From: Cyanobium sp. ATX 6A2
Lineage (GTDB): Bacteria; Cyanobacteriota; Cyanobacteriia; PCC-6307; Cyanobiaceae
Reading direction: 5' to 3'
Length of the DNA stretch: 64,000 bases
Assembly (NCBI RefSeq): GCF_024346355.1
Contig: NZ_JAGQCU010000017.1
Coordinates: 1 to 64,000 of the forward strand
Position numbers and translations under genes: made by a program. Below the pieces are notes generated by a model. It was not told the DNA's origin and did no database searches. It saw only the letters and a program-made list of their open reading frames with translations. Numbering within the stretch: position 1 is the stretch's first letter; each line of letters opens with the position of its first letter. Shown one piece after another: positions 1-64,000 of the stretch.

Positions 1-93
1 CCACGCCGATCCATCTCGAACTCGGCCGTGAAACGCTGCAGCGCCGACGGTATTTGGGGGGTAGCCCCCTGAGAGACTAGGTCGATGCCAGGA
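1..93 (+). rRNA. rrf: 5S ribosomal RNA, 3' part (5' end outside window)
   Basis: The first ~93 bases read like the 3' two thirds of a cyanobacterial 5S rRNA. Landmarks are the loop sequence CGAACTCGGCCGTGAAAC, the G-rich stem GGGGGGTAGCCCCCT and the terminal GATGCCAGGA. The 5' end is cut by the window edge, so 23S and 16S genes should lie to the left. The exact 3' end is placed by similarity of layout and may be off by one or two bases. No hairpin plus T-run is evident downstream. Confidence 0.85.
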
Positions 94-222
94 ACCACAC
101 CCTTCCAATCCCTACACAGGTTTTAAGCCATCCGTTTCACAGCGGTGTCTGGCAGCCAGGTGCGTCTGTCTGTGAGTATGAGAGCGGCTCATCAGCGCGC
201 GTTTCCCTACTTGTGAGGATCT
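94..222. other. Spacer between 5S rRNA and pyrF
   Basis: About 130 bp between the rRNA end and pyrF. I see no ORF, tRNA or clear intrinsic terminator. A purine-rich GAGGA just before the GTG of pyrF is a plausible ribosome binding site. Confidence 0.5.
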
Positions 223-948
223 GTGTCTGGTCTTCAGCCTGCTGATCGCATCATCGTGGCGCTCGATGGCATGGATCCGGATTCCGCCCTGCGCTTCAGT
301 GAATCGATCCCCGAGCTCCAGTGGGTGAAGGTGGGCCTGGAATTGTTCGTTGCTGGTGGTCCGCAAATCGTTGCGGCGCTGCGGGATCGGGGAAAGCGGA
401 TCTTCCTCGATCTCAAATTCCACGACATTCCAGCCACCATGGCGGCAGCTTGCCGACAGGCTGCCGCCCTTGGCGCCGAGCTCATCACCGTGCATGCCTC
501 TGCCGGCTGTTTCGCCCTTACCCAGGCCCAGCTTGCTGTGACGGAGGAGGCCCAGCGGGAGGGGCACCAGCCACCGTGCTTGCTTGCTGTGACCGTGCTC
601 ACGAGCTGGGATGAGCAGGCGTTCCAAGCGCAACTCAAGGTTGCTGGTTCTCTTGAGCAGCACGTCTCCCAGCTGGCCGACCTGGCCGTCCAGGCTGGGA
701 TCGGAGGATGTGTCTGCTCCCCCCACGAGCTGGCCGTCTTGCGAGCGCGCTATCCCGAACCGTTTGTTCTGGTGGCACCCGGGATACGGCCCCAGGGGAG
801 CCCCATTGGAGATCAGGCCCGGGTGATGGCGCCGGCTGAGGCGCTGGCGGCTGGAGCCAGTCGGTTGGTGATCGGTCGGCCGATCACGGGTTCGGTCAAC
901 CCACCCGAGGCCTTTGCCGACTGTTGCCGGAGTTTGAAGCACGGCTGA
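223..948 (+). CDS. pyrF: Orotidine 5'-phosphate decarboxylase
   Basis: Decarboxylates OMP to UMP, the last step of de novo pyrimidine synthesis, in the cytosol. The 241-residue protein has the family landmarks: VALDG near residue 12, the catalytic DLKFHD (Asp63, Lys65, Asp68), APGIRPQG and the phosphate-binding VIGRPIT near the C-terminus. Length is normal for group I enzymes. A GTG start is chosen because a GAGGA ribosome-binding sequence precedes it at proper spacing and no ATG fits the family N-terminus. The 3' end overlaps the convergent glycosyltransferase gene by 53 bp. Confidence 0.95.
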   Translation: MSGLQPADRIIVALDGMDPDSALRFSESIPELQWVKVGLELFVAGGPQIVAALRDRGKRIFLDLKFHDIPATMAAACRQAAALGAELITVHASAGCFALTQAQLAVTEEAQREGHQPPCLLAVTVLTSWDEQAFQAQLKVAGSLEQHVSQLADLAVQAGIGGCVCSPHELAVLRARYPEPFVLVAPGIRPQGSPIGDQARVMAPAEALAAGASRLVIGRPITGSVNPPEAFADCCRSLKHG

Positions 949-2206
949 GGGGGAGCTGGTCGGCGGCCAGCACCTCGGCGTAGAGCTGTTCCACCGCATC
1001 GATGTTGTTGGCGAGGGTGTAGCGCTCCAGCACCCGTCTGCGGGCCCGCAGGCCCAGTTCCGCTGTGAGCACCGGTTGATCCCGCAACACCGGCAGGAGC
1101 GTTCGCAGCTGGGTCGTGACCCCCTGTGTGCGCATCACGATGCCCGCCCCACCCTCCAGCACTTCACCGTCGGCTCCAGCATCGGTGGCCACGCAGGCGG
1201 TGCCGCTTGCCATGGCCTCCAGCAGTGCCAGGCTCAGCCCCTCCACCAGGGAGGGCAACAGAAACACCTCAGCGATCTGTTGCAGGGCCACGCGCACTTC
1301 CAGGCGGGATTCGTAGCCCCACCAGACCACATCCGCCTCCTCACGACCGGCCTGCAGGGCACCCAGCAGCGGGCCATCACCCACGATCACGAGCACGCAA
1401 CCGGCCGGACGCACCAGCCGCCAGGCCTTGAGCAGTGCCTCAACGTTCTTCTCCGTGGACAACCTGCCCATGTAGAGAAACACCCTTTGGCCCCTGAAGC
1501 GCTCCCGCAGCTCGGGAAAAGCCGCGCTCGGTTGCGTCTCGGCCGGACACCAGAGCTGGGGATCAACCCCATTGGGGATCACCGCCAGCCGCTCGGCTGA
1601 CACCCCCAGCCGCTCCAGCACTTCAGCCTGGAGCTCGGAAAAGATGATCACGCGATCAAAGCGGGCCAGGGAGCGGGCGTAGAGCTGGTAGGTGAGTTGC
1701 TGGGTGCCGGAGGCGAGATTGCGCAGGCTGGCATCAAACGCCGGGTGAAAGGTGGCCACCAGCGGCAGTCCAAGTTGTTGGCAGAGTTCCGGCAGGCGGA
1801 AGTCGAGCGGCGAAAGGGTGAGGCTGGCGTGCACCAGATCTGGCTGCAGCCGCTCCAGCGATTCCCGCAGTTCCCGCTGGGCACCCGGTGAGGGGATCGT
1901 GTACACCTGCGACTTCACCAGGTAGGGCAGTGCCACATCGGCTGCAGGGTTTGCCCGCGATGGATCTGTCGCGGCGCGTTCATCAGCCAGCTGAGCGTGG
2001 CTGTCGCCCGAGAACGAGCCTGATGGCGTGACGGGCTGTCGCCCCTGGGGTTCGGCGAGGCCGAACTGACCGGTGGCCGGGGTGTCGAAGTGGATGAAGC
2101 TGACCCCGTACCCGCGGCTCTTCAAGGCGTGAGTCGTGTTGAGGCCATAGGTGACGTTCCCGCAGAACGGCGATTTCTTGCCCAGCCAGGCAACATGAAT
2201 CACCAA
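896..2206 (-). CDS. Glycosyltransferase, GT4 family
   Basis: A 436-residue GT-B fold enzyme. The donor-binding half shows the GT4 pattern: YMGRLSTEKN near residue 245, VIVGDGPLL, and EGLSLALLEAMASGTACVAT, whose Glu residues contact the sugar nucleotide. The N-terminal acceptor domain begins VIHVAWLGKKSPFCGNV. A hydrophilic Ser/Ala-rich stretch at about residues 65-95 looks like an inserted loop. It is last in the lrtA-deoC-recO-MFS run on the minus strand. Acceptor and product cannot be told from sequence; a cell-envelope glycan or glycolipid is likely. A TTG start is used; a GTG follows immediately. Confidence 0.8.
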   Translation of the reverse strand: MVIHVAWLGKKSPFCGNVTYGLNTTHALKSRGYGVSFIHFDTPATGQFGLAEPQGRQPVTPSGSFSGDSHAQLADERAATDPSRANPAADVALPYLVKSQVYTIPSPGAQRELRESLERLQPDLVHASLTLSPLDFRLPELCQQLGLPLVATFHPAFDASLRNLASGTQQLTYQLYARSLARFDRVIIFSELQAEVLERLGVSAERLAVIPNGVDPQLWCPAETQPSAAFPELRERFRGQRVFLYMGRLSTEKNVEALLKAWRLVRPAGCVLVIVGDGPLLGALQAGREEADVVWWGYESRLEVRVALQQIAEVFLLPSLVEGLSLALLEAMASGTACVATDAGADGEVLEGGAGIVMRTQGVTTQLRTLLPVLRDQPVLTAELGLRARRRVLERYTLANNIDAVEQLYAEVLAADQLPLSRASNSGNSRQRPRVG

Positions 2207-2231
2207 CCTGTCCGCTTGAACTGGGTTGACG

Positions 2232-3578
2232 CTACCAGCGGCGCCAGGGTCGCTCCGCCAGCGCTGCCACCAGCGCCAGAGCGGCGAGGGTCTGCAGCAC
2301 AGGCAGCAGGCCCCAACGGCTCACCGTGGCCCCGGCCAGCACCAGGGGCAGGCTCAGGGCGATGTTGATGAGGTTGTTCTGCAGACCGAACACCTTGCCC
2401 CGCTGCGACCTGGGCGTGCCTTCCTGAATCGTGGTCTGGGTGGGGATCGCCAGCAGGGCTGCCCCCACTCCCAGCACCCCGCACAGCAGCAGCGTGAACG
2501 GCAGGCTGCCGAGCAGCCGCCCGAGCAGCAGCAGACTCCAGCCGATCAGGGCCAGCCCCGCTGCCGCCAGCCGGTGCCTGCCGATCGCCTGGCCCAGCTG
2601 GGCCACGGCCAGTGCTCCGGCGGCCAGCCCCAGGGCACTCATGGCCAGGGGCACTCCGAAGCGGGTGGGGCCGAGCCCCGGCACGGCCGCGGCCAGGCTG
2701 ATCGCCAGCACGGTGAGGGCTGCCAGCAGGCTGTAGAGCAGCACCAGCTGGAGCATGGCCCAGGCCACCCGCGGCCGCTGGCGCAGCACCGCCACGCCCT
2801 CCCCCAGTTCCCGGCGCAGCGATCGTTGCCGCCGCCGCGGTTCGTCGTGGCGGCGGATCCTGCTGATCGCCAGCGCCGCTGCCACGTAGCAGAACGGCAA
2901 CAGCAGAAACTCACCCCCATTCACCCCCAGCCGGGCCAGGCCATCACGCAGCAGCCGCAGGATCGGTTCGCCCAGGGCGAAGCCCACGATCGTGGTGGCC
3001 ATGCTCGTGGTCTGATAGATCGAGTTGGCCGCCAGCAGCTGGGGCTGGGGCACGAGGCTGGTGATCGCGGCCTGCTCAGCCGGTGTGAAGAACTGGGTGA
3101 GTGACGACTCCAGAAGTGTGAGCACCAGCAGCGCCCAATACCCCCAGGGCAGTCCCAGCCACTGGGGCCCCTCCAGCAGGCTCAAGGGAACCAGCAGCAC
3201 CAGCACGGCCCGCAGGCCATTGGAGGCCACCATCACCCTGCGCTTGGGCCAGCGATCGGCCCAGACTCCCGCCAGCGCCCCCAGAAACACCGCCGGCAGC
3301 GTGTTGGCCACGTAGATCCCTGTGGCCAGGAGGGTGATCAGCTGGGCCCTGGTTTCCGGCACCTCGATCCGCATGGCCGCAGCTGCCCCCGCCAGGGCGG
3401 GGCTGCTGGCGGTGCCGCTCACCCAGTGCTGGGCGATCAGGAACACCATCAGCACGATGTAGAACTTGTCGGCCAGCTGGGAGAAGATCTGCCCCAGCCA
3501 GAGCCAGCGGAAGTCGTGGCGGGCGAGCACCGCCGCCACGCCGGTGTCCTGGCGATCGTTGGCCGGGGGAACTGTCAC
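2232..3578 (-). CDS. MFS transporter
   Basis: A 448-residue polytopic membrane protein. The N-terminus FRWLWLGQIFSQLADKFY and the loop GVWADRWPKRRVMV between helices 2 and 3 match the major facilitator signature, and about 12 hydrophobic segments are visible. The central loop carries many Arg residues (RRHDEPRRRQRSLRR). It resembles drug or siderophore exporters of the enterobactin/macrolide type, but the substrate is unknown. Its GTG start overlaps the recO stop in a GTGA junction, so it is probably translated with recO. Confidence 0.8.
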   Translation of the reverse strand: MTVPPANDRQDTGVAAVLARHDFRWLWLGQIFSQLADKFYIVLMVFLIAQHWVSGTASSPALAGAAAAMRIEVPETRAQLITLLATGIYVANTLPAVFLGALAGVWADRWPKRRVMVASNGLRAVLVLLVPLSLLEGPQWLGLPWGYWALLVLTLLESSLTQFFTPAEQAAITSLVPQPQLLAANSIYQTTSMATTIVGFALGEPILRLLRDGLARLGVNGGEFLLLPFCYVAAALAISRIRRHDEPRRRQRSLRRELGEGVAVLRQRPRVAWAMLQLVLLYSLLAALTVLAISLAAAVPGLGPTRFGVPLAMSALGLAAGALAVAQLGQAIGRHRLAAAGLALIGWSLLLLGRLLGSLPFTLLLCGVLGVGAALLAIPTQTTIQEGTPRSQRGKVFGLQNNLINIALSLPLVLAGATVSRWGLLPVLQTLAALALVAALAERPWRRW

Positions 3579-4393
3579 GGCGGGGCGTCCCCATCCATCG
3601 CGCCACTCTCAAGCAGGCCGTTGAGGCTGTTGGCCAGCAGGCGGAAGGCGCGGGGCCGCCGCCCGAGATGTTCATCGCACCAGCAGGCCACCAGCTCCAG
3701 CAGTCGCAGCCACACCACCGGTGGACCCATCAGGACGCCATCCCGGCGCCGTGGCGGCGCCGGCCGCACCAGCCGCTGCAGCAGCGCCAGCTCCGAGGCG
3801 TTGAGCACCAGGCGGGCCTGGCTGTGGCTACCGATCATCAGCCCGTCGGCCGGCACGAAGCTGCTGCGCCAGTTCCGGTCGCCGATCGGCGGTTGCAGGG
3901 GTTCCCCGCTGCGCGCACAGCGGCCCAGGGGCAGGGCGTAGCCGCCCAGCGCCAGCAGGTGCACCGACCCCTGCACGGCCACCGCCAGGGCCTCTACCCC
4001 CGCTTGTGGCTCGCGCACAAACGCTTCCAGCCGCCCCAGCTGCAACAACAGGTCGGCCAGCATGCCGGGGGCCGGTACCTCGTCCGGCACCAGTGCCAGG
4101 CACAGTTCGGCCAGAGCCTGCGCCGCAGCCAGGGTTTCCAGCTGCTGGCCCAGGCCGCCATAGCTGCGCAGCAGGCGCAGTTGCCGCACCCGCCGCAGGC
4201 CCCGGTTGCCGCCCACCTGCAGGCGCAGATGGGCCAGGGGCACCGCTGCCGCCAGGCTGCTCTTCGGCCGGCGGGCGCCTGGCACCGCCAGGCGGATGAG
4301 GCCATGGCTGTCGCTGAGCAGCGTCAGCAGCCGATCGTTCTCTCCCAGGGGCCTGCAGCTCAGGGCCAGGCCCTCCACCGGGAACTCGGCCAC
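3575..4393 (-). CDS. recO: DNA repair protein RecO
   Basis: Mediator of the RecFOR pathway that helps load RecA on SSB-coated gaps. The 272-residue protein begins with an OB-fold (EGLALSCRPLGENDRLLTLL, then GLIRLAVPGARRPKS) followed by a helical domain containing QALAELCLALV. Length is usual for the family. The gene lies 6 bp after deoC on the same strand and its stop overlaps the MFS start. Operon partners appear metabolic, so co-transcription gives no clue about regulation. Confidence 0.9.
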   Translation of the reverse strand: MAEFPVEGLALSCRPLGENDRLLTLLSDSHGLIRLAVPGARRPKSSLAAAVPLAHLRLQVGGNRGLRRVRQLRLLRSYGGLGQQLETLAAAQALAELCLALVPDEVPAPGMLADLLLQLGRLEAFVREPQAGVEALAVAVQGSVHLLALGGYALPLGRCARSGEPLQPPIGDRNWRSSFVPADGLMIGSHSQARLVLNASELALLQRLVRPAPPRRRDGVLMGPPVVWLRLLELVACWCDEHLGRRPRAFRLLANSLNGLLESGAMDGDAPP

Positions 4394-4399
4394 GGCAGC

Positions 4400-5074
4400 T
4401 CAGGCCCGCAGGGCCTGCATCAGTGCCACGCCACGGCTGGTGCCCAGCCGGCTGGCGCCGGCTTCCACCAGGGCGAAGGCCTGCTCCAGATCGGCGATGC
4501 CCCCCGAGGCCTTCACGGCGGCCCGGCCCCGGGCCAGCTGCCGCAACCGCTCCACCAGTGCTGGCGTGACCGCCTGGCCGAAGCCGCTGCCGCTTTTGAG
4601 GAAGCGGGCGCCGGCGTCGATGCTGATCTCCACCAGCAGCTCCAGCCTGGCCGGCGGCAGCCGTTCGGCTTCCAGGATCACCTTCACCGGCAGCCCGAGA
4701 TCGCAGATCGCCTCCAGTTCACTGAGCACGGCGCCGGTGTCGCCATCGGCCAGGGCGCCGAAATCGGGCACCACATCGAGTTCGTCAGCTCCGGCGGCGG
4801 CCGCCGCTTCGGCCTCGGCAAGCTTCACCTCCGGCGGAATGGCGCCGAAGGGAAAGCCCACCACACTCACCAGCCGTGGCGACGGGCCGCGACCCTCACT
4901 TGGCCGCGGCAGTCGCTCCCGGGCCGGGGTCACCCAGCGTGAGGCCAGGCAGACCGCAGCGAATCCGAAGTGGCGGGCTTCATCGCAACAGCGGTGGATG
5001 GCGTCGAGACCGTGGTGGGGATCCAGCAGGGCATGGTCGATCAGGGGGGCGATGTCGGGCCGTTCCTGGCTCAC
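4400..5074 (-). CDS. deoC: Deoxyribose-phosphate aldolase
   Basis: Cleaves 2-deoxyribose 5-phosphate to glyceraldehyde 3-phosphate and acetaldehyde. The 224-residue TIM-barrel protein contains IDHALLDP near the N-terminus, VVGFPFGAIPPEVK, the DELDVVPDFGAL strand, VKVILEAERL and the Schiff-base Lys motif FLKSGSGFG (usually FIKTSTGF). VKASGGI marks the phosphate site. The gene lies 10 bp downstream of lrtA and 6 bp upstream of recO. Confidence 0.9.
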   Translation of the reverse strand: MSQERPDIAPLIDHALLDPHHGLDAIHRCCDEARHFGFAAVCLASRWVTPARERLPRPSEGRGPSPRLVSVVGFPFGAIPPEVKLAEAEAAAAAGADELDVVPDFGALADGDTGAVLSELEAICDLGLPVKVILEAERLPPARLELLVEISIDAGARFLKSGSGFGQAVTPALVERLRQLARGRAAVKASGGIADLEQAFALVEAGASRLGTSRGVALMQALRA

Positions 5075-5084
5075 GGGGACCGGC

Positions 5085-5672
5085 TCAGGCGTCCTTGGCC
5101 TGGATCACCCCGAAACCACCGTGGTTGCGGTGATACACCACCTGCAGCTGGCCGGAATCGGCATCGCGGAACAGGAAGAAGTCGTGGTCGATCAGCTCCA
5201 GCTGGTGCACGGCGTCATCAAGCGTCATCGGCTGCATGTCGAAGTACTTGCGGCGCACGCCGCGGCTGGGAAGCTCGGGCTCCTTGCCGTCGGTGAGGCT
5301 GGTGCCAGGCGGCGGCAGTGTGGCGGCTCCCGCCTCCTCATCGCGGGCCGAACGGTGCACCGGACCCTGGCTGCGTTCCTGCAGGCGCTTTTTGTAGCGG
5401 TCGAGCTGGCGCGTGAGCTTGCTCGCCACCAGATCGATGCTGGCGTAGAGGTTGTCGCTGCGCTCCTGGGCACGGATCACGGTGCCGTTGGCGAACATCG
5501 TGACTTCGGCGATCTGCTGCGGCACCCGCGGGTTGCGGGCCACCGACAGGTGCACGTCGGCCTCCTTCACCATGTCCTCGCAGTGGCTGACGGCACGGGA
5601 CAGCTTGGTTTCGGTGTAGTCCCGGATCGCCTGGGTCACTTCAAGATTGCGGCCATGGATCAACAGTTTCAT
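5085..5672 (-). CDS. lrtA: Ribosome hibernation promoting factor, long form (light-repressed protein A)
   Basis: A 195-residue HPF/RaiA protein that dimerises 70S ribosomes under stress or darkness. The N-terminal domain (MKLLIHGRNLEVTQAIRDY) carries the ribosome-binding fold. A charged linker follows, then the C-terminal dimerisation domain with RRKYFDMQPMTLDDAV and FFLFRDADSGQLQVVYHR, which marks the long type. The reading frame stays open far upstream across lipB, but the start is placed at 5672 because homologues begin with MKLLIHGRN. First gene of the minus-strand run lrtA-deoC-recO-MFS-GT4 and divergent from lipB (57 bp apart). Confidence 0.93.
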   Translation of the reverse strand: MKLLIHGRNLEVTQAIRDYTETKLSRAVSHCEDMVKEADVHLSVARNPRVPQQIAEVTMFANGTVIRAQERSDNLYASIDLVASKLTRQLDRYKKRLQERSQGPVHRSARDEEAGAATLPPPGTSLTDGKEPELPSRGVRRKYFDMQPMTLDDAVHQLELIDHDFFLFRDADSGQLQVVYHRNHGGFGVIQAKDA

Positions 5673-5729
5673 CAGATGGCAGCCGCCTCCGGTTTTCTCA
5701 TGTGCCAACGGTAGGAAGGCGCCCTCCCC

Positions 5730-6410
5730 ATGGCCCCCTCGTCCGACGCAATCCTTTTTGAAGCCTCCAGGCCGGTGCCCTTTGCACGGGCCTGGCATGC
5801 CCAGCGCCAGCTGCAGCGGCGTCTGCTGCAGAACCCGGCCGGCGCCGATGCCCTGCTGCTGCTGGAGCACGAGCCCTGCTACACCCTCGGGCGCGGGGCC
5901 AGCACGGTGCACCTGGGCTTCGATCCGGCGGCCCCGCCCCTGCCGCTGCACCGGATCGACCGCGGCGGCGAGGTGACCCACCACCTGCCCGGCCAGCTGG
6001 TGCTCTATCCGGTGCTCAACCTGCAGCGTCACGGGGGCGACCTGCACCTCTACCTGCGCCAGCTTGAGCAGGTGGTGATTGACCTGCTGGCCGGCCTCGA
6101 TCTGGACGCCACCCGCCTCGAGGGCCTCACGGGCGTGTGGCTGGAGGGGCGCAAGCTGGCGGCGATCGGTGTGGGCGCCCGCCGCTGGATCAGCCAGCAT
6201 GGCCTGGCCCTGAATGTGGACTGCGGCCTGGAGGGATTTGGGGCGATCGTGCCCTGCGGCATCGCCGGGAGGCCAGTGGGCCGCCTGGCGGACTGGCGGC
6301 CCGAGCTCACCGCTGCCGACCTGCGCCGGCCCCTGGCGGACTGCTTCGCCGCGCGCTTCCAACTGCGCTTGCGGCCCCCCGCCGCCTGCGAAGCGCTGGA
6401 GGGGTGGTAA
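5730..6410 (+). CDS. lipB: Octanoyl-[ACP]:protein N-octanoyltransferase
   Basis: Transfers octanoate from ACP to lipoyl domains, the first step of endogenous lipoylation. The 226-residue protein shows [12 protein letters not shown], the [17 protein letters not shown] motif, [16 protein letters not shown] with the catalytic Lys, and VPCGI with the catalytic Cys. A client is encoded nearby: the lipoyl domain of the pyruvate dehydrogenase E2 subunit at 10.2 kb. The gene is divergent from lrtA and 29 bp upstream of the acyl-activating enzyme gene. Confidence 0.95.
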
Positions 6411-6439
6411 GGGTTGAAGGGAGATCCGCATGTGCTGCC

Positions 6440-8383
6440 ATGGCCGTTGCTGAGGTCAAGTGGACGGCCAGCCGACGCGACAGCCAGGCTCTGGCCGAAC
6501 GCCACGACTGGAGCGCCCTCACCGGCCTGGAGCAGCTCTGGCCGGAGCTGGTGGGGCTGTACGGCGATGCTCCGGCGGTGGAGGCCCCCCATGCCCGTGA
6601 GCCGGAGGCCTGCAGCTACCGGCAGCTGCAGCTGCGGATCGAGCAGGTGGCTGCGGCCTTCACGGGCCTGGGTGTGAAGGCCGGGGATGTGGTGGCGCTG
6701 TTCGCCGAGAACGGCCCCCGCTGGCTGATCAGCGACCAGGGCCTGATGCGCTCTGGCGCTGCCGACGCCGTGCGCGGCAGCGCGGCGCCGCTGGATGAGC
6801 TGCGGTACATCCTCGAAGACTCCGGCGCCATCGGTCTGGTGGTGGAGTCGGCGGCGCTGCTCGAGCGGCTGGCCCTCTCGGCCGAGCGGCTGGCTGCCCT
6901 GCGCTTCGTGGTGCTGCTGGAGGGGGAGGCGGCGGCAGAGCCCGGGGATCTGCCCTGTCTCTCCTGGGGCCGGTTGCTGGAAGCGGGGGCGATGGCCCTG
7001 GATCAGGGCAGGGCCGCCCCTGCGCCGCCGTCGGATCCGGCGCGCCTGGCCACGATCCTCTACACCTCCGGCACCACAGGCCGCCCCAAGGGCGTGCCCC
7101 TCAGCCACGCCAATCTGCTGCACCAGTTGCGCCACTTCGGCGTGGCCGTGGCACCCCACCCCGGCGACCGGGTGGTGAGCGTGCTGCCGATCTGGCACTC
7201 CTATGAGCGCAGCGCCGAATATTTCCTGTTCTCGGCCGGCTGCTACCAGACCTACACCACCCTCAAGGCACTGCGGGGTGATCTGCAGCGGGTGCGCCCC
7301 CACTACCTGATCAGTGTGCCGCGGCTCTGGGAGGCGCTGCTGGCGGGGTTCGAGGAGGCCCTGGGCGCCATGCCGCCGATGCGCCAGGGCCTGATCAGCC
7401 GGGCTCTGGCCAACAGCCGGGCCTACGGCCTGGCCCGCCGCCAGGCCCTCGACCTCACCCTGGCCCCCGAATCCGTCGCCGCCCGCCTCACGGCCGTCCT
7501 GCAGGCGGCACTGCGCTGGCCCCTGCACCGGCTGGCGGCCGTCTTGCTCTGGCCCCGGGTGCGCAGCCAGCTGGTGGGCGGGCGCCTGCGTACCGCGATC
7601 AGCGGCGGTGGCGCCCTGGCCCTGCATGTGGACAGCTTCTTCGAGGCCATCGGCATTGAGCTGCTGGTGGGCTATGGCCTCACCGAGACCAGTCCGGTGC
7701 TCACCTGCCGCAGGCCCTGGGCCAACCGCCGCGGCAGTGCCGGCCAGCCCCTGCCGGCCACCTCGATCCGCATTGTGGATCTCGACCATCGCCGGCCCCT
7801 GGCCATCGGCGAGCGGGGGCTGGTGCTGGCCCGGGGCCCCCAGGTGATGGCGGGCTACTGGGGCAAGCCTGAGGCCAGCGCCCGGGCGCTCGATGGCGAG
7901 GGCTGGTTCGACACCGGTGATCTGGGCAGGCTGCTGCCCGATGGCTGCCTGGTGCTCACCGGCCGGGCGAAGGACACGATCGTGCTCAGCAGCGGTGAGA
8001 ACATCGAGCCCGGCCCCCTGGAGGAAACGCTGGCGGCCAGCGAGCTGGTGGAGCAGGTGATGCTCGTGGGCCACGACCGCAAGCAGCTCGGCGCCCTGCT
8101 GGTGCCCCGCCGTGAACCGCTGGAGGCGTTTGCCAGCCAGGCCGGCCTGCCCCTCTCCGAGGGCGGGAGAGAGGCCGAGCCGGCACTGCTGCGCGCCCTC
8201 ACCCGCGAGTGCAACCGCCTGCTGGCGGCCCGGCCCGGCGCCCGTCCCGAGGAGCGCCTGGGCGCGGTGGCGCTGGTGCAGCCATTCAGCCTCGAGAACG
8301 GCCTGCTCACCCAGACGCTGAAGCAGCGCCGGGACCGCATCGCCGAGCGCGACGCGGCGGCGATCGAGGCCCTCTACCGCTGA
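6440..8383 (+). CDS. aas: Long-chain acyl-ACP/acyl-CoA synthetase (AMP-binding)
   Basis: A 647-residue adenylate-forming enzyme. It has the P-loop-like LYTSGTTGRPKGVPLSHAN, the YGLTETSPVL motif, the WFDTGDLGRLLPDGCL hinge and GRAKDTIVLSSGENIEP. The RGSAAPLDELRYI segment near residue 115 is the form seen in cyanobacterial Aas (Slr1609-like), which recycles free fatty acids as acyl-ACP. The choice between ACP and CoA as acceptor is inferred from the organism. Start is the ATG at 6440; in-frame sequence upstream belongs to the lipB region. The 3' end overlaps the convergent stpA by 10 bp. Confidence 0.85.
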   Translation: MAVAEVKWTASRRDSQALAERHDWSALTGLEQLWPELVGLYGDAPAVEAPHAREPEACSYRQLQLRIEQVAAAFTGLGVKAGDVVALFAENGPRWLISDQGLMRSGAADAVRGSAAPLDELRYILEDSGAIGLVVESAALLERLALSAERLAALRFVVLLEGEAAAEPGDLPCLSWGRLLEAGAMALDQGRAAPAPPSDPARLATILYTSGTTGRPKGVPLSHANLLHQLRHFGVAVAPHPGDRVVSVLPIWHSYERSAEYFLFSAGCYQTYTTLKALRGDLQRVRPHYLISVPRLWEALLAGFEEALGAMPPMRQGLISRALANSRAYGLARRQALDLTLAPESVAARLTAVLQAALRWPLHRLAAVLLWPRVRSQLVGGRLRTAISGGGALALHVDSFFEAIGIELLVGYGLTETSPVLTCRRPWANRRGSAGQPLPATSIRIVDLDHRRPLAIGERGLVLARGPQVMAGYWGKPEASARALDGEGWFDTGDLGRLLPDGCLVLTGRAKDTIVLSSGENIEPGPLEETLAASELVEQVMLVGHDRKQLGALLVPRREPLEAFASQAGLPLSEGGREAEPALLRALTRECNRLLAARPGARPEERLGAVALVQPFSLENGLLTQTLKQRRDRIAERDAAAIEALYR

Positions 8384-9615
8384 ACGGCCGGATCGGCCGC
8401 CAGTTCGCCGAAGAAGGCCCGGTACTGGGCTGGCCCGCCGGGAAACAGGGCATCCAGCCGCAGCGGATCCTCGGGGTCGGTGAGTCCTTGGAGGCGGCCG
8501 TCGGCCATCGAAGGCCGGCTTACCTGGCCGCCGCTGCTGTCCACCAGCACCACCCGGTTGGGCCGGTCGAAGCATCGGCCCAGATCCTGCAGCAGCGTGA
8601 GAAAACCGCGGTCGCTCCCCCCTCGCCGCCAGCTGCCGGGCGTGGGCCCGGGGGTGGAGGTGATCGTGTCGCCCACCCCCACCAGCTGGGGCATCAGCGA
8701 AGGCGGGATGCGCTCCGCCGCCAGGGCCAGCAGATCGGCGTGGAGGCGGGGAGCCGTGCGCACGTTGAAGGCCTCACCCAGGGGGTGCACACCGTGGTGG
8801 CGGGCGATGTGGCGGTTGATCAGCACCAGTAGGCCCGCCTCCTTGACGGCCCCGCGCAGCATGAACTGCACATCGGTGGTGCCGATCCCGCTCTCCGAGG
8901 CCCAGACGGGCCGTTCGCGGCCCTCGCCGTCGAGCACGTTGGGGGCAATGTGCAGGAAGAAGCTGCCGGCAAGGCTCTGCAGCTCGGCCTCCTCGAGCAG
9001 GCCCTGCATCAGCTCCAGCAGACCCTGCTGCAGCTCCCGCGCCAGCGCTGCCGGACGCTCGCCGGCGGCGCTGAGCTGGAACAGGCCATTGAGATTGACG
9101 GTGGGCGAGAGGGGGTTGTCGAGCACGGCCCGGGCGATCTGGCGCTCCAGCTCAGGGCTGTCCAGCCGTGGCAGCAGGCCCGGCAACCAGGCCCGCAGCT
9201 CCTCGGCCATGCGCGCGGGGAGCGCCTCCAGGAAGGCCAGCTCGGTGGCACTCACCCCGGGGGTGTCCACCTGGCCGTGGCGGTTCTGCAGCTGCACCCC
9301 GCCGGCCGCCAGGCCGGGGAGATAGAGCCCATGCCGGCTCGGAACGTGGGCCTCCCCCAGGGCCCGCTCCACCAGCCGGTTGACCCCGCGGCGGCCTTCG
9401 TGCTCGCCGTTGGTGAGCACGCTGAAGCGGCCGTCGAGTTGCCTGGCGGCCTGCACGTAGCTGGGCTCGATCCGGCGGGTGAGGGGGTCGAGCACCAGAT
9501 CCATGCACACCCCATCGAGGTCCTGCACCACCAGGAGGCTGGCCGGATCCCGCAGCCGGGGGCGGAGTTCGGCGAGCAGATCGGTGGGGCTGAGTGTGTC
9601 CACGGGCCGCAGCAA
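8374..9615 (-). CDS. stpA: Glucosylglycerol-phosphate phosphatase
   Basis: A 413-residue protein recognised as cyanobacterial StpA/GgpP, which dephosphorylates glucosylglycerol phosphate to the osmolyte glucosylglycerol. The N-terminal VVQDLDGVCMDLVLDP is the aspartate-nucleophile phosphatase motif, followed by FSVLTNGEHEGRRG. Length agrees with the roughly 420-residue Synechocystis protein. The partner synthase ggpS is not in this window. Its presence suggests a marine, brackish or salt-tolerant lineage. Convergent with the aas gene; a TTG start is used. Confidence 0.85.
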   Translation of the reverse strand: MLRPVDTLSPTDLLAELRPRLRDPASLLVVQDLDGVCMDLVLDPLTRRIEPSYVQAARQLDGRFSVLTNGEHEGRRGVNRLVERALGEAHVPSRHGLYLPGLAAGGVQLQNRHGQVDTPGVSATELAFLEALPARMAEELRAWLPGLLPRLDSPELERQIARAVLDNPLSPTVNLNGLFQLSAAGERPAALARELQQGLLELMQGLLEEAELQSLAGSFFLHIAPNVLDGEGRERPVWASESGIGTTDVQFMLRGAVKEAGLLVLINRHIARHHGVHPLGEAFNVRTAPRLHADLLALAAERIPPSLMPQLVGVGDTITSTPGPTPGSWRRGGSDRGFLTLLQDLGRCFDRPNRVVLVDSSGGQVSRPSMADGRLQGLTDPEDPLRLDALFPGGPAQYRAFFGELAADPAVQR

Positions 9616-9705
9616 CTCCGCTCACCCTGCCAGCGGAGCCCCGCTGCCGTGGTGGTTGACCGGTGGCAGGGCGACTGACAGCCTGAGCACTGAAGCAGTG
9701 AGTTC

Positions 9706-10149
9706 ATGGCCGACGGCACGATCACCATCAAGCGCTCGATCACCGTGCGGGCCGTGGTCACACCCCGCTGGAAGGAGGACGCCGAGCGCGAACTCAGCAA
9801 TGCCCTGGCCAACAGCGATGGCCAGCTCGCCCAGCTGGAGCGGGAGGGTCAGCAGCTGGTGGACGAAATCCGGCGCCAGAGCCTCAATCCGCTCGATCCC
9901 CGCGTGCAGGAGCAGGTGGGCTCGGTGCAGCAGCAGGTGGCCTCCAAGCGGGCTGAACTGGAGGAGCAGAAGCGCCAGATTCTCGAGCAGCAGCGCCAGG
10001 TGAGCGAGCTGGAGATGGAGCAGGTGGTGGAGCAGGGCCAGCTGGAGAGTGTGGTCGCCGTGGGGGTGGGCGACAACCTGGTGGAGAAGCTGCAGGCTGC
10101 TGTGCTGGTGCGCGATGGCGTGATCGAAGCCATCGAAGGCGCCCTCTGA
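9706..10149 (+). CDS. YlqD-like coiled-coil protein
   Basis: A 147-residue acidic protein with a short N-terminal beta segment (TITIKRSITVRAVVTPRW) and a long heptad-rich helix rich in Glu and Gln (about residues 25-110). The C-terminus (VGVGDNLVEKLQAAVLVRDG) is compact and hydrophobic. This layout matches the YlqD family, which has no assigned function. It sits 56 bp upstream of the pyruvate dehydrogenase E2 gene on the same strand. A link to that enzyme is only positional. Confidence 0.75.
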   Translation: MADGTITIKRSITVRAVVTPRWKEDAERELSNALANSDGQLAQLEREGQQLVDEIRRQSLNPLDPRVQEQVGSVQQQVASKRAELEEQKRQILEQQRQVSELEMEQVVEQGQLESVVAVGVGDNLVEKLQAAVLVRDGVIEAIEGAL

Positions 10150-10205
10150 ACGGGACGCCAGCGGCAGGGCTCGTAAAATTCCCCCCGACACTGCGGCGCA
10201 TCCCG

Positions 10206-11567
10206 TTGGCCACCCACGAAATCTTCATGCCCGCCCTCTCCTCGACGATGACGGAGGGGAAGATCGTGGAGTGGCTCAAGCAGCCGGGCCAGCGCGTTGA
10301 GCGCGGTGAATCGGTGCTGGTGGTGGAGAGCGACAAGGCCGACATGGATGTGGAGGCCTTCCAGGAGGGATACCTGGCCGCCGTGCTGATGCCCGCCGGC
10401 GGCACCGCGCCGGTGGGGGAGACCATCGGCCTGATCGTGGAAACCGAGGCGGAGATCGCCGAGGCCGCCGCCAAGGCCCCGGCTGCCCCCGCTGCGGCTG
10501 CCGCTCCGGCCCCATCGACCGCGCCGCCGGCCGCCGCTGTCCCATCGCCTCCCGCGGCGCCCCCAGCCCCTGCACCCACGACTGCCGCCGCTCCACCGGC
10601 TGCGCCGGCTGCTCCCGTGCCCGCCTCCACGGCCAGCGGCCGGGTGGTGGCGTCCCCCCGTGCCCGGAAACTGGCCAGCCAGCTGGGGGTGGACCTCAAT
10701 GCCCTGCGCGGCAGTGGCCCCCATGGCCGCATTCAGGCCGAGGACGTGCTGTCTGCCACCGGCCAGCCGATCACCGTGCCCCGGGTGGCCGAGGGTACCG
10801 GCCCGGCCCTGGCTCCTGCCGCTGCCGGGAACGGCAACGCCGCCGCCGCCCCGGCGTCTGCGCCCGCCGGTCAGACCTTCGGTCGGCCCGGCGAGGCGGT
10901 GGCGTTCAACACCCTGCAGAACGCGGTCAACCGCAACATGCTCGCCAGCCTGGAGCTGCCCTGCTTCCGGGTGGGCTACACGATCACCACCACCAAGCTC
11001 GACGCCTTCTACAAGCAGGTGAAGAGCAAGGGCGTGACCATGACCGCCCTGCTGGCCAAGGCCGTGGCCGTGACCCTGGCCCGCCATCCCCAGGTGAATG
11101 CCGCCACCAGCGCCGACGGCAGCGCCATGGCCTATCCGGCGGCGGTGAATGTGGCGGTGGCGGTGGCGATGGAGGACGGCGGCCTGATCACCCCGGTGCT
11201 GGCCAGCGCCGATCAAACCGACATCTATTCGCTGGCGCGCAACTGGGCCGACCTGGTGGCTCGCGCCCGCAGCAAGCAGCTGCAGCCCGATGAATACAGC
11301 ACCGGCACCTTCACCCTCTCCAACCTGGGGATGTTCGGTGTGGACCGCTTCGACGCGATCCTGCCCCCGGGCACCGGCGCCATCCTGGCGGTGGCCGCCT
11401 CGCGGCCCACGGTGGTGGCGGGCAAGGACGGCTCGATCCGTGTGGCCAACCAGATGCAGGTGAACCTCACCTGCGATCACCGCACCATCTACGGGGCGCA
11501 CGCCGCCGCCTTCCTCAAGGACCTGGCCCAGCTGATCGAGACCAATCCTGAGAGCCTTGCACTCTGA
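10206..11567 (+). CDS. pdhC: Pyruvate dehydrogenase E2, dihydrolipoamide acetyltransferase
   Basis: E2 core of the pyruvate dehydrogenase complex. The 453-residue protein has one lipoyl domain (residues 1-80) with the modified lysine in [11 protein letters not shown]. An Ala/Pro linker (about 95-140) follows, then the E1/E3-binding domain ([17 protein letters not shown]) and the catalytic CAT domain ending near [13 protein letters not shown], the active-site DHRxxxG motif. The start is TTG. The 3' end overlaps queA by 11 bp. E1 alpha lies 43 kb away at 53.1 kb, so the complex is not one operon. lipB at 5.7 kb supplies lipoylation. Confidence 0.95.
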
Positions 11568-12714
11568 GCCCAACAGCTCGGCGGCGCCGGCCGACCAGCG
11601 ACTCTCCAGCTACAGCTTCGATCTCCCCCAGAACCGCATCGCCCAGCGGCCCGTGGAACCCCGTCACGCCGCCCGGCTGCTGGCGGTGGATTCTGCGGGG
11701 GTGGGCCCGGCTCCCCATGCCCGCCACCTCACGGTGTGGGATCTGCGCCAGGAGCTGCGTCCCGGCGATCTGCTGGTGGTGAATGACACCCGGGTGCTGC
11801 GGGCCCGGCTGCGGGCCCGGCGTCCCAGCGGCGGGGCGGTGGAGCTGCTGGTGCTCGAGCCCTGGGAGCCCAGGCCTGGTGACGCTGCAGGCCCGGGCCA
11901 GTGGCTGTGTCTGGCCAGACCGGCCAAGACACTCAGGCCCGGCGACTGGATCGAGGTGGTGGCTGAAGGGCAGCCGCCGCTGGCGGTGCAGGTGCTGGGC
12001 AGTGATGCCGACACCGGCGGGCGGATCGTGCAGTTTCCGCCCGACTGCGGCGATGCGGCCACCCTCGAGCCGTTGCTGCTGCGTTACGGCGCCATGCCCC
12101 TGCCGCCCTACATCCAGGACCACGACGCCGCGGATCACGAGCGCTATCAAACCCGCTACGCGGCCCGTCCCGGCGCCGTGGCGGCCCCCACCGCCGGCCT
12201 GCACCTCAGCGACGCCCTGCTGGCGGCGATCCGCGGGCGGGGGGTGGAGGTGGCCAGCACCACCCTGCATGTGGGCCTCGGCACCTTCCGTCCGGTGAAC
12301 ACCGAAGACCTCAGCCGCCTGCAGCTGCACAGCGAGTGGGTGGAGGTGAGCCCCCAGCTGGTGGGGGCGGTGGCCGCCTGCCGGGCCCGCGGCGGCCGGG
12401 TGATCGCCATCGGCACCACATCGGTGCGCAGCCTGGAGGCGGTGGCCAGGCTGCACGGCGGCGAGCTGGCGCCCCACAGCGGTCCGGTGAACCTGGTGAT
12501 CCAGCCCGGCTACCGCTTTGCGGTGGTGCAGGGCCTGCTCACCAACTTCCACCTGCCCAGGAGCTCACTGCTGCTGCTGGTGAGTGCCCTGATCGGCCGT
12601 GAGCGCCTGTTGGCGCTCTACGCCGAGGCGATCGAGCGCGAGTATCGCTTCTTCTCCTATGGAGATGCCATGTGGATTCCCCCGGAAGCCGTGCTGCCGG
12701 GGGCACGGACCTGA
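11557..12714 (+). CDS. queA: S-adenosylmethionine:tRNA ribosyltransferase-isomerase
   Basis: Makes epoxyqueuosine at the wobble base of GUN-anticodon tRNAs. The 385-residue protein contains [20 protein letters not shown] at the N-terminus, [38 protein letters not shown] and [16 protein letters not shown], all typical of QueA. A TTG start inside the end of the E2 gene gives an 11-bp overlap, implying coupled translation. Its stop abuts the sodB stop with no spacer. Confidence 0.95.
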
Positions 12715-13314
12715 TCAGGCGGCAGCCAGATTGGCGGCCACGAAGTCCCAGTTCACCAGCTTTTCGAGGTAGGTGGTGATGTAATCGGGCCGGCGGTTCT
12801 GGTAGTCGATGTAGTAAGCGTGTTCCCACACATCCATGGTGAGGAGAGCCTTCTGACCATGGGCGAGGGGAAGGTCGGCATTACCGGTCTTGGTGACCTT
12901 GAGGGTGTCGCCGTCCAGCACAAGCCAGGCCCAGCCGCTGCCGAACTGGGTGGCACCGGCGGTTTTGAATTGCTCAACGAAAGCTTCGAAGCTGCCGAAG
13001 TCGGCGTTGATCTTGTCGGCCAGGGCGCCGGTGGGCTGGCCGCCACCACCGGGCTTCATGCACTGCCAGTAGAAGCTGTGGTTCCACACCTGGGCGGCGT
13101 TGTTGAACACGCCAGCCTTGCCCGTATCTCCGGCCACGCTGGAGATCGTGTCCTCCAGGCTCTTGCTCTCGAGATCGGTTCCGGCAACCAACTTGTTGAG
13201 GTTGGTGACGTAGGCGTTGTGGTGCTTGCCGTGGTGGAACTCCAGGGTCTGGCGGGAGATGTGGGGCTCCAGCGCGTCGAGGTCGTAGGGCAGGGCGGGG
13301 AGCGTGTGAGCCAT
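12715..13314 (-). CDS. sodB: Superoxide dismutase [Fe]
   Basis: Dismutates superoxide in the cytosol. The 199-residue protein has metal ligands in LEFHHGKHHNAYV, NAAQVWNHSFYW and DVWEHAYYIDYQNRR. AAQVWNHSFYW rather than GGHxNHxxFW indicates the iron form. Length is standard for FeSOD. It is transcribed alone; about 120 bp upstream separates it from the FKBP gene and should hold its promoter. Convergent with queA, with no bases between stop codons. Confidence 0.95.
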   Translation of the reverse strand: MAHTLPALPYDLDALEPHISRQTLEFHHGKHHNAYVTNLNKLVAGTDLESKSLEDTISSVAGDTGKAGVFNNAAQVWNHSFYWQCMKPGGGGQPTGALADKINADFGSFEAFVEQFKTAGATQFGSGWAWLVLDGDTLKVTKTGNADLPLAHGQKALLTMDVWEHAYYIDYQNRRPDYITTYLEKLVNWDFVAANLAAA

Positions 13315-13434
13315 GAAACAGGGAGTATTGCTGGATGTTGCCGTGCGGTGGTCCGTACGGCACCGCGATCCTAACGAGCCCTCCAGGAGAGCTGTCCTGG
13401 CTGCGCCGGCTGCCCGGTGCTGCCCTGGCCCCGC

Positions 13435-14106
13435 TCAGCCCTTGATCTCCAGCAGCTCCACCTCGAAGATCAGGGTGGCGTTGGGGGGAATCACCCCCCC
13501 GGCGCCGCGCTGGCCATAGGCCAGATCCGGAGGAATCACCAGCTTGCGCTTGCCACCCACCTGCATGCCGGCCACGCCCTCATCCCAGCCGCGGATCACG
13601 CGACCGGCGCCCAGGGGGAAGGAGAAGGGGCCGCGGCCGTAGCTGCTGTCGAATTCGCGGCCGTTCTCCAGGGTTCCCCGGTAGTTCACCACCACGGTCT
13701 GGCCGGAGCTGGCCACAGGTCCATCACCGATCTGCAGGTCGGTGATGCGCAGGCCGCTCTCGGTGATCCGCTCCTTGGGGGCCACCAGCTCCCCCCCCAG
13801 GACACTGGCCTGGGCCAGCTGCGGATCGATGTTGTCTGGGGCCATGGTGAAGAGGGTGGGGTTGGGATCCTCGGGATCGAGCTCGAAGGCATCCCGTTCC
13901 GCAACGTCTGCCGGGGCATTGCCGCTGCGGACGAGAGCCGGGGTGACAGGGGCTCCGCTCGTGGAGGGGGAGCTGGGGGCGGCGGCCACCGGGGTGGGAC
14001 TCACCAGCTGGCTGATCAGCGCCAGCAGCAGGCAAGCCACACACACTCCGGAGCTGATGAGGATGTCGCGCATGGCCGTGATGGGGATGGCCCGATTGTG
14101 ACTCAC
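13435..14106 (-). CDS. FKBP-type peptidyl-prolyl cis-trans isomerase, membrane-anchored or exported
   Basis: A 223-residue protein. One hydrophobic segment at about residues 14-32 acts as signal or anchor, followed by a Ser/Pro-rich spacer and a C-terminal FKBP domain (residues 112-222). Family residues are seen in [43 protein letters not shown] and [13 protein letters not shown]. It probably folds proteins in the periplasm or thylakoid lumen. The GTG start overlaps the upstream stop as GTGA; an ATG at 14073 is an alternative start just before the hydrophobic segment. Confidence 0.88.
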
Positions 14107-14456
14107 CTGCCGCCGGGCTCGCCGTCCCGTTCGCCCTGGCTGCGCTGGCGCAGGGTCTGCTCCAGGCGGTCGATGCGGCCGCGCAGCTCATCCAGCTCGC
14201 GCTGCAGGGGAACGCCCAGATCCTGCAGCAGCTGATCGCGGTTGCGCTCCAGTTGTCGCTCAGCCTGTTGCTCGAGGCCCGGGGTGTCACCCCGCAGGGC
14301 CTTGAGCACGTCCTCCACCAGGGCCGGGGCGTGGCTGGGATCGAGCTTGCCGCTGCGCACCCACTCCTGGCTCACGTAGCGCAGCCGGTCGGCCAGCAGG
14401 GACGTGGTGCCCAGGCCCCGGAGCAGAAGTTGTTGCAGGGGGTTGTTCGGATCCAT
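14103..14456 (-). CDS. Phasin-like coiled-coil protein
   Basis: A 117-residue protein from the ATG at 14456; an in-frame TTG at 14483 could add nine residues. The N-terminus ([19 protein letters not shown]) is amphipathic. The C-terminal half is a charged coiled coil ([19 protein letters not shown]). This resembles the phasin-like helical proteins annotated in cyanobacteria, but polyhydroxyalkanoate binding is not shown and no PHA genes are here. It is translationally coupled to the FKBP gene. Confidence 0.6.
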
Positions 14457-14510
14457 CGACAGCAGCGGATTCAACCAGCCCAACGATGGCGCTGATTACC
14501 CTGGCTGGCC

Positions 14511-15995
14511 ATGACCCAACGTGTCGAGCTTCAGCTAGGACCATCCCAGTCCCTGGCGCTCGCCGCCCTGAGCGGGGCCCTGGCCGGCTGGGCCCTGCCT
14601 CCGGCGGGCGCCGTGCCGCTGCTGTGGCTGGCCCTGGCGCTGCTCTGGGCACTGGTGGCGGGGCCGGCACCGGGGGGGGCGTCGGCCTGCTGGGGGGCGG
14701 CGTCGGTGCTGGTGAGCCACCGCTGGCTGCTGGGCCTCCACCCCCTCGACTGGATCGGGGTTCCCCTGGCCCTGAGCCTGCCCCTCTGCTGGCTGCTGCT
14801 GCTGTTGATCTCGGCCCTGGGCGGGGTTCTGGTTGGGATCTGGGGCCGGTGCGCGGCTCGACTGGGGCCGACGCGGCCCAGCAGTGCCCTGTTGCTGGCG
14901 CTGGCCTGGGGCCTGGCGGAGGTGCTGCTGGCCCGCGGGCCGTTGTTCTGGATCGGCCTGGGGGGATCGGCCCTGCCCGGCGACCGGGCCCTGGCGGGGT
15001 TTGCGTCGGTGGGTGGGGCGGGCCTGGTGGCGGCGCTGCAGCTGCTGATCGGCTGGGGGTTCTGGTGGGCGTTCCGGGAACGGCGGCGACTCGGGCTCAA
15101 GGTGCTGCCGGCGCTGCTGCTGCCGCTGCTGTTGCTCCATGGCGGTGGCCTTGCCCTGATCAATCGCGGCGGGGAGCTCGGGGGCGGCGGCCCTGCCCTG
15201 GAGCGGGTGATGGTGCTCCAGCCCGCCATCCCCACCCGGGAGAAATTCGCCGCGACCTCGCGCCTGCGCCTGCAGCGCCAGTTGCAGACGGGCCTGGAGC
15301 AGGCCCGGGCGCGGCAGGCGGATCTGGCGGTGTTGCCGGAAGGGGCTTTGGGGCTGGATCCGGTGCTCGCGCAGCCGGCGGCGGTTGAACTGCTGAGTGG
15401 GGGCTTCCGCAGCGCCGGCCCTGCCGGCGCGCAGCGCAGCGCGCTGCTGCGCTTCCCCGCGGGATCGCGTCAACCCGCCCAGGCGATTGACAAGCACCGC
15501 GTGGTGCTCCTGGGGGAGTGGGTGCCGTTTCAGGGACTGGTGCGCTGGAGTGGCCTGTCGGCGGTGGGGGGCATCGAGCCGGGGCCGCCCTCACGCCTGC
15601 TGCCCCGGATCCCGGCGTCCATCGGGGTGGCGATCTGCTACGAAATTGCCGATGGTCATGGACTGGCCGCCGCCACCTGGAATGGCGCGGGCTGGTTGCT
15701 GGCCAGCGCCAATCTCGACCCCTACCCCCTGGTGCTGCAACGCCAGTTCGAGGCGCTGGCCCAGCTGAGGGCGATCGAGAGCAACCGCTGGCTGGTGAGT
15801 GTGGCCAACACCGGCCCCAGCGGGCTGATCTCACCGCAGGGAGTGATCAGTGAGCGGCTGCCGGCCTCCAGGCCTGCCATGGACCTGCTCAGCGTGGCCA
15901 TACGGTCTGGGCTGACCCCCTATGTGCGCTGGGGAGAGCTGCCGCTGATCGTGCTGGCGCTGCTCCTGGGTTGCTGGCGCTGGCTGCTGCGATGA
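14511..15995 (+). CDS. lnt: Apolipoprotein N-acyltransferase
   Basis: Adds the third acyl chain to lipoproteins in the inner membrane. The 494-residue protein has six or more N-terminal membrane segments (residues 10-215), then a nitrilase domain. The catalytic triad is visible: Glu in AVLPEGALG, Lys in AIDKHRVVLLGEWVPF and Cys in IGVAICYE. A final C-terminal membrane helix follows. The middle of the nitrilase domain looks short, as in other cyanobacterial Lnt. Divergent from the phasin-like gene. Confidence 0.9.
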   Translation: MTQRVELQLGPSQSLALAALSGALAGWALPPAGAVPLLWLALALLWALVAGPAPGGASACWGAASVLVSHRWLLGLHPLDWIGVPLALSLPLCWLLLLLISALGGVLVGIWGRCAARLGPTRPSSALLLALAWGLAEVLLARGPLFWIGLGGSALPGDRALAGFASVGGAGLVAALQLLIGWGFWWAFRERRRLGLKVLPALLLPLLLLHGGGLALINRGGELGGGGPALERVMVLQPAIPTREKFAATSRLRLQRQLQTGLEQARARQADLAVLPEGALGLDPVLAQPAAVELLSGGFRSAGPAGAQRSALLRFPAGSRQPAQAIDKHRVVLLGEWVPFQGLVRWSGLSAVGGIEPGPPSRLLPRIPASIGVAICYEIADGHGLAAATWNGAGWLLASANLDPYPLVLQRQFEALAQLRAIESNRWLVSVANTGPSGLISPQGVISERLPASRPAMDLLSVAIRSGLTPYVRWGELPLIVLALLLGCWRWLLR

Positions 15996-16091
15996 ACCGC
16001 TCCTGATTCCAGGAGGATGGACAACCTCACAGAACGTCGGACAGGAGCCTCAGCTGCGGGATGTGCCCTGCCCCTCCGGAGGGATGAACGA

Positions 16092-16164
16092 TGGAGCCAA
16101 GGAGACTCGAACTCCTGACCCCCTGCATGCCATGCAGGTGCTCTACCAGCTGAGCTATGGCCCC
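16092..16164 (-). tRNA. trnA-GGC: tRNA-Ala (anticodon GGC)
   Basis: Read on the minus strand, the 73 nt fold as a complete cloverleaf. Acceptor stem GGGGCCA pairs with TGGCTCC (one G-U). The D arm is AGCTCAGCTGGTAGAGC. The anticodon stem CCTGC/GCAGG closes the loop ATGGCAT, which holds GGC. The T arm contains GTTCGAGTC. The discriminator base is A and the CCA end is not encoded. No intron. Confidence 0.95.
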
Positions 16165-16216
16165 GTTTGTACGCCCTTTGGCGCGGTCAGAGCTTACAAC
16201 GCGGCCTGCCCTGTCC

Positions 16217-16882
16217 TCACACCTGGCGCCACACCGCCACCAGGCGGCCCTGCACCGTCACCTGGTCGGCCGGCACCACGATCGGCGCATAGGCAGGGTT
16301 GGCTGCCTCCAGGGTCACGGTGCCGCCCTGGCGGTGGAAGTGCTTGAGGGTGGTGCCGCTGCCGGGCACCAGGGCGCTCACGATCGTGCCCGGCTTGAGG
16401 CGGCTGGGGTCGTGCACCGGCTCCAGCAGCACCACATCGCCGTCGGCGATGTGGGCGTCCACCATCGAGTCGCCGTTGACGCTGAGGGCGAATAGCTCCC
16501 GGCCGCCGATCACGGCCTGCAGATCCAGGTGCTCCCGTACATCGTCGAAGGTCTCCACCAGTCCGCCGGCCGCCACGGCTCCCAGCACCGGCACGCCGCT
16601 GGCCTCCTGGCCCAGCAGCCGCAGGGTGCGGGCCTGGCCCTCCTCCCAGGTGAGCCAGCCCTTCTGCTGGAGGTGACGCAGCCGGCTCTGGATCGGCGCC
16701 GGGGAGCGCAGGCCCATGGCCTGCATCATCTGGCGGATCGAGGGGCTGTGGCGATGCTGGCCGATGTAGTCAGCCAGCCAGTCGTAGAGCTCCTGCTGGG
16801 CCGCGGTGAGCTCCTGGCGATGGGGGGCGGAGGGACTGGTGAGGGAAGGGCCGGAGAGGGATCGGAATGGGGAGATCGCCAC
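16217..16882 (-). CDS. lexA: LexA-type repressor
   Basis: A 221-residue protein with an N-terminal winged helix (LTAAQQELYDWLADYI, SPSIRQMMQAMGL) and a C-terminal S24 self-cleavage domain. The Ala-Gly scissile site lies in LGAVAAGGLVE, the nucleophile Ser in NGDSMVDAHIADGD and the general-base Lys in TTLKHFHR, so it should be RecA-cleavable. The start is GTG. A palindromic GGTAC element 18-37 bp upstream is the likely autoregulatory operator. In some cyanobacteria LexA controls carbon or redox genes rather than SOS, so the regulon here is open. Confidence 0.92.
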   Translation of the reverse strand: MAISPFRSLSGPSLTSPSAPHRQELTAAQQELYDWLADYIGQHRHSPSIRQMMQAMGLRSPAPIQSRLRHLQQKGWLTWEEGQARTLRLLGQEASGVPVLGAVAAGGLVETFDDVREHLDLQAVIGGRELFALSVNGDSMVDAHIADGDVVLLEPVHDPSRLKPGTIVSALVPGSGTTLKHFHRQGGTVTLEAANPAYAPIVVPADQVTVQGRLVAVWRQV

Positions 16883-16899
16883 GGCCTGGAGGGAGCGCT

Positions 16900-16919
16900 G
16901 GTACTGATACAGATGTACC
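16900..16919. promoter_or_regulatory. Putative LexA operator
   Basis: A 20-bp element with perfect inverted ends, GGTAC and GTACC, around a 10-bp centre. On the minus strand 16906-16919 reads GGTACATCTGTATC, one mismatch from the cyanobacterial LexA consensus RGTACNNNDGTWCB. It lies immediately upstream of lexA and downstream of argF, the right place for autoregulation. Binding is inferred. Confidence 0.6.
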
Positions 16920-16951
16920 CTCCCGAGGCCGGTTTGTCCAGCCCCGTCTGC

Positions 16952-17920
16952 TCACACCCCTCCCAGCAGAGCTGCCAGCAGGGCCTGCTGGGCGTGCAGG
17001 CGGTTCTCGGCCTGGTCGAACACCCGGCTGGCACTGCCCTCGATCACGCCGGCGCTGATCTCCAGGCCCCGGTAGGCGGGCAGGCAGTGGAGCACGATCG
17101 CCCGCGGGTCGGCCTCGGCCAGCAGGTCCTCGTTGAGGCACCAGCCGGCGAAGGCCTGCTGCCGGGTCTCCTTCTCCTCCTCCTGTCCCATGGAGGCCCA
17201 CACATCGGTGTAGAGCGCGTGGGCGCCACGCACGGCGGCGACAGGGTCGTGCAGCACCTCCACCGTGGCACCGCGGCTGGCTGCCAGGGACTGGGCGCGT
17301 TTGCAGATGCCGTCATCCGGCGCAAAGCCCGGCGGGCAGCCCACGCGCACGTTCACCCCCAGCAGGGCGCCGCAGAGCATCAGCGAGTGGGCCACATTGT
17401 TGCCGTCTCCCACATAGCTGAGAGTGAGGCCTGGGAGCTCGCCGAAGACTTCCTGCAGGGTGAGGTAGTCGGCCAGGGCCTGGCAGGGATGCTCCAGATC
17501 CGTGAGGGCGTTGATCACCGGAACCGACGCCCAGTGGGCGTAGTCCTCCACCTCCGCCTGGGCGAAGGTGCGGATGGCCAGCCCATCGACAAAGCGGCTC
17601 AGCACCCGGGCGGTGTCGGCGATCGGCTCACCACGCCCCACCTGGGTCACGGAGGGGTCGAGGTCGATCACCTGGCCCCCCAGACGGCCCATCGCCACCG
17701 AGAAGCTCACCCGGGTGCGGGTAGAGGCCTTGAGGAAGATCAGGCCGAGCACCTTGCCGCTCAGATCCAACCGCACCTGCCCTTGTTTGACGGCGCTCGC
17801 CAAGGCAAGCAGTGCGCTGGTCTGCTCAGATGACAGGTCAGCGGAGGAGAGCAGGTCGCGGCCACGCAGCTCGGTGAGGCAGGCGGCGGTTGAGGCGGAC
17901 TGCGCTGAGGCGGACTGCAT
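16952..17920 (-). CDS. argF: Ornithine carbamoyltransferase
   Basis: Forms citrulline from ornithine and carbamoyl phosphate in arginine synthesis. The 322-residue protein has the carbamoyl-phosphate motif STRTRVSF, the HPCQALAD motif, DVWASMGQE (the ornithine-loop SMG) and HCLPAYRG with the catalytic Cys. The start at 17920 (MQSASAQS) is preferred; a TTG at 17941 would add seven residues. Located between ftsH and lexA on the same strand. Confidence 0.95.
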   Translation of the reverse strand: MQSASAQSASTAACLTELRGRDLLSSADLSSEQTSALLALASAVKQGQVRLDLSGKVLGLIFLKASTRTRVSFSVAMGRLGGQVIDLDPSVTQVGRGEPIADTARVLSRFVDGLAIRTFAQAEVEDYAHWASVPVINALTDLEHPCQALADYLTLQEVFGELPGLTLSYVGDGNNVAHSLMLCGALLGVNVRVGCPPGFAPDDGICKRAQSLAASRGATVEVLHDPVAAVRGAHALYTDVWASMGQEEEKETRQQAFAGWCLNEDLLAEADPRAIVLHCLPAYRGLEISAGVIEGSASRVFDQAENRLHAQQALLAALLGGV

Positions 17921-17953
17921 CGGGGCCACAACAAACAACACTTATGCGGGATC

Positions 17954-17982
17954 GGGGGCCTCGCCGTCAAGCGACGGCCCCC
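17954..17982 (-). terminator. Candidate hairpin terminator downstream of ftsH
   Basis: On the minus strand GGGGGCC, a bulged G and TCGC pair with GCGAGGCCCCC around a 6-nt loop, an 11-bp stem with one bulge. It is followed by a T-rich but interrupted stretch (GTGTTGTTTGTTG). It lies between the ftsH stop and the argF start, so it may end ftsH transcription. Confidence 0.45.
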
Positions 17983-17996
17983 CGGGCCTGGCCCAC

Positions 17997-19883
17997 TCAG
18001 GCCACCAGGGCGGCCTCCCTGGGCAGGGTGCTGCTGGCCAACAGGTCCTTGAGTTCGTCCCCCTCGATCACCTCCTTGTCGAGAATCTTCTGGGAGATCG
18101 TTTCCAGCAGCTCTCGGTTGTGCTGCAGGATCGACAGGGCGCGGTCGTGGGCGCGATCCACCAGGCCGCGCACCTCCTTGTCGATGGCCTGGGCCGTGGC
18201 GTCGCTGACCACCCGCCGGGGATTGCTGGGGCCACCCAGGAAGCGGCTGCCGCCCTGTTTGTCGTAGGCCAGGGGGCCAAGGGTCTCACTCATGCCATAG
18301 GTGCCCACCATCTGCTCGGCGATGTCGGTGGCGCGCTGCAGGTCGTTGGCGGCGCCGGTGGTGACTTCGCCGAACACCACTTCCTCGGCGCTGCGGCCGC
18401 CCAGCAGGGTGGTGATCTGACCCTCGAGGTCTTCCTTGGAGTTCAGGAAGCGCTCTTCGGTGGGCAGCTGAAGGGTGTAGCCCAGGGCGCTCATGCCCCG
18501 CGGCACGATTGAAATCTTGGCCACCTTGCTGCCCCCTGGCATCAGGTGACCCACGATCGCGTGGCCCACCTCGTGGTACGCCACCACCTTCTTCTCATCG
18601 GGTTGCAGCACCCGGCTCTTCTTCTCCAGGCCGGCCACCACGCGTTCGATGGCCTCGTTGAGGTCGCCCTGTTCCACAGCTGTGCGGTAACCGCGGGCGG
18701 CCAGCAGGGCCGCTTCGTTCACCAGGTTGGCCAGGTCGGCTCCGGCGAATCCGGCGGTGGCCTGGGCGATGCGATCGAGGTCCACCCCGTCGGCCAGCTT
18801 CACCTTCTTGGCGTAGATATCGAGGATGGTGCGGCGGCCCGAGAGGTCGGGGCGGTCGACCAGAACCTGGCGGTCGAAACGACCGGGGCGCAGCAGGGCG
18901 GCGTCGAGGGTTTCCGGCTGGTTGGTGGCCGCCAGCACGATCACCGGCTTCTCCTGGGAATTGAAGCCATCCATCTCGGTGAGCAGCTGGTTGAGGGTCT
19001 GCTCGCGCTCGTCGTTGCCGCCGACCACGCCCATCGAGCCGGAGCGGCTCTTGCCGATGGCATCGAGTTCGTCGATGAAGATGATGCAGGGAGCTTTCTT
19101 CTTGGCTTCCTCAAACAGATCGCGCACCCGGGCGGCGCCGGCGCCAACGAACAGCTCCACGAATTCGGAGCCGGAGATGATGAAGAAAGGTACCTCGGCC
19201 TCACCGGCCACAGCCTTGGAGAGCAGGGTTTTGCCGGTGCCCGGAGGGCCCACCAGCAGCACTCCCTTGGGGATGCGGGCGCCGATGGCGGCATACCGTT
19301 CGGGCTTCTTGAGGAAGTCGACGATCTCGGTGAGCTCGGTTTTGGCCTCATCCACTCCAGCCACATCGGCGAAGGTGACCCGTGATTCCTCATCGGGCAC
19401 ATACACCTTGGCTTTGCTTTTGGTGAAGCTGAGAGCTCCCTGGGCACCGCCACCCATGCCGCTGCGGCGGGCAAAGAACTGCAGCACCAGGATGAAGATC
19501 AGCGGCGGCACCACCCAGCTCAGCAGGGTGGTGAAGAAGTTGGGTTTCTGGGGTGGTGCGGCGGCAAATTCCACCCCGTGCTGCTCCAGCCGCTGGGGCA
19601 GATCCATGTCGAAGATCGGCGTGGTGGCCAGCACCGTGGGGGCTCCTTCGGCAGGAGGTTCCTTGAGCTCGTAGCGGATCTGGTCCTGGGTGATGAAGGC
19701 GCGACTCACCGTGTCGTCATTCACCTGATCGATGAACAGCGAATAGGGCACCCTCGGCACCTGCTGCATCGAGTTGTTGGGCAGGAAATTGCTGAACAGC
19801 AACAGCACGCCAATGCCGATCAGCACCAGGTTGATCAGACCGAAGCGGCGCGTCGGACGGTTGTCGTCCTGGCGGATGGGCAT
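17997..19883 (-). CDS. ftsH: ATP-dependent zinc metalloprotease FtsH
   Basis: A 628-residue membrane AAA protease that degrades damaged membrane proteins, including photosystem II D1 in cyanobacteria. Domains: membrane segment [16 protein letters not shown] (residues ~16-31), lumenal/periplasmic domain, second membrane helix near 120 ([17 protein letters not shown]), AAA module with Walker A GPPGTGKT, Walker [10 protein letters not shown] and the second region of homology, then the zinc site HEVGH. The N-terminus is of the thylakoid type, but which of the four cyanobacterial paralogues it is cannot be fixed here. ATG at 19883 chosen; the frame stays open upstream. Confidence 0.93.
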
Positions 19884-19983
19884 GGCGCTGACGGGTATCT
19901 CGCCCCAAACTAGGCGTGGGCGGCGGCGGCCGATCTGCCTCGGGGGTGGGAGAACCGAATCGTCATGCCCGAGCCCCAGGTCC

Positions 19984-20613
19984 ATGTGTGGTCGCTACTC
20001 ACTCACCAGCCGGCTGGATGCCCTGCTGCCCCGCCTGCGCGGACCCCTGCCGGAAGGCCTGGAGCACCATTACTCCCCCCGACCCCTGATCCGGCCCGGT
20101 GAGCCGCTGCTGATCCAGCGCCTGGAGCAAGGAAGCCCCCAGGTGGATCTGGCCCTGTGGGGGCTGCTGCCGGCCTGGGTGCGCGATCCGCGCGGGCTGG
20201 CGCGGCCGATCAACGCCCGCAGCGAAACGGTGGCGGAGAAACCCAGTTTCCGCGCTGCCTGGCGGCACCGGCGCTGCCTGATTCCGGCCGACGCCTTCTT
20301 GGAGAAGGGCTTTCGCATCGCCCGCCTGGACGCGGCGCCGTTCTGGCTCGCAGGGGTGTGGGAGCGCTGGCTGGGCGCAGACGGTGAGCAGCTGGACAGC
20401 TGCTGCGTGCTCACGACCGAGCCCAATGCCCTGATCGCTCCCATCCACGGGCGCATGCCGGTGGTGATCCCCGAGGCCGCCGAAGCCCCCTGGCTGGAGG
20501 CCGCCGACGGCGCCGGCCGGCGCCGGCTGCTGTCCCTGCTGGAGCCCTGGGACCCCGCCGGATGGCAGCGGCTGCCCCTAGACCAGCCACAGCTGGCGTT
20601 GCCGATGCCATGA
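19984..20613 (+). CDS. SRAP-domain protein (YedK/HMCES family)
   Basis: A 209-residue SOS-response-associated peptidase family protein. HMCES/YedK members crosslink covalently to abasic sites in single-stranded DNA through Cys2. The start MCGRYSL exposes that Cys after Met removal. The active-site Asn is in INARSETVAEKPSF, the Glu in the DAFLEKG segment (family form GYYEW) and the His in HGRMPVVI. Family members are often LexA-regulated; lexA is 3 kb away, but no GGTAC-type box is visible upstream. Divergent from ftsH; its stop overlaps the next start as ATGA. Confidence 0.88.
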   Translation: MCGRYSLTSRLDALLPRLRGPLPEGLEHHYSPRPLIRPGEPLLIQRLEQGSPQVDLALWGLLPAWVRDPRGLARPINARSETVAEKPSFRAAWRHRRCLIPADAFLEKGFRIARLDAAPFWLAGVWERWLGADGEQLDSCCVLTTEPNALIAPIHGRMPVVIPEAAEAPWLEAADGAGRRRLLSLLEPWDPAGWQRLPLDQPQLALPMP

Positions 20614-21092
20614 GCGAACGGGTGTGTGACTATCCGCGGCCACCGGCCCTGGTGGCCAGTGAGGAGCTGGTGCGGGTGGAGGCCCTGGGGCTGGTGCTGG
20701 CGGAGACCCGCCGCTCCCTGCGGGTGCTGGAGACCTTCCATCCCCCCACCTACTACCTGCCTCCCGAAGCCGTGCGTGCGGAGTTGCTGCAGCCCTGCGC
20801 CGGCGCCAGCTTCTGTGAGTGGAAGGGGGTGGCGCGCTACTTCGATGTGGTGCGCGATCCCGGCGGCCCCGGGGAGCGGCGCCTGCGCCGCGCCGTGTGG
20901 ACCTACCCCGAGCCCAGCGAGCCCTTCGCCGCGTTGGCCGGCTGGTTTGCCGTGTATCCCGCGCTGATGGAGGGTTGCTGGGTGGATGGGGAGCGGGTGA
21001 TCCCGCAGCCGGGTGGCTTTTACGGGGGCTGGATCACGACCCGGGTGGAGGGTCCCTTCAAGGGCGATCCGCACCATCCGGAGCTTGTATGA
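20610..21092 (+). CDS. DUF427 domain protein
   Basis: A 160-residue protein of the DUF427 beta-tent family. It has the typical FHPPTYYLPPEAV, SFCEWKGVARYFDV and VWTYPEPSEPFAALAGWFAVYP segments. Function unknown. It starts inside the stop of the SRAP gene (ATGA) and so is translationally coupled to it. The 3' end overlaps the convergent mscS-like gene by 35 bp. A longer in-frame start at 20562 inside the upstream gene is rejected because homologues begin near YPRPPAL. Confidence 0.82.
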   Translation: MSERVCDYPRPPALVASEELVRVEALGLVLAETRRSLRVLETFHPPTYYLPPEAVRAELLQPCAGASFCEWKGVARYFDVVRDPGGPGERRLRRAVWTYPEPSEPFAALAGWFAVYPALMEGCWVDGERVIPQPGGFYGGWITTRVEGPFKGDPHHPELV

Positions 21093-22122
21093 GGGTACGG
21101 GTGGGAAAGGGCATCGAAGCGCCCTGGGCCTCCACCACATCGCCGATGCGCAGCAGCAGGTTCTGCTGCAGGGCCCAGGCATCGACCACATCGCCGCTGT
21201 CGCCATGGCAGAGCAGACGCAGATCCAGGCTGGATTCGCCGTAGCCGGTGAAGTTCACGGCCTTGGCCTTGTCCTGGTCCACGGCGGGATGCTCGGCCAA
21301 CACCTGCTCCAGGTCGGCCACGATCGGGGGAATGCGCGCGCGATCGTTGTAAGTGAGGCCGAATTCAATCCAGATCCGCCGGTTGTCGGTTTCGGCAATA
21401 TTCACCACCGTGTTGGTGGTGAAGATGGTGGTGGGCACGAATACCGGCTGCCGCTCGAGGGAACGCAGGCGGGTGTAAAACCAGCTGATGTTCTCCACGG
21501 TGCCCATCAGGGTTTCGGAGGGGATTTCGATGAAGTCGCCCACCACGAAGGGGCGATTGATGTAGAGGCTGAGCCCGCTCAGGGAGTTGGACACGATGCC
21601 CTGGGCCCCGAAACCCAGCGCCGCCGCGCCGAAGCCCCCGGCCGTGATCAGCAGTGCCGCTGACACCCCCAGCAGCCGCAGCACCTCCAGCACCAGGATC
21701 ACCAGGGCGGCGATGCCGATCACCTTGGTGAGCACATCGAAGAGAAAGATCTGATCCTTCTCGTTCAGGGCCGGCAGCACGCGGGAGGCGTAGTCACGGG
21801 TGTTGGTTCTGATCTCCCGTTTCCAGCGCAGCAGCGTCCAGGTCACACCCAGCATCACCACCAGGTCGCGGATCTCGGCTCCGTTGCGCTCCAGGGCGAC
21901 CACGGAGGGGGAGAGCAGCGCTCCGACCCACCAGCCCAGGGCGCTCAACAGGATCGTGGCGCTGATGCTGCGGCGTGCCGCCACCAGCAGACCCCGGCCC
22001 AGGCCGCCGCGCTCCAGCCGCCGGGCCAGGAGGTTGATCACCACTAGGCTGAGCAGGCTCAGGGCCAGGCCGGTGAGCGGCATCTGCAGCTCCAGCGGCA
22101 AGCTGTTGGTGGGATCCGGCAT
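21058..22122 (-). CDS. Mechanosensitive ion channel, MscS family
   Basis: A 354-residue small-conductance channel protein. Membrane helices lie at about residues 13-33, 50-70, 84-100 and 130-150. The pore-lining helix is GGFGAAALGFGAQGIVSNSL, the Gly/Ala-packed TM3 of MscS. A beta domain follows (DFIEIPSETLMGTVENISWF, then FVPTTIFTTNTVVN). It should release solutes on hypo-osmotic shock and would fit with glucosylglycerol accumulation (stpA in this window). 64 bp downstream of ribD. Confidence 0.88.
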   Translation of the reverse strand: MPDPTNSLPLELQMPLTGLALSLLSLVVINLLARRLERGGLGRGLLVAARRSISATILLSALGWWVGALLSPSVVALERNGAEIRDLVVMLGVTWTLLRWKREIRTNTRDYASRVLPALNEKDQIFLFDVLTKVIGIAALVILVLEVLRLLGVSAALLITAGGFGAAALGFGAQGIVSNSLSGLSLYINRPFVVGDFIEIPSETLMGTVENISWFYTRLRSLERQPVFVPTTIFTTNTVVNIAETDNRRIWIEFGLTYNDRARIPPIVADLEQVLAEHPAVDQDKAKAVNFTGYGESSLDLRLLCHGDSGDVVDAWALQQNLLLRIGDVVEAQGASMPFPTRTLIQAPDGADRP

Positions 22123-22186
22123 GGGCTCCTGTCGGCTGGGTCGGTCGGTGCAGAACCAGGGTGCCGCAAGGGGAGGGTGGCCGGTG

Positions 22187-23320
22187 TCAGCGGTTCTCCA
22201 GCTGCCAGAGCAGATCGCTGCCCAGCAGTTGCGGTTCCCGGCTCCGCCAGGACGGCACCTGGCTCAGGTCAGTGAAACCCAGCTCCCCCACCGGTGTGCA
22301 GGCGGGAGTGCCACCCATCACTCGGGGGGCGATCACGGCGGCGATGCGCTGCACGGCGCCGTCGGCCAGGGCTGCGGCGGCCAGCGCTGGCCCGCATTCC
22401 CACAGCACCTGGTTGCAGCCCCGCTGCGCCAGGGCCACCAGCAGTGCCGCCGGCGTGCAGCTGGGCAACAGCAGCCGCTCCACCCCCCGCTCGTCGAGCT
22501 GGAACCGGGCTCTCGGCGGTGCCTCCACTCCGTGGGCCACCAGGGTGGGGGCGACCTCCTGGTCCCAGAGGCGGGCCTCGTTGGGCAGGTCCAGGCTCCG
22601 GCTGAGCACCACCCGCAGGGGCTCGGGTCGGCGCCGACCGCGGCTGGTGAGCAGGGGGTTGTCGGCGCGCACGGTGCCGCCACCCACGATCACGGCGTCG
22701 CAGCGGCTGCGCAGACCATGCACCCAGTGCCGCGCCGCCGGGCTGCTGATCCACTGGCTGGCCCCATTGCTGAGGGCGATCCGGCCATCGACACCCATGG
22801 CCCACTTGAGGATGCCCAAAGCCCGGCCACTGGCCAGGCGATGCAGGAAGGCCGCGTTCAGCTCCCGGGCCTCGGCCGCGCCCACCCCGCTGATCACCTC
22901 CACGCCGGCGGCCCGCAGTTCGGCGATGCCGCCGCCATTCACCTGAGGGTTGGGGTCGGCCATGGCGATCACCACCCGGCGGATGCCGGCGTTGATCACG
23001 GCGGTGCTGCAGGGCGGGGTGCGTCCGTGGTGGCAGCAGGGCTCCAGCGTCACCACCAGGGTGCCGCCCCCGGCCCGCTCGCCGGCCTGGGCCAGCGCCA
23101 TCGCCTCGGCGTGGGGCTCGCCGGCGCGGGCATGGAAGCCCTCGCCCACCAGAACGCCCTGGCGATCGAGCAGCACGGCTCCCACCAGGGGGTTGGGGCT
23201 GGTGCGTCCCGACGCCAGGGCCGCCAGCTGCAGGGCCCGCCGCATCCACGGCCGCCAGCGCGCGGCCTCCGCCTCAGGGCAAGGCGCATCGGCCGCGGGG
23301 TCAGGGGTGTCGGCTGTCAT
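22187..23320 (-). CDS. ribD: Bifunctional riboflavin biosynthesis protein RibD
   Basis: Deaminase/reductase of the pyrimidine intermediate in riboflavin synthesis. The 377-residue protein has an N-terminal deaminase (RTSPNPLVGAV, zinc motif HAEAMAL, and EPCCHHGRTPPC) and a C-terminal reductase (GILKWAMGVDGRIA, CDAVIVGGGTVRADNPLL, VLWECGPALAAAAL). Start ATG at 23320. The frame is open further upstream but homologues begin near the deaminase helix. Divergent from the AI-2E permease; the partner ribF lies at 33.7 kb. Confidence 0.93.
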   Translation of the reverse strand: MTADTPDPAADAPCPEAEAARWRPWMRRALQLAALASGRTSPNPLVGAVLLDRQGVLVGEGFHARAGEPHAEAMALAQAGERAGGGTLVVTLEPCCHHGRTPPCSTAVINAGIRRVVIAMADPNPQVNGGGIAELRAAGVEVISGVGAAEARELNAAFLHRLASGRALGILKWAMGVDGRIALSNGASQWISSPAARHWVHGLRSRCDAVIVGGGTVRADNPLLTSRGRRRPEPLRVVLSRSLDLPNEARLWDQEVAPTLVAHGVEAPPRARFQLDERGVERLLLPSCTPAALLVALAQRGCNQVLWECGPALAAAALADGAVQRIAAVIAPRVMGGTPACTPVGELGFTDLSQVPSWRSREPQLLGSDLLWQLENR

Positions 23321-23388
23321 GGTGACCAGCCTGACGCAACAGCGCCGCCCGTCCGGGGCAAGGTAGGGCCAACTCTGCAGCCGATTCC

Positions 23389-24423
23389 ATGGCCTCCAGG
23401 GAGGACTGGCGGCTCCCCTCCAATCCCCAGTTGCTGCGCTTTCTGCTGCTGGTGGCCAGTGGCTGGGCTGCCATGCAGGTGATCGCCACATTCCAGGTGG
23501 TGCTGCTCCTGTTCAGTGCCGCGGCGGTGCTGGCGATGTTGCTCAACGTGCCGGTGTGCTGGTTCAGTCGGGTGATGCCACGGCCAGCGGCCATCTCCCT
23601 CACCGTGATCGGTGGGCTGGGCGCCGGGCTGGCCCTGGCCTGGATGCTGGGCCTGCAGTTGGTGAATCAGGCAAGCCAGTTGCTGGCCCAGCTGGAGGCT
23701 GTGATTGCGGATCCGCAGCTCCCCTTCCGCGGCAGGCTCGGTGCCTACCTCGATCAGCTGGACCTGGAACGCATCATCGATCTGGTGCGCTCCAACTTCG
23801 ACACCGGCATCGGCTTGCTGGGGGGCGCCGTGGGCAACGTTCTCGGCGTGGTGGTCTTGGTGGTGCTCACCGTGTACATGCTTGTGGATGACGGGAGGTT
23901 GTGGCGGGCCCTGCTTCAGCTGCTGCCGCCGGCGCTGCGTGGCCGGCTGCACCGCAGCGTGCGCCGCAACGTGCTCGGCTTTCTGCGCGGCCAGATCACC
24001 CTCGTGGTGTTCCTCACCAGCACCAGCCTGCTGGCCTTCAGCCTGCTGGGGGTGAAATTCGCCCTGATCCTGGCCCTGGTGGTGGGGCTGCTCGATGCGA
24101 TTCCCGGGATCGGCGCCACGCTCGGGGTGATCACCATCAGCGTGGTGGTGCTGGCCACCCAGGGGTACGGCGTGGCCCTGGCCGTGGTGGCGGTGTCGGT
24201 GCTGCTGCAGCAGATTCAGGACAACGTGCTCCAGCCCCGGGTGATGGGTCGCGTGCTCTCGATTCCACCCCTGGTGCTGTTTCTGGCCCTGTTCCTCGGG
24301 GAACGGGTGGCCGGCCTGCTGGGGATCCTGCTGGCGGTGCCGGTGGCGGGAATGGTGATCAACTGGGAGCGCGACCGCTGGAGCGGCGACCGGCGGGTTT
24401 CGGGCCCCAGTGAGTTGCCCTGA
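23389..24423 (+). CDS. AI-2E family transporter (PerM-like permease)
   Basis: A 344-residue polytopic protein with about eight membrane segments. It has the family centre SLLGVKFALILALVVGLLDA followed by IPGIGATLG, and the C-terminal QDNVLQPRVMGR. Despite the family name, many members are not autoinducer exporters; in cyanobacteria the substrate is unknown, and Na+/H+ or small-molecule export has been proposed for relatives. Stands alone between ribD (divergent) and the DUF3122 gene (convergent, about 30 bp apart). Confidence 0.85.
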   Translation: MASREDWRLPSNPQLLRFLLLVASGWAAMQVIATFQVVLLLFSAAAVLAMLLNVPVCWFSRVMPRPAAISLTVIGGLGAGLALAWMLGLQLVNQASQLLAQLEAVIADPQLPFRGRLGAYLDQLDLERIIDLVRSNFDTGIGLLGGAVGNVLGVVVLVVLTVYMLVDDGRLWRALLQLLPPALRGRLHRSVRRNVLGFLRGQITLVVFLTSTSLLAFSLLGVKFALILALVVGLLDAIPGIGATLGVITISVVVLATQGYGVALAVVAVSVLLQQIQDNVLQPRVMGRVLSIPPLVLFLALFLGERVAGLLGILLAVPVAGMVINWERDRWSGDRRVSGPSELP

Positions 24424-24454
24424 AGCCAGTGGTTGAGCTGTTCACCCCAGCTGC

Positions 24455-24955
24455 TCAGCCGTTCACCAGGGAACGCCATTCGGCCACCACGAACGGGGGC
24501 ACCGGCAGCTCCGTGAACACCCCTGGAAGGAACAGCCGCAGGGGCCGGTTCTGGCTGAGCTCGGCGATCAGGGGGGAGAGGTCGAATTCGGCCGCGGCGG
24601 AGCGGCCGTCGGCGGCCAGCTGGGGATTGGCGAGGGTGAGGTCGGCGAGCTGCCAGTGGCGCCGACCGCTCCGCACCGCCAGGGCGGTGGGATGGTCGAG
24701 CCTCACCTTGCCGGGATAGCCCACGATGCGCAGCTTCAGCGCCCCCCCCGGCGGCCCCTCCCGGTAGGCCACCAGCTGCCAGCTCTGGTAGTCGAGGTCG
24801 CGCAGGCTCTCGAGGCTGCGCAGCACCGGCCTGCCCTGTTCGTCGCTGTGGGCATGGAGCTGGGCGGCGGCGGGTGCCGCCGCCAGGGCCAGGCCGGCCA
24901 GCAGGCACACCAGGCAGAGGGTGGCGCTCAGGGCCGCACGCAGGAGCAGGGGCAT
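24455..24955 (-). CDS. DUF3122 protein, exported
   Basis: A 166-residue protein with a signal peptide (LLRAALSATLCLVCLLAGLA, then AAAPAAAQ as probable cleavage region) and a single domain matching cyanobacterial DUF3122. Landmarks are LRDLDYQSWQLVAYREG, LRIVGYPG and LPVPPFVVAEWRSL. Function unknown; probably periplasmic or lumenal. The ATG at 24955 is preferred over an earlier one that would overlap the GH116 gene; the two then lie 5 bp apart and look co-transcribed. Confidence 0.8.
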   Translation of the reverse strand: MPLLLRAALSATLCLVCLLAGLALAAAPAAAQLHAHSDEQGRPVLRSLESLRDLDYQSWQLVAYREGPPGGALKLRIVGYPGKVRLDHPTALAVRSGRRHWQLADLTLANPQLAADGRSAAAEFDLSPLIAELSQNRPLRLFLPGVFTELPVPPFVVAEWRSLVNG

Positions 24956-24960
24956 GGGGC

Positions 24961-27504
24961 TCAGGGGTCGGCGCTGAGGGCCGGTTGGGCGGCGCATGGC
25001 TGTCGCTCAGCACCCGGAATCACCTGCCAGTTGGTGTGGGTGGCCCACAGGGCCCAGATCGCCATCGCTCGTAAGTAGTGGCAGGCGCGGAAGGTGTGGG
25101 CGGCCGTGATCGCTTCGGGGGTGCGGAACTGCAGCCCGCCGCTGTACACCTGCTCCACCACGGCGCCGGTGATCGCCAGGGCGGTGCTGGTATCGCCCAT
25201 CAGCCGGTAGTAGGCGGCCAGGCCGAAGTTGATGCCGGTCCACACCTCCAGGGGGTGGGTGCCGTTGGGATCGAGGGGGGTGCCGTCGCGGCGCAGACCG
25301 TTGGCCACCCCCAGCCGGCCGCCCTCGAAGCGCTCGAAGCAGGCCTCACGGATGGCGTTCAGGGCCGAGCGGGCGCGGGTGTCGTCCACCACCGGTGGCA
25401 ATCCCAGCAGGCGGGCGTAGAAGTCGCCGCAGAGCTGGTCGGCCATCACCACGGGCGTGTCGCTGTCGGCGTCGATGGCGTAGTACTCGCCGTTCCAGAG
25501 CAGGCGGTCGAAGTTGGCGCGGCTCTGCTCCAGCCAGTGGCTGAACTGCCGCTGCTCGCTGGAGGTATCCAGCCCCAGCTCCAGCTGCAGCCGCTGGCCC
25601 ATGGCCAGGGCCGCCTCCAGGGCTGCGATCCAGAGGGCACCGCAGTAGGCGCTTACCCCCTGCAGCGGCCAGTCGTCGAAGGTCTGGTCCGGGGCCCCGC
25701 CGTTGTCGGGGAGGCCGTCGTCGTTGGCGTCGAAGGTCTTCAGGTAGCGCAGGGCCTGCACCGCCGCCGGCCAGCAGTCGGCCAGGAAACGCAGGTCCTC
25801 GCCGTCGGGGGCGCGGCACACGCTGCGCCACACCTGCAGCACAAAGTCGCTGGCCAGGTCCTTCCAGAGGTTGCAGTCCTGGTAGGCGGTGTAGTTGCTG
25901 GCATCCCAGGGCCGCTCGTTGGGGGCGCCGAGGTCGTGGGGGGTGGCGCCGGCCAGCTTGCGTGGCGCCTCCACCCGGCCCCGGCCCTGGGTGAAATACC
26001 AGCCGATCGGCCGCAGTGTGGCATCGGCGGCGGGGATGGCGCGGGCGAAGCTGCGCAGCACGCTGCGATCCAGCTCCGGCCACAGCTGCAGCAGGGCGAA
26101 GGAGCCGTAGAGCCGCACGTCGAGGCTTTCATACCAGGCGTAGTCGAAGCACTCGAGCACCCCGAAGCGACCCACCGGATCCTCCTGGCTGGCCGCAGTC
26201 CAGAGGGTGCCGCCGCTGGCCAGGTCGTAAAGCTCGTTGAACAGGGCCATGCGGATCGGCTCCGGCAGGTCGGTGCGCTCCAGCACCGGTTGCTGCCAGG
26301 CCACGATCCGGCCGTGCCAGTCGCGCCAGTCGCGCAGCGCCTCGGCGGCGATGGCGGCGGCGTTGTCGCCGCCGGCACCGAAGACATCGGTGTAGCGGCG
26401 CAGCGCCCGGCTGCCCGTGGCGAAGGCCGTGACCGGCAGATCCCAGCTGATCACAATTGGGATCTCGATCGCCTGGCCGGGTTCGAGGCGCAGCCGCACC
26501 GCCAGGGCGGCGCTGGCGGGGTCGTGCTCCTGGCTGTGGCGGTCGTTGTTGCTGTCAGGGATGGAACCGTCCCGGCTGAACGGCTGCCACAGCTCAGCCC
26601 CGCTGCCGGCCGGGTCCCAGCGGCTGCAGCGCAGGATCTGCAGGCCGGGATGGCGCTCCTCCAGGCCGGCGTCGGTGGCGATGCACCACTGGCCCTGGCC
26701 CTCGGCGACCGGTGCGCTGCGCTCCCCCTCCAGCAGCACCCCCTTGAGGCCCGGTTCGTCCAGCCAGCGGTTGCGCTGGCCGGCGCTGCGGCCGATGGCC
26801 GGCACGTAGCTGTGCTCGGGGCTGCCGTCGTCGCGGAACGTGACGGCTGCTGTGGGGTCGGTGTTGGTGAACCAGCCGCAGGTGTTGCGCCAGCTCAGCA
26901 GCAGCGAGAGCTCCAGCGGCTTGCGGGTGGGATTGCGCAGGGTCCACACGAACACCGCCAGCGGGTAGCTGCTGCGCCGGTAGTCGCCCGGGAGAACCGG
27001 GCTGAAGGCCTCGCAGCTCAGCTCGGCGTTGAACACCCCCGTGTAGTGGCTGGCGCTGAGGGGGTAGCGGGCGCTGTAGGTGCCGGTGCTGCGCTCGGCG
27101 CTGCTGGCCGGATACCAGCTCCAGGCCTCCAGAGGCGGGCCGGCTTCGGGGCGGGAGGCATCCCGCTCGGGCTGCACCGCCAGGGCGTGGGCCTGCGCCT
27201 GCTGGCCGTCGCTCTCGAACAGGGCGAACTGGCAGTCGGGGAGGGTGCCGAACCAGTGCTCGCCGCCGTCCAGGTGCCAGAGGTTGAAGCTGCCGTCGGG
27301 GGCGCGGCCGATGCAGCCGGCCCCCAGGCCCCCGAGGGGCATGCCGTGGTTGGGGCCGTCGTCGAGGTTGCTGGCGTAGCGCACCGTGTAGGGCTGCTCC
27401 CAGCCCATCCCGAGGGGCCGCTGCCAGCTGGCGGCAGGCGCCTGCCAGCCCCTGCGGCCGCCGCTCAGCAGGGAGGTGAGCGCGGGAATGCCGAGGCGCG
27501 CCAT
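24961..27504 (-). CDS. GH116 family beta-glycosidase (GBA2-like)
   Basis: An 847-residue non-lysosomal-glucosylceramidase-like protein. The N-terminal beta domain starts GMPLGGLGAGCIGRAPDGSF. The C-terminal (alpha/alpha)6 barrel has the nucleophile region FGVLECFDYAWYESLDVRLY and the acid/base region DQTFDDWPLQGVSAYCGALW, matching the catalytic Glu and Asp of family GH116. No signal peptide is obvious, so it is likely cytosolic or peripherally membrane-bound. Possible substrates are glucosylated lipids, glucosylglycerol-type compounds or xylo/gluco-oligosaccharides; not decidable here. It lies in a minus-strand trio with an 80-residue protein and DUF3122. Confidence 0.88.
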   Translation of the reverse strand: MARLGIPALTSLLSGGRRGWQAPAASWQRPLGMGWEQPYTVRYASNLDDGPNHGMPLGGLGAGCIGRAPDGSFNLWHLDGGEHWFGTLPDCQFALFESDGQQAQAHALAVQPERDASRPEAGPPLEAWSWYPASSAERSTGTYSARYPLSASHYTGVFNAELSCEAFSPVLPGDYRRSSYPLAVFVWTLRNPTRKPLELSLLLSWRNTCGWFTNTDPTAAVTFRDDGSPEHSYVPAIGRSAGQRNRWLDEPGLKGVLLEGERSAPVAEGQGQWCIATDAGLEERHPGLQILRCSRWDPAGSGAELWQPFSRDGSIPDSNNDRHSQEHDPASAALAVRLRLEPGQAIEIPIVISWDLPVTAFATGSRALRRYTDVFGAGGDNAAAIAAEALRDWRDWHGRIVAWQQPVLERTDLPEPIRMALFNELYDLASGGTLWTAASQEDPVGRFGVLECFDYAWYESLDVRLYGSFALLQLWPELDRSVLRSFARAIPAADATLRPIGWYFTQGRGRVEAPRKLAGATPHDLGAPNERPWDASNYTAYQDCNLWKDLASDFVLQVWRSVCRAPDGEDLRFLADCWPAAVQALRYLKTFDANDDGLPDNGGAPDQTFDDWPLQGVSAYCGALWIAALEAALAMGQRLQLELGLDTSSEQRQFSHWLEQSRANFDRLLWNGEYYAIDADSDTPVVMADQLCGDFYARLLGLPPVVDDTRARSALNAIREACFERFEGGRLGVANGLRRDGTPLDPNGTHPLEVWTGINFGLAAYYRLMGDTSTALAITGAVVEQVYSGGLQFRTPEAITAAHTFRACHYLRAMAIWALWATHTNWQVIPGAERQPCAAQPALSADP

Positions 27505-27549
27505 GGGCAGGACGACGGAGGGGCCGGCTTGGGAAGTGCGCCCAGCTTG

Positions 27550-27792
27550 TCAGAGCTGCCCTGAGGCCTCCTGATCGATCAGGGCATCGAGGGTGGCGGC
27601 GGTGCGCACCAGGGCCTGGTAGTGCTGCACCAGCCTTCGGTTGCGCTCCAGCCAGCTGGCCGGATCAGCGCCGCCGCCAGCGCCCAGGCCAGCGGCCGGG
27701 CCGTGGCCGTCGCCGTCGAGCAGCTCCAGGCTGTCCTGCTGCTGCAGCAGGGCGAGCACCAGTTCGTGCAGGCGCTGGCGGCGATCGCTCAT
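27550..27792 (-). CDS. Small conserved-type hypothetical protein
   Basis: An 80-residue protein, not recognised. It is mostly helical and Leu/Gln-rich (RQRLHELVLALLQQQDSLEL), with a Gly-rich hinge in the middle and a second helix (WLERNRRLVQHYQALVRTAA). The paired helices suggest a small helical bundle. It precedes the GH116 gene by 45 bp on the same strand and is divergent from cobL. ATG at 27792. Confidence 0.55.
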   Translation of the reverse strand: MSDRRQRLHELVLALLQQQDSLELLDGDGHGPAAGLGAGGGADPASWLERNRRLVQHYQALVRTAATLDALIDQEASGQL

Positions 27793-27869
27793 GGGGCGGG
27801 CATCGTCCGGGTGGGCATCATGGCGCCAGTGGCCGTGCTGCGCTGAGCTCCGCCAGAGCCTGGGTTGAT

Positions 27870-29102
27870 GTGGTGGGCTGCGATGCCTCCGGCCTGCCGG
27901 GCCTGCCGCCGGCGCAGCGAGCCCTGCTGCAGGGCGCCCGGCTGCTGGTGGCACCGGCACGGCTGCAAGAGCAGCTGGCGCAGGCCTGCCCGCATGCCGA
28001 GCGGCTCAGCAGCGAGCGGCCCGAGCGGCTGCTGCCGCGGCTCCGCCAGGCCCTGGTCAGGGCTGAGCCGGCGGTGGTGCTGGCCAGTGGCGATCCGCTC
28101 TGGTTCGGCATCGGCCGGTTGCTGGTCCAGGAGCTGGGTGCGGCGGCGCTGCGCTTCCATCCAGCCCCCAGCTCGCTGCAGCTGGCCTTCGCCCGCATCG
28201 GCCGGCCCTGGCAGGACGCTCGCTGGATCAGCCTGCACGGCCGCGACCCTGAACCCCTGGCGGCGGCCCTGCAGCAGCGCCCGCCGGCCCTGGCGGTGCT
28301 CACCGACCCCGGCCGCGGCGGTGCCGGCGAGGTGCGGGCGCTGCTGCGGGCCTCGGGCCTGGAGGCGGCCTACGGCTTCTGGCTGTGCGAGCGGCTGGGC
28401 CATCCGGCCGAGCGGGTGCAGCGGCTGGCAGCGCAGGCGTGTCTGCCGGCCGATCTCGATCCGCTGCACCTGGTGCTGCTGATCGCCGAACCGCCGCCAC
28501 CGCCGCTGGATCCGGCGGCCCTGCCACTGTTCGGCCTCGACGACGGCCTGTTTCTGCAGCACGACGATCGCCCCGGCCTGATGACCAAGCGGGAGGTGCG
28601 CATCCAGTTGCTGGCCGATCTGGACCTGCCCGAGCGCGGGGTGCTGTGGGACATCGGTGCCGGGGTGGGCTCCATCGGTCTGGAGGCCCTGCGGCTGCGG
28701 CCGGATCTGCAGGGCTGGCTGGTGGAGCAGCGCGGCGGCGGCGCGGCCCTGATCAGCGCCAATGCCGCGCGGCTGGGGGTGGCACCGGCCGGGGTAGTGG
28801 AGGGGCGGGCGCCGGAGGCCCTGGCGGCGCTGCCGGATCCCGATCGGGTGCTGCTCGGCGGTGGCGGCCGCGGGCGGCTGGCGCTGCTGGCAGTGGTGCT
28901 CGATCGGCTGCGGTCGGGCGGGCGGGTGGTGATCCCCCTGGCCACCGTGGAGGCGCTGGCGGAGCTGCGGCCGCCGCTGGAGCGGGCCGGCCTGGCGGTG
29001 CGGGTGGCTCAGCACCAGGCCTGGCGTGGTGCTCCCCTCGCCGACGGCACCCGGCTGGCGCCGCTCAATCCAGTGCTGGTGCTGGTGGGGCAGTGTCCCT
29101 GA
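27870..29102 (+). CDS. cobL: Precorrin-6Y C5,15-methyltransferase (decarboxylating), CbiE-CbiT fusion
   Basis: Methylates C5 and C15 and decarboxylates the corrin ring in cobalamin synthesis. The 410-residue protein fuses an N-terminal CbiE tetrapyrrole methylase (VLASGDPLWFGIGRLL near residue 70) to a C-terminal CbiT domain with the SAM motif LWDIGAGVGSIGLEAL. The GTG at 27870 is the first ordinary start, but family members begin a few residues earlier (an in-frame WVDV precedes it), so a CTG at 27843 is possible. The 3' end overlaps the convergent DUF192 gene by 38 bp. Confidence 0.9.
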   Translation: MVGCDASGLPGLPPAQRALLQGARLLVAPARLQEQLAQACPHAERLSSERPERLLPRLRQALVRAEPAVVLASGDPLWFGIGRLLVQELGAAALRFHPAPSSLQLAFARIGRPWQDARWISLHGRDPEPLAAALQQRPPALAVLTDPGRGGAGEVRALLRASGLEAAYGFWLCERLGHPAERVQRLAAQACLPADLDPLHLVLLIAEPPPPPLDPAALPLFGLDDGLFLQHDDRPGLMTKREVRIQLLADLDLPERGVLWDIGAGVGSIGLEALRLRPDLQGWLVEQRGGGAALISANAARLGVAPAGVVEGRAPEALAALPDPDRVLLGGGGRGRLALLAVVLDRLRSGGRVVIPLATVEALAELRPPLERAGLAVRVAQHQAWRGAPLADGTRLAPLNPVLVLVGQCP

Positions 29103-29598
29103 AGGACCCGCTGCCCAGGGGTTCGATGGTGACCGGCGTGCCGGCCGTGATCCCCAGCCGGGCCGCTTCGCCGGCCGCCAGCTCGAGCACCCCCTCCACC
29201 GGCTCGGCCGGGCCGTAGCTGGGGCAGGGCAGGCGCGGGCAGGGCTGGACGTCGGCCTCGATCGCCAGCACCCGGCCGGAGCTCACGAACAGCATGTCCA
29301 GTGCTGCGGGGGTGCGGTGCATCCAGAAGCGCGCCGGCGCCGGCGGTTCGTAGGGGAACCACATGCCCCGCAGGGGCGGCAGGGGCGGCCGCAGCTGCAG
29401 CCCCAGGGCCTGGCGGCGCGGGGTGTCGGCCACCTCCAGCTCGATGCAGCGCTGCGGCGCCAGGCACCAGCGGGCCGTGATCGGCAGCACCTGGGGCGCC
29501 CCCTGATCCCCCCGGGCCCGCAGCGCAGCGGTGGGGATCAGCAGGCCGGCCAGGGCCAGGCCCGCCAGTGCCAGGGCCCTCGGCGCTGCCGGCCTCAT
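29065..29598 (-). CDS. DUF192 family protein, exported
   Basis: A 177-residue protein with a signal peptide or N-terminal anchor (LALAGLALAGLLIPTAAL) and a DUF192 domain. Landmarks are LEVADTPRRQALGLQLR, FWMHRTPAALDMLFVSSG, VLAIEADVQPC and GVLELAAGEAARLGI. Function unknown; the fold is small and all-beta. It starts in the stop of the response regulator gene (ATGA), so it is the third gene of the nadK-regulator-DUF192 unit. Confidence 0.85.
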   Translation of the reverse strand: MRPAAPRALALAGLALAGLLIPTAALRARGDQGAPQVLPITARWCLAPQRCIELEVADTPRRQALGLQLRPPLPPLRGMWFPYEPPAPARFWMHRTPAALDMLFVSSGRVLAIEADVQPCPRLPCPSYGPAEPVEGVLELAAGEAARLGITAGTPVTIEPLGSGSFRDTAPPAPALD

Positions 29599-30260
29599 CC
29601 GCCGCCTCCCAGCGCGGGCAGGCCGGCGCTGAGGCAGTAGCCCTGGCCCCGGATCGTGTGGATCAGGCGCCGCTCGCCCTCCTGCTCCAGTTTCTGGCGC
29701 AGATAGCGCACGTACACCTCGATCACGTTGCTGGCCATGCCGCGATCGTCGTTCCACACCTGGCGCAGGATCTGATCGCGGCTCACCACCCCGCCCTGCC
29801 GTTCGAGCAGCAGCAGCAGCAGCTGGTATTCCCGGGCGGTGAGGGCCACCGTGCGGTTGCCGCGCTTCACCTGGCGGCTGCTGGGGTTGAGGGTGAGGTC
29901 GGCCACCTGCAGCAGCGGTGAGGGCAGGCCGCTGCGGCGCCGCAGGTTGAGTTGCAGCCGCAGCCGCATCAGCAGGTCGCTGGTGCCCTGGCCCGGCAGC
30001 CAGAAGTCGTCAGCGCCGGCGCTCAGGCAGCGCACCCGTGCCTCCACCGAGTCGGCCTCCACCGCCAGCAGGATCGGCACATCGACGAAACGCCGGCGCA
30101 GCGCGGCGATGCGCCCCTGCTCCTGCGGCCCCAGCAACACCAGATCGGGCCCTGCTCCGGGGGCCTCCGGATTCCGCTCCAGCGCGTAGCCGGAGGCCTC
30201 CAGCCGCGCCGCCAGGGCCTCTGCTTCCGGCCCCAGCAGCAGCAGCCGGGCCGCGCTCAT
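29595..30260 (-). CDS. OmpR-type response regulator with degenerate receiver
   Basis: A 221-residue protein with an intact C-terminal OmpR winged helix (residues ~125-215: [47 protein letters not shown]). The N-terminal receiver is recognisable (GADDF near 87) but lacks the usual residues. The Asp phosphorylation site is replaced in [11 protein letters not shown], no acidic pair follows the first strand ([12 protein letters not shown]) and the conserved Lys after GADDF is absent (WLPGQG). It should therefore work without phosphotransfer, perhaps by dimerisation or ligand. It overlaps nadK and DUF192 by ATGA on both sides. Confidence 0.85.
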
Positions 30261-31174
30261 GGGAGTTCCCCGTTGCCGGGTTTGGCCACGTGGGGCAGGC
30301 CCCAGCCCAGCTTGTTGCGCAGCACCCCGAAGAACTCGTGATCGGCCAGTCGCACAAACCGCACCGGATGGTCACTGCGGCGGATCAGGATCCGGTCTTC
30401 GGGCCAGATGTAGCAGCCGGCACTGCCGTCCACCACCATCATCAGCCGCTCCGGGGTGGCGGGAAACACCGTGACCGGCTCGCGATCGCTGAACACCAGC
30501 GCCCTTGAGGCCAGGGAATGGGGGGCGATCGGCGTGAGCTGCAGCACCGGGCAGTCCGGCGTGATCACCGGACCCCCGGCGCTGAGGGCGTAGGCGGTGG
30601 AGCCGGTGGGGGTGGAGAGGATCACGCCGTCGGCGGCGATGTCCACCGGGGCGTGGCGGCCGATGGCGATCTCGAAATGGCACATCGACGTGAGCGGCTC
30701 GCGGTGCAGGGCCATTTCGTTGAGGCAGAGCACCTCCCAGCGGCGCTGCTCGCTGCGCAGCACGCTCACCACCAGCATGCTGCGCTCCTCCACCGTCCAG
30801 CGGCCGGAGATCACCTGCTCGAGGGCCCCATCGAGCTGGTGCAGGTAGGCCTCGGCCAGAAAGCCCAGATGGCCGGTGTTGATGGTGAGGATCGGCACGC
30901 CGATCGGTGCCGTCTGGCGCGCCGCAGAGAGCACGGTGCCGTCGCCGCCGAGCACCACCGCCAGCTCCAGCTCCTCGCTGAAATTGTCCGGCACGCAGGC
31001 CCTGAAGCCGCGGTTGCGCAGGTGCTGGTCGGGGTTGGCGAAGCCCACCATGCCCCCGGAACTGCTCACCCGCCGCACGTCCCAGCCGTGGCCCCTGAAG
31101 CGCTCCTCAAGGGCATCGGCGGTGGTCATGGCCAGGCCCTTGCCGTCATTCACGATCAGTCCGACGCGGGGCAC
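30257..31174 (-). CDS. nadK: NAD kinase
   Basis: Phosphorylates NAD to NADP. The 305-residue protein shows the ATP/NAD site [32 protein letters not shown] and the Gly-rich loop [16 protein letters not shown]. Cyanobacteria usually carry two paralogues (Sll1415/Slr0400-like); this one cannot be assigned with certainty. It lies 41 bp downstream of pheS and is coupled to the degenerate response regulator by a 4-bp overlap. Confidence 0.95.
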
Positions 31175-31215
31175 CGATCGCTGGGCGGGGGGCTCGTTGA
31201 GTTTATGGGCCGGCT

Positions 31216-32223
31216 TCAGAACTGCTCCAGGAAACGCAGATCGCTGGTGTAGAGGCGGCGGATGTCATCGATGCCGTGGCGCACCATGCAGAAGCGCTCC
31301 ACCCCCAGGCCGGCGGCGAAACCGCTCCAGCGCTCCGGATCCAGCCCCATCCCCTCCAGCACCGCCGGATCGACCATGCCGCAGCCCATCACCTCCAGCC
31401 AGCGGCCCCGCCACTGCACATCCACCTCGGCGCTCGGTTCGGTGAAGGGGAAGTAGCTGGCGCGGAAGCGCACCGGCAGGTCGCCGAAGAAGCGCTGCAG
31501 AAAGGCCGTGACGGTGCCGCGCAGATGGCTGAAGGCGAGGCCCTCGTCGATGGCCAGCACCTCCACCTGATGGAACACCGGCGAGTGGGTGGCATCCACG
31601 GCGTCGCGGCGATACACCCGCCCCGGGGCGATCACCCGCACCGGCGGCGGGTTGGTCTCCAGGTAGCGGATCTGCACCGGTGAGGTGTGGGTGCGCAGCA
31701 GCCGGCCGTCCTGGAGGTAGAAGGTGTCCTGCATGTCCCGGGCCGGGTGATGCTCGGGGATGTTCAGGGCCGTGAAGTTGTAGTGGTCGGTCTCGATCTC
31801 CGGCCCCTCCGAGACCCGGTAGCCGAGGCCGCTGAAGATGTCCACGATCTCTTCGATCGTGCTGATCAGCGGGTGGCGACGGCCCACTGGCACGTAGCTG
31901 CTGGGGGCCGTGACATCGAGGCTTTCGCGGGCGATGCGCTGCTCCAGCACGGCTGATTTCACCGCCTGCAGGCGTTCGCTGAGCTGCTCCTGCACCTGCT
32001 GCTTGAGCACGTTGGCCCGCTGGCCGATCACGGGACGGTCAGCGCCCGGCAGCTTGCCCATGGCCCCCAGCACGGCCGAGAGCCGCCCCTTCTTGCCCAG
32101 CAGGCCCACCCGCAGCTCATCGAGCTCGGCGGCGCTGCCGGCGGCGGCGATGGCGGCGGCCGCCTCGTTCTCCAGCTGCTGGAGCTGGGCGCTCAGATCC
32201 TCAAGCGACACGGTGACGCCCAC
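31216..32223 (-). CDS. pheS: Phenylalanyl-tRNA synthetase alpha subunit
   Basis: A 335-residue class II synthetase subunit. N-terminal coiled coil ([18 protein letters not shown]), conserved [20 protein letters not shown], motif 2 region ([38 protein letters not shown]) and motif 3 [17 protein letters not shown]. The GTG at 32223 is chosen because homologues begin with a Met followed two or three residues later by TVSL; an ATG at 32286 would overlap the divergent surE start. pheT is not in the window. Confidence 0.93.
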
Positions 32224-32279
32224 GACAAACCCGCTGTTGGTGGCCAGGAGGAGACTGTACGGAGCAGTCCCCCAAACCG

Positions 32280-33101
32280 ATGCCACCCCTGAGGATCCTG
32301 ATCAGCAACGACGACGGGGTCTTTGCCGCCGGGATCCGCACCCTGGCCAACGCCGCCAACGCCCGCGGCCACACGGTGAGCGTGGTTTGCCCCGATCAGG
32401 AGCGCTCCGCCACCGGCCATGGCCTCACCCTGCAGACCCCGATCCGGGCGGAGCGGGCCGATGAGCTGTTCGATGACGGCATCACCGCCTGGGCCTGCAG
32501 CGGCACCCCCAGCGACTGCGTCAAGCTGGCGCTGTTCTCACTCCTCGATGAGTGGCCCGATCTGGTGCTCTCGGGCATCAACCACGGCCCCAACCTGGGC
32601 ACCGACGTGCTCTATTCCGGCACGGTGAGCGCGGCCATGGAGGGCACGATCGAGGGACTGCCCGCCCTGGCGGTGAGCAGTGCCGATTTCCAGTGGCGTC
32701 AGTTTGAGCCCGCGGCCGGCCTGGCCCTGGATGTGGCTGAGCGCATGCTCGCCGAAGAGTGGCCCCAGGGGCTGCTGCTCAATCTCAACGTGCCGCCGCG
32801 GCCCGCCGAGAGCATCGGCCCCCTGCGCTGGTGCCGCATCGCCGTGCGCCGCTACACCGACCAGTTCGAGCGCCGCATCGATCCCCGCGGCCGCAGTTAC
32901 TACTGGCTGGCCGGCGAGGTGGCCAACGACCTCGACGCCGCCGTGGCCGGCCCACCTCTATGGCCCACCGACGTGGCCCATGTGCATGCCGGTGGGGCTT
33001 CTCTGAGCCCCCTGCAGCCGGAATTCTTCTGGATGGGTGACACCACCACCCTGCCCAACCTCGAGGCCCTGAATGTGGCCGGGCCTCAGCGCACCCTGTA
33101 G
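32280..33101 (+). CDS. surE: 5'/3'-nucleotidase SurE
   Basis: A 273-residue metal-dependent survival-protein phosphatase acting on nucleoside monophosphates. The metal site is [42 protein letters not shown] and AAMEG are all typical. It is divergent from pheS (56 bp between starts) and upstream of the convergent DUF3611 gene, which it overlaps by 16 bp. Confidence 0.95.
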
Positions 33102-33667
33102 ATCCGCTGCAGCATCCAGAGGCTGAACATCAGGCCGATCAGGTGGGCGAACAGCACCTGGGTGTTGCCCAGCACCGTGAACATCTCGATCGCGGTGATC
33201 GGCAGCCCCACCACCTGCCTGCTTGCCCCTCCGGCCCCTTCGATCTGGGCCCCGAAGAACCCCGGCACCTGCTGGGAGGCCTGCACGAACAGGCTGCCGG
33301 CCATGGCCTGATAGCCCAGCGAGGCCAGGGTCAGGCCTCCCAGGTCGACCAGCAGCCCACGCTTGAGCAGCCGGCCGGTTTCCCCGCGGCTGGGTTTCAC
33401 CCCACTGGCCAGGGCGCGGCCGCAGCGCACCACCAGCCAGCTCTGCCAGCCGCTGAACAGCAGCACCAGGAAGGCCAGGGTGGTGAGGCTGATGCCCGGA
33501 CCCAGGCCCAGGGCCCGGGCGGAATTGGCCGCCAGCCGGCCGCCGATGTTGTTGAACAACAGCACCCCCACCACCACCACGCCGAGCACCACCTGCGCCC
33601 AGAAGCGGATCCAGCCCATGCGCCGCAGGGCCCCCGACAGCCTCTGCAGCTCCAGCTCGTCGGTCAT
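33086..33667 (-). CDS. DUF3611 membrane protein
   Basis: A 193-residue protein with four predicted membrane helices at about residues 23-45, 58-80, 112-130 and 165-188. Landmarks of the cyanobacterial/plastid DUF3611 family are [36 protein letters not shown] and the short motif FFGAQ. Function is unknown; plant homologues are plastid inner-envelope or thylakoid proteins. Divergent from ribF (75 bp between starts). Confidence 0.75.
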
Positions 33668-33742
33668 CGGCCTCGATTGCGGTGCCCCAAACCTGCCATG
33701 GGAAGATCACCAGGGTGTGCCACGGCTTCGGGAACTGTCGCG

Positions 33743-34729
33743 TTGATTCCCCTGCACACGCCCCGGCAGGCCCAGCGCCCCACCGCCATCGCCCTGGGCA
33801 GTTTCGATGGCCTGCACCGGGGCCACCGGCGGGTGATCGCCGCTGTCACCGCTGCCGGCGCGGGGGTGCCCACCGTGGTGAGCTTCTGGCCCCATCCGCG
33901 CGAAGTGCTCTACGGCGAGCCCCGCCTGCGCCTCGACCTGCCGGCCGAGAAGCTGGAACTGCTCCAGCCCCTGGGCATCAGGCAGCTGGTGCTGGTGCCG
34001 TTCGACCGCCAGCTCGCCGCCCTCGATCCGCAGGCGTTCGTGGACCAGGTGCTGGTGGATCAGCTCGAGGCGCGCCGGGTGGCCGTGGGGGCGAACTTCC
34101 GTTTCGGCGCCGGCCGCCGCGGTGACGCCCGGGATCTGCAGACGCTGGCAGCCGCCCGCGGCATTGCCGTGAGCGTGCTGCCGATGCTCTCCGACAGCGA
34201 CGAGCAGCTGAGCAGCAGCCGCATCCGCCGGGCCCTGAGCGCCGGCGACATCGCCGAGGCCAGGCGCATGCTGGGGCGTCCCTACCGCTTCAGTGGCGTG
34301 GTGGTGCGCGGTCGGGGCCTGGGCCGCCAGCTGGGCTGGCCCACCGCCAATCTGCAGGTGGACGGCCGCAAGTTTCTGCCGCAGGAAGGGGTGTATGCCG
34401 CCCTGGCGCAGCTGGATGGGTCCGATTCCGCCATGGCGGCGGTGATGAATCTGGGCCCCCAGCCCACCGTGGACCCCACCGCCCCCTCGGCGGTGGAGGT
34501 GCACCTGCTCGATCGCTCCCTGGAGCTGGTGGGTCGACAGTTGCGCGTGGAGCCGCTGGCCCTGCTGCGCCACCAGCGCCGCTTCGATGGCATCGAGGCC
34601 CTCAGCACCCAGATCGCCGCCGATGCAGGCCAGGCCCGGCACCTCTGCCGCGATCTAGGCGATCGGGTAGGCGTGGGTGAGGCCCCACACAATGAAGGCG
34701 CCGATGCCCCCCAGCAGCAGAATTCCTGA
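33743..34729 (+). CDS. ribF: Bifunctional riboflavin kinase/FAD synthetase
   Basis: Makes FMN then FAD. The 328-residue protein has the nucleotidyltransferase domain (ALGSFDGLHRGHRRVI, then GANFRFGAGRRGD and SSSRIRRAL) and the kinase domain (GRPYRFSGVVVRG, LGWPTANLQ, QPTVDPTAPSAVEVHLLD). The TTG start gives an N-terminus (MIPLHTP) as in marine Synechococcus; an ATG at 33698 would add 15 residues. The last ~25 residues (after CRDLGD) look unlike the family and lie antisense to a small membrane-protein ORF. Confidence 0.92.
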   Translation: MIPLHTPRQAQRPTAIALGSFDGLHRGHRRVIAAVTAAGAGVPTVVSFWPHPREVLYGEPRLRLDLPAEKLELLQPLGIRQLVLVPFDRQLAALDPQAFVDQVLVDQLEARRVAVGANFRFGAGRRGDARDLQTLAAARGIAVSVLPMLSDSDEQLSSSRIRRALSAGDIAEARRMLGRPYRFSGVVVRGRGLGRQLGWPTANLQVDGRKFLPQEGVYAALAQLDGSDSAMAAVMNLGPQPTVDPTAPSAVEVHLLDRSLELVGRQLRVEPLALLRHQRRFDGIEALSTQIAADAGQARHLCRDLGDRVGVGEAPHNEGADAPQQQNS

Positions 34730-34783
34730 CACCAGCACCAGCATCGGATTGTCGCCGCCGCCCTGATCAAAGCCGTCTGCCAT
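34655..34783 (-). CDS. Small single-span membrane protein (42 aa), unidentified
   Basis: Short ORF with an ATG start: a polar Gly/Asp-rich head (MADGFDQGGGDNP), one hydrophobic helix (MLVLVSGILLLGGIGAFIVW) and a short tail ending HAYPIA. The clean one-helix architecture is that of small photosynthetic or NDH subunits, but I do not recognise the family. It overlaps the 3' end of ribF antisense by 75 bp and is divergent from thiE. The ribosome-binding site is weak (CCAGG). Confidence 0.6.
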   Translation of the reverse strand: MADGFDQGGGDNPMLVLVSGILLLGGIGAFIVWGLTHAYPIA

Positions 34784-34849
34784 GGCCTGGATCTGCCGGC
34801 CAGCGGCAGTGCACCTGTGGCCTCAGTTAACCAGCATCCGTTGTTCGCC

Positions 34850-35971
34850 ATGGTCACGCCCGACACGCCGCGCACGCCCGACACGCCGCCCACGCCCGAC
34901 AGCCCCGCGCCGGAACGGGCGGCCGTGCAGCGCCTGCTGGATGCCAATCTCGACCGGGCCCGGGAGGGCCTGCGGGTGCTGGAGGACTGGGCCCGCTTCG
35001 GTCTCGAGCGCGCCGATCTGGTGGCCCGCACCAAGGACCTGCGTCAGCGGCTCGGGGGGCTGCACCGCACGGCCTACAAACAGGCACGCCATACGGCCAC
35101 CGACCCGGCCGCCGGGATGGGCCATCCCGCCCAGGCCCAGCGCCTGTTGCCCGCCCAGGTGGTGGCGGCCAATGCCGCCCGGGTGCAGGAGGCCCTGCGG
35201 GTGCTGGAGGAATTCGGCCGGCCCCTCGACCCCCAGCTGGCGCTGGAGGCGGCGGCGATCCGCTACCGGCTCTACGACCTGGAGCTGGAGCTGCTGCGGG
35301 CTGGTGCCGCCGACAGTGAACGCCGCCGCCGCCTGCAGGCCGCCCATCTCTATCTGGTCACCAGTCCGGTGCCTGAGCTGGAGGAGGTGGTGGCCGCCGC
35401 CCTGGCCGGCGGCGTGCGGCTGGTGCAGTACCGGGCCAAGGAGGGCAGTGCGGCCCAGGGCGCCGGGCCCCTCACAGATGCCCAGCGGCTGGCGCAGGCG
35501 CGCCGCCTGCGCCAGCTCTGCGCCCGCCACGAGGCCCTGTTTCTGGTGAACGACCGCATCGATCTGGCCCTGGCGGTGGATGCCGATGGGGTGCATCTTG
35601 GGCAGGACGACCTGCCCCCCGCCGTCGCCCGGCGACTGCTGGGGCCGGAGCGGTTGATTGGGCGCAGCACCCATGCCCTCGAGCAGCTGCGCCAGGCCCA
35701 GGCCGATGGCTGCGACTACGTGGGGGTGGGCCCGGTGAACGCCACCCCCACCAAGCCCGGCCGGGAGCCGGTGGGGCTGGCCTATGTGCGCGAGGCCGCC
35801 GCCGCCAGCGCCATTCCCTGCTTCGCCATCGGCGGCATCAGCGCGGCGGCGGTGCCGGCCGTGCGCCAGGCCGGTGCCAGCCGGGTGGCGGTGGTGCGGG
35901 CGATCACCGAGGCCGCCGACCCGGCGGCCGCTAGCCGGCAACTGCTGGCGGCCCTGGAGCAGGAGCACTGA
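34850..35971 (+). CDS. thiE: Thiamine phosphate synthase with N-terminal domain
   Basis: Joins HMP-PP and thiazole phosphate to form thiamine phosphate. The 373-residue protein has a C-terminal ThiE barrel (~residues 180-370): RLVQYRAKEG, FLVNDRIDLALAVDADGVHL, GVGPVNATPTKPGREPVG, CFAIGGIS. The N-terminal ~150 residues form a helical domain (DANLDRAREGLRVLEDWARF, then QEALRVLEEFGRPL), the ThiD2-like extension of cyanobacterial ThiE. Very N-terminal TPDTP repeats are low complexity. The ATG at 34850 is preferred; a GTG at 34817 would add 11 residues. thiS follows. Confidence 0.93.
   Translation: MVTPDTPRTPDTPPTPDSPAPERAAVQRLLDANLDRAREGLRVLEDWARFGLERADLVARTKDLRQRLGGLHRTAYKQARHTATDPAAGMGHPAQAQRLLPAQVVAANAARVQEALRVLEEFGRPLDPQLALEAAAIRYRLYDLELELLRAGAADSERRRRLQAAHLYLVTSPVPELEEVVAAALAGGVRLVQYRAKEGSAAQGAGPLTDAQRLAQARRLRQLCARHEALFLVNDRIDLALAVDADGVHLGQDDLPPAVARRLLGPERLIGRSTHALEQLRQAQADGCDYVGVGPVNATPTKPGREPVGLAYVREAAAASAIPCFAIGGISAAAVPAVRQAGASRVAVVRAITEAADPAAASRQLLAALEQEH
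34856..34900 (+). repeat. 18-bp tandem repeat at the start of thiE
   Basis: Two 18-bp units beginning ACGCCCGACACGCCG (34856-34873 and 34874-34891), differing at one base, followed by the first nine bases of a third. They encode TPDTPR, TPDTPP and TPDSP, probably a disordered N-terminal tail. They look like replication slippage. Confidence 0.85.
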
Positions 35972-36056
35972 ACCCAGGCCGCGGCGGCGGCACAGCTGGG
36001 GGTCAATCACGCAGCATGGGGCCAGGTGCAGGCTGCCGATGGCCCCCGCCAGCGAG

Positions 36057-36260
36057 ATGTCGATCCAGGTGAACGGTGAGCCGCGCCGCTGTGCGGCCGG
36101 ACTGAATCTGGAGCAGCTGCTGGTGGAGCTGGGCTACCGCCCCCCGCTGGTGGTGGTGGAATTCAACGGCGAGATCCTGCCCCGCGGCCGATGGGGCGCC
36201 CAACAGGTGCAGGAATCCGACGTGCTGGAGGTGGTCACCATCGTGGGAGGTGGTTCTTAG
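36057..36260 (+). CDS. thiS: Sulfur carrier protein ThiS
   Basis: A 67-residue ubiquitin-like sulfur carrier for thiazole synthesis. It has MSIQVNGEPRRC at the start, LEQLLVELGYRPPLVVVEFN in the middle and VVTIVGGGS at the end. The Gly-Gly needed for adenylation and thiocarboxylation is present but is followed by one or two extra residues (GS), so processing may be needed. It lies 85 bp downstream of thiE; thiG and thiF are not here. Confidence 0.9.
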   Translation: MSIQVNGEPRRCAAGLNLEQLLVELGYRPPLVVVEFNGEILPRGRWGAQQVQESDVLEVVTIVGGGS

Positions 36261-36357
36261 ATTCCGCAGATACCACCGCTGAGGCCGGTACCTGTTGCCG
36301 CGGCCTCGTCATCCTCCTGGCGCAACCTTCCCTGCGCCCGTCCTGAACCGGTTTCCC

Positions 36358-37323
36358 ATGCGTCCCTCACTCTTCCTGCGCCGTGCTGTCGCCTGGCTGG
36401 CCCTGCCGGCCCTGGTGCTGGGGCTGATGGTGCTCGCCCCGCAGCCCTCCTGGGCGGCCAGCGGTGGCCGCATCGGTGGTGGCAGTTTCCGCGCGGCCCC
36501 CTCCATGCCCCGCAGCTTCAGCGGCGGTGGCGGCGGGATGCGCGGCGGCGGTGGCTTCGGTGGTGGCTATGGCGGCGGTTACCGCGGTGGTGGTATCGGC
36601 TTCCCCTTCCTGATTCCGATCTTCGGTTTCGGCGGCGGCGGTCTGTTCGGCTTTCTGGTGCTGATGGCCGTGGTGGGTCTGATCGCCAATGCCGTGCGCG
36701 GCACCGGCGGCGGCTTGCCCCAGGGCGGTAGTTCCCGCGCCGTGATGGCACCCCGCAGCGACGGACCGGTGAGCATTGCCCAGGTGCAGGTGGGGCTTCT
36801 GGCCTCCGCCCGCCCACTGCAGGACGACCTGCGCAGGCTGGCCGGGTCGGCTGACACCAGCCACAGCGCCGGTCTGCAGACCGTGCTTCAGGAAACCACC
36901 CTGGCGCTGCTGCGCCACCCCGACCTCTGGGTCTACGCCAACGTCGAGGTGGGCCAGGTGCCCTTCGCCAGTGCCGAGGCCACCTTCAACCGCCTGTCGA
37001 TGGCTGAGCGCAGCAAGCTCGATCGCGAGCTCACCACCAACGTGGCCGGCCGCCGCTCCCAGGAGGCCGCCGCTGCCGCCGCCGGCGACAGTGACGCCAC
37101 CAGCGACTTCATCGCCGTGACCGTGCTGCTCGCCAGCCGCCGCCCCCTCCCCCTCAAGGGCGCCGACAACGCCGACCAGCTGCGTCAGTCGCTGCAGGTG
37201 CTGGGGGCGGCGAGTGCGGCTGATCTCATCGCCCTGGAGGTGATCTGGCAGCCCGATGGTGCCGGCGAGGCCTTCAGCACCGAGCAGCTGCTCACCACCT
37301 ACCCCGATCTGCGTCACGTCTGA
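36358..37323 (+). CDS. DUF1517 family membrane protein, exported N-terminus
   Basis: A 321-residue protein. A signal peptide (LALPALVLGLMVLAPQPSWA) leads to a Gly-rich segment (residues ~45-80, GGGG/GGGY repeats), a hydrophobic helix (GLFGFLVLMAVVGLIANAV) and a C-terminal soluble domain with VQVGLLASARPLQDDLRRLA and DFIAVTVLLASRRPLPL, as in the DUF1517 family of cyanobacteria and plastids. Function unknown. It ends 32 bp inside the convergent larB gene. A short palindrome GGGCCGCCATGGCGGCCC (37333-37350) just past the stop may help termination. Confidence 0.8.
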   Translation: MRPSLFLRRAVAWLALPALVLGLMVLAPQPSWAASGGRIGGGSFRAAPSMPRSFSGGGGGMRGGGGFGGGYGGGYRGGGIGFPFLIPIFGFGGGGLFGFLVLMAVVGLIANAVRGTGGGLPQGGSSRAVMAPRSDGPVSIAQVQVGLLASARPLQDDLRRLAGSADTSHSAGLQTVLQETTLALLRHPDLWVYANVEVGQVPFASAEATFNRLSMAERSKLDRELTTNVAGRRSQEAAAAAAGDSDATSDFIAVTVLLASRRPLPLKGADNADQLRQSLQVLGAASAADLIALEVIWQPDGAGEAFSTEQLLTTYPDLRHV

Positions 37324-38026
37324 GGATGCGCAGGGCCGCCATGGCGGCCCCGTAACCGTTGTCCACATTCACCACGCACAACCCCGGCGCGCAGCTGGCG
37401 AGCATGCCGGTGAGGGCAGCTCGCCCGCCGGCGCTCACCCCATAGCCCACGCTCACCGGCACGCCGATCACGGGCTGGGGCAGCAGGCCCGCCAGCACGG
37501 TGGGCAGGGCGCCCTCCATGCCGGCGCAGGCGATCAGCACATCCACCTCGGCCAGGGCCTCGAGCTGCTCCAGCAGGCGGTGCAGCCCGGCCACGCCCAC
37601 ATCCAGCAGCAGCTCGGCGGCCAGCCCGTGGCAGTGCAGCGCCACCTGGGCCTCGCTGGCCACGGCCAGGTCGCTGGTGCCGCCGGCCAGCACCGCCACC
37701 CGGCCCCGGCGGGGGTCGGGGAACGGCAGGGCGGAGCTGGTGAGGCAGCGGGCCTCGGGCACATAGCGCAGGGCCGGCTTCGGTGCGTCGGCGCCGGCCA
37801 GGAGGGTGTGCACCGCGGCGGCCTTCTCCGCTGCCACGCGGGTGGCCAGCACGATTTCGCCGGCGGCCTGGAGGCTGCGCACCACGGCGGCGATCTGTTC
37901 GGCGCTCTTGTGCTCGCCCCACACGGCCTCCACCATGCCCAGGCGCTGGCGACGCTGCAGATCGAGGCGATGCCGGCGGGGTTCGCCGCTCCCCTGTTCG
38001 CCGCTCCCTGGTTCACCGCTGTTCAC
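37292..38026 (-). CDS. larB: Nickel pincer cofactor biosynthesis protein LarB
   Basis: A 244-residue protein of the PurE-like LarB family. LarB carboxylates nicotinic acid adenine dinucleotide to start the nickel pincer nucleotide. The C-terminal Rossmann domain shows VAVLAGGTSDLAVASEA, VLIACAGMEGALPTVLAGL and PQPVIGVPVSVGYGVSAGG. The GTG at 38026 overlaps the upstream stop as GTGA; the frame stays open upstream but is low complexity. larA, larC and larE are not in this window. Confidence 0.85.
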   Translation of the reverse strand: MNSGEPGSGEQGSGEPRRHRLDLQRRQRLGMVEAVWGEHKSAEQIAAVVRSLQAAGEIVLATRVAAEKAAAVHTLLAGADAPKPALRYVPEARCLTSSALPFPDPRRGRVAVLAGGTSDLAVASEAQVALHCHGLAAELLLDVGVAGLHRLLEQLEALAEVDVLIACAGMEGALPTVLAGLLPQPVIGVPVSVGYGVSAGGRAALTGMLASCAPGLCVVNVDNGYGAAMAALRILRRDADRGRW

Positions 38027-38451
38027 TGGGGTTCCAGTTCCCCTTCGAACACCAGCGGGAAGGGATTGCCCGCGGGCACGCCGGTGCCCTGGCGGGCGAT
38101 CTGCTCGAAGCGCTCCTGCACCTGCTCCAGCTCCGGGGTGGGAATCGACTGCCACTGGGTGCGGCTGGCCCAGCGGATCAGCAGGATCGCCTCCTCCCGC
38201 CCTGGATCCCAGAACAACTCCCGGCCCAGAAAGCCGTCCTGGCGGGCGAGGAAGGGTCCCCAGCTGCCCCGCTCGGCGTCCAGCCAGGCCTGGCGCTGGT
38301 GGGCCGGCACCCGCAGGCGCAGTTGTTCCACCACCACCGATCCCCCGGCCGCCGCCGGGGGGGGCGCTGTGACCGACACCGCAGCCAGCAGTGCCAGAAC
38401 CCCCAGCACCCTCACGAGCCGATTCAGCAGCTGGGCGGGCGCCGCGCTCAT
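38023..38451 (-). CDS. TIGR03792-type protein, exported
   Basis: A 142-residue protein with a signal peptide ([20 protein letters not shown]). A small ferredoxin-like domain follows ([47 protein letters not shown]) of the kind called TIGR03792 in cyanobacteria, related in layout to antibiotic-biosynthesis-monooxygenase folds. Function unknown. It begins in the ispF stop (ATGA) and ends in the larB start (GTGA), so ispF, this gene and larB are coupled. Confidence 0.8.
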
Positions 38452-38933
38452 GGCTGCAGCAGCAGGGCCACGGCGTGGCAGGCGATGCCCTCCTCGCGGC
38501 CCACGGGCCCGAGCTGCTCGTTGGTGGTGGCCTTGATCCCCACCTGATCGGCGCGCAGGCCCATGCGATCGGCGATGGCGCTGCCCATGGCCTCGATGTG
38601 GGGCCTCAGCCTGGGCCGCTCGGCCACCACCACCGCATCCACGTTGCCCACGCTCCAGCCGCGCTCCTGCAGCAGGGCCACCACCTGCTCCAGCAGCACC
38701 AGGCTGTCGGCCCCCCGCCACTGGGGGTCGTCGGGGGGGAAATAGCGGCCGATGTCGCCCAGGGAGAGGGCTCCCAGCAGGGCGTCCATGATCGCGTGCA
38801 CGAGCACATCGGCGTCGCTGTGGCCATCGAGCCCGAGGCCGGCCGGGTGCTCCAGCCGCTGGCCTCCCAGGATCAGGGGCCGCCCCGGTACCAGCCGGTG
38901 GATGTCGTAGCCGTTGCCGATGCGCAGCTGCAT
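38448..38933 (-). CDS. ispF: 2-C-methyl-D-erythritol 2,4-cyclodiphosphate synthase
   Basis: MEP-pathway enzyme for isoprenoids (carotenoids, phytol, quinones). The 161-residue protein has the metal site GNGYDIHRL with ligands Asp and His, [30 protein letters not shown] and the C-terminal [17 protein letters not shown]. Length is standard. First gene of the coupled ispF-TIGR03792-larB unit. Divergent from the NarL regulator gene (118 bp apart). Confidence 0.95.
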
Positions 38934-39051
38934 GGAGGGCGAGGGGGTTGAGGTGCCGCCCTGGCCAGTCTTTCACCGTGTTGCAGCAGCCGGGGCAGGG
39001 TTCGGCTGCTGTCAAGCGCTCTAATAGGTATGAATAACGAACTCCCCGCTC

Positions 39052-39657
39052 GTGGTTCTGCGCTGTGTGGTGGTTGAAGACCAGGTGATGTTCCTGCAGC
39101 TCCTGGTGGCGATGCTGCGCACCCTGCCGGGTCTCGAGGTGGTGGGCACGGCCCAGGGGGCGGCTGAGGCCCTGGCGGTGTGCGGAGACCTTCAACCCGA
39201 TCTGCTGATCCTGGATCTGGCCCTTCCCGACGGTGATGGTGTGGCGGTGATGGCGGCCCTCGCCGAGCGGGAGCATCCACCCCGGGTGATCGTGCTCTCC
39301 GGCCAGGTGAGCAGCTTTCTCTGCCCGCGGCAGCTGCGCCCCCATGTGCAGGCGGTGGTCGATAAGACTCGCGCCTACGACGATCTGCGCAGTGAGGTGC
39401 AGCGCCTCCTGGATCCCCGGTTTGAGGACAGCGGTGAAGCCGACGCCAGGGGCCGGCTCACGGTGCGCGAGCGCCAGGTGTTCGCCCTGATCGGCAAGGG
39501 CTGCACCAATCGCGTGATCGCCGAGCAGCTCGGCCTCTCCCTGCGCACGGTGGAGACCCACCGCAAGAACATCACCGGCAAGGTGGGGGCCAAGGGCGGA
39601 GAACTGGTGCGCCTGGCCGCCCTGGATCTGCAGATGACCCTCGACCGTGTGGACTAG
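39052..39657 (+). CDS. NarL/FixJ-type response regulator
   Basis: A 201-residue regulator with an intact receiver: acidic pair in VVVEDQ, phospho-Asp in LLILDLALPDGDG, Ser in VIVLSGQ and Lys in VVDKTRAYDD. The C-terminal LuxR helix-turn-helix is LTVRERQVFALIGKGCTNRV, then GLSLRTVETHRKNI. The GTG start is followed directly by the first beta strand. A TATGAAT about 20 bp upstream could be a -10 element. The 3' end overlaps the kinase gene by 11 bp, so the two form a two-component pair. Confidence 0.9.
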   Translation: MVLRCVVVEDQVMFLQLLVAMLRTLPGLEVVGTAQGAAEALAVCGDLQPDLLILDLALPDGDGVAVMAALAEREHPPRVIVLSGQVSSFLCPRQLRPHVQAVVDKTRAYDDLRSEVQRLLDPRFEDSGEADARGRLTVRERQVFALIGKGCTNRVIAEQLGLSLRTVETHRKNITGKVGAKGGELVRLAALDLQMTLDRVD

Positions 39658-42394
39658 GGCCCTGGCACTGGCGGGCCTGGCGGCCCTGGCGGTGCTGATC
39701 AACCTGAACCCCCCCACGCTGGTCTTCGATCTCCAGCTGATGCTGGGCATGGCCGTGGCCGTGCTGTCCCTGCTGCTGTTCGGCTGGTGGGGGCTGGTGG
39801 TGGGGGCGGCGGCCCTGCTGGCGGGTGCGTGGCACTGGGGGCACCCGTTCGCGGTGCTGATCGGCATGGCCCAGCTGGTGTGGCTGCGCTGGTTCCTCGA
39901 CCACCGCAACGGCGGCCCCGGCCAGCAGGGCAATGGCCGGATCGTGTTGGCGGCCATCGCCTACTGGCTGGTGGTGGGCATCCCCGCGGTGCTGCTGCTG
40001 GCCACCCAGGTGCTGGGGGTGGAGCTGCTCCGCGCCCAGGCGCTGGGGCTCAAGGAAGCGGTGGCGGCGGTGCTGAGCACGGCCCTCGGCCTGGGGGCCT
40101 ACCTGCTCTGGCGGGTCTTGCGGGAGCGCGGCAAGCCAGGACGGCTGAGTGCGCGCGGCCTCACCTTCACCGTGGTGGTGCTGGCGGTGAGCCTGCCGGC
40201 GGTGATCACCCTGATCAGCCTCTCCAGCCAGCTCAAGTTGACGCTGCTCGAAGGCCAGCGTCAGCGGCTGGAGATGGTGGCGGCCCTGGTCACCACCCAG
40301 GTGCTGGGCCAGACCCAGGCCCCCGGGAAGCGCCTGCCCGATGGCCTGGCGGCCCGCTGGCAGCTCCCCCAGGGGCTGGCGGGGAGTTCCGATCCGGCCC
40401 TCTTCGCCCGCCTGGATCGCGACTTCGAGCCGCTCGCTTCCGCCCCGATCAACACATCCGGCCTCACCATGCTGGTGCCGCGTCAGGCGGAGTTGCCCCT
40501 GCAGGCCCGGCAGCAGGGCTACTGGCTGGCGCGGGCCGGATCCACCACCGTGGTGCAGCCGGCCTGGCCGCTGATCCGCCGGCTCGACGCCGAGCTGGTG
40601 ATCCCCTGCTTTCGCCGGCTGGGACTGGTGCTGCTGCTGGCGGCGGCCCTGGCCGAGCTGCTGGCCAGTGCTGTGGACCGCCAGCTCGCCTGGATGGTCC
40701 GCCCGCTTCGCCGGCAACCGCAGGCCGGCCAGACCAGCGAGCTGGCCAGTTCGGCCATCGCTGAGCTGCAGCAGCTGGTGGAGCTGGTGAATGCCAGTGC
40801 TCGCCGTGCAAAGGAGCTGGGGGCGTCGCTGCAGCGGGCTGAGGACGAGCTGGCCCACACCGCCCTGGCGATCACCGAGGCGATTCCGGTGGGCACCTAC
40901 ACCACGCTGCGGCGGCCCGGTGAGCAGGAGGCTCGCTTCGCCTTCCTCAGCGACCGCTTTCTTGAGATCTGCGGCCTGGAGCGGGGGGCCCTGCAGGGGG
41001 CCGAGGTGAGCCGGGCCTTCACCTCCCTTCACCCGGAGGATCAGGCCGAGTTTCTGCGCCTGGAACACGAGGCCAACGCCCACCGCCACCCCTTCCGCGG
41101 CCAGGGCCGTGTGCGGGTGGGTGGAGCCACCCGCTGGCTGCGGGCCGAATCGGTGCCCCGCGATCTGCCCGACGGCTCCACCCTCTGGGAGGGGGTGCTC
41201 ACCGATGTCACCGAGGAAGTGGAGACCCGCCAGCGGCTGGAAGCCCAGCAGCAGCAGCTGCGCCGCATCCTTGACTTCCTGCCGGTGGCGGTCGCCATCG
41301 ACCGCATCGAGCCACCCCAGGAGATCCTGTTCCAGAACCGGCGTTGCCTGGAGCTCTTCGGCTATCCCCTGGATGAGGTGCCCACCGTGGAGGCCTGGGC
41401 GCAGGTGGCCTACGACGATCCCGAGTACCTGGCCAGCCTCCTCCCGGAGTGGAACGAGGGCATGCGCAACCTCGCCAGCGGCGGAACGATGAAGCCCATG
41501 CAGGTGCGCGTGCTCACCCGCGACCGCCGCTGCCGCGAGGTGGTCATCTCGGTCACCCAGCTCGACGACCTGATGCTCGTCACCTTCCTCGACGTGACCG
41601 AGAGCAAGCAGGCAGCGGCCGCCCTGGAGGAGGCCCTGCGGCGCGAGAGCACCCTCAAGGAGCGCCAGCGGCGGGAGCTGGAGGCCAAGCTGCACACCAG
41701 CCTCACGGCGGCGGCGGTGGCCCATGAGATCAACCAGCCCCTGAGCGCCCTGCTGATCAACACCCAGATGCTGCAGGATCAGCTGGAGCGGTTGCCCGAG
41801 GGCGAGCTGCAGCGCACGCTGCGGCCCCTGCTGGAGCTTCAGCTTCGGGAGAGCGAGCGGATCGTGGACACGATCGAGCGCATGCGCATGCTGCTGCGCA
41901 ACGTGCGCACCGATCAACAGCGCATCGACCTCTGTGAGGTGGTGGAGAGTGCCCTGCTCTACCTGGCCGGCCTGCTCGACAGCCAGGCCGTGGCGCTGGA
42001 GGGAAGCGGCCTCGATCAGCCCCGCTGGCTGCTGGGGGATGGGGCCCAGCTGCAGATCGCCGTGGCCAACCTGATCCGCAACGCCGTGGAGGCATTGGCT
42101 CAGGCTGCTGTGGCAAAGCCGCTGGTGCGCCTCAGCCTGGAGCGCCGGCCGGGAGCGGAGGGGGGCAACTGGCTGGAGCTGCGCATCGCCGACAACGGCC
42201 CCGGCTTTGCCGACCACCAGCGCGATCAGCTGCTGCTGGCCAGCACCAAGGCCGGTGGCAGCGGCATCGGCCTGTTCGTGGCGGCCACCGCCGTGGAGAA
42301 CCACGGCGGTGGCCTGGAGCTGGGACGCAGCCGGGATCTGGGTGGTGCCGAGGTGCTGGTGCGGTTACCGGCCCTGCCCGAGCCTCAGGGCTGA
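39647..42394 (+). CDS. Membrane sensor histidine kinase with PAS domains
   Basis: A 915-residue kinase. Several N-terminal membrane helices (residues ~5-115, 130-150, 165-185) lead to an extracytoplasmic segment, a further helix near 325 (LGLVLLLAAALAELLA), a coiled coil, two PAS-like domains (~410-530 and ~540-660), and a HisKA box with His693 in VAHEINQPLSALL. A HATPase domain follows (NLIRNAVEAL, IADNGPGF, SGIGLFVAATAVENHGG). The HisKA kinase with a NarL-type partner recalls FixL/FixJ and TodS/TodT. The signal is unknown. The GTG start lies inside the regulator gene. Confidence 0.9.
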   Translation: MWTRALALAGLAALAVLINLNPPTLVFDLQLMLGMAVAVLSLLLFGWWGLVVGAAALLAGAWHWGHPFAVLIGMAQLVWLRWFLDHRNGGPGQQGNGRIVLAAIAYWLVVGIPAVLLLATQVLGVELLRAQALGLKEAVAAVLSTALGLGAYLLWRVLRERGKPGRLSARGLTFTVVVLAVSLPAVITLISLSSQLKLTLLEGQRQRLEMVAALVTTQVLGQTQAPGKRLPDGLAARWQLPQGLAGSSDPALFARLDRDFEPLASAPINTSGLTMLVPRQAELPLQARQQGYWLARAGSTTVVQPAWPLIRRLDAELVIPCFRRLGLVLLLAAALAELLASAVDRQLAWMVRPLRRQPQAGQTSELASSAIAELQQLVELVNASARRAKELGASLQRAEDELAHTALAITEAIPVGTYTTLRRPGEQEARFAFLSDRFLEICGLERGALQGAEVSRAFTSLHPEDQAEFLRLEHEANAHRHPFRGQGRVRVGGATRWLRAESVPRDLPDGSTLWEGVLTDVTEEVETRQRLEAQQQQLRRILDFLPVAVAIDRIEPPQEILFQNRRCLELFGYPLDEVPTVEAWAQVAYDDPEYLASLLPEWNEGMRNLASGGTMKPMQVRVLTRDRRCREVVISVTQLDDLMLVTFLDVTESKQAAAALEEALRRESTLKERQRRELEAKLHTSLTAAAVAHEINQPLSALLINTQMLQDQLERLPEGELQRTLRPLLELQLRESERIVDTIERMRMLLRNVRTDQQRIDLCEVVESALLYLAGLLDSQAVALEGSGLDQPRWLLGDGAQLQIAVANLIRNAVEALAQAAVAKPLVRLSLERRPGAEGGNWLELRIADNGPGFADHQRDQLLLASTKAGGSGIGLFVAATAVENHGGGLELGRSRDLGGAEVLVRLPALPEPQG

Positions 42395-42403
42395 GGCTCG
42401 GGC
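42376..42403. terminator. Palindrome across two convergent stop codons (candidate bidirectional terminator)
   Basis: GCCCGAGCCTCAG and its exact reverse complement CTGAGGCTCGGGC flank a 2-bp centre: a 13-bp perfect stem. It covers the ends of the kinase and NfeD genes, which themselves overlap by 10 bp. No T-run follows on either side, so intrinsic termination is uncertain. Confidence 0.45.
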
Positions 42404-42831
42404 ACGGGCAGGGGCACCACCTGCAGGTGGTTGCCCTCCCGGCCCATCACCATCACCGCCGCACCGGCCTCCAGGGCTTGCCGGGGCTCCAGGTTGGTGG
42501 CCGCCCAGCTCTGGCCCTGCCAGCGCACCCGGCCCTCGCCGTCGGCATCGAAGGGGCTGATCACCCGCGCCTGATCGGCGGCGTGGGAGAGAGGGATGGG
42601 CCGCTCGCGCCGGCGCTGCGACCAGCGCTGCAGCCCCACCAGCAGCGCGCCGGTGAGCAGGGCGAACAGCAGCAGCTGGAGGGCCGCCGGCAGGGGCAGC
42701 AGGGCCGTGGTGAGCGACAACGCCAGGCCGGCGAGGGCACCGGCCAGCAGGCCGTCGAATTCAGCCCCGAGGACCTCCAGCAGCAGCAGCGTCAGCCCCA
42801 CCACCAGCCAGATCAGCGCAGCGACAGCCAT
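42385..42831 (-). CDS. NfeD-family membrane protein
   Basis: A 148-residue protein: two to three membrane helices (residues 3-22, 27-45, 48-68) then a C-terminal OB-fold (GEGRVRWQGQSWAATN, then VMVMGREGNHLQVVPLP), the short NfeD type. NfeD proteins work with slipin/stomatin (SPFH) proteins in membrane microdomains; the slipin gene lies next door and is divergent, 94 bp away. Convergent with the sensor kinase gene, sharing a palindrome. Confidence 0.85.
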   Translation of the reverse strand: MAVAALIWLVVGLTLLLLEVLGAEFDGLLAGALAGLALSLTTALLPLPAALQLLLFALLTGALLVGLQRWSQRRRERPIPLSHAADQARVISPFDADGEGRVRWQGQSWAATNLEPRQALEAGAAVMVMGREGNHLQVVPLPVPEPQP

Positions 42832-42925
42832 GGTCGGGGGAGGGGGAACGCGTGGTGATGCCTCTCCATGCTGCCTACCCTGGGGGGGTGCCGTCGATTC
42901 CGGCCTTCACAGGCCGCCGTTGCCC

Positions 42926-43843
42926 ATGGAATCTCTGTTCGGTCTGCCCGCCCTGGTGGTGATGGCGTTTCTGGGCATCAACAGCGTCAAGATCACCAGC
43001 GGCGGCCAGTCGCGGCTGGTGGAGCGTCTGGGCAAATACGACCGCCAGCTGCAGCCGGGGCTGTCGTTCGTGCTGCCGGTGGTGGAGAAGGTGGTGAGCC
43101 ATGAATCGCTCAAGGAGCGGGTGCTCGACATCCCACCCCAGCAGTGCATCACCCGCGACAACGTGGGGATCGAGGTGGATGCCGTGGTGTATTGGCAGCT
43201 GCTGGAGCACGCCCGGGCCTACTACGGCGTCGACAACCTGCAGGCGGCGATGGTGAATCTGGTGCTCACCCAGATCCGCGCCGAGATGGGCAAGCTCGAT
43301 CTGGATCAAACCTTCACCACCCGCCAGGAGGTGAATGAGGCCCTGCTGCGCGAGCTCGATCAGGCCACCGATCCCTGGGGCGTGAAGGTGACCCGCGTGG
43401 AGATGCGCGACATCAAGCCGTCGTCGGGCGTGCAGCAGGCGATGGAGCAGCAGATGACCGCCGAGCGCCAGAAGCGGGCGGCGATCCTGCGCTCCGAAGG
43501 CGAGAAGGAATCCCAGCTCAATGCCGCCCGGGGCCGGGCTGAAGCCCTGGTGCTCGACGCCAGGGCCAAGCAGCAGGCCCTGGTGATGGAGGCCGAGGCC
43601 CAGGCCCAGCAACAGGCCTTGCTCGCCCAGGCCCGCGCCGATGCGGCCACCCGCCTGGCGGAGGCGATGCAGGCCCACCCGGAGGCCACTGAGGCGATCC
43701 GGCTGCTGCTCGCCCGCGACTGGATGGCGATGGGCGAGGCGATGGCCCAGGCGCCCGGCGGCAGCGTGCTGATGGTGGATCCCCAGAGCCCGGCCAGCCT
43801 GCTGACCGCCCTGCGGGGGTTGCAGCAGGGTCCCAAGAGCTGA
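42926..43843 (+). CDS. SPFH/slipin (stomatin-like) protein
   Basis: A 305-residue protein: N-terminal membrane helix (LFGLPALVVMAFLGI), SPFH domain (QSRLVERLGKYDRQLQPGLS, CITRDNVGIEVDAVVYWQ, VEMRDIKP) and a coiled-coil with many Ala/Glu/Gln. It belongs to the paraslipin or QmcA-like group that pairs with NfeD, encoded next door. Likely organises membrane protein quality control, possibly with FtsH. ATG at 42926; its stop lies 3 bp from the trmD stop. Confidence 0.9.
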   Translation: MESLFGLPALVVMAFLGINSVKITSGGQSRLVERLGKYDRQLQPGLSFVLPVVEKVVSHESLKERVLDIPPQQCITRDNVGIEVDAVVYWQLLEHARAYYGVDNLQAAMVNLVLTQIRAEMGKLDLDQTFTTRQEVNEALLRELDQATDPWGVKVTRVEMRDIKPSSGVQQAMEQQMTAERQKRAAILRSEGEKESQLNAARGRAEALVLDARAKQQALVMEAEAQAQQQALLAQARADAATRLAEAMQAHPEATEAIRLLLARDWMAMGEAMAQAPGGSVLMVDPQSPASLLTALRGLQQGPKS

Positions 43844-43846
43844 GGC

Positions 43847-44560
43847 TTACCGCTCGCCCCGGTTCTGCTGCTCCTGGCGGCTTTGCCAGTGGGCGAACAG
43901 ATCGGGCCGCCGCTCGCGGGTGCGCTGCTGCTGCTGCTGCTGGCGCCAGCGGGCGATGGCGCCGTGGTCGCCGCCGCGCAGCACCTCCGGCACGGCCATG
44001 CCCCGGAACTCCGCCGGGCGGGTGTAGTGGGGATGCTCGAGCAGCAGGGCGCTGTGGCTCTCCTCCTCCAGCGAGGCGGCGGTGCCCACGGTGCCCGGCA
44101 GCAGCCGCACCACGCCATTGATCACCACGGCCGCCGGCAACTCGCCGCCGGTGAGCACGAAGTCGCCGATCGACACCTCCTCGTGGGCCAGGCTGCGGAT
44201 GCGTTCATCGAAGCCCTCGTAGTGGCCGCAGAGCAGCACCAGTTGGTCGTAGCCGACGGCCCAGCGCTGCAGGTCGGCCTGGCGCAGCGGCTGCCCCTGG
44301 GGGCTCATCAGCAGCACCCGGCTCCGCGGCAGCACCGGAATCGCCTCCACCGCCGCGAACACCGGCTCCGGTTTGAGCACCATGCCGGCCCCGCCGCCGT
44401 AGGGCTCGTCGTCCACCTTGCGGTACCGGTCGGTGGCGAAGTCGCGCGGGTTGTGGGTGTGCAGGGCGGCGATGCCGGCCTCGAAGGCCCGGCCGATCAC
44501 GCCCAGGTGCAGCAGTGGCCGCAGGGCCTCTGGGGCCAGACTCACCACATCGAGGCGCAT
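43847..44560 (-). CDS. trmD: tRNA (guanine-N1)-methyltransferase
   Basis: Methylates G37 next to the anticodon. The 237-residue SPOUT enzyme has the N-terminal RLDVVSLAPEALRPL, YGGGAGMVLKPEPVF, LLCGHYEGFDERI, SIGDFVLTGGELPAAV (the SAM knot) and HYTRPAEFRGMAVPEVL. A Gln-rich C-terminus follows. The gene lies 4 bp after the lyase-like gene and heads the region with era, both on the minus strand. Confidence 0.95.
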   Translation of the reverse strand: MRLDVVSLAPEALRPLLHLGVIGRAFEAGIAALHTHNPRDFATDRYRKVDDEPYGGGAGMVLKPEPVFAAVEAIPVLPRSRVLLMSPQGQPLRQADLQRWAVGYDQLVLLCGHYEGFDERIRSLAHEEVSIGDFVLTGGELPAAVVINGVVRLLPGTVGTAASLEEESHSALLLEHPHYTRPAEFRGMAVPEVLRGGDHGAIARWRQQQQQQRTRERRPDLFAHWQSRQEQQNRGER

Positions 44561-44564
44561 CGGC

Positions 44565-45062
44565 TCAGGAGGCCGCCGGGGCTGGCCGGCTCACGCGGCG
44601 GATCTCGGAGCTGAAGCTGGCCCGGCCGGGGCTGCCGTCGCTGCGGCTCTCCACCGTGGAGCGCAGCCGCAGGTTGGGCTTGGTGAACCAGATGCGCTCG
44701 CGCACCTCGCCGCCTTCGCCGCTGAGGCTGAGTTCCAGGCTGCCGTCCGGCCAGAGCTGCCAGCGCCCCAGGGCGCCGTTCACCTCGAAGCTGCCGTTGC
44801 CGGCAAACAGGAGCTGGCGCTCCGCCTGGCCCTCGGGGCACAGGCGCAGGCCGCCGGGGGAGCCGGCGCTGCTGGGCTCGATGTAGCCCACCACCAGCTC
44901 GCCCCGATCGCTGCTGTGCCACTCATCGCCGTTCTCGCCCTCACTGCCCTCGCCCAGCGCGAAGCGGCTGCGCAACGCCATCCACTCGCCGGCGCAGAAG
45001 CGCAGGAAAGCTCCGATCTCCTGGGGCGGAAAGCCGCCCTGCTCGCTGTGGGTGTCGCTCAT
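44565..45062 (-). CDS. CpcS/CpeS-family phycobiliprotein chromophore lyase
   Basis: A 165-residue lipocalin-like protein. CpcS/CpeS lyases attach phycobilins to Cys84-type sites of phycobiliproteins. Family features: FLRFCAGEWMALRSRF at the start, ERIWFTKPNLRLRSTV and SFSSEIRRVSRP at the end (compare WFxxPNLRLRxS and the SEIRR motif). The substrate subunit cannot be assigned. It sits between era and trmD on the same strand, away from phycobilisome genes. Confidence 0.7.
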   Translation of the reverse strand: MSDTHSEQGGFPPQEIGAFLRFCAGEWMALRSRFALGEGSEGENGDEWHSSDRGELVVGYIEPSSAGSPGGLRLCPEGQAERQLLFAGNGSFEVNGALGRWQLWPDGSLELSLSGEGGEVRERIWFTKPNLRLRSTVESRSDGSPGRASFSSEIRRVSRPAPAAS

Positions 45063-45074
45063 CGGGCGATTCTC

Positions 45075-46202
45075 TCAGTCGCCCCGGTAGCCCAGCTCGG
45101 TGAGCCGGGCGGCGCTGCGCCGCCAGCCCGGCACCACCTTCACGAACAGCTCGAGATACACAGGCCCGCCGAGCAGCTTCTCCATCTGCAGCCGCGCCCC
45201 CTGGCCGATGGTGCGCAGCATGCGCCCGCCCTTGCCGATCAGGATGCCCTTCTGGCTGGCGCGCTCCACCACCACCGTGGCCAGCACAGCGGTGCGCGGC
45301 CCATCGTCCACCACCCGATCGATGCTCACCGCCACCGAGTGGGGCACCTCCTCGCGGGTGTGGCTGAGCACCTGCTCGCGGACCAGCTCGGCCATCAGCA
45401 CCTGCTCGGGCTGATCGCTCACCGTATCGGGGGGGTAGAGGTGGCCACCGGGTGGCAGGGCCGCTCCCAGGGCCTGCACCAGATCGGCGGTGCCCTCGCC
45501 GCTGAGGGCACTCACTCGATGCAGGGGCCAGGTCAGGGGCGGCCGCTCCCCGTCGCCGGCCAGCAGCTGGCGGTAGCTGTCCTCCAGGTTCTCGGCCTGC
45601 GCGGGCGCCACCTGATCCCACTTGTTGAGGGCCACGTGCACTGGCTGGCGGCAGTGGCGCAGCAGCTCCACGATGAAGCCGTCGCCGCGGCCGGCGTTCT
45701 CGCTGCCATCCACCAGCAGCAGCACCACGTCCACGTCGCCGATGGCGCTGCGGGCGGCTTTCACCAGCCGCTCGCCCAGCAGATGGTGGGGCTTGTGGAT
45801 GCCGGGGGTGTCGAGCAGCACCAGCTGGGCAGCGGGGGTGGTGAGGATGGCCCGCAGGCGATGGCGGGTGGTTTGCGCCACCGGCGAGGTGATCGCCACC
45901 TTCTGACCCACCAGTTGGTTGAGCAGGGTGCTCTTGCCCACGTTGGGGCGGCCGATCAGGGCCACGAAGCCGGAGCGGAACGGCGCTGCTGCGCCCGCGT
46001 CATCAGTGACAGCGTCTGAGGCGACAGCGTTGCCCAGGGTGTCGCTCCGGGTGCCGCTGGCCAGGAGCCGCGCCGATTCGGCGGGATCGGGAATCGGCAG
46101 CAGCACGCCGGCATCGCCAGCGGGCATGCCCAGGCGGCCCTGTGCGTTGCCGGTGCTGCCGGTGCTGCCGGTGCTGCTGGCGCTGAAGGGGTGCGGGTCC
46201 AT
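45075..46202 (-). CDS. era: GTPase Era
   Basis: A 375-residue ribosome-assembly GTPase acting on 16S rRNA 3' ends. G1 is ALIGRPNVGKSTLLNQ, G2 TTRHRLRA, G3 LLDTPGIHKPHHLLGE, G4 ALNKWDQ, and the KH domain is near 300 (GILIGKGGRMLRTIG). An extra ~75-residue N-terminal stretch precedes the G domain; it is Ser/Thr/Gly/Ala-rich and includes a TGSTGSTGN run, so the true start may be further in. The start at 46202 is the most upstream that avoids the divergent gene at 46245. Confidence 0.93.
   Translation of the reverse strand: MDPHPFSASSTGSTGSTGNAQGRLGMPAGDAGVLLPIPDPAESARLLASGTRSDTLGNAVASDAVTDDAGAAAPFRSGFVALIGRPNVGKSTLLNQLVGQKVAITSPVAQTTRHRLRAILTTPAAQLVLLDTPGIHKPHHLLGERLVKAARSAIGDVDVVLLLVDGSENAGRGDGFIVELLRHCRQPVHVALNKWDQVAPAQAENLEDSYRQLLAGDGERPPLTWPLHRVSALSGEGTADLVQALGAALPPGGHLYPPDTVSDQPEQVLMAELVREQVLSHTREEVPHSVAVSIDRVVDDGPRTAVLATVVVERASQKGILIGKGGRMLRTIGQGARLQMEKLLGGPVYLELFVKVVPGWRRSAARLTELGYRGD
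46152..46178 (-). repeat. 9-bp tandem repeat in era N-terminal extension
   Basis: Two perfect GGTGCTGCC units followed by GGTGCTGCT. On the coding strand they encode the run STGSTGSTG. Typical slippage-prone low complexity within an unconserved extension. Confidence 0.85.
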
Positions 46203-46244
46203 AACCTCAACACTGCCAGTTCGCTGCACCCGGCGCCGCTTGCC

Positions 46245-46769
46245 ATGACCACCACCCCCCTCGAACCCACCTTCCAGCAGGCCATGGAGATCACGGCCCA
46301 GTGGCTGGGGCTGTGGGAGAACGGCGAACTCAGCGATGAGGTGCTGGCCGATCGGGTCGCCGAGCTGGTGGCCAGCCGGGACGGCGGCCGCGGCTTCTTC
46401 GTGATCAGCCTGGTTGGCGACTGTCCGCTGATGGACCGTCTCCCAGACCCCCTGGTGCTGCAGCTGCGGGAGGCCGGAGCGGGCGTGGTGGACCTCACCG
46501 CCCGCAACCTGGCCATGAGCACGGCCATGGCCCTGCACCATCAGCGCCTCGGAGACGCTCAGCAGCAGGCGGGGTCGGAGCGGGTGCGGCGGCGCTGCAC
46601 CGACCTGCTGCGGCTGCTGGAGCCGCTGGCCGTGAAGGAACGGCTGGAAACACTGCTGGCTGCCGCCCGCGACGGCGCCGGAGACGACGTGGCCTTCCTG
46701 GAGCGCTGGGGCTATGACGCCGAGCAGAAGCGTGCCATCACCGGGGCGATCGAGGCCGTGGCTGACTGA
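46245..46769 (+). CDS. Conserved-type hypothetical protein
   Basis: A 174-residue soluble protein, not assigned to a characterised family. The N-terminal helix LEPTFQQAMEITAQWLGLW is followed by DRVAELVASRDGGRGFFVIS and a mostly helical, Arg/Leu-rich C-terminal half. The sequence has the look of the cyanobacterial conserved proteins that adopt all-alpha folds; no catalytic motif is visible. Divergent from era, with 42 bp between the start codons. Confidence 0.65.
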   Translation: MTTTPLEPTFQQAMEITAQWLGLWENGELSDEVLADRVAELVASRDGGRGFFVISLVGDCPLMDRLPDPLVLQLREAGAGVVDLTARNLAMSTAMALHHQRLGDAQQQAGSERVRRRCTDLLRLLEPLAVKERLETLLAAARDGAGDDVAFLERWGYDAEQKRAITGAIEAVAD

Positions 46770-46805
46770 GGATCAGTGGCATGCGGCTGGCATCAAACTG
46801 GCATT

Positions 46806-46840
46806 AAAAAGGGTTCTGTACAGGCTGTACAGAACCCCCA
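46806..46840 (-). terminator. Intrinsic terminator downstream of the Bax-inhibitor-1 gene
   Basis: On the minus strand GGGTTCTGTACAG and its exact reverse complement CTGTACAGAACCC form a 13-bp stem around one base (27 bp, 46811-46837). TTTTT follows at once (AAAAA at 46806-46810 on plus). The stem plus T-run and the position 65 bp after the stop of the 46905-47642 gene make this a good Rho-independent terminator. Confidence 0.85.
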
Positions 46841-46904
46841 GTTCTTGAAACGTCTCTGAATTCTGAACTCAGCGGTTGCTGGAGCGATCCGTCTGCTGGA
46901 GCGA

Positions 46905-47642
46905 TCAGTCGCGGCGGCCACCGCCCTGCAGGGCGATGATCAGACGCAGGATGAAGATGAACAGGTTGATGTAGGTGAGATACATCCCCAGTGCCCCGGC
47001 CAGGTATTGATCGTCGTTGTATGTGCGCGGCATCGTGTAAAAGTCCACGAAGGCCGCCCCCACGAACAGCACGGTGCCGAAGCCGGCAATGATCAGTTCC
47101 AGGCCCGTGCCGCCGAACATGCCGGGCACGAAGATGCTGCCCACGATCTGCACCACCATCGCGATCAGCAAGCCGACGATGCCCAGACCCACCACACCGG
47201 TGAGGGCCTGGCCGACGCTGTCGCTCATGCGCCGGCCGACGAAGGAGGCGATCACGAAGGTGATGCCGGTGGCCAGGGTGGCGGTGCCGATCGCGCCCAC
47301 GCCGGCCACGCTGACTGCGTAGGCGACGATGCCGCTGAGGGTGAAGCCGGTGATCAGGCTGTAGGCGGCCAGCAGGGGCAGAGCGGAGCTGTTCTGCGAC
47401 TTCCTGGCGACGTTCTGGGCCACGAAGAAGAGGATGAAGTTGCCGACCAGGGCCACCCAGAACAGGGGCATGAACAGCCCCGGGCTACTGGCCATCAGGG
47501 TGAGGCCCCCGAGCACGCCCGCGGCGGTGAGCACCATGCCGCCACCCACGTAGGGCAGGGCTTTGTTCACGACGTTGGGGCCCACCAGGGCGCTGGATTG
47601 CGCCTCGCGGATGGCCTCCTGAAAATTGCTGCTGGCAGGCAT
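46905..47642 (-). CDS. Bax inhibitor-1/YccA family membrane protein
   Basis: A 245-residue protein from the ATG at 47642 (an upstream start would add six residues). Seven membrane helices spaced through residues 30-235. It has SLITGFTLSGI, the short loop FVGRRMSDSVGQAL, FGTVLFVGAAFVDFYTMPRT and a final helix YLTYINLFIFILRLIIAL. The family is a pH-sensitive Ca2+ leak or stress protein; the bacterial role is poorly known. Monocistronic, ended by a clear hairpin terminator. Confidence 0.85.
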   Translation of the reverse strand: MPASSNFQEAIREAQSSALVGPNVVNKALPYVGGGMVLTAAGVLGGLTLMASSPGLFMPLFWVALVGNFILFFVAQNVARKSQNSSALPLLAAYSLITGFTLSGIVAYAVSVAGVGAIGTATLATGITFVIASFVGRRMSDSVGQALTGVVGLGIVGLLIAMVVQIVGSIFVPGMFGGTGLELIIAGFGTVLFVGAAFVDFYTMPRTYNDDQYLAGALGMYLTYINLFIFILRLIIALQGGGRRD

Positions 47643-47734
47643 GGCGCCCCAGAACTTCAAACTCCATCCATCCTGCCAGCGTCCGGCCGCTGGCGACAGC
47701 GCCCGGATGCTCCCCCTGGTGCGGATCTCCCCCT

Positions 47735-48727
47735 TCAGCGCCGGCGCTTGTCGCGCTGCTCGTAGGCCGTCACCAGCCGCTGCACCAGGGGGTGGCGCAC
47801 CACGTCGGCGGCGCTGAGATGGCAGATGGCCACCCCCTCCACCCCGTCGAGCACCTGGGCCGCTTCCACCAGCCCGCTCACCATCGCGCTGGGCAGGTCG
47901 GTCTGGCTGGGGTCACCGGTGACCACCATGCGCGAGTTCTCGCCCAGGCGGGTGACCACCATGCGCATCTGGGCGCTGGTGGTGTTCTGGGCCTCATCGA
48001 GGATCACGAAGGCGTCGGCCAGTGTGCGTCCGCGCATGTAGGCCAGGGGGGCCACCTCGATCACACCCTTCTCCAGCAGCACGCCGGTGCGCTCCGCCCC
48101 CAGCAGGGTGTGCAGGGCGTCGTAGAGGGGCCGCAGATAGGGATCCACCTTCTGCTGCAGGTCGCCGGGCAGGAAGCCGAGGCGTTCACCGGCCTCCACC
48201 GCCGGCCGGGTGAGGATCAGCTTCTCCACCCGCCGGTCCTGGAGCATGCGCACCGCCAGCACGGTGGCCAGGAAGGTTTTGCCGGTGCCGGCCGGGCCCA
48301 GGGCCAGGGTGAGGTCGTGGCGCTCCATGGCCTGTACGTAGGCCTTCTGGCGCAGGGTGCGCGGCCGCAGCAGGCGGCCGGTCTGGCTGCGGGCCAGCAC
48401 CAGGTTGCCGAGGTCGCGGTGCTCCTCGCCGCGGCCGCTGTCGAGGGCCTGCAGGGCGGTGTTGAGGTCCACCTGACTGATGCTCTGGCCGTCCTGCCAG
48501 AGGGGCCGCAGCAGATCGAGCAGGGAGGTGGCGCGCTCCAACTGGGGAGCTCGGGCCCGCAGGCACAGATCCAGACCCCGCAGCACCACAGAGGCGCCGG
48601 TGAGGGCTTCGAGCCGGCGCAGGGTGGCTTCCCCCTCACCGGCCAGGGCCAGGGCCGCCTGCGGTGAGGGCAGGGAGAGGGTGGCGCTGCAGAGGCCTTC
48701 GGATTCGGCCATCGGGCCGTAGCTCAA
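47735..48727 (-). CDS. phoH: PhoH-family ATPase
   Basis: A 330-residue protein: an N-terminal KH-like/RNA-binding region (residues 1-120) and a P-loop ATPase with Walker [38 protein letters not shown] (Walker B) and [11 protein letters not shown]. Bacterial PhoH acts in RNA metabolism and often pairs with YbeY. A TTG start overlaps the rpsP stop (TTGA); the ATG at 48712 is an alternative. It follows rpsP and precedes the intergenic region before the Bax-inhibitor-1 gene. Confidence 0.92.
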
Positions 48728-49158
48728 GCGTCCGCGGGGGCCTCGTCGGCGGGAGCTTCGGCAGCTTCGGCTTGAGCAGCGGCGGCAGCGGCAGCGGCTT
48801 CAGCAGCGGCGGCAGCTTCAGCTGCCTTGGCCTCGGCGGCTTCCCTGGCGGCCTGTTTGGCGGCAGCCTCGCGGGCGGCGGCCTGCTTCTTCTGGCCCAC
48901 CACCACTGATGGCCGCACGCTCTTCTCCACCAGGCCGCCGCGCTCCAGCAGGGTCAGCACGGTGTCGGTGGGCTGGGCGCCCTGGGCCAGGCGGGAACGG
49001 ATGGCCTCGGTGTCGAGCCGGGTTTCCTTGGTGCGGGGGTTGTAGAAGCCCAGCTCTTCAAGCGGCCGACCGTCGCGGCGGGAGGTGCTGTTGACGGCCA
49101 CCAGACGGAAGCTCGCTTCCCGCTTCTTGCCAAACCGCTTCAGGCGGAGCTTGATCAT
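48724..49158 (-). CDS. rpsP: 30S ribosomal protein S16 with long C-terminal tail
   Basis: A 144-residue protein; the ordinary S16 fold is in the first ~85 residues ([46 protein letters not shown]). The remaining ~55 residues are a charged then Ala/Glu-rich tail ([18 protein letters not shown]). Most bacterial S16 are 80-90 residues, while cyanobacterial S16 often have such extensions. It overlaps phoH by 4 bp and follows ffh by 58 bp. Confidence 0.93.
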
Positions 49159-49216
49159 CGTGGCCTAGCCGCAAAAGGGACAAAGAAACAACTTAGCCCC
49201 TGGGGTGCACCGGGTT

Positions 49217-50686
49217 TCAGAGGTCGCCGAAGCCCTTGCGCTTCTTCGCCGGCCTGGGGGCCTTGCCCGGTGCGCGACCACGGCCGTGGCCCGGCGCCCC
49301 CCCAGCCGGCATGCCACCCATCCCCGGCATCCCGGCCATGCCAGGGAAGCCACCGCCCATGCCAGGCATGCCCGGCATGCCGCCGCTCTGGCTCATCTGC
49401 TTCATGAAGCCGCGCATCTTCTGAAAGTCGGCCAGCACCTTGTCCACATCGGCGGGGGGGTGGCCGCTGCCGCCAGCGATGCGCCGGCGACGGGAGGGGG
49501 TGGAGGCCAGCAGGTCGGGGTTGCGCCGCTCCGACTCGGTCATCGAGCCGATCATCGACTCGATCCGCTTGAGCTGCTGCTCCCCCTGCTTGAGCATGCC
49601 GTCGTCGATCTTGTTCATGCCGGGGATCAGCTTCATCAGCCCGCCCAGCGAGCCCATGCGCTTGATCAGGCGCATCTGCTGCAGGAAGTCGGAGAAATCG
49701 AAGGTGGCCTGCTGCAGCTTTTCCTGCATGCGGGCCACATCGGCCAGTTCCACCTCCTTGGTGGCCTTTTCCACCAGGGTGAGCACATCGCCCATGCCCA
49801 GGATGCGACTGGCCATACGCTCGGGGTGGAACGGCTGCAGGGCCTCCACCTTCTCGCCGGTGCCGATGAACTTGATCGGCGCTCCGCTCACCTTGCGGAT
49901 CGAGAGCGCCGCCCCGCCGCGCGAATCGCCGTCGAGCTTGGTGAGCACGGCACCGGTGATGCCCACCTGCTCGTGGAAGGCGCGGGTGAGCTCGGCCGCC
50001 TCCTGGCCGATCATCGAGTCCACCACCAGCAGCACCTCATCGGGCTGGCAGGCCTCGCGGATCCGCACCATCTCCTCCATCATCGATTGATCGATCTGGA
50101 GGCGGCCGGCGGTGTCCACCAGCACGGTGTCGAAGCCCTCCTCGCGGGCCTTGGCGATGCCTGCTGCGGCAATGGCTTCCGGTTTGACGTCGGTGCCGAG
50201 ACTGAACACCTCCACGCCGATCTGGGCGCCCAGGGTCTGCAGTTGCTCGATGGCGGCGGGGCGGTAGACATCGGCGCCCACCATCAGGGCCCTGCGCCCC
50301 TGCTCCTTGAGATGGAGGCCGAGCTTGGCGGTGGCGGTGGTCTTACCGGCTCCCTGCAGACCAGCCATCAGCACCACCGCCGGCTCCCCGGGTCTGCCAC
50401 CGGCAGCCAGGGGAGTGTTCTCGCCGCCCATGGTGTCCACGAGCTGTTCGTGCACCACCTGGATGAATTTCTGATCCGGGCTGACGCCGCGCACCACTTC
50501 GGCGCCGAGGGCCTTCTTGCGCACCTCCGCCACGAACTCCTTCACCACCTGCAGGCTCACATCGGCCTCCAGCAGGGCGCGGCGTACGTCCTTGAGGGCG
50601 CCCTCCACGTTGGTTTCACTGATCGTGGCCTGACCCCTCAGGCCCTTGACCGCATCCTCAAACCGCTGGGAGAGCTCATCGAACAT
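49217..50686 (-). CDS. ffh: Signal recognition particle protein Ffh (SRP54)
   Basis: A 489-residue GTPase that targets nascent membrane proteins. N domain (residues 1-90), G domain with P-loop GLQGAGKTTATAKLGL, VDTAGRLQ, TKLDGDSRGGAAL and GTGEKVEALQPF, then the Met-rich M domain and a Gly/Met/Pro-rich tail (GMPGMPGMGGG). Length is typical. The SRP RNA gene is not visible in the window. On the same strand as rpsP and phoH; an rpsP-ffh neighbourhood is common in bacteria. Confidence 0.95.
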   Translation of the reverse strand: MFDELSQRFEDAVKGLRGQATISETNVEGALKDVRRALLEADVSLQVVKEFVAEVRKKALGAEVVRGVSPDQKFIQVVHEQLVDTMGGENTPLAAGGRPGEPAVVLMAGLQGAGKTTATAKLGLHLKEQGRRALMVGADVYRPAAIEQLQTLGAQIGVEVFSLGTDVKPEAIAAAGIAKAREEGFDTVLVDTAGRLQIDQSMMEEMVRIREACQPDEVLLVVDSMIGQEAAELTRAFHEQVGITGAVLTKLDGDSRGGAALSIRKVSGAPIKFIGTGEKVEALQPFHPERMASRILGMGDVLTLVEKATKEVELADVARMQEKLQQATFDFSDFLQQMRLIKRMGSLGGLMKLIPGMNKIDDGMLKQGEQQLKRIESMIGSMTESERRNPDLLASTPSRRRRIAGGSGHPPADVDKVLADFQKMRGFMKQMSQSGGMPGMPGMGGGFPGMAGMPGMGGMPAGGAPGHGRGRAPGKAPRPAKKRKGFGDL

Positions 50687-50755
50687 GGCGGTATGGCCTG
50701 GTGCGGATGGGATGGATCGTAAAAAGCGGCCGGCGCCAGCTTCGCGGCAGCCTGC

Positions 50756-52816
50756 TCAGTTCACGCGCTCGAAGCTCACCAGCCGCCAGGTGTCGCCCTC
50801 GCGGCTGAACACGTAGCGGTTGCGCAGGGTGAGGTTGCTGGCCTCACCCACGGCCTGGCCCTGGCTGTCGCGGCGTTCGCCCCGGTAGCGGATGCTGGCC
50901 ACCGCGGTGACACGCTGGGGCGTGCTGGCCTCCAGGCGCAGGTTCTCCACGCTGGTGTCGATGCGCTGGGTGTGGTTTCTGGCCTGGTCGGAGCGCCGTT
51001 CGGCCTGCAGCTGGCGCAACTGACCGTCCTGGGCGAGGTCGTCCAGCTTGGCCTTCGGCTCTTCGCCGGCCAGCACCGCCGACTTGGCCGTCAGCCAGGT
51101 CTCGAGCAGGGTCTGGATCTCGGTTGGGCTGGGCTCGTCGCTGCGCAGCGGAATCGCCGCCGGCGGAGCTGGGGCAGGGGTGGCTGGCGGAGCCGGGACA
51201 GCGCCCCCGGTTGCACCGTCGCCGCTCGCCGCCTCCCCGTTGGCCGCACCGCTCTGCTCTGGTGCCTCTGGGCTGCCGTTGCTGCCGCCGGTGCCCTCGG
51301 CGGCCGGCTCAACCCCCACCCCAGCCGGCCTGGACCGCAGCAGCGTGACCAGGCCCAGGGCCACCAGCGCGGCGGCAAGGGCGGCGGCCAACAGCAGGGC
51401 CGGCCGCCGCCAGCGCCCGGCCATCCACCCCGGCACAGCCTGCTGCTCCTCAGCGTCCTCCGCCCCATCCAGGCTGTCGTCGCTGTCGCCGTTGTCTTCG
51501 CCCAGGGGCCCGAAGCCGAGCAAGGCCTGGGCTCCGGGCAGGGCCGCGCCAGCCAGGGCGAAGGGTGAGCGCAGGCCAGCGCCGAACAGCGGCTGGCTGC
51601 CCGCGGGGCTGTCCGGGCTGAAGGTGGTGGCCGCGGTGGCGGCCACGGGTGACGGCTGCAGGCTGTCGAGGTAAGCCTGCACGTCGCGATCGGCGAAGTA
51701 GGCCTCGAGGTCGGCGTCGGCCTCCAGGTCGCGGTAGCCGGGCAGCACGTCCCGGGCCAGCCAGTCGCGGCAGTAGGCGCACACCTGGGCCAGGGGATCG
51801 TCGCTCTGGCGGGCCGCCCACTGCTTGAGCTCCTCGCTTGCGGCCTCGGCAAACTGAAACTCGGCGCTGTCCACCTGGCCCAGCAACAGGTTCAGGCAGG
51901 CCAGCAGGGGCTGCAGTTCCGGCTTGTCGAGGACCAGCAGCCGGCTGCGGGCGGCAGCGATCCGCTCCGGTTTGCGCTGCGCGAAACCGAGCGCGGTGAG
52001 GGCCGTGGCGGCCAGGAAGTCGGCATAGGCCGACTGGGGTGCCCAGCGCTCGAACAGATCGATCTGCTCCTGCACCGTGAGGTAGGCGCGGATCTGGCGG
52101 AAGAAGGCCTGGAATTCCTCCGCGCTGAAATCGGGGTCGCCGTGGCCGTCCAGCCCCCCCCGTTCGGCCACCAGCTCCTCCAGCAGTGCCAGTCCGTCGC
52201 TGCGCTCCTGGGTGGAGCCGAGGTCGCGGCTGAGCAGATCGAGCACCCGGTAGGGCCGCAGGGTGCGGCGCTGGCTGGCCATCCGCTGGCGCAGCTCGCC
52301 GTGCTGACCCATGCGCTGCAGCAGCTGGCTGCCCTGGCCCAGCACCTGGGCCGCGGCTTCGTAGCGGCGCTCCTGGCGCAGTTCTGAGGCTGCCTCCAGG
52401 CAGGCCAGGCCGGCCAGCAGGCTCAGATCGGCTTCCCGGCCGCTGCCCAGGGCCGGGGCCTGGGGCGGCTGCAGGGCACGGCTGGTCAGCTCAAAGCAGT
52501 CGATGGGCAGGCCCGCCTCCAGCAGCAGCAGCAGGCCTGCCACGTCCTTGCTGGCCGGCACATCCAGGGCGGCCAGCAGCGATTCCCCCGACGCGCTGAG
52601 GGCGGTGAGTTCTGATTCGTAGTGGGATCGCCGCACCGGATCCGTGAGCAGGTCGGCGCTGCTGCGGAGCAGCTCGGCACGGGCCTGCAGGGTGTCCAGC
52701 GTGAAGCCCTGCTCGGGGGGACGATCGATGCGCTGCTCTGACACGCGGAGCACCGACTGCAGATCGGTGTTGGGGCTCACTCCGAGCAAGCGGAAGTGAT
52801 CGATCGGTAGGTCCAA
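50756..52816 (-). CDS. ftn2: Cell division protein Ftn2/ZipN (ARC6 homologue)
   Basis: A 686-residue division protein that anchors FtsZ in cyanobacteria. It begins with a J-like domain (LPIDHFRLLGVSPN, then DPVRRSHYESEL), continues with a long helical ARC6-type region, one membrane helix near residue 470 (LLLAAALAAALVALGLVTLL), a Pro/Ala/Gly-rich linker and a C-terminal IMS domain (ETWLTAKSAVLAGEEPKAKL, ending LVSFERVN). The C-terminal domain would be periplasmic. It lies 69 bp after ffh. No other divisome gene is here. Confidence 0.85.
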   Translation of the reverse strand: MDLPIDHFRLLGVSPNTDLQSVLRVSEQRIDRPPEQGFTLDTLQARAELLRSSADLLTDPVRRSHYESELTALSASGESLLAALDVPASKDVAGLLLLLEAGLPIDCFELTSRALQPPQAPALGSGREADLSLLAGLACLEAASELRQERRYEAAAQVLGQGSQLLQRMGQHGELRQRMASQRRTLRPYRVLDLLSRDLGSTQERSDGLALLEELVAERGGLDGHGDPDFSAEEFQAFFRQIRAYLTVQEQIDLFERWAPQSAYADFLAATALTALGFAQRKPERIAAARSRLLVLDKPELQPLLACLNLLLGQVDSAEFQFAEAASEELKQWAARQSDDPLAQVCAYCRDWLARDVLPGYRDLEADADLEAYFADRDVQAYLDSLQPSPVAATAATTFSPDSPAGSQPLFGAGLRSPFALAGAALPGAQALLGFGPLGEDNGDSDDSLDGAEDAEEQQAVPGWMAGRWRRPALLLAAALAAALVALGLVTLLRSRPAGVGVEPAAEGTGGSNGSPEAPEQSGAANGEAASGDGATGGAVPAPPATPAPAPPAAIPLRSDEPSPTEIQTLLETWLTAKSAVLAGEEPKAKLDDLAQDGQLRQLQAERRSDQARNHTQRIDTSVENLRLEASTPQRVTAVASIRYRGERRDSQGQAVGEASNLTLRNRYVFSREGDTWRLVSFERVN

Positions 52817-53072
52817 TCCCCTCGCTCGGGCGGGTGTCCGACTGTATACAGGGTCCGTCGAGAAGAGAATTGATTACTGGGACATGGCCACCGGGGACTG
52901 ACCATCGTGGACACTGCGGCCGGGGCCAGACCCCGTAGAGTCCGGCCACGATTTCAGGCCATACCCTCCAAGTCCTGTTCACCTTCCCTTCCACCCAGCC
53001 ACACAGCCCCAGCAACCCAGCTCCATCCACACACCCGAGTTCAGAGCCCGCCCTGACCAGCACCTTGACCCG
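52817..53072. other. Intergenic region between ftn2 and pdhA
   Basis: The longest gap in the window, about 256 bp, between divergent ftn2 and pdhA starts. It should hold both promoters. A perfect 10-bp palindrome CTGTATACAG lies at 52843-52852, and a TAGAGT at 52936-52941 could be a -10 element for pdhA. I see no RNA gene or ORF, and the pdhA-proximal half is C/A-rich. Confidence 0.45.
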
Positions 53073-54200
53073 ATGACCCAGGCAGACACGAGCCGCGACC
53101 TGGCAGGCCAGGCGCTTCAAGGTTCCGGAGCCCCGTCCTGCTCCGCCGACTCCACCCACGTGGCCGGCGCCCACGCCGAGCGGCTCGAGAATCTCTACCC
53201 CGGAACTCCGGCCGTGGTGGATCGGGAGCAGGGCCTGATCCTCTACCGCGACATGGTGCTGGGTCGCCGTTTTGAGGACAAGTGCGCGGAGATGTATTAC
53301 CGCGGCAAGATGTTCGGTTTCGTGCATCTCTACAACGGCCAGGAGGCTGTGAGCACCGGTGTGATCAAGGCCATGAAGGCCCAGCACGACTGGTTCTGCA
53401 GCACCTACCGCGATCACGTGCATGCCCTGAGCTGCGGCGTTCCGGCACGCGAGGTGATGAGTGAGCTGTTCGGCAAGGAAACGGGTTGCAGCAAGGGTCG
53501 CGGTGGCTCGATGCACCTGTTCTCCAGGGAGCATCACCTGCTTGGGGGCTATGCCTTCATCGGCGAGGGCATTCCGGTGGCCCTGGGGGCGGCCTTCACC
53601 AGCCGCTACAAGCGCGATGCCCTCGGTGATGCCTCCAGCGATGCCGTCACGGCGGCCTTCTTCGGCGACGGCACCTGCAATGTGGGTCAGTTCTACGAGT
53701 GCCTGAACATGGCGGCCCTCTGGAGGCTGCCGATCCTGTTCGTGGTGGAGAACAACAAGTGGGCCATCGGCATGGACCACAACCGCGCCACCAGTGATCC
53801 GGAGATCTGGCGCAAGGCCGCGAGCTTCGGCATCCACGGCGAGGAGGTGGACGGCATGGACGTGCTGGCCGTGCGCGCCGCCGCCGAGCGGGCCATCGAG
53901 AGGGCTCGATCGGGAGAGGGCCCAACCCTGCTGGAGTGCCTCACCTACCGCTACCGCGGCCATTCCCTGGCCGATCCCGATGAGCTGCGTGAGCAGGCCG
54001 AGAAAGAGTTCTGGGCCAAGCGTGACCCGATCAAGGGGCTGGCCGGCCACCTGATCGAGCAGAACCTGGCCACGGCCGATGAGCTCAAGGCCATCGACAA
54101 GGAGATCGACGCCGAAGTGGCCGATGCGGTGGCGTTCGCCCTGGCGGCTCCGGAGCCCAAGGGAGAGGAGCTCACCCGTTACATCTGGGCTGAAGACTGA
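53073..54200 (+). CDS. pdhA: Pyruvate dehydrogenase E1 component, alpha subunit
   Basis: TPP-dependent decarboxylation of pyruvate, feeding the E2 encoded at 10.2 kb. The 375-residue protein has the TPP motif ([23 protein letters not shown]...N), [30 protein letters not shown] and the loop [14 protein letters not shown] containing the usual phosphorylation-loop residues. About 45 extra residues at the N-terminus (to ENLYPG) are variable. E1 beta is not here. Downstream is the convergent HDAC-like gene, 33 bp away. Confidence 0.95.
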
Positions 54201-54233
54201 GCTCAGGATTCAGCTGGGGCGCCAGGGTCCACC

Positions 54234-55148
54234 TCAGAGGCCGTGCAGCCTGGCCTGCTCCGCCGCCGCCCGGAACACCAGGCTGTGGCGCTCCACCAGC
54301 TGCGGCAGATCGTCGTAGCCACCGCCGATCACGCTGGCCACCGGGATCCCCCGCCGCAGGCAGGCATCGAGCACCAGGTGATCCCGGCGCAGCAGGCCCT
54401 CGGAGCTGAGGGCCAGGCGACCGAGACGGTCGTGGCGGTGGGGGTCGACGCCGGCGTTGTAGAGCACCAGCTGGGGGCGCACCCGCTCCAGCTGCTCAGG
54501 AATCAGGTCGCCGATGGCCGCGATGTAGGCGTCGTCCTCGAGGCCGTCCGCCAGGGCCAGGTCGCAGTCGCTGGTGGCCTTGCGCAGGGGAAAGTTGCTG
54601 GCGCAGTGCACCGAGAGCGTGAACACCCGGGGCTCGCCGGCGAAGATCGCCGCGGTGGCATCCCCCTGATGCACATCCAGGTCGATCACCATCAGCTGGC
54701 TCAGCGTTCCCTCCGCCAGCAGCACCCGGGCGGCCACGGCCACGTCGTTGAAGATGCAGAAGCCGCTGCCGGCCATGGCGAAGGCGTGGTGGGTGCCGCC
54801 CGCCAGGTGACAGGCCAGACCATGGCGCAGGGCGAGCCGGGCGGTGAGCACCGTGCCCCCCACCGAGAGCCAGGTGCGGCGCACCAGCGGCGCCGTGGCC
54901 GGCAGGCCGATGCGGCGCTGCTCGCGCGCACCCAGTTGCCCCCGGCAGAAGGCCTGGTGGTAGGCACGCGGATGCACCAGCTCGAGCCAGCGCCGCGGGG
55001 CCGGCAGGGGCTGGTGCAGCTGGCTGGATCGGGCCAGGTCGTGGTTGTGCAGCCACTGGTGCAGCAGCCGAAACTTGGCCATCGGGAAGCGATGGCTGCT
55101 GGGCAGCGGGGCCGAGTAGGCCGGGTGATAGACGAGGGGAGGCCGCAG
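54234..55148 (-). CDS. Histone deacetylase family hydrolase
   Basis: A zinc amidohydrolase related to AcuC/APAH, likely acting on acetylated small molecules or proteins. The motifs GGTHHAFAMAGSGFCIFND, DLDVHQGDATAAIF (metal Asp/His) and SVIGGGYDD are intact. The first usual start codon (ATG at 55082) lies after a conserved family N-terminus: in frame upstream reads LVYHPAYSAPLPSSHRF. So the start must lie earlier, most likely the CTG at 55148 (304 residues), since no ATG, GTG or TTG is available. It lies directly after the sigma gene, 10 bp from its stop. Confidence 0.75.
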   Translation of the reverse strand: MRPPLVYHPAYSAPLPSSHRFPMAKFRLLHQWLHNHDLARSSQLHQPLPAPRRWLELVHPRAYHQAFCRGQLGAREQRRIGLPATAPLVRRTWLSVGGTVLTARLALRHGLACHLAGGTHHAFAMAGSGFCIFNDVAVAARVLLAEGTLSQLMVIDLDVHQGDATAAIFAGEPRVFTLSVHCASNFPLRKATSDCDLALADGLEDDAYIAAIGDLIPEQLERVRPQLVLYNAGVDPHRHDRLGRLALSSEGLLRRDHLVLDACLRRGIPVASVIGGGYDDLPQLVERHSLVFRAAAEQARLHGL

Positions 55149-55158
55149 CGGCTGGGGG

Positions 55159-56196
55159 TCAGAGCGCGCTTGGCATTCTGCGGGTGAGATTGCGCAGCTT
55201 GCGCAGGGCCTTGAGTTCCACCTGTCGCACCCGCTCGCGCGACACCTCGAGCTGACGGCCGATCTCGGCCAGGGTGTGACGGTCCTGGCCGTCCAGGCCG
55301 AAGCGCAGTTCCAGCACCTGCCGCTCCTGGGCGCCGAGGTGACTCAGCCAGCGGCTCAGCTGCTCATGGTGCATGCCCCGCTCCACGCGATCGAGCGGTT
55401 CCTCCACCCCGGTGTCCGCGATCAGGTCACCGAGGAAGCTGCGGCCGTCGTCACCGTTCACCGGTGCATCCAGGCTGGAGGTGGTGAGGGACTGGCGCAG
55501 CAGGCCATCGAGTTCCGCCACGGGGATGGCCATGGCCTCGGCGATCTCACTGCGGCTGGGCATGGAGCCGAGCTTGTGGGCCAGATCGAGGCTCACCCGG
55601 CGCACGGTGCTGAGCCGTTCGGAGAGGTGCACCGGCAGGCGGATGGTGCGTGACTGGCAGGCGATCGCCCGCGTCATGCTCTGGCGAATCCACCAGAAGG
55701 CATAGGTGGAAAATTTGTAGCCGCGGGTGGGATCGAATTTCTCCACCGCCCGCTCCAGCCCCAGGGAGCCCTCCTGGATCAGATCCAGCAGTTCCAGCCC
55801 CTTGCCCTGGTATTTCTTGGCGACACTCACCACCAGGCGCAGATTGGCCTTCATCATGCGCTGCTTGGCGCGCTTGCCGATGCGCAGGATAGTGCGGGCC
55901 TGCAGGGATGGGACCGTGGTGATTGTTGCAAGAGACGTTGCTGCGCAGCCGGTATCTGCGCAGCCGGTATTTTCACTGCTGTTTGATGCATCTCCGGGAT
56001 CGGATGGCTCCTCGGGAGGATGGCTGGTGTCAGCATCTTCAAGCAGGCGCATCATCGCCTGCACCTGATTGCCGAGCTCGATTTCTTCGGCGGGGGTGAG
56101 CAGTGGTTCCCGGCCGATGTTGGACAGATACCAGCTCACCGGATCGCTGTTGCGTTGACGATGGCCTTCGCTGGCTCGCAGGCTGGAGGCACTCAT
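55159..56196 (-). CDS. RpoD-family (group 2 type) sigma factor
   Basis: A 345-residue sigma-70 factor. Region 1.2 (DPVSWYLSNIGREPLLTP), region 2 (NLRLVVSVAKKYQGKGLELL, DLIQEGSLGLERAVEKFDP, FSTYAFWWIRQSMTRAI), region 3, and region 4 (LGAQERQVLELRFGLDG, helix-turn-helix TLAEIGRQLEVSRERVRQ). Between 1.2 and 2.1 there is an unusual ~50-residue acidic/Ser/Cys-rich insertion (residues ~53-100) containing a tandem repeat. The short N-terminus and cyanobacterial context suggest a non-essential group 2 factor for stress or light response. Confidence 0.9.
   Translation of the reverse strand: MSASSLRASEGHRQRNSDPVSWYLSNIGREPLLTPAEEIELGNQVQAMMRLLEDADTSHPPEEPSDPGDASNSSENTGCADTGCAATSLATITTVPSLQARTILRIGKRAKQRMMKANLRLVVSVAKKYQGKGLELLDLIQEGSLGLERAVEKFDPTRGYKFSTYAFWWIRQSMTRAIACQSRTIRLPVHLSERLSTVRRVSLDLAHKLGSMPSRSEIAEAMAIPVAELDGLLRQSLTTSSLDAPVNGDDGRSFLGDLIADTGVEEPLDRVERGMHHEQLSRWLSHLGAQERQVLELRFGLDGQDRHTLAEIGRQLEVSRERVRQVELKALRKLRNLTRRMPSAL
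55941..55970 (-). repeat. Perfect 15-bp tandem duplication in the sigma gene
   Basis: CTGCGCAGCCGGTAT occurs twice back to back. The unit length is a multiple of three, so the frame is kept; it encodes two near-identical five-residue units in the variable insert before region 2 (protein run NTGCADTGCA). Looks recent because the copies are identical. Confidence 0.95.
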
Positions 56197-56306
56197 CGTG
56201 AAACACGGTTCGGTGCGGCACTATCAACTGAAGTGGTGATCAGTGGCGGTGTTTTCAGTAACCCTTTGGCTTTTACTTGCAAAACAACACACAGCCTCAC
56301 CCCGGC

Positions 56307-57923
56307 TCAGTCCCGGTTCCCGGTCGCCAGGCAGCGAGCCACCGCCTGCGCCGAGGCGCGGCCCGCACCCCCCTGCTGCAGGCGCAGGCCGGCGTCGGCG
56401 TGGGCCAGTGACGCCGTGGCCAGCAGAGCGGCGCTGGCGTCTTCCCCCGCCGCCAGGGCCATGGCGCCGACCGCCGCCCCGTAGCCGGCCAGCACATCCC
56501 CCAGGCCGGCCCGGGCCGCCGCCGGCGCGGCCTCCAGCAGCTGCCAGCGCCGTCCATCGCTGGCGGCCACCACGCTGCGCGCTCCCTTGAGCAGCACGGC
56601 CGCCCCGCTGAGGCCGGCCGCCGCCGCCGCCGCCTCCAGGGCCGGGGCGTCGCTCCACTGCGGAAACAGGCGGTTGAATTCCCCCCGGTGGGGCGTGATC
56701 CAGGTGGGCCCTCCCCGCTCCCGCAGCCAGTCGTCCGCTCCCAGGGCAGCGAGGCGGTTGAGGCCGTCGGCATCCAGCACCAGCAGCCCCGTGAAGCCCT
56801 GCAGCCGCTGCCAGGCCTGGGCTTCGTCGGCCCTACCCCCGTGGCCATCGGCCCCCACCGTTGCCCCCAGCCCCGGTCCCACCAGCACCGCATCGAGCCG
56901 ATCCAGCTCGGCCTCGCCCAGCTGGGCCAATGCCAGGTGGCCCTGGTCGTCGCAGGCCAGGGCCCGGCTCACCACCACGTGGGGCTGGGTGCTCCAGAGC
57001 CCCTCGGCCAGGCAGGCGGGCAGCGCTGCCCGCAGGCTGCCGCAGCCGGCGGCGCTCGCACCCTCCAGAGCCAGGGCCGCCGCCCCCCGGTAGCGCTCGC
57101 TGCCTGCCACCACCAGCAGCCGGCCGCGGCCGTACTTGGCCGCCGCCGGATCCAGGGCCGGCCAGGGAGCAGCGGCCAGATCGCCAGGCGCCAGCCCCAG
57201 GGGCTGGGCGGCGGGAAGGCCCGTCAGCAGCGCCGGCGCCAGGGCCAGGTCGATCCGCCGCAACGCCCCAACCCAGCGCAGGGCGTCGTCCTGCACCAGG
57301 CCGCTCTTGCGCAGGCCCAGGGTGTAGGTGTGGCTGGCCTGGGCCGCTGCCTCCCCCAGGCAGCGGCCGCTGTCGGCGCAGAGCCCGGTGGGCACATCGA
57401 TCGCCACCAGCCGCCCGGGCCGTTGCCGCGCCCGCTCCCGGAACAGCTCCTGCAGGGCCCCATCGGGCGGGCGCCGCTGGCCGATACCCAGCAGCGCATC
57501 GATCCACAGGGCCGGGCCGGCTGGATCCGGCGGCGCCTGCAGCTCTGGCACCCCCAGCCAGTCGGTGTGGCGGAGGTGGCTGGCGGTGAGCGGCTTATGG
57601 CGCTCGAACGGACTCCAGATCGCCACCGCCAGGCCGGCCAGGTGCAGCTCGCGGGCCACCACCAGGCCGTCGCCGCCGTTGTGGCCCGGCCCCACCAGCA
57701 CCACGGCCCCGTGCCGCTCCAGCACCCCACCGTGGTGGCGCCGCAGGGCCCGGCTCAGGGCCAGTGCCGCCTTCTCCATCAGCGCCTCCACCGGCAGCCC
57801 GGAGGCGAACAGCTGCTGCTCCAGTGCCGCCATCTGCTCGCCGCTCACCAGCAGGTGTTCGGCATCCCGCGGCGGCCAGGGGCCGGGTGGCGGAGCCGTG
57901 GGCTGGGCCTCGGAGCTGGTCAC
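56307..57923 (-). CDS. nnr: Bifunctional NAD(P)H-hydrate epimerase/dehydratase
   Basis: Repairs hydrated NAD(P)H. A 538-residue fusion: YjeF_N epimerase (residues ~20-235, [39 protein letters not shown]) and a C-terminal ribokinase-like dehydratase (~250-535, [60 protein letters not shown]). The start is a GTG 28 bp from the divergent mnmA start; the frame is open further upstream on the other side of mnmA, but that is noise. Confidence 0.92.
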
Positions 57924-57950
57924 GGCAGAACAACGGCGCTCGGTTTCATG

Positions 57951-59216
57951 ATGGGAACATCTGAGCGTTTCTCCCAGCCCTTGGCCGCCTCCTGCCCACC
58001 TGGATCCTCTGCGGTCATCGCCACGGGCTCCACGGCCACGGCCACAGGCGCCATGGCCACGGCTGCGGGTGCGGCGGCCCTTGAGCGCCTGCGGGCCTGG
58101 CCCGGCGAGCGGCGGGTGGCGGTGGGCCTCTCCGGCGGGGTGGACAGTTCGCTCACCGCGGCCCTGCTGGTGCAGGCGGGCTGGCAGGTGGAGGGCCTCA
58201 CCCTGTGGCTGATGAGCGGCAAGGGGGCCTGCTGCGCCGAGGGCCTGGTGGATGCCGCCGGCATCTGCGAGCAGCTGGCCATTCCCCACCACGTGGTGGA
58301 TTTCCGCGACCACTTCCGCGAGCAGATCGTGGATTTCCTTGTGGAGGGCTACGCCGACGGCGTCACGCCCCTGCCCTGTTCGCGCTGCAACCGGGCGGTG
58401 AAGTTCGGCCCGATGCTGGCCTGGGCTGAGGCCAAGCGGGGCATCGGGCGCATCGCCACGGGCCACTACGCCCGCGTGCGCCATGCCGAAGCGGCTGATC
58501 CCCTGCCGGTGCCGGGCGAGGCGGCGGGCCGCCACCAGCTGCTGCGCGGTCTCGACGGAGGCAAGGACCAGAGCTACTTCCTCTACGACCTGCCCCAGGA
58601 GGCCCTGGGCCGGCTGGTGTTCCCCCTGGGGGAGCTCACCAAGGCCGACACCCGCCTGGAGGCCGAGCGCCACGGGCTGCGCACCGCCAGCAAGCCCGAG
58701 AGCCAGGACCTCTGCCTGGCCGACCACCACGGCTCGATGCGGGCCTTCCTCGACGCCTATCTGCCGCCGCGCCAGGGGGAGATCGTGCTCGGCGACGGCA
58801 CCGTGGTGGGCCAGCACGACGGCATCGAGCACTTCACGATCGGCCAGCGCAAGGGGCTCGGCGTGGCCTGGAGCGAACCCCTGCACGTGGTGCGGCTCGA
58901 TGGGGCCATGAACCGGGTGGTGGTGGCACCGCGCCGCGAGGCCGGCCGCTCTGGCTGCCTGGTGGGCGCGGTGAACTGGCTGTCGATGGCGCCGCCGGCC
59001 GGACCGCTGGAGGTGGGGGTGCAGGTGCGCTACCGCAGCGCCCCGGAGCCGGCGCGGCTGATCCCCCTGCCCGCCACCGACGCCGACCGGGCCGCCGGCC
59101 GCCCCCACCGGGCGCGGCTGGAGTTCGCCGAGCCCCAGTTCTCGATCACCCCCGGCCAGGCGGCGGTGTTCTATGCCGGCGAGGTGCTGCTGGGCGGTGG
59201 GCTGATCCAGGCCTGA
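57951..59216 (+). CDS. mnmA: tRNA-specific 2-thiouridylase MnmA
   Basis: Forms s2U34 in Lys, Glu and Gln tRNAs. The 421-residue protein has the P-loop [15 protein letters not shown], catalytic Cys in [47 protein letters not shown] (second Cys) and [10 protein letters not shown]. About 55 N-terminal residues before the P-loop form an Ala/Thr/Gly-rich low-complexity stretch. Adjacent ATG codons at 57948 and 57951 are equivalent; divergent from nnr by 27 bp. Confidence 0.95.
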
Positions 59217-59230
59217 GGGCTGGGCCCGCC

Positions 59231-59488
59231 TCACCAGTAGGGGTCGCTGGCCAGCTCCACCGTGAGTGTGCCGCTGCGGCTGGGTGGCACGGCGGCGATG
59301 CAGGCCCGCACCATGCGGCCGTTCACCTCGATCTCGCAGGCGCCGCAGCTGCCCCCCAGGCAGCCGGTGGGGATGGTCACTCCCGCCTGCCGGGCGGCCA
59401 GGAGCCAGGGGGTGCCGGCCTCCACGCTGGTGGTGCGGCCATCGGGCCAGTGGATGGTGAGGCTGCGGGTGTTGCTGCGGGGGGGCAT
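59231..59488 (-). CDS. 2Fe-2S ferredoxin-like protein
   Basis: An 85-residue plant-type ferredoxin fold. The cluster ligands are in CLGGSCGACEIEVNGRMVRAC, C-x4-C-x2-C with a fourth Cys further on. The head (NTRSLTIHWPDGRTTSVEAG) is normal. It starts inside the cobQ stop (TGATG) and is thus co-translated with cobQ. Its redox partner is unknown; a role in cobalamin formation is an inference from position. Confidence 0.82.
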   Translation of the reverse strand: MPPRSNTRSLTIHWPDGRTTSVEAGTPWLLAARQAGVTIPTGCLGGSCGACEIEVNGRMVRACIAAVPPSRSGTLTVELASDPYW

Positions 59489-61062
59489 CAGGGCTTGAGC
59501 AGCGGCTCCAGGTTGACGTGGGCCTCGAAGGCGTCGGCGAGCCGGTCCAGCAGCTGATCGCGCTGGGCGCTGTGGTGGGGCTGATCGAGGCTCAGGGGGG
59601 GCAGGCCCCGGCGCTGCCGCAGTCGGTTGAGCCACTGCCGCCGCCAGGGTCCGCTCTCGAACACCCCGTGCAGGTAGGTGCCGGCCACCAGGCCGCCAGC
59701 GCCGCCCAGCGCCTGCCACCAGCCCAGTCCGGGGTCGCTGGCCAGGGGCAGGGGCACCGGCTGGTTCCCGGCCTCATCGCTGGCGCCGAGAACGGTGGTG
59801 AGGCCGCGGTGCAGCTCGAAGCCGCTCAGCTCGAGCTTGCCCCCGGCTCCAGCAACCGGGCCGGTGCCGCTGCCGCCGCCGGGCCAGAGGGCCTGGCTGC
59901 GCCGTTGCCCCAGGGCCTTGGCAGCGCCGAACACGGTGCGCAGTGGCAGCAGATCCAGGCCCCGCTCCCCAGCGCCCGCAGACCCCTCCAGGCCCTCAGG
60001 ATCCAGCAGTTCGCGGCCCAGCAGCTGCAGGCCGCCACAGAGTCCGAACACATGGCCGCCAGCGGCCGCATAGCCCTGCAGTTCGGCATCCAGCCCGGCG
60101 CGGCGCAGGGCCGCCAGGTCGCCCAGGGTCTGTTTGCTGCCCGGCAGGATCACCGCGTCGGGATTGCCGAGGGGATCGCCGGGCCGCAGCCAGCGCAGCC
60201 GCACGCTGGGTTCGGCCTCGAGGGGATCGAAGTCGGAGAAGTTGCTGATCGCGGGCAGGCGCAGCACGGCGATCTCCAGCTCGGCGCCGGCCTTGCGGCC
60301 GCCCCGCTCCAGCAGATCGAGGGAGTCTTCCGGGGGGAACAGCTCATCGAGCCAGGGCATCACCCCCAGCACCGGCACCCCCGTTTCCCGCTCCAGCCAG
60401 CGGCGACCCTCGTCGAACAGCTCCCGGCGGCCCCGGAAGCGGTTGATCAGCAGCCCGCGGATCAGGGGCCGCTGCACCGGGCTGAGCAGCTGCAGGGTGC
60501 CCACGATCTGGGCGAACACACCACCGCGCTCGATGTCGGCCACCAGCAGGCAGCGGGCGCGCAGGAACTGGGCCAGGCGCAGGTTGGTGAGGTCGCGGGC
60601 CTGCAGGTTCACCTCCACCGGGCTGCCGGCCCCCTCCAGCACCAGCCGGCCGCGGGGGTGGGCGGCCTGCAGCTCCGCCAGTCCGGCGCGGATGGCGGCC
60701 CAGCCGGGCCGGAACCAGTCGCGGTAGTAGTGCTCGGCGCGGGCGCTGCCCGCCGAGCGGCCCCGGTGGATCACCTCGCTGGTGGAGTCACCCCGGGGTT
60801 TGAGCAGCACCGGATTCATGGCGCAGCAGGGCTCCAGGCCCGCCGCCCAGGCCTGCAGCGCCTGGGAGTAGGCCATTTCCCCCCCCGCCTGATCCACCCA
60901 GGCGTTGTTGCTCATGTTCTGCCCTTTGAAGGGCAGCGGCTGCTCGCCGCGGCGGCGCAGCACCCGGCAGAGGGCCGCTGTCATCAGGGATTTGCCGGCA
61001 CCGCTGGAGGTGCCCAGCACCATCAGCGCCGGTGCCGGCGGGCGCAGCAGAGGCCCATCCAT
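59488..61062 (-). CDS. cobQ: Cobyric acid synthase
   Basis: Amidates four side chains of adenosylcobyrinate a,c-diamide using Gln and ATP. The 524-residue protein: N-terminal ATPase ([42 protein letters not shown]) and a C-terminal class I glutaminase with catalytic Cys in [12 protein letters not shown] and the catalytic His in YLHGVFE. The start overlaps the upstream small gene by TGATG. cobL at 27.9 kb is the only other B12 gene here. Confidence 0.95.
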
Positions 61063-61460
61063 CAGAGGCCGGGCCGGTGGCGGCGCAGGTTTTCCAGCAT
61101 CCGCTCGCGCAGCCTGGCGCGGGGGATCTCGCCCCGGATCCCCTCGAGGATGCGGCGGCCCATGGGTGTGAGCCGCACCCGTTCGGTGAGGCCCTGGCCG
61201 TCCACCTCGCGGCGCAGCACCCCCAGCCGGATCAGCCAGCGGAAGTGGGCCTCGGCGCGCTCGGCGCTCACCGGCAGGAAGCACAGTGCTGGCCATTCGC
61301 CGCTGCTGGCCAGGGCCGCGCTGCTGATGGCGTCGTCTCCCACCCGCGCGTAGAAGGCCCGCCGGAAGGGGAGGCAGCGCAGGGAGCGGGCGGCGCGCCG
61401 GCGGGCGCGGCGTTCGTAGAGCGGAAGTTCCGCAAGCTGGGGCTCAGTGGGCGCGTTCAG
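61062..61460 (-). CDS. Small cyanobacterial protein of the Npun_F0494 type
   Basis: A 132-residue helical protein. The downstream part contains [20 protein letters not shown] and a winged-helix-like [20 protein letters not shown], resembling a small DNA-binding or dimer fold. No ATG, GTG or TTG lies upstream of the GTG at 61343, yet conserved-looking sequence ([20 protein letters not shown]) continues. A CTG at 61460 is preceded by an ideal GGAGG six bases away, so I use it. Overlaps cobQ. Function unknown. Confidence 0.65.
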
Positions 61461-61549
61461 TTGGAGCCTCCGGGGAACAGCTGGCCGACCACGGCTCCTT
61501 TGCCAGCGGTACCGTACGAAGCCCCATCCTGACTGACCCGGGGAGCCTG

Positions 61550-62104
61550 ATGCTGGTGCTCGCTTCGGCCTCCCCGGCCCGCCGCCGCCTGCTGGAGCAG
61601 GCCGGCATCCCCCACCGGGTGGTGGTGAGCGGCGTGGATGAGGAGGCCATCGCTGACCCCGATCCCCAGCAGCTGGTGCAGCGGTTGGCCCGGGCCAAGG
61701 CCGAGGCGGTGGCCGCCCGGCTGCAGACGCCCTCTGTGGGGGTGCTGGGCTGTGATTCCCTGCTCACCGTGGCCGGCGTGGTGTATGGCAAACCTGCCGA
61801 TGCCGCCCAGGCCACGGCCCGCTGGCGCACCATGGCGGGCCGCTGGGGGGAGCTGCACACCGGCCACTGCCTGTTGAGTCCGGCCCGGCCTCTGCTGGCC
61901 ACGGTGACCACCCGGGTGCTGTTCGCCGCCCTCAGCGAGGCCGAGATCCAGGCCTATGTGGCCAGCGGCGAGCCGCTCCAGTGCGCCGGCGGCTTTGCCC
62001 TCGAAGGGCGCGGCGCTCTGCTGGTGGAACGGCTCGAGGGCTGTTTCAGCAATGTGATCGGCCTCAGCCTGCCACTGCTGCGCCGCTGGCTGGCGGCCGC
62101 CTGA
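61550..62104 (+). CDS. maf: Maf-family nucleoside triphosphate pyrophosphatase
   Basis: A 184-residue house-cleaning enzyme that hydrolyses modified or non-canonical dNTP/NTPs. It has [37 protein letters not shown] (metal-site Asp), and [27 protein letters not shown] ribosome-binding site precedes the ATG. Divergent from the CTG-start gene (89 bp between starts). Confidence 0.93.
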
Positions 62105-62114
62105 GCGCCGGCCC

Positions 62115-62843
62115 TCAGCGATTGAGGAACAGCTGGGTGATGCCGTCGCTCTGGGCGCGGTTCAGCGGCAGGGCGCTGTGCTCGCGGGTGGCCACCAGGG
62201 TCATGTCCCGCCAGCGGAACAGGCCGGTGTAGCCGTGATCCACAAACGTGGCCGGCCAGCTGCGCTCGCCATCGCTCACCTCGAGCCGGCCGCTGCGGTC
62301 GCTGAAGGTGTAACGGCTGCCATCGGGCTGGCGCACCATATAGCGCGTCACGCCCCGTTCGCTGTTGGCCACCCGCCGCAGCGAGCAGGGCCCGTCGTAC
62401 ACGGGGCGGCCGCCCTTCACCAGGTTGCAGAGGCCATCGAAGCGATCCATCTCCCGCCCGCCCTGCTCCTGGCCGAACAACCGCTGGCTGAGGTCGCGCG
62501 ACACCTGGCGCTGGCCGAAGCCGTCACTCCAGCAGGTCTGGCTGCGCAGATCGCAGAGGCTGCCGTCGCTGAGGCGGAACTCCGTCGCCACTGGCCGGCC
62601 CGCCAGCTGGCGGGTGAGCCGCCACTCGGCCCAGGAGCCCAGATGCTGGCGGGTGAGTGGCAGGGAGACGCCGTTGCGGTCGTAGCAGCTGCTGGTGCCG
62701 CGGTCGCAGATCACCCCAGGGGCCGGACTGCTGACGGCCGCGCTCTGGGACTGGGCCAGGGTCATCGGTGCGGGACGGGCCTGGGCGGCAGGCGGGGCTG
62801 CGATCAGGCCGGCTCCGAGGGCAGCAACGAGGAGAGCGTTCAT
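62115..62843 (-). CDS. YcgJ-like exported protein
   Basis: A 242-residue protein with a signal peptide (ALLVAALGAGLIAAPPAAQA). A Cys-containing domain follows (VICDRGTSSCYDRNGVSLPL, then SLCDLRSQTCWSD), which recalls the YcgJ family. The C-terminal half (YMVRQPDGSRYTFSDRSGRL, FVDHGYTGLFRWRDM) is beta-rich. Probably periplasmic with disulfides. Function unknown. ATG at 62843; an upstream ATG at 62855 adds four residues. Confidence 0.7.
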   Translation of the reverse strand: MNALLVAALGAGLIAAPPAAQARPAPMTLAQSQSAAVSSPAPGVICDRGTSSCYDRNGVSLPLTRQHLGSWAEWRLTRQLAGRPVATEFRLSDGSLCDLRSQTCWSDGFGQRQVSRDLSQRLFGQEQGGREMDRFDGLCNLVKGGRPVYDGPCSLRRVANSERGVTRYMVRQPDGSRYTFSDRSGRLEVSDGERSWPATFVDHGYTGLFRWRDMTLVATREHSALPLNRAQSDGITQLFLNR

Positions 62844-62967
62844 GGCGGAATGCACGGTGATTGTGTGTGAGGAATGGGCACCGATTTGCGGTGCAGACCC
62901 ACACGCTATGGAGCACCTGTGACTGAACTCTTACTGCCGATCGCTGAGTTCTGACTGAATCACCATG

Positions 62968-62993
62968 AAAAAAACCCCCGCTTGTGGCGGGGG
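62968..62993 (-). terminator. Intrinsic terminator downstream of psbC
   Basis: On the minus strand CCCCCGC and GCGGGGG form a 7-bp stem with loop CACAA (plus strand TTGTG), followed by TTTTTTT (A's at 62968-62974). It lies 32 bp after the psbC stop, so it ends the psbC (likely psbDC) transcript. Confidence 0.9.
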
Positions 62994-63024
62994 CAGGGGC
63001 CCTGGGGCCGGGACCAGGATGCCC

Positions 63025-64000
63025 TCAGTCGAGGTCGGGCATGGCCAGGGTGGGTTCGGCCTGACGGTCGATGCCCTTCTCGAAACCGGCCGCGGCGGCG
63101 CGGGCGCGGCCGGCGTGCCAGAGGTGGCCCACCAGGAAGAAGAAGGCGAGCACGAACTGGGTGGACGCCAGCCACTGGCGGATGTTCACGAAGTTCACCG
63201 AGTTGGGTTCGGTGATGATGCCGCCCACCGAGTTCAGGGAGGCGTTGGGGGCGTGGGTCATGTATTCAGCAGCCCGGCGCACCTGCCAGGGCTGAATGTC
63301 GTTCTGGAGCTTGTCGAGGCTGAGGCCGTTGGGGCCCCGCAGGGGCTCCAGCCAGGGACCGCGGAAGTCCCAGAAGCGCATGGTTTCACCGCCGAAGATG
63401 ATCTCGCCGGTGGGTGAGCGCATCAGGTATTTACCAAGACCGGTGGGGCCCATGGCCGAGCCGATGTTGGCGCCCAGGCGTTGGTCACGCACCAGGAAGG
63501 TGAAGCTCTGGGCCTGGGAAGACTCGGCGTTGGTGGGGCCGTAGAACTCCGAGGGATAGGCGGTGTTGTTGAACCAGATGTAGGCGCTGGCAATGAAGCT
63601 CATCAGGCTGAGGGCCCCGAGGCTGTAGCTCAGGTAGGCCTCACCGTTCCAGATGAAGGCGCGACGCACCCAGCCGAAGGGCTTGGTGATCACGTGCCAG
63701 ATGCCACCGAAGATGCAGATCAGGCCGATCCAGATGTGGCCACCGATGATGTCCTCCATCGAATCCACCCCGATGATCCAGCCTTCGCCGCCGAAGGGTG
63801 CGCGGGTGAGGTAGCCGAAGATCACACCCGGATTGAGGGTGGGGTTGGTGATCAGACGCACGTCACCACCACCGGGGGCCCAGGTGTCGTAGACGCCACC
63901 GAAGAACATGGCCTTGAACACCAGCAGCAGAGCGCCGACGCCAAGAAGAATCAGGTGATAACCAATGATGTTGGTCATCTGATTCTTGTCGCGCCAGTCT
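63025..64000 (-). CDS. psbC: Photosystem II CP43 chlorophyll protein, C-terminal two thirds (partial)
   Basis: Core antenna of photosystem II, binding chlorophyll in the thylakoid membrane; its large lumenal loop E contributes an arginine and a glutamate near the Mn4CaO5 cluster. The visible part runs from [10 protein letters not shown] at the right edge to the stop: [20 protein letters not shown] in loop [18 protein letters not shown], and C-terminal TLAMPDLD. The 5' end lies beyond 64000, where psbD usually overlaps it. Confidence 0.97.

Follow-up and report, generated by a model that had tools for sequence, protein, structure and literature searches.

What does an OmpR-type regulator do once its receiver has lost the phosphorylation site, and why is its gene joined to that of NAD kinase? 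These questions are raised by a 64,000-nucleotide stretch of Cyanobium sp. ATX 6A2 (hereafter, the window). On its minus strand lie, in this order, pheS (open reading frame at 31216–32286, of which 31216–32223 was scanned; upstream of nadK and in the same direction), nadK (30257–31174), the regulator gene (29595–30260; 221 residues) and a gene for a DUF192 protein (29065–29598; PF02643, E 5.3e-26). The nadK product is an NAD kinase of the NF002732/PRK02649 type, scoring 552.8 bits against a cut-off of 348. An earlier interpretation made from the letters of the DNA (the sequence-only reading) had described the regulator gene as locked between its neighbors by 4-bp overlaps, and this is correct: both junctions read ATGA and overlap by 4 bp each, the one with the DUF192 gene at the regulator stop codon. 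The overlapping genes suggest that translation of the regulator is coupled to that of nadK.

The winged-helix DNA-binding domain of the regulator (residues 136–210; 29631–29855, minus strand) is intact, as had been claimed. Trans_reg_C (PF00486; E 5.4e-26) matches with 90.9 bits against a cut-off of 26.2, which places the protein among OmpR/PhoB regulators, and several structural matches of this domain reach Z scores of 15–16 with an rmsd of 1.2–2.5. Trans_reg_C is the sole Pfam domain found; Response_reg was not matched even with an E-value limit of 1. A receiver-only AlphaFold2 model based on 48 sequences (pLDDT 90.3, pTM 0.85) has the receiver fold with helix α2 missing. Its best match, tied with other receivers, is the VicR receiver 8fk2 (Z 14.6, rmsd 2.3, 106 residues aligned), and each of the best 50 rows of the fold comparison is a receiver or a protein that contains one, with no other family among the matches listed.

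Within this fold, alignment places Gly44 at the lost phospho-Asp position (30129–30131, minus strand, as for the following sites), Gly10-Pro11 at the lost acidic pair (30228–30233), Pro89 at the lost Lys (29994–29996) and Val67 at the Thr position. The loss of Asp, acidic pair and Lys had been recognized before; the erosion is wider than was then stated, extending to the Thr and to helix α2. Residues 29–39 (30144–30176), where helix α2 is expected, form a coil in the AlphaFold2 models, and the alignment shows that this segment varies in length among relatives. From the GY of strand β2 to the GADD motif, two orthologue sets have medians of 58 and 59.5 residues, compared with 70 in the non-bleaching regulator NblR and 69–70 in ordinary regulators; the receiver of the Cyanobiaceae family is about 12 residues shorter, and the loop after strand β3 is shortened too. 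Mean pairwise identity among 48 Cyanobiaceae orthologues is 66.6% in the DNA-binding domain versus 50.7% in the receiver.

The window protein resembles the aspartate-less regulators RitR and CosR in being of OmpR type with a receiver fold devoid of the catalytic residues, and in the full-length structural comparison CosR ranks first (Z 16.6, rmsd 8.9, 205 residues aligned). ChxR and HP1043 are likewise aspartate-less or pseudo-receiver regulators. Common ancestry with the window protein is seen only at the level of the OmpR family; in contrast to RitR and CosR, the Cyanobiaceae family also has a shortened helix α2 and a shortened loop after strand β3, and RitR's linker Cys is missing from the window protein. 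The regulator lacks residues, Asp included, from the conserved five, of which at least one, Asp among those missing, must be absent in an aspartate-less or pseudo-receiver protein as defined in the available text of PMC12632262 and PMC4395418.

Loss of the receiver site is not a local defect of the window genome. In a search of 121 Cyanobiaceae genomes, several of them incomplete, 57 matched at E up to 1e-30 and 55 carry the regulator; the sole match in the two removed (G071 and G120) is a paralogue (residues 53–210, 43%). Residues were counted in 30 orthologues from this genome search and in 53 loci (L121–L173) from a scan of named genomes that includes Synechococcus WH7803, with overlap of species between the two; counts are given below in this order. 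The orthologue set A1 leaves out L029 and L033, and set A2 leaves out L129 as well as L130, L145, L152, L159 and L168, which are truncated or lie at the end of a contig. In 30/30 and 53/53 loci Asp, Thr and Lys are gone, and Gly occupies the first acidic position in 30/30 and in all 51 loci with letters there. An alignment across picocyanobacteria, proposed in the sequence-only reading, thus agrees with it on Asp and Lys in 83/83 loci but not on the whole acidic pair, the second residue of which is still Asp or Glu in 2/30 and 10/53.

The operon-like order is conserved in Cyanobiaceae as well. nadK lies upstream of the regulator in 29/30 and 48/53 loci, the remaining six being contig ends, and DUF192 lies downstream in 30/30 and 51/53. 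Where nadK is on the contig, 22/29 and 43/48 loci have a start codon from which the regulator would overlap nadK by 4 bp. Of the 53 named loci, 44 have pheS on the strand of the regulator, and some do not extend far enough to include it. Of 24 pattern matches on viral contigs, none encodes a relative.

Several side observations were made on these loci. Downstream in the window, a TP_methylase gene (cobL-like; 27870–29102, plus strand) converges with the DUF192 gene (29065–29598, minus strand) and overlaps it by 38 bp; a TP_methylase protein match lies on the strand opposite the regulator in 46/53 named loci. L168 (CALPNT020000159.1), filed under a Bifidobacterium breve metagenome-assembled genome, has the cyanobacterial regulator and DUF192, which indicates contamination or mislabelling. 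In the window genome, two paralogues are pseudo-receiver-like: L005 (G000:C4:5995-6657), beside the canonical L004, has Gln for Lys and an unclear Asp position, and L009 (G000:C1:104395-104919) has Ala for Asp. The paralogues L003 and L006, which may be RpaA and RpaB, keep the Asp.

The regulator is most likely the Cyanobiaceae, that is, picocyanobacterial, descendant of NblR, with strict orthology inferred, and this probable identity had been missed in the sequence-only reading. In a survey of 96 genomes of the class, eight of them Cyanobiaceae, an NblR scoring above the curated cut-off was present in 61 and a nadK of the type described in 93. In 34 of the 61 genomes with NblR, nadK precedes nblR by 29–317 bp with both on one strand (this count and the genome cross-tables were compiled from printed match tables); in the other 27, draft contig ends included, it was not found beside NblR. 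Of the 30 best-scoring NblR loci, 25 have DUF192 downstream of NblR. Because the slot between nadK and DUF192 is the same, the Cyanobiaceae gene fills the position of NblR; the order nadK-nblR-DUF192, a criterion found here rather than published, is the order of the regulator locus.

Sequence signatures point in the same direction. A Cys four residues before GADD occurs in 25/30 and 38/53 Cyanobiaceae loci, in 37/39 NblR proteins (a count that excludes L206, which has no GADD motif, and L213, with Gly at the Cys position) and in 0/45 other OmpR regulators, comprising 27 from Chloroflexi, nine window-genome paralogues including L005, and nine cyanobacterial near-misses. Ser precedes GY in 30/30 and 49/53 Cyanobiaceae loci. 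The best NCBIfam model is NblR (NF045914) both for the window protein (149 bits vs 125 for the next model) and for the Synechococcus WH7803 orthologue (141.5 vs 109), with both scores below the curated cut-off of 300 bits. In a full-length tree, one split holds the Cyanobiaceae family together with NblR; its SH-aLRT of 94.3 falls short of a star. The trees were built from 61 chosen rows that include 17 of the 83 family loci; L007, L008 and L010 were left out of the full-length tree and the approximately unbiased (AU) test, and these three and L212 of the DNA-binding-domain tree.

NblR of the Synechococcus elongatus type thus shares with the window protein the OmpR-type DNA-binding domain, the Cys before GADD and, in many genomes, the position between nadK and DUF192. 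The receivers differ. In the 30 best-scoring matches of the class survey, from which all NblR residue counts are taken, NblR keeps Asp in 30/30 and Lys in 29/30, both of which the Cyanobiaceae family has lost; it has Glu as the first acidic residue in 29/30, where Cyanobiaceae have Gly, and Met at the Thr position in 29/30; and its receiver is of ordinary length, in contrast to the shortened one of Cyanobiaceae. Orthologues with an intact Asp in the same position, which the sequence-only reading had named as evidence against itself, therefore exist in part, as the probable NblR orthologues that follow nadK.

Based on these data, we regard as moderately probable a reading in which a Cyanobiaceae nblR descendant, with a phosphate-free scaffold for a receiver, is controlled by its level and its partners and acts in phycobilisome breakdown. 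The regulator would have been held in the old order nadK-nblR-DUF192. Its receiver would survive only as a scaffold, probably dimerizing without phosphate, as many pseudo-receivers do according to the available text of PMC12632262. Activity would be set by the amount made, through coupling to nadK, and by partner proteins, and not by a histidine kinase. The job would probably be the ancestral one, control of phycobilisome breakdown and related stress acclimation, exerted through an NblA-like gene among other putative DNA targets.

Redox control via two cysteines is the leading rival to this reading, although we consider it unlikely. Cys78 (30027–30029, minus strand), the residue four positions before GADD that is common to NblR, and Cys209 in the GYCL motif (29634–29636, minus strand), beside the DNA-binding wing, would be oxidized or disulphide-bonded, changing oligomer state and DNA binding, and the link to nadK would belong to the same redox theme. 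These are the only cysteines of the window protein. Both are widely kept in 48 Cyanobiaceae proteins, with Cys78 in 36, Cys209 in 41 and the two together in 31, and 55% of all cysteines in these proteins are at the two sites. Neither is invariant, however, since Cys78 is missing in 12/48 and Cys209 in 7/48, and Cys209, a Cys in 29/30 and 44/53 Cyanobiaceae loci, is Val in 30/30 NblR loci. Conserved cysteines can also be structural.

RpaA and RpaB are phosphorylated regulators. They too are of OmpR type, are named for their association with phycobilisomes and have a thiol-dependent oligomer state; shifts of oligomer state with thiol redox are thus described for cyanobacterial regulators other than the window protein (available text of PMC9321951). 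RitR, likewise an OmpR regulator without the Asp, senses redox through a cysteine as far as the available text of PMC5965902 goes; the window protein has no RitR-like linker Cys, the linker being near residues 110–116. According to the available text of PMC4390884, a redox signal is required for nblA to be induced, and the role of NblR is termed enigmatic there. Redox sensing by the regulator is thus possible, given its two conserved cysteines.

We favor descent from NblR over a second rival, in which the ancestor of Cyanobiaceae acquired another OmpR regulator between nadK and DUF192 in place of NblR. The unmet NblR cut-off is one argument for such a replacement, and the model is unspecific: it is the best one also for the canonical near-misses L201, L203 and L207 and for L213, at 236–297 bits, and a canonical paralogue in the window genome scores 203 bits on it. 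In addition, the DNA-binding-domain tree does not group the Cyanobiaceae family with NblR, and the mean identity of this domain to NblR is 49.6% versus 53.0 and 48.9 for near-misses and 53.3 for Chloroflexi regulators. The AU test on the group missing L206 gave p 0.182. Replacement is nevertheless quite improbable, as it would have to accommodate the identical slot between nadK and DUF192, the common Cys and SGY signature with the Cys in 0/45 other regulators, and the grouping of the family with NblR in the full-length tree. Because of the sub-cut-off score, the unspecific model and the DNA-binding-domain tree and identities, we describe the protein as probably descended from NblR and leave it outside NF045914.

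The link to nadK seems to predate the loss of the phosphorylation site, because NblR loci with the same neighbor keep the Asp. The sequence-only reading had argued from an Asp-less regulator tied to nadK toward sensing of a ligand or of redox state. The protein is Asp-less and nadK-linked as described; the link was not born of the loss of phosphorylation, and so it provides no direct evidence for ligand sensing. Intermediate states are found outside Cyanobiaceae or at greater distance. The more distant proteins L210 and L066 have, respectively, Glu for Asp and a lost Lys. An evolutionary series can thereby be laid out, from NblR with Glu as first acidic residue and Asp and Lys kept, through L210 and L066 and then L206, to Cyanobiaceae, in which the whole site and helix α2 are gone. 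Such stepwise erosion fits the report that S. elongatus NblR is active without phosphorylation (available text of PMC12632262 and PMC4390884).

Two loci of other cyanobacterial families deserve mention here. L206 (G153:C1:1773922-1774590), an NblR-like protein, has Glu for Asp, Ser for Lys (NSPY for LKPY) and a gap after strand β3, and perhaps represents an independent erosion. At L213 (G177:C21:2300-5600), the gene right after nadK encodes an NblR-like regulator (236 bits) that retains the Lys but has Ser in place of the first acidic residue, Glu in place of the Asp and Gly in place of the Cys before GADD.

A third rival, which we consider highly doubtful, makes the protein a reporter of NADP status, with NADP(H), NAD(H) or some other metabolite bound in the altered pocket of the receiver. 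The conserved nadK neighbor suggests it, as does Gly10, invariant in 48 Cyanobiaceae proteins at the former acidic pair, and some pseudo-receivers bind ligands (PMC12632262, available text). Yet the nadK neighbor is common to NblR loci that retain Asp and Lys, and the best 50 rows of the fold comparison, among them NtrX with ATP/ADP and PleD with nucleotides, all contain a receiver. The ligands of NtrX and PleD sit in domains other than the receiver. NADP(H) binding by the regulator, for which the nadK neighbor is the one line of evidence, is possible. A broader and rather unlikely idea is that NblR reads NADP(H) or redox status and has for this reason stood beside NAD kinase since early cyanobacteria, picocyanobacteria having dropped phosphorylation in favor of Cys78/Cys209 redox chemistry or nadK-coupled abundance. 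If true, NADP supply and antenna breakdown would be set together.

The nadK-nblR order, present in about half of the genomes tested, is a concrete lead on the signal of NblR. NblR is already known to control the breakdown of antenna pigments. In S. elongatus, nblA is not induced without it, and its role or signal is called enigmatic or not understood (PMC4390884, available text). No paper naming both nblR and nadK was found in the open-licence literature. Pseudo-receiver OmpR regulators and phosphorylation-independent NblR are already known; what is new, within the open-licence literature, is the nadK-nblR-DUF192 order, together with a likely identity for the picocyanobacterial orphan and the complete erasure of its receiver site. 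The orphan regulator of marine and freshwater Synechococcus and Cyanobium can now be tested as NblR.

The distribution of the gene counts in favor of an NblR descendant acting on phycobilisomes. Counting genomes with at least three PBS_linker_poly matches as phycobilisome-bearing, the regulator is present in 55/63 such Cyanobiaceae genomes versus 0/58 others, a contrast confounded by shared ancestry, which inflates any P value, as Prochlorococcus-like genomes may represent one loss. Eight phycobilisome-bearing genomes lack the regulator, which is therefore dispensable in some lineages. Of 21 regulator-lacking loci, 11 have DUF192 immediately after nadK and ten have no DUF192 at that place.

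Remnants of the regulator gene were observed just after nadK and before DUF192 at L085 (G034) and L116 (G049), both from phycobilisome-bearing genomes. The matches are at 5.4e-5 in G049 and, in two pieces, at 0.0076 and 1.1 in G034, at the position expected, suggesting deletions. That the regulator is a decaying, functionless gene kept between two needed ones could draw on these remnants and on the 11/21 regulator-lacking loci with nadK and DUF192 adjacent, but is extremely improbable given that 48 proteins (set A2) have open frames, show no change in the invariant DNA-binding residues even where identity falls to 50% and keep receiver motifs such as GADDFWLS, and that a lost regulator is deleted and so is not needed as a spacer.

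The preferred reading, an NblR descendant, also raises the question of a target. The Pfam NblA model matches in 72/96 class genomes, though in 0/8 of the Cyanobiaceae among them, and in 4/121 Cyanobiaceae genomes, only one of which is over the cut-off (G109, not phycobilisome-bearing). The idea that the regulator has outlived its target was dropped, because divergent NblA-like matches are present in 63/121 Cyanobiaceae genomes, with two in the window genome, and picocyanobacterial nblA genes have been published: a divergent nblA-like gene is reported in WH8102 (PMC7439483), and others are mentioned in PMC9602691, each as far as the available text goes. The seed of the NblA-like search was a single hit of 22.7 bits, under Pfam's 25-bit cut-off. 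An NblA-like match is found in 54/55 regulator-bearing versus 9/66 regulator-lacking genomes.

Upstream of these genes, the pattern TACG-N9-GMMACANTTYKTA, drawn from upstream regions of these same genomes, occurs exactly once in each of 39/55 regulator-bearing genomes and in 0/66 others; it is missing in 16/55, and read backwards it occurs three times overall. All 39 copies lie just before an NblA-like match. Fifty upstream regions, fewer than all NblA-like matches, were read, and 37 of these hold the pattern, with a GT making GTN10AC in 36/37 and a T making TAN3T in 37/37, AC, TA and the spacing of 21 being already fixed by the pattern. This layout, GTN10AC, a 21-base spacer and TAN3T, is that of promoters activated by NtcA. 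OmpR-type direct repeats before the NblA-like gene were considered and rejected, as the element fits an NtcA-type promoter; for the same reason, it does not show binding by the regulator. Within the spacer of the NtcA-type promoter, a conserved GAAACA-NTT is seen in the upstream region L231 (G000:C3:81100-81900) and in 36 more of the 50, and as a sequence feature could be a candidate site for a second factor.
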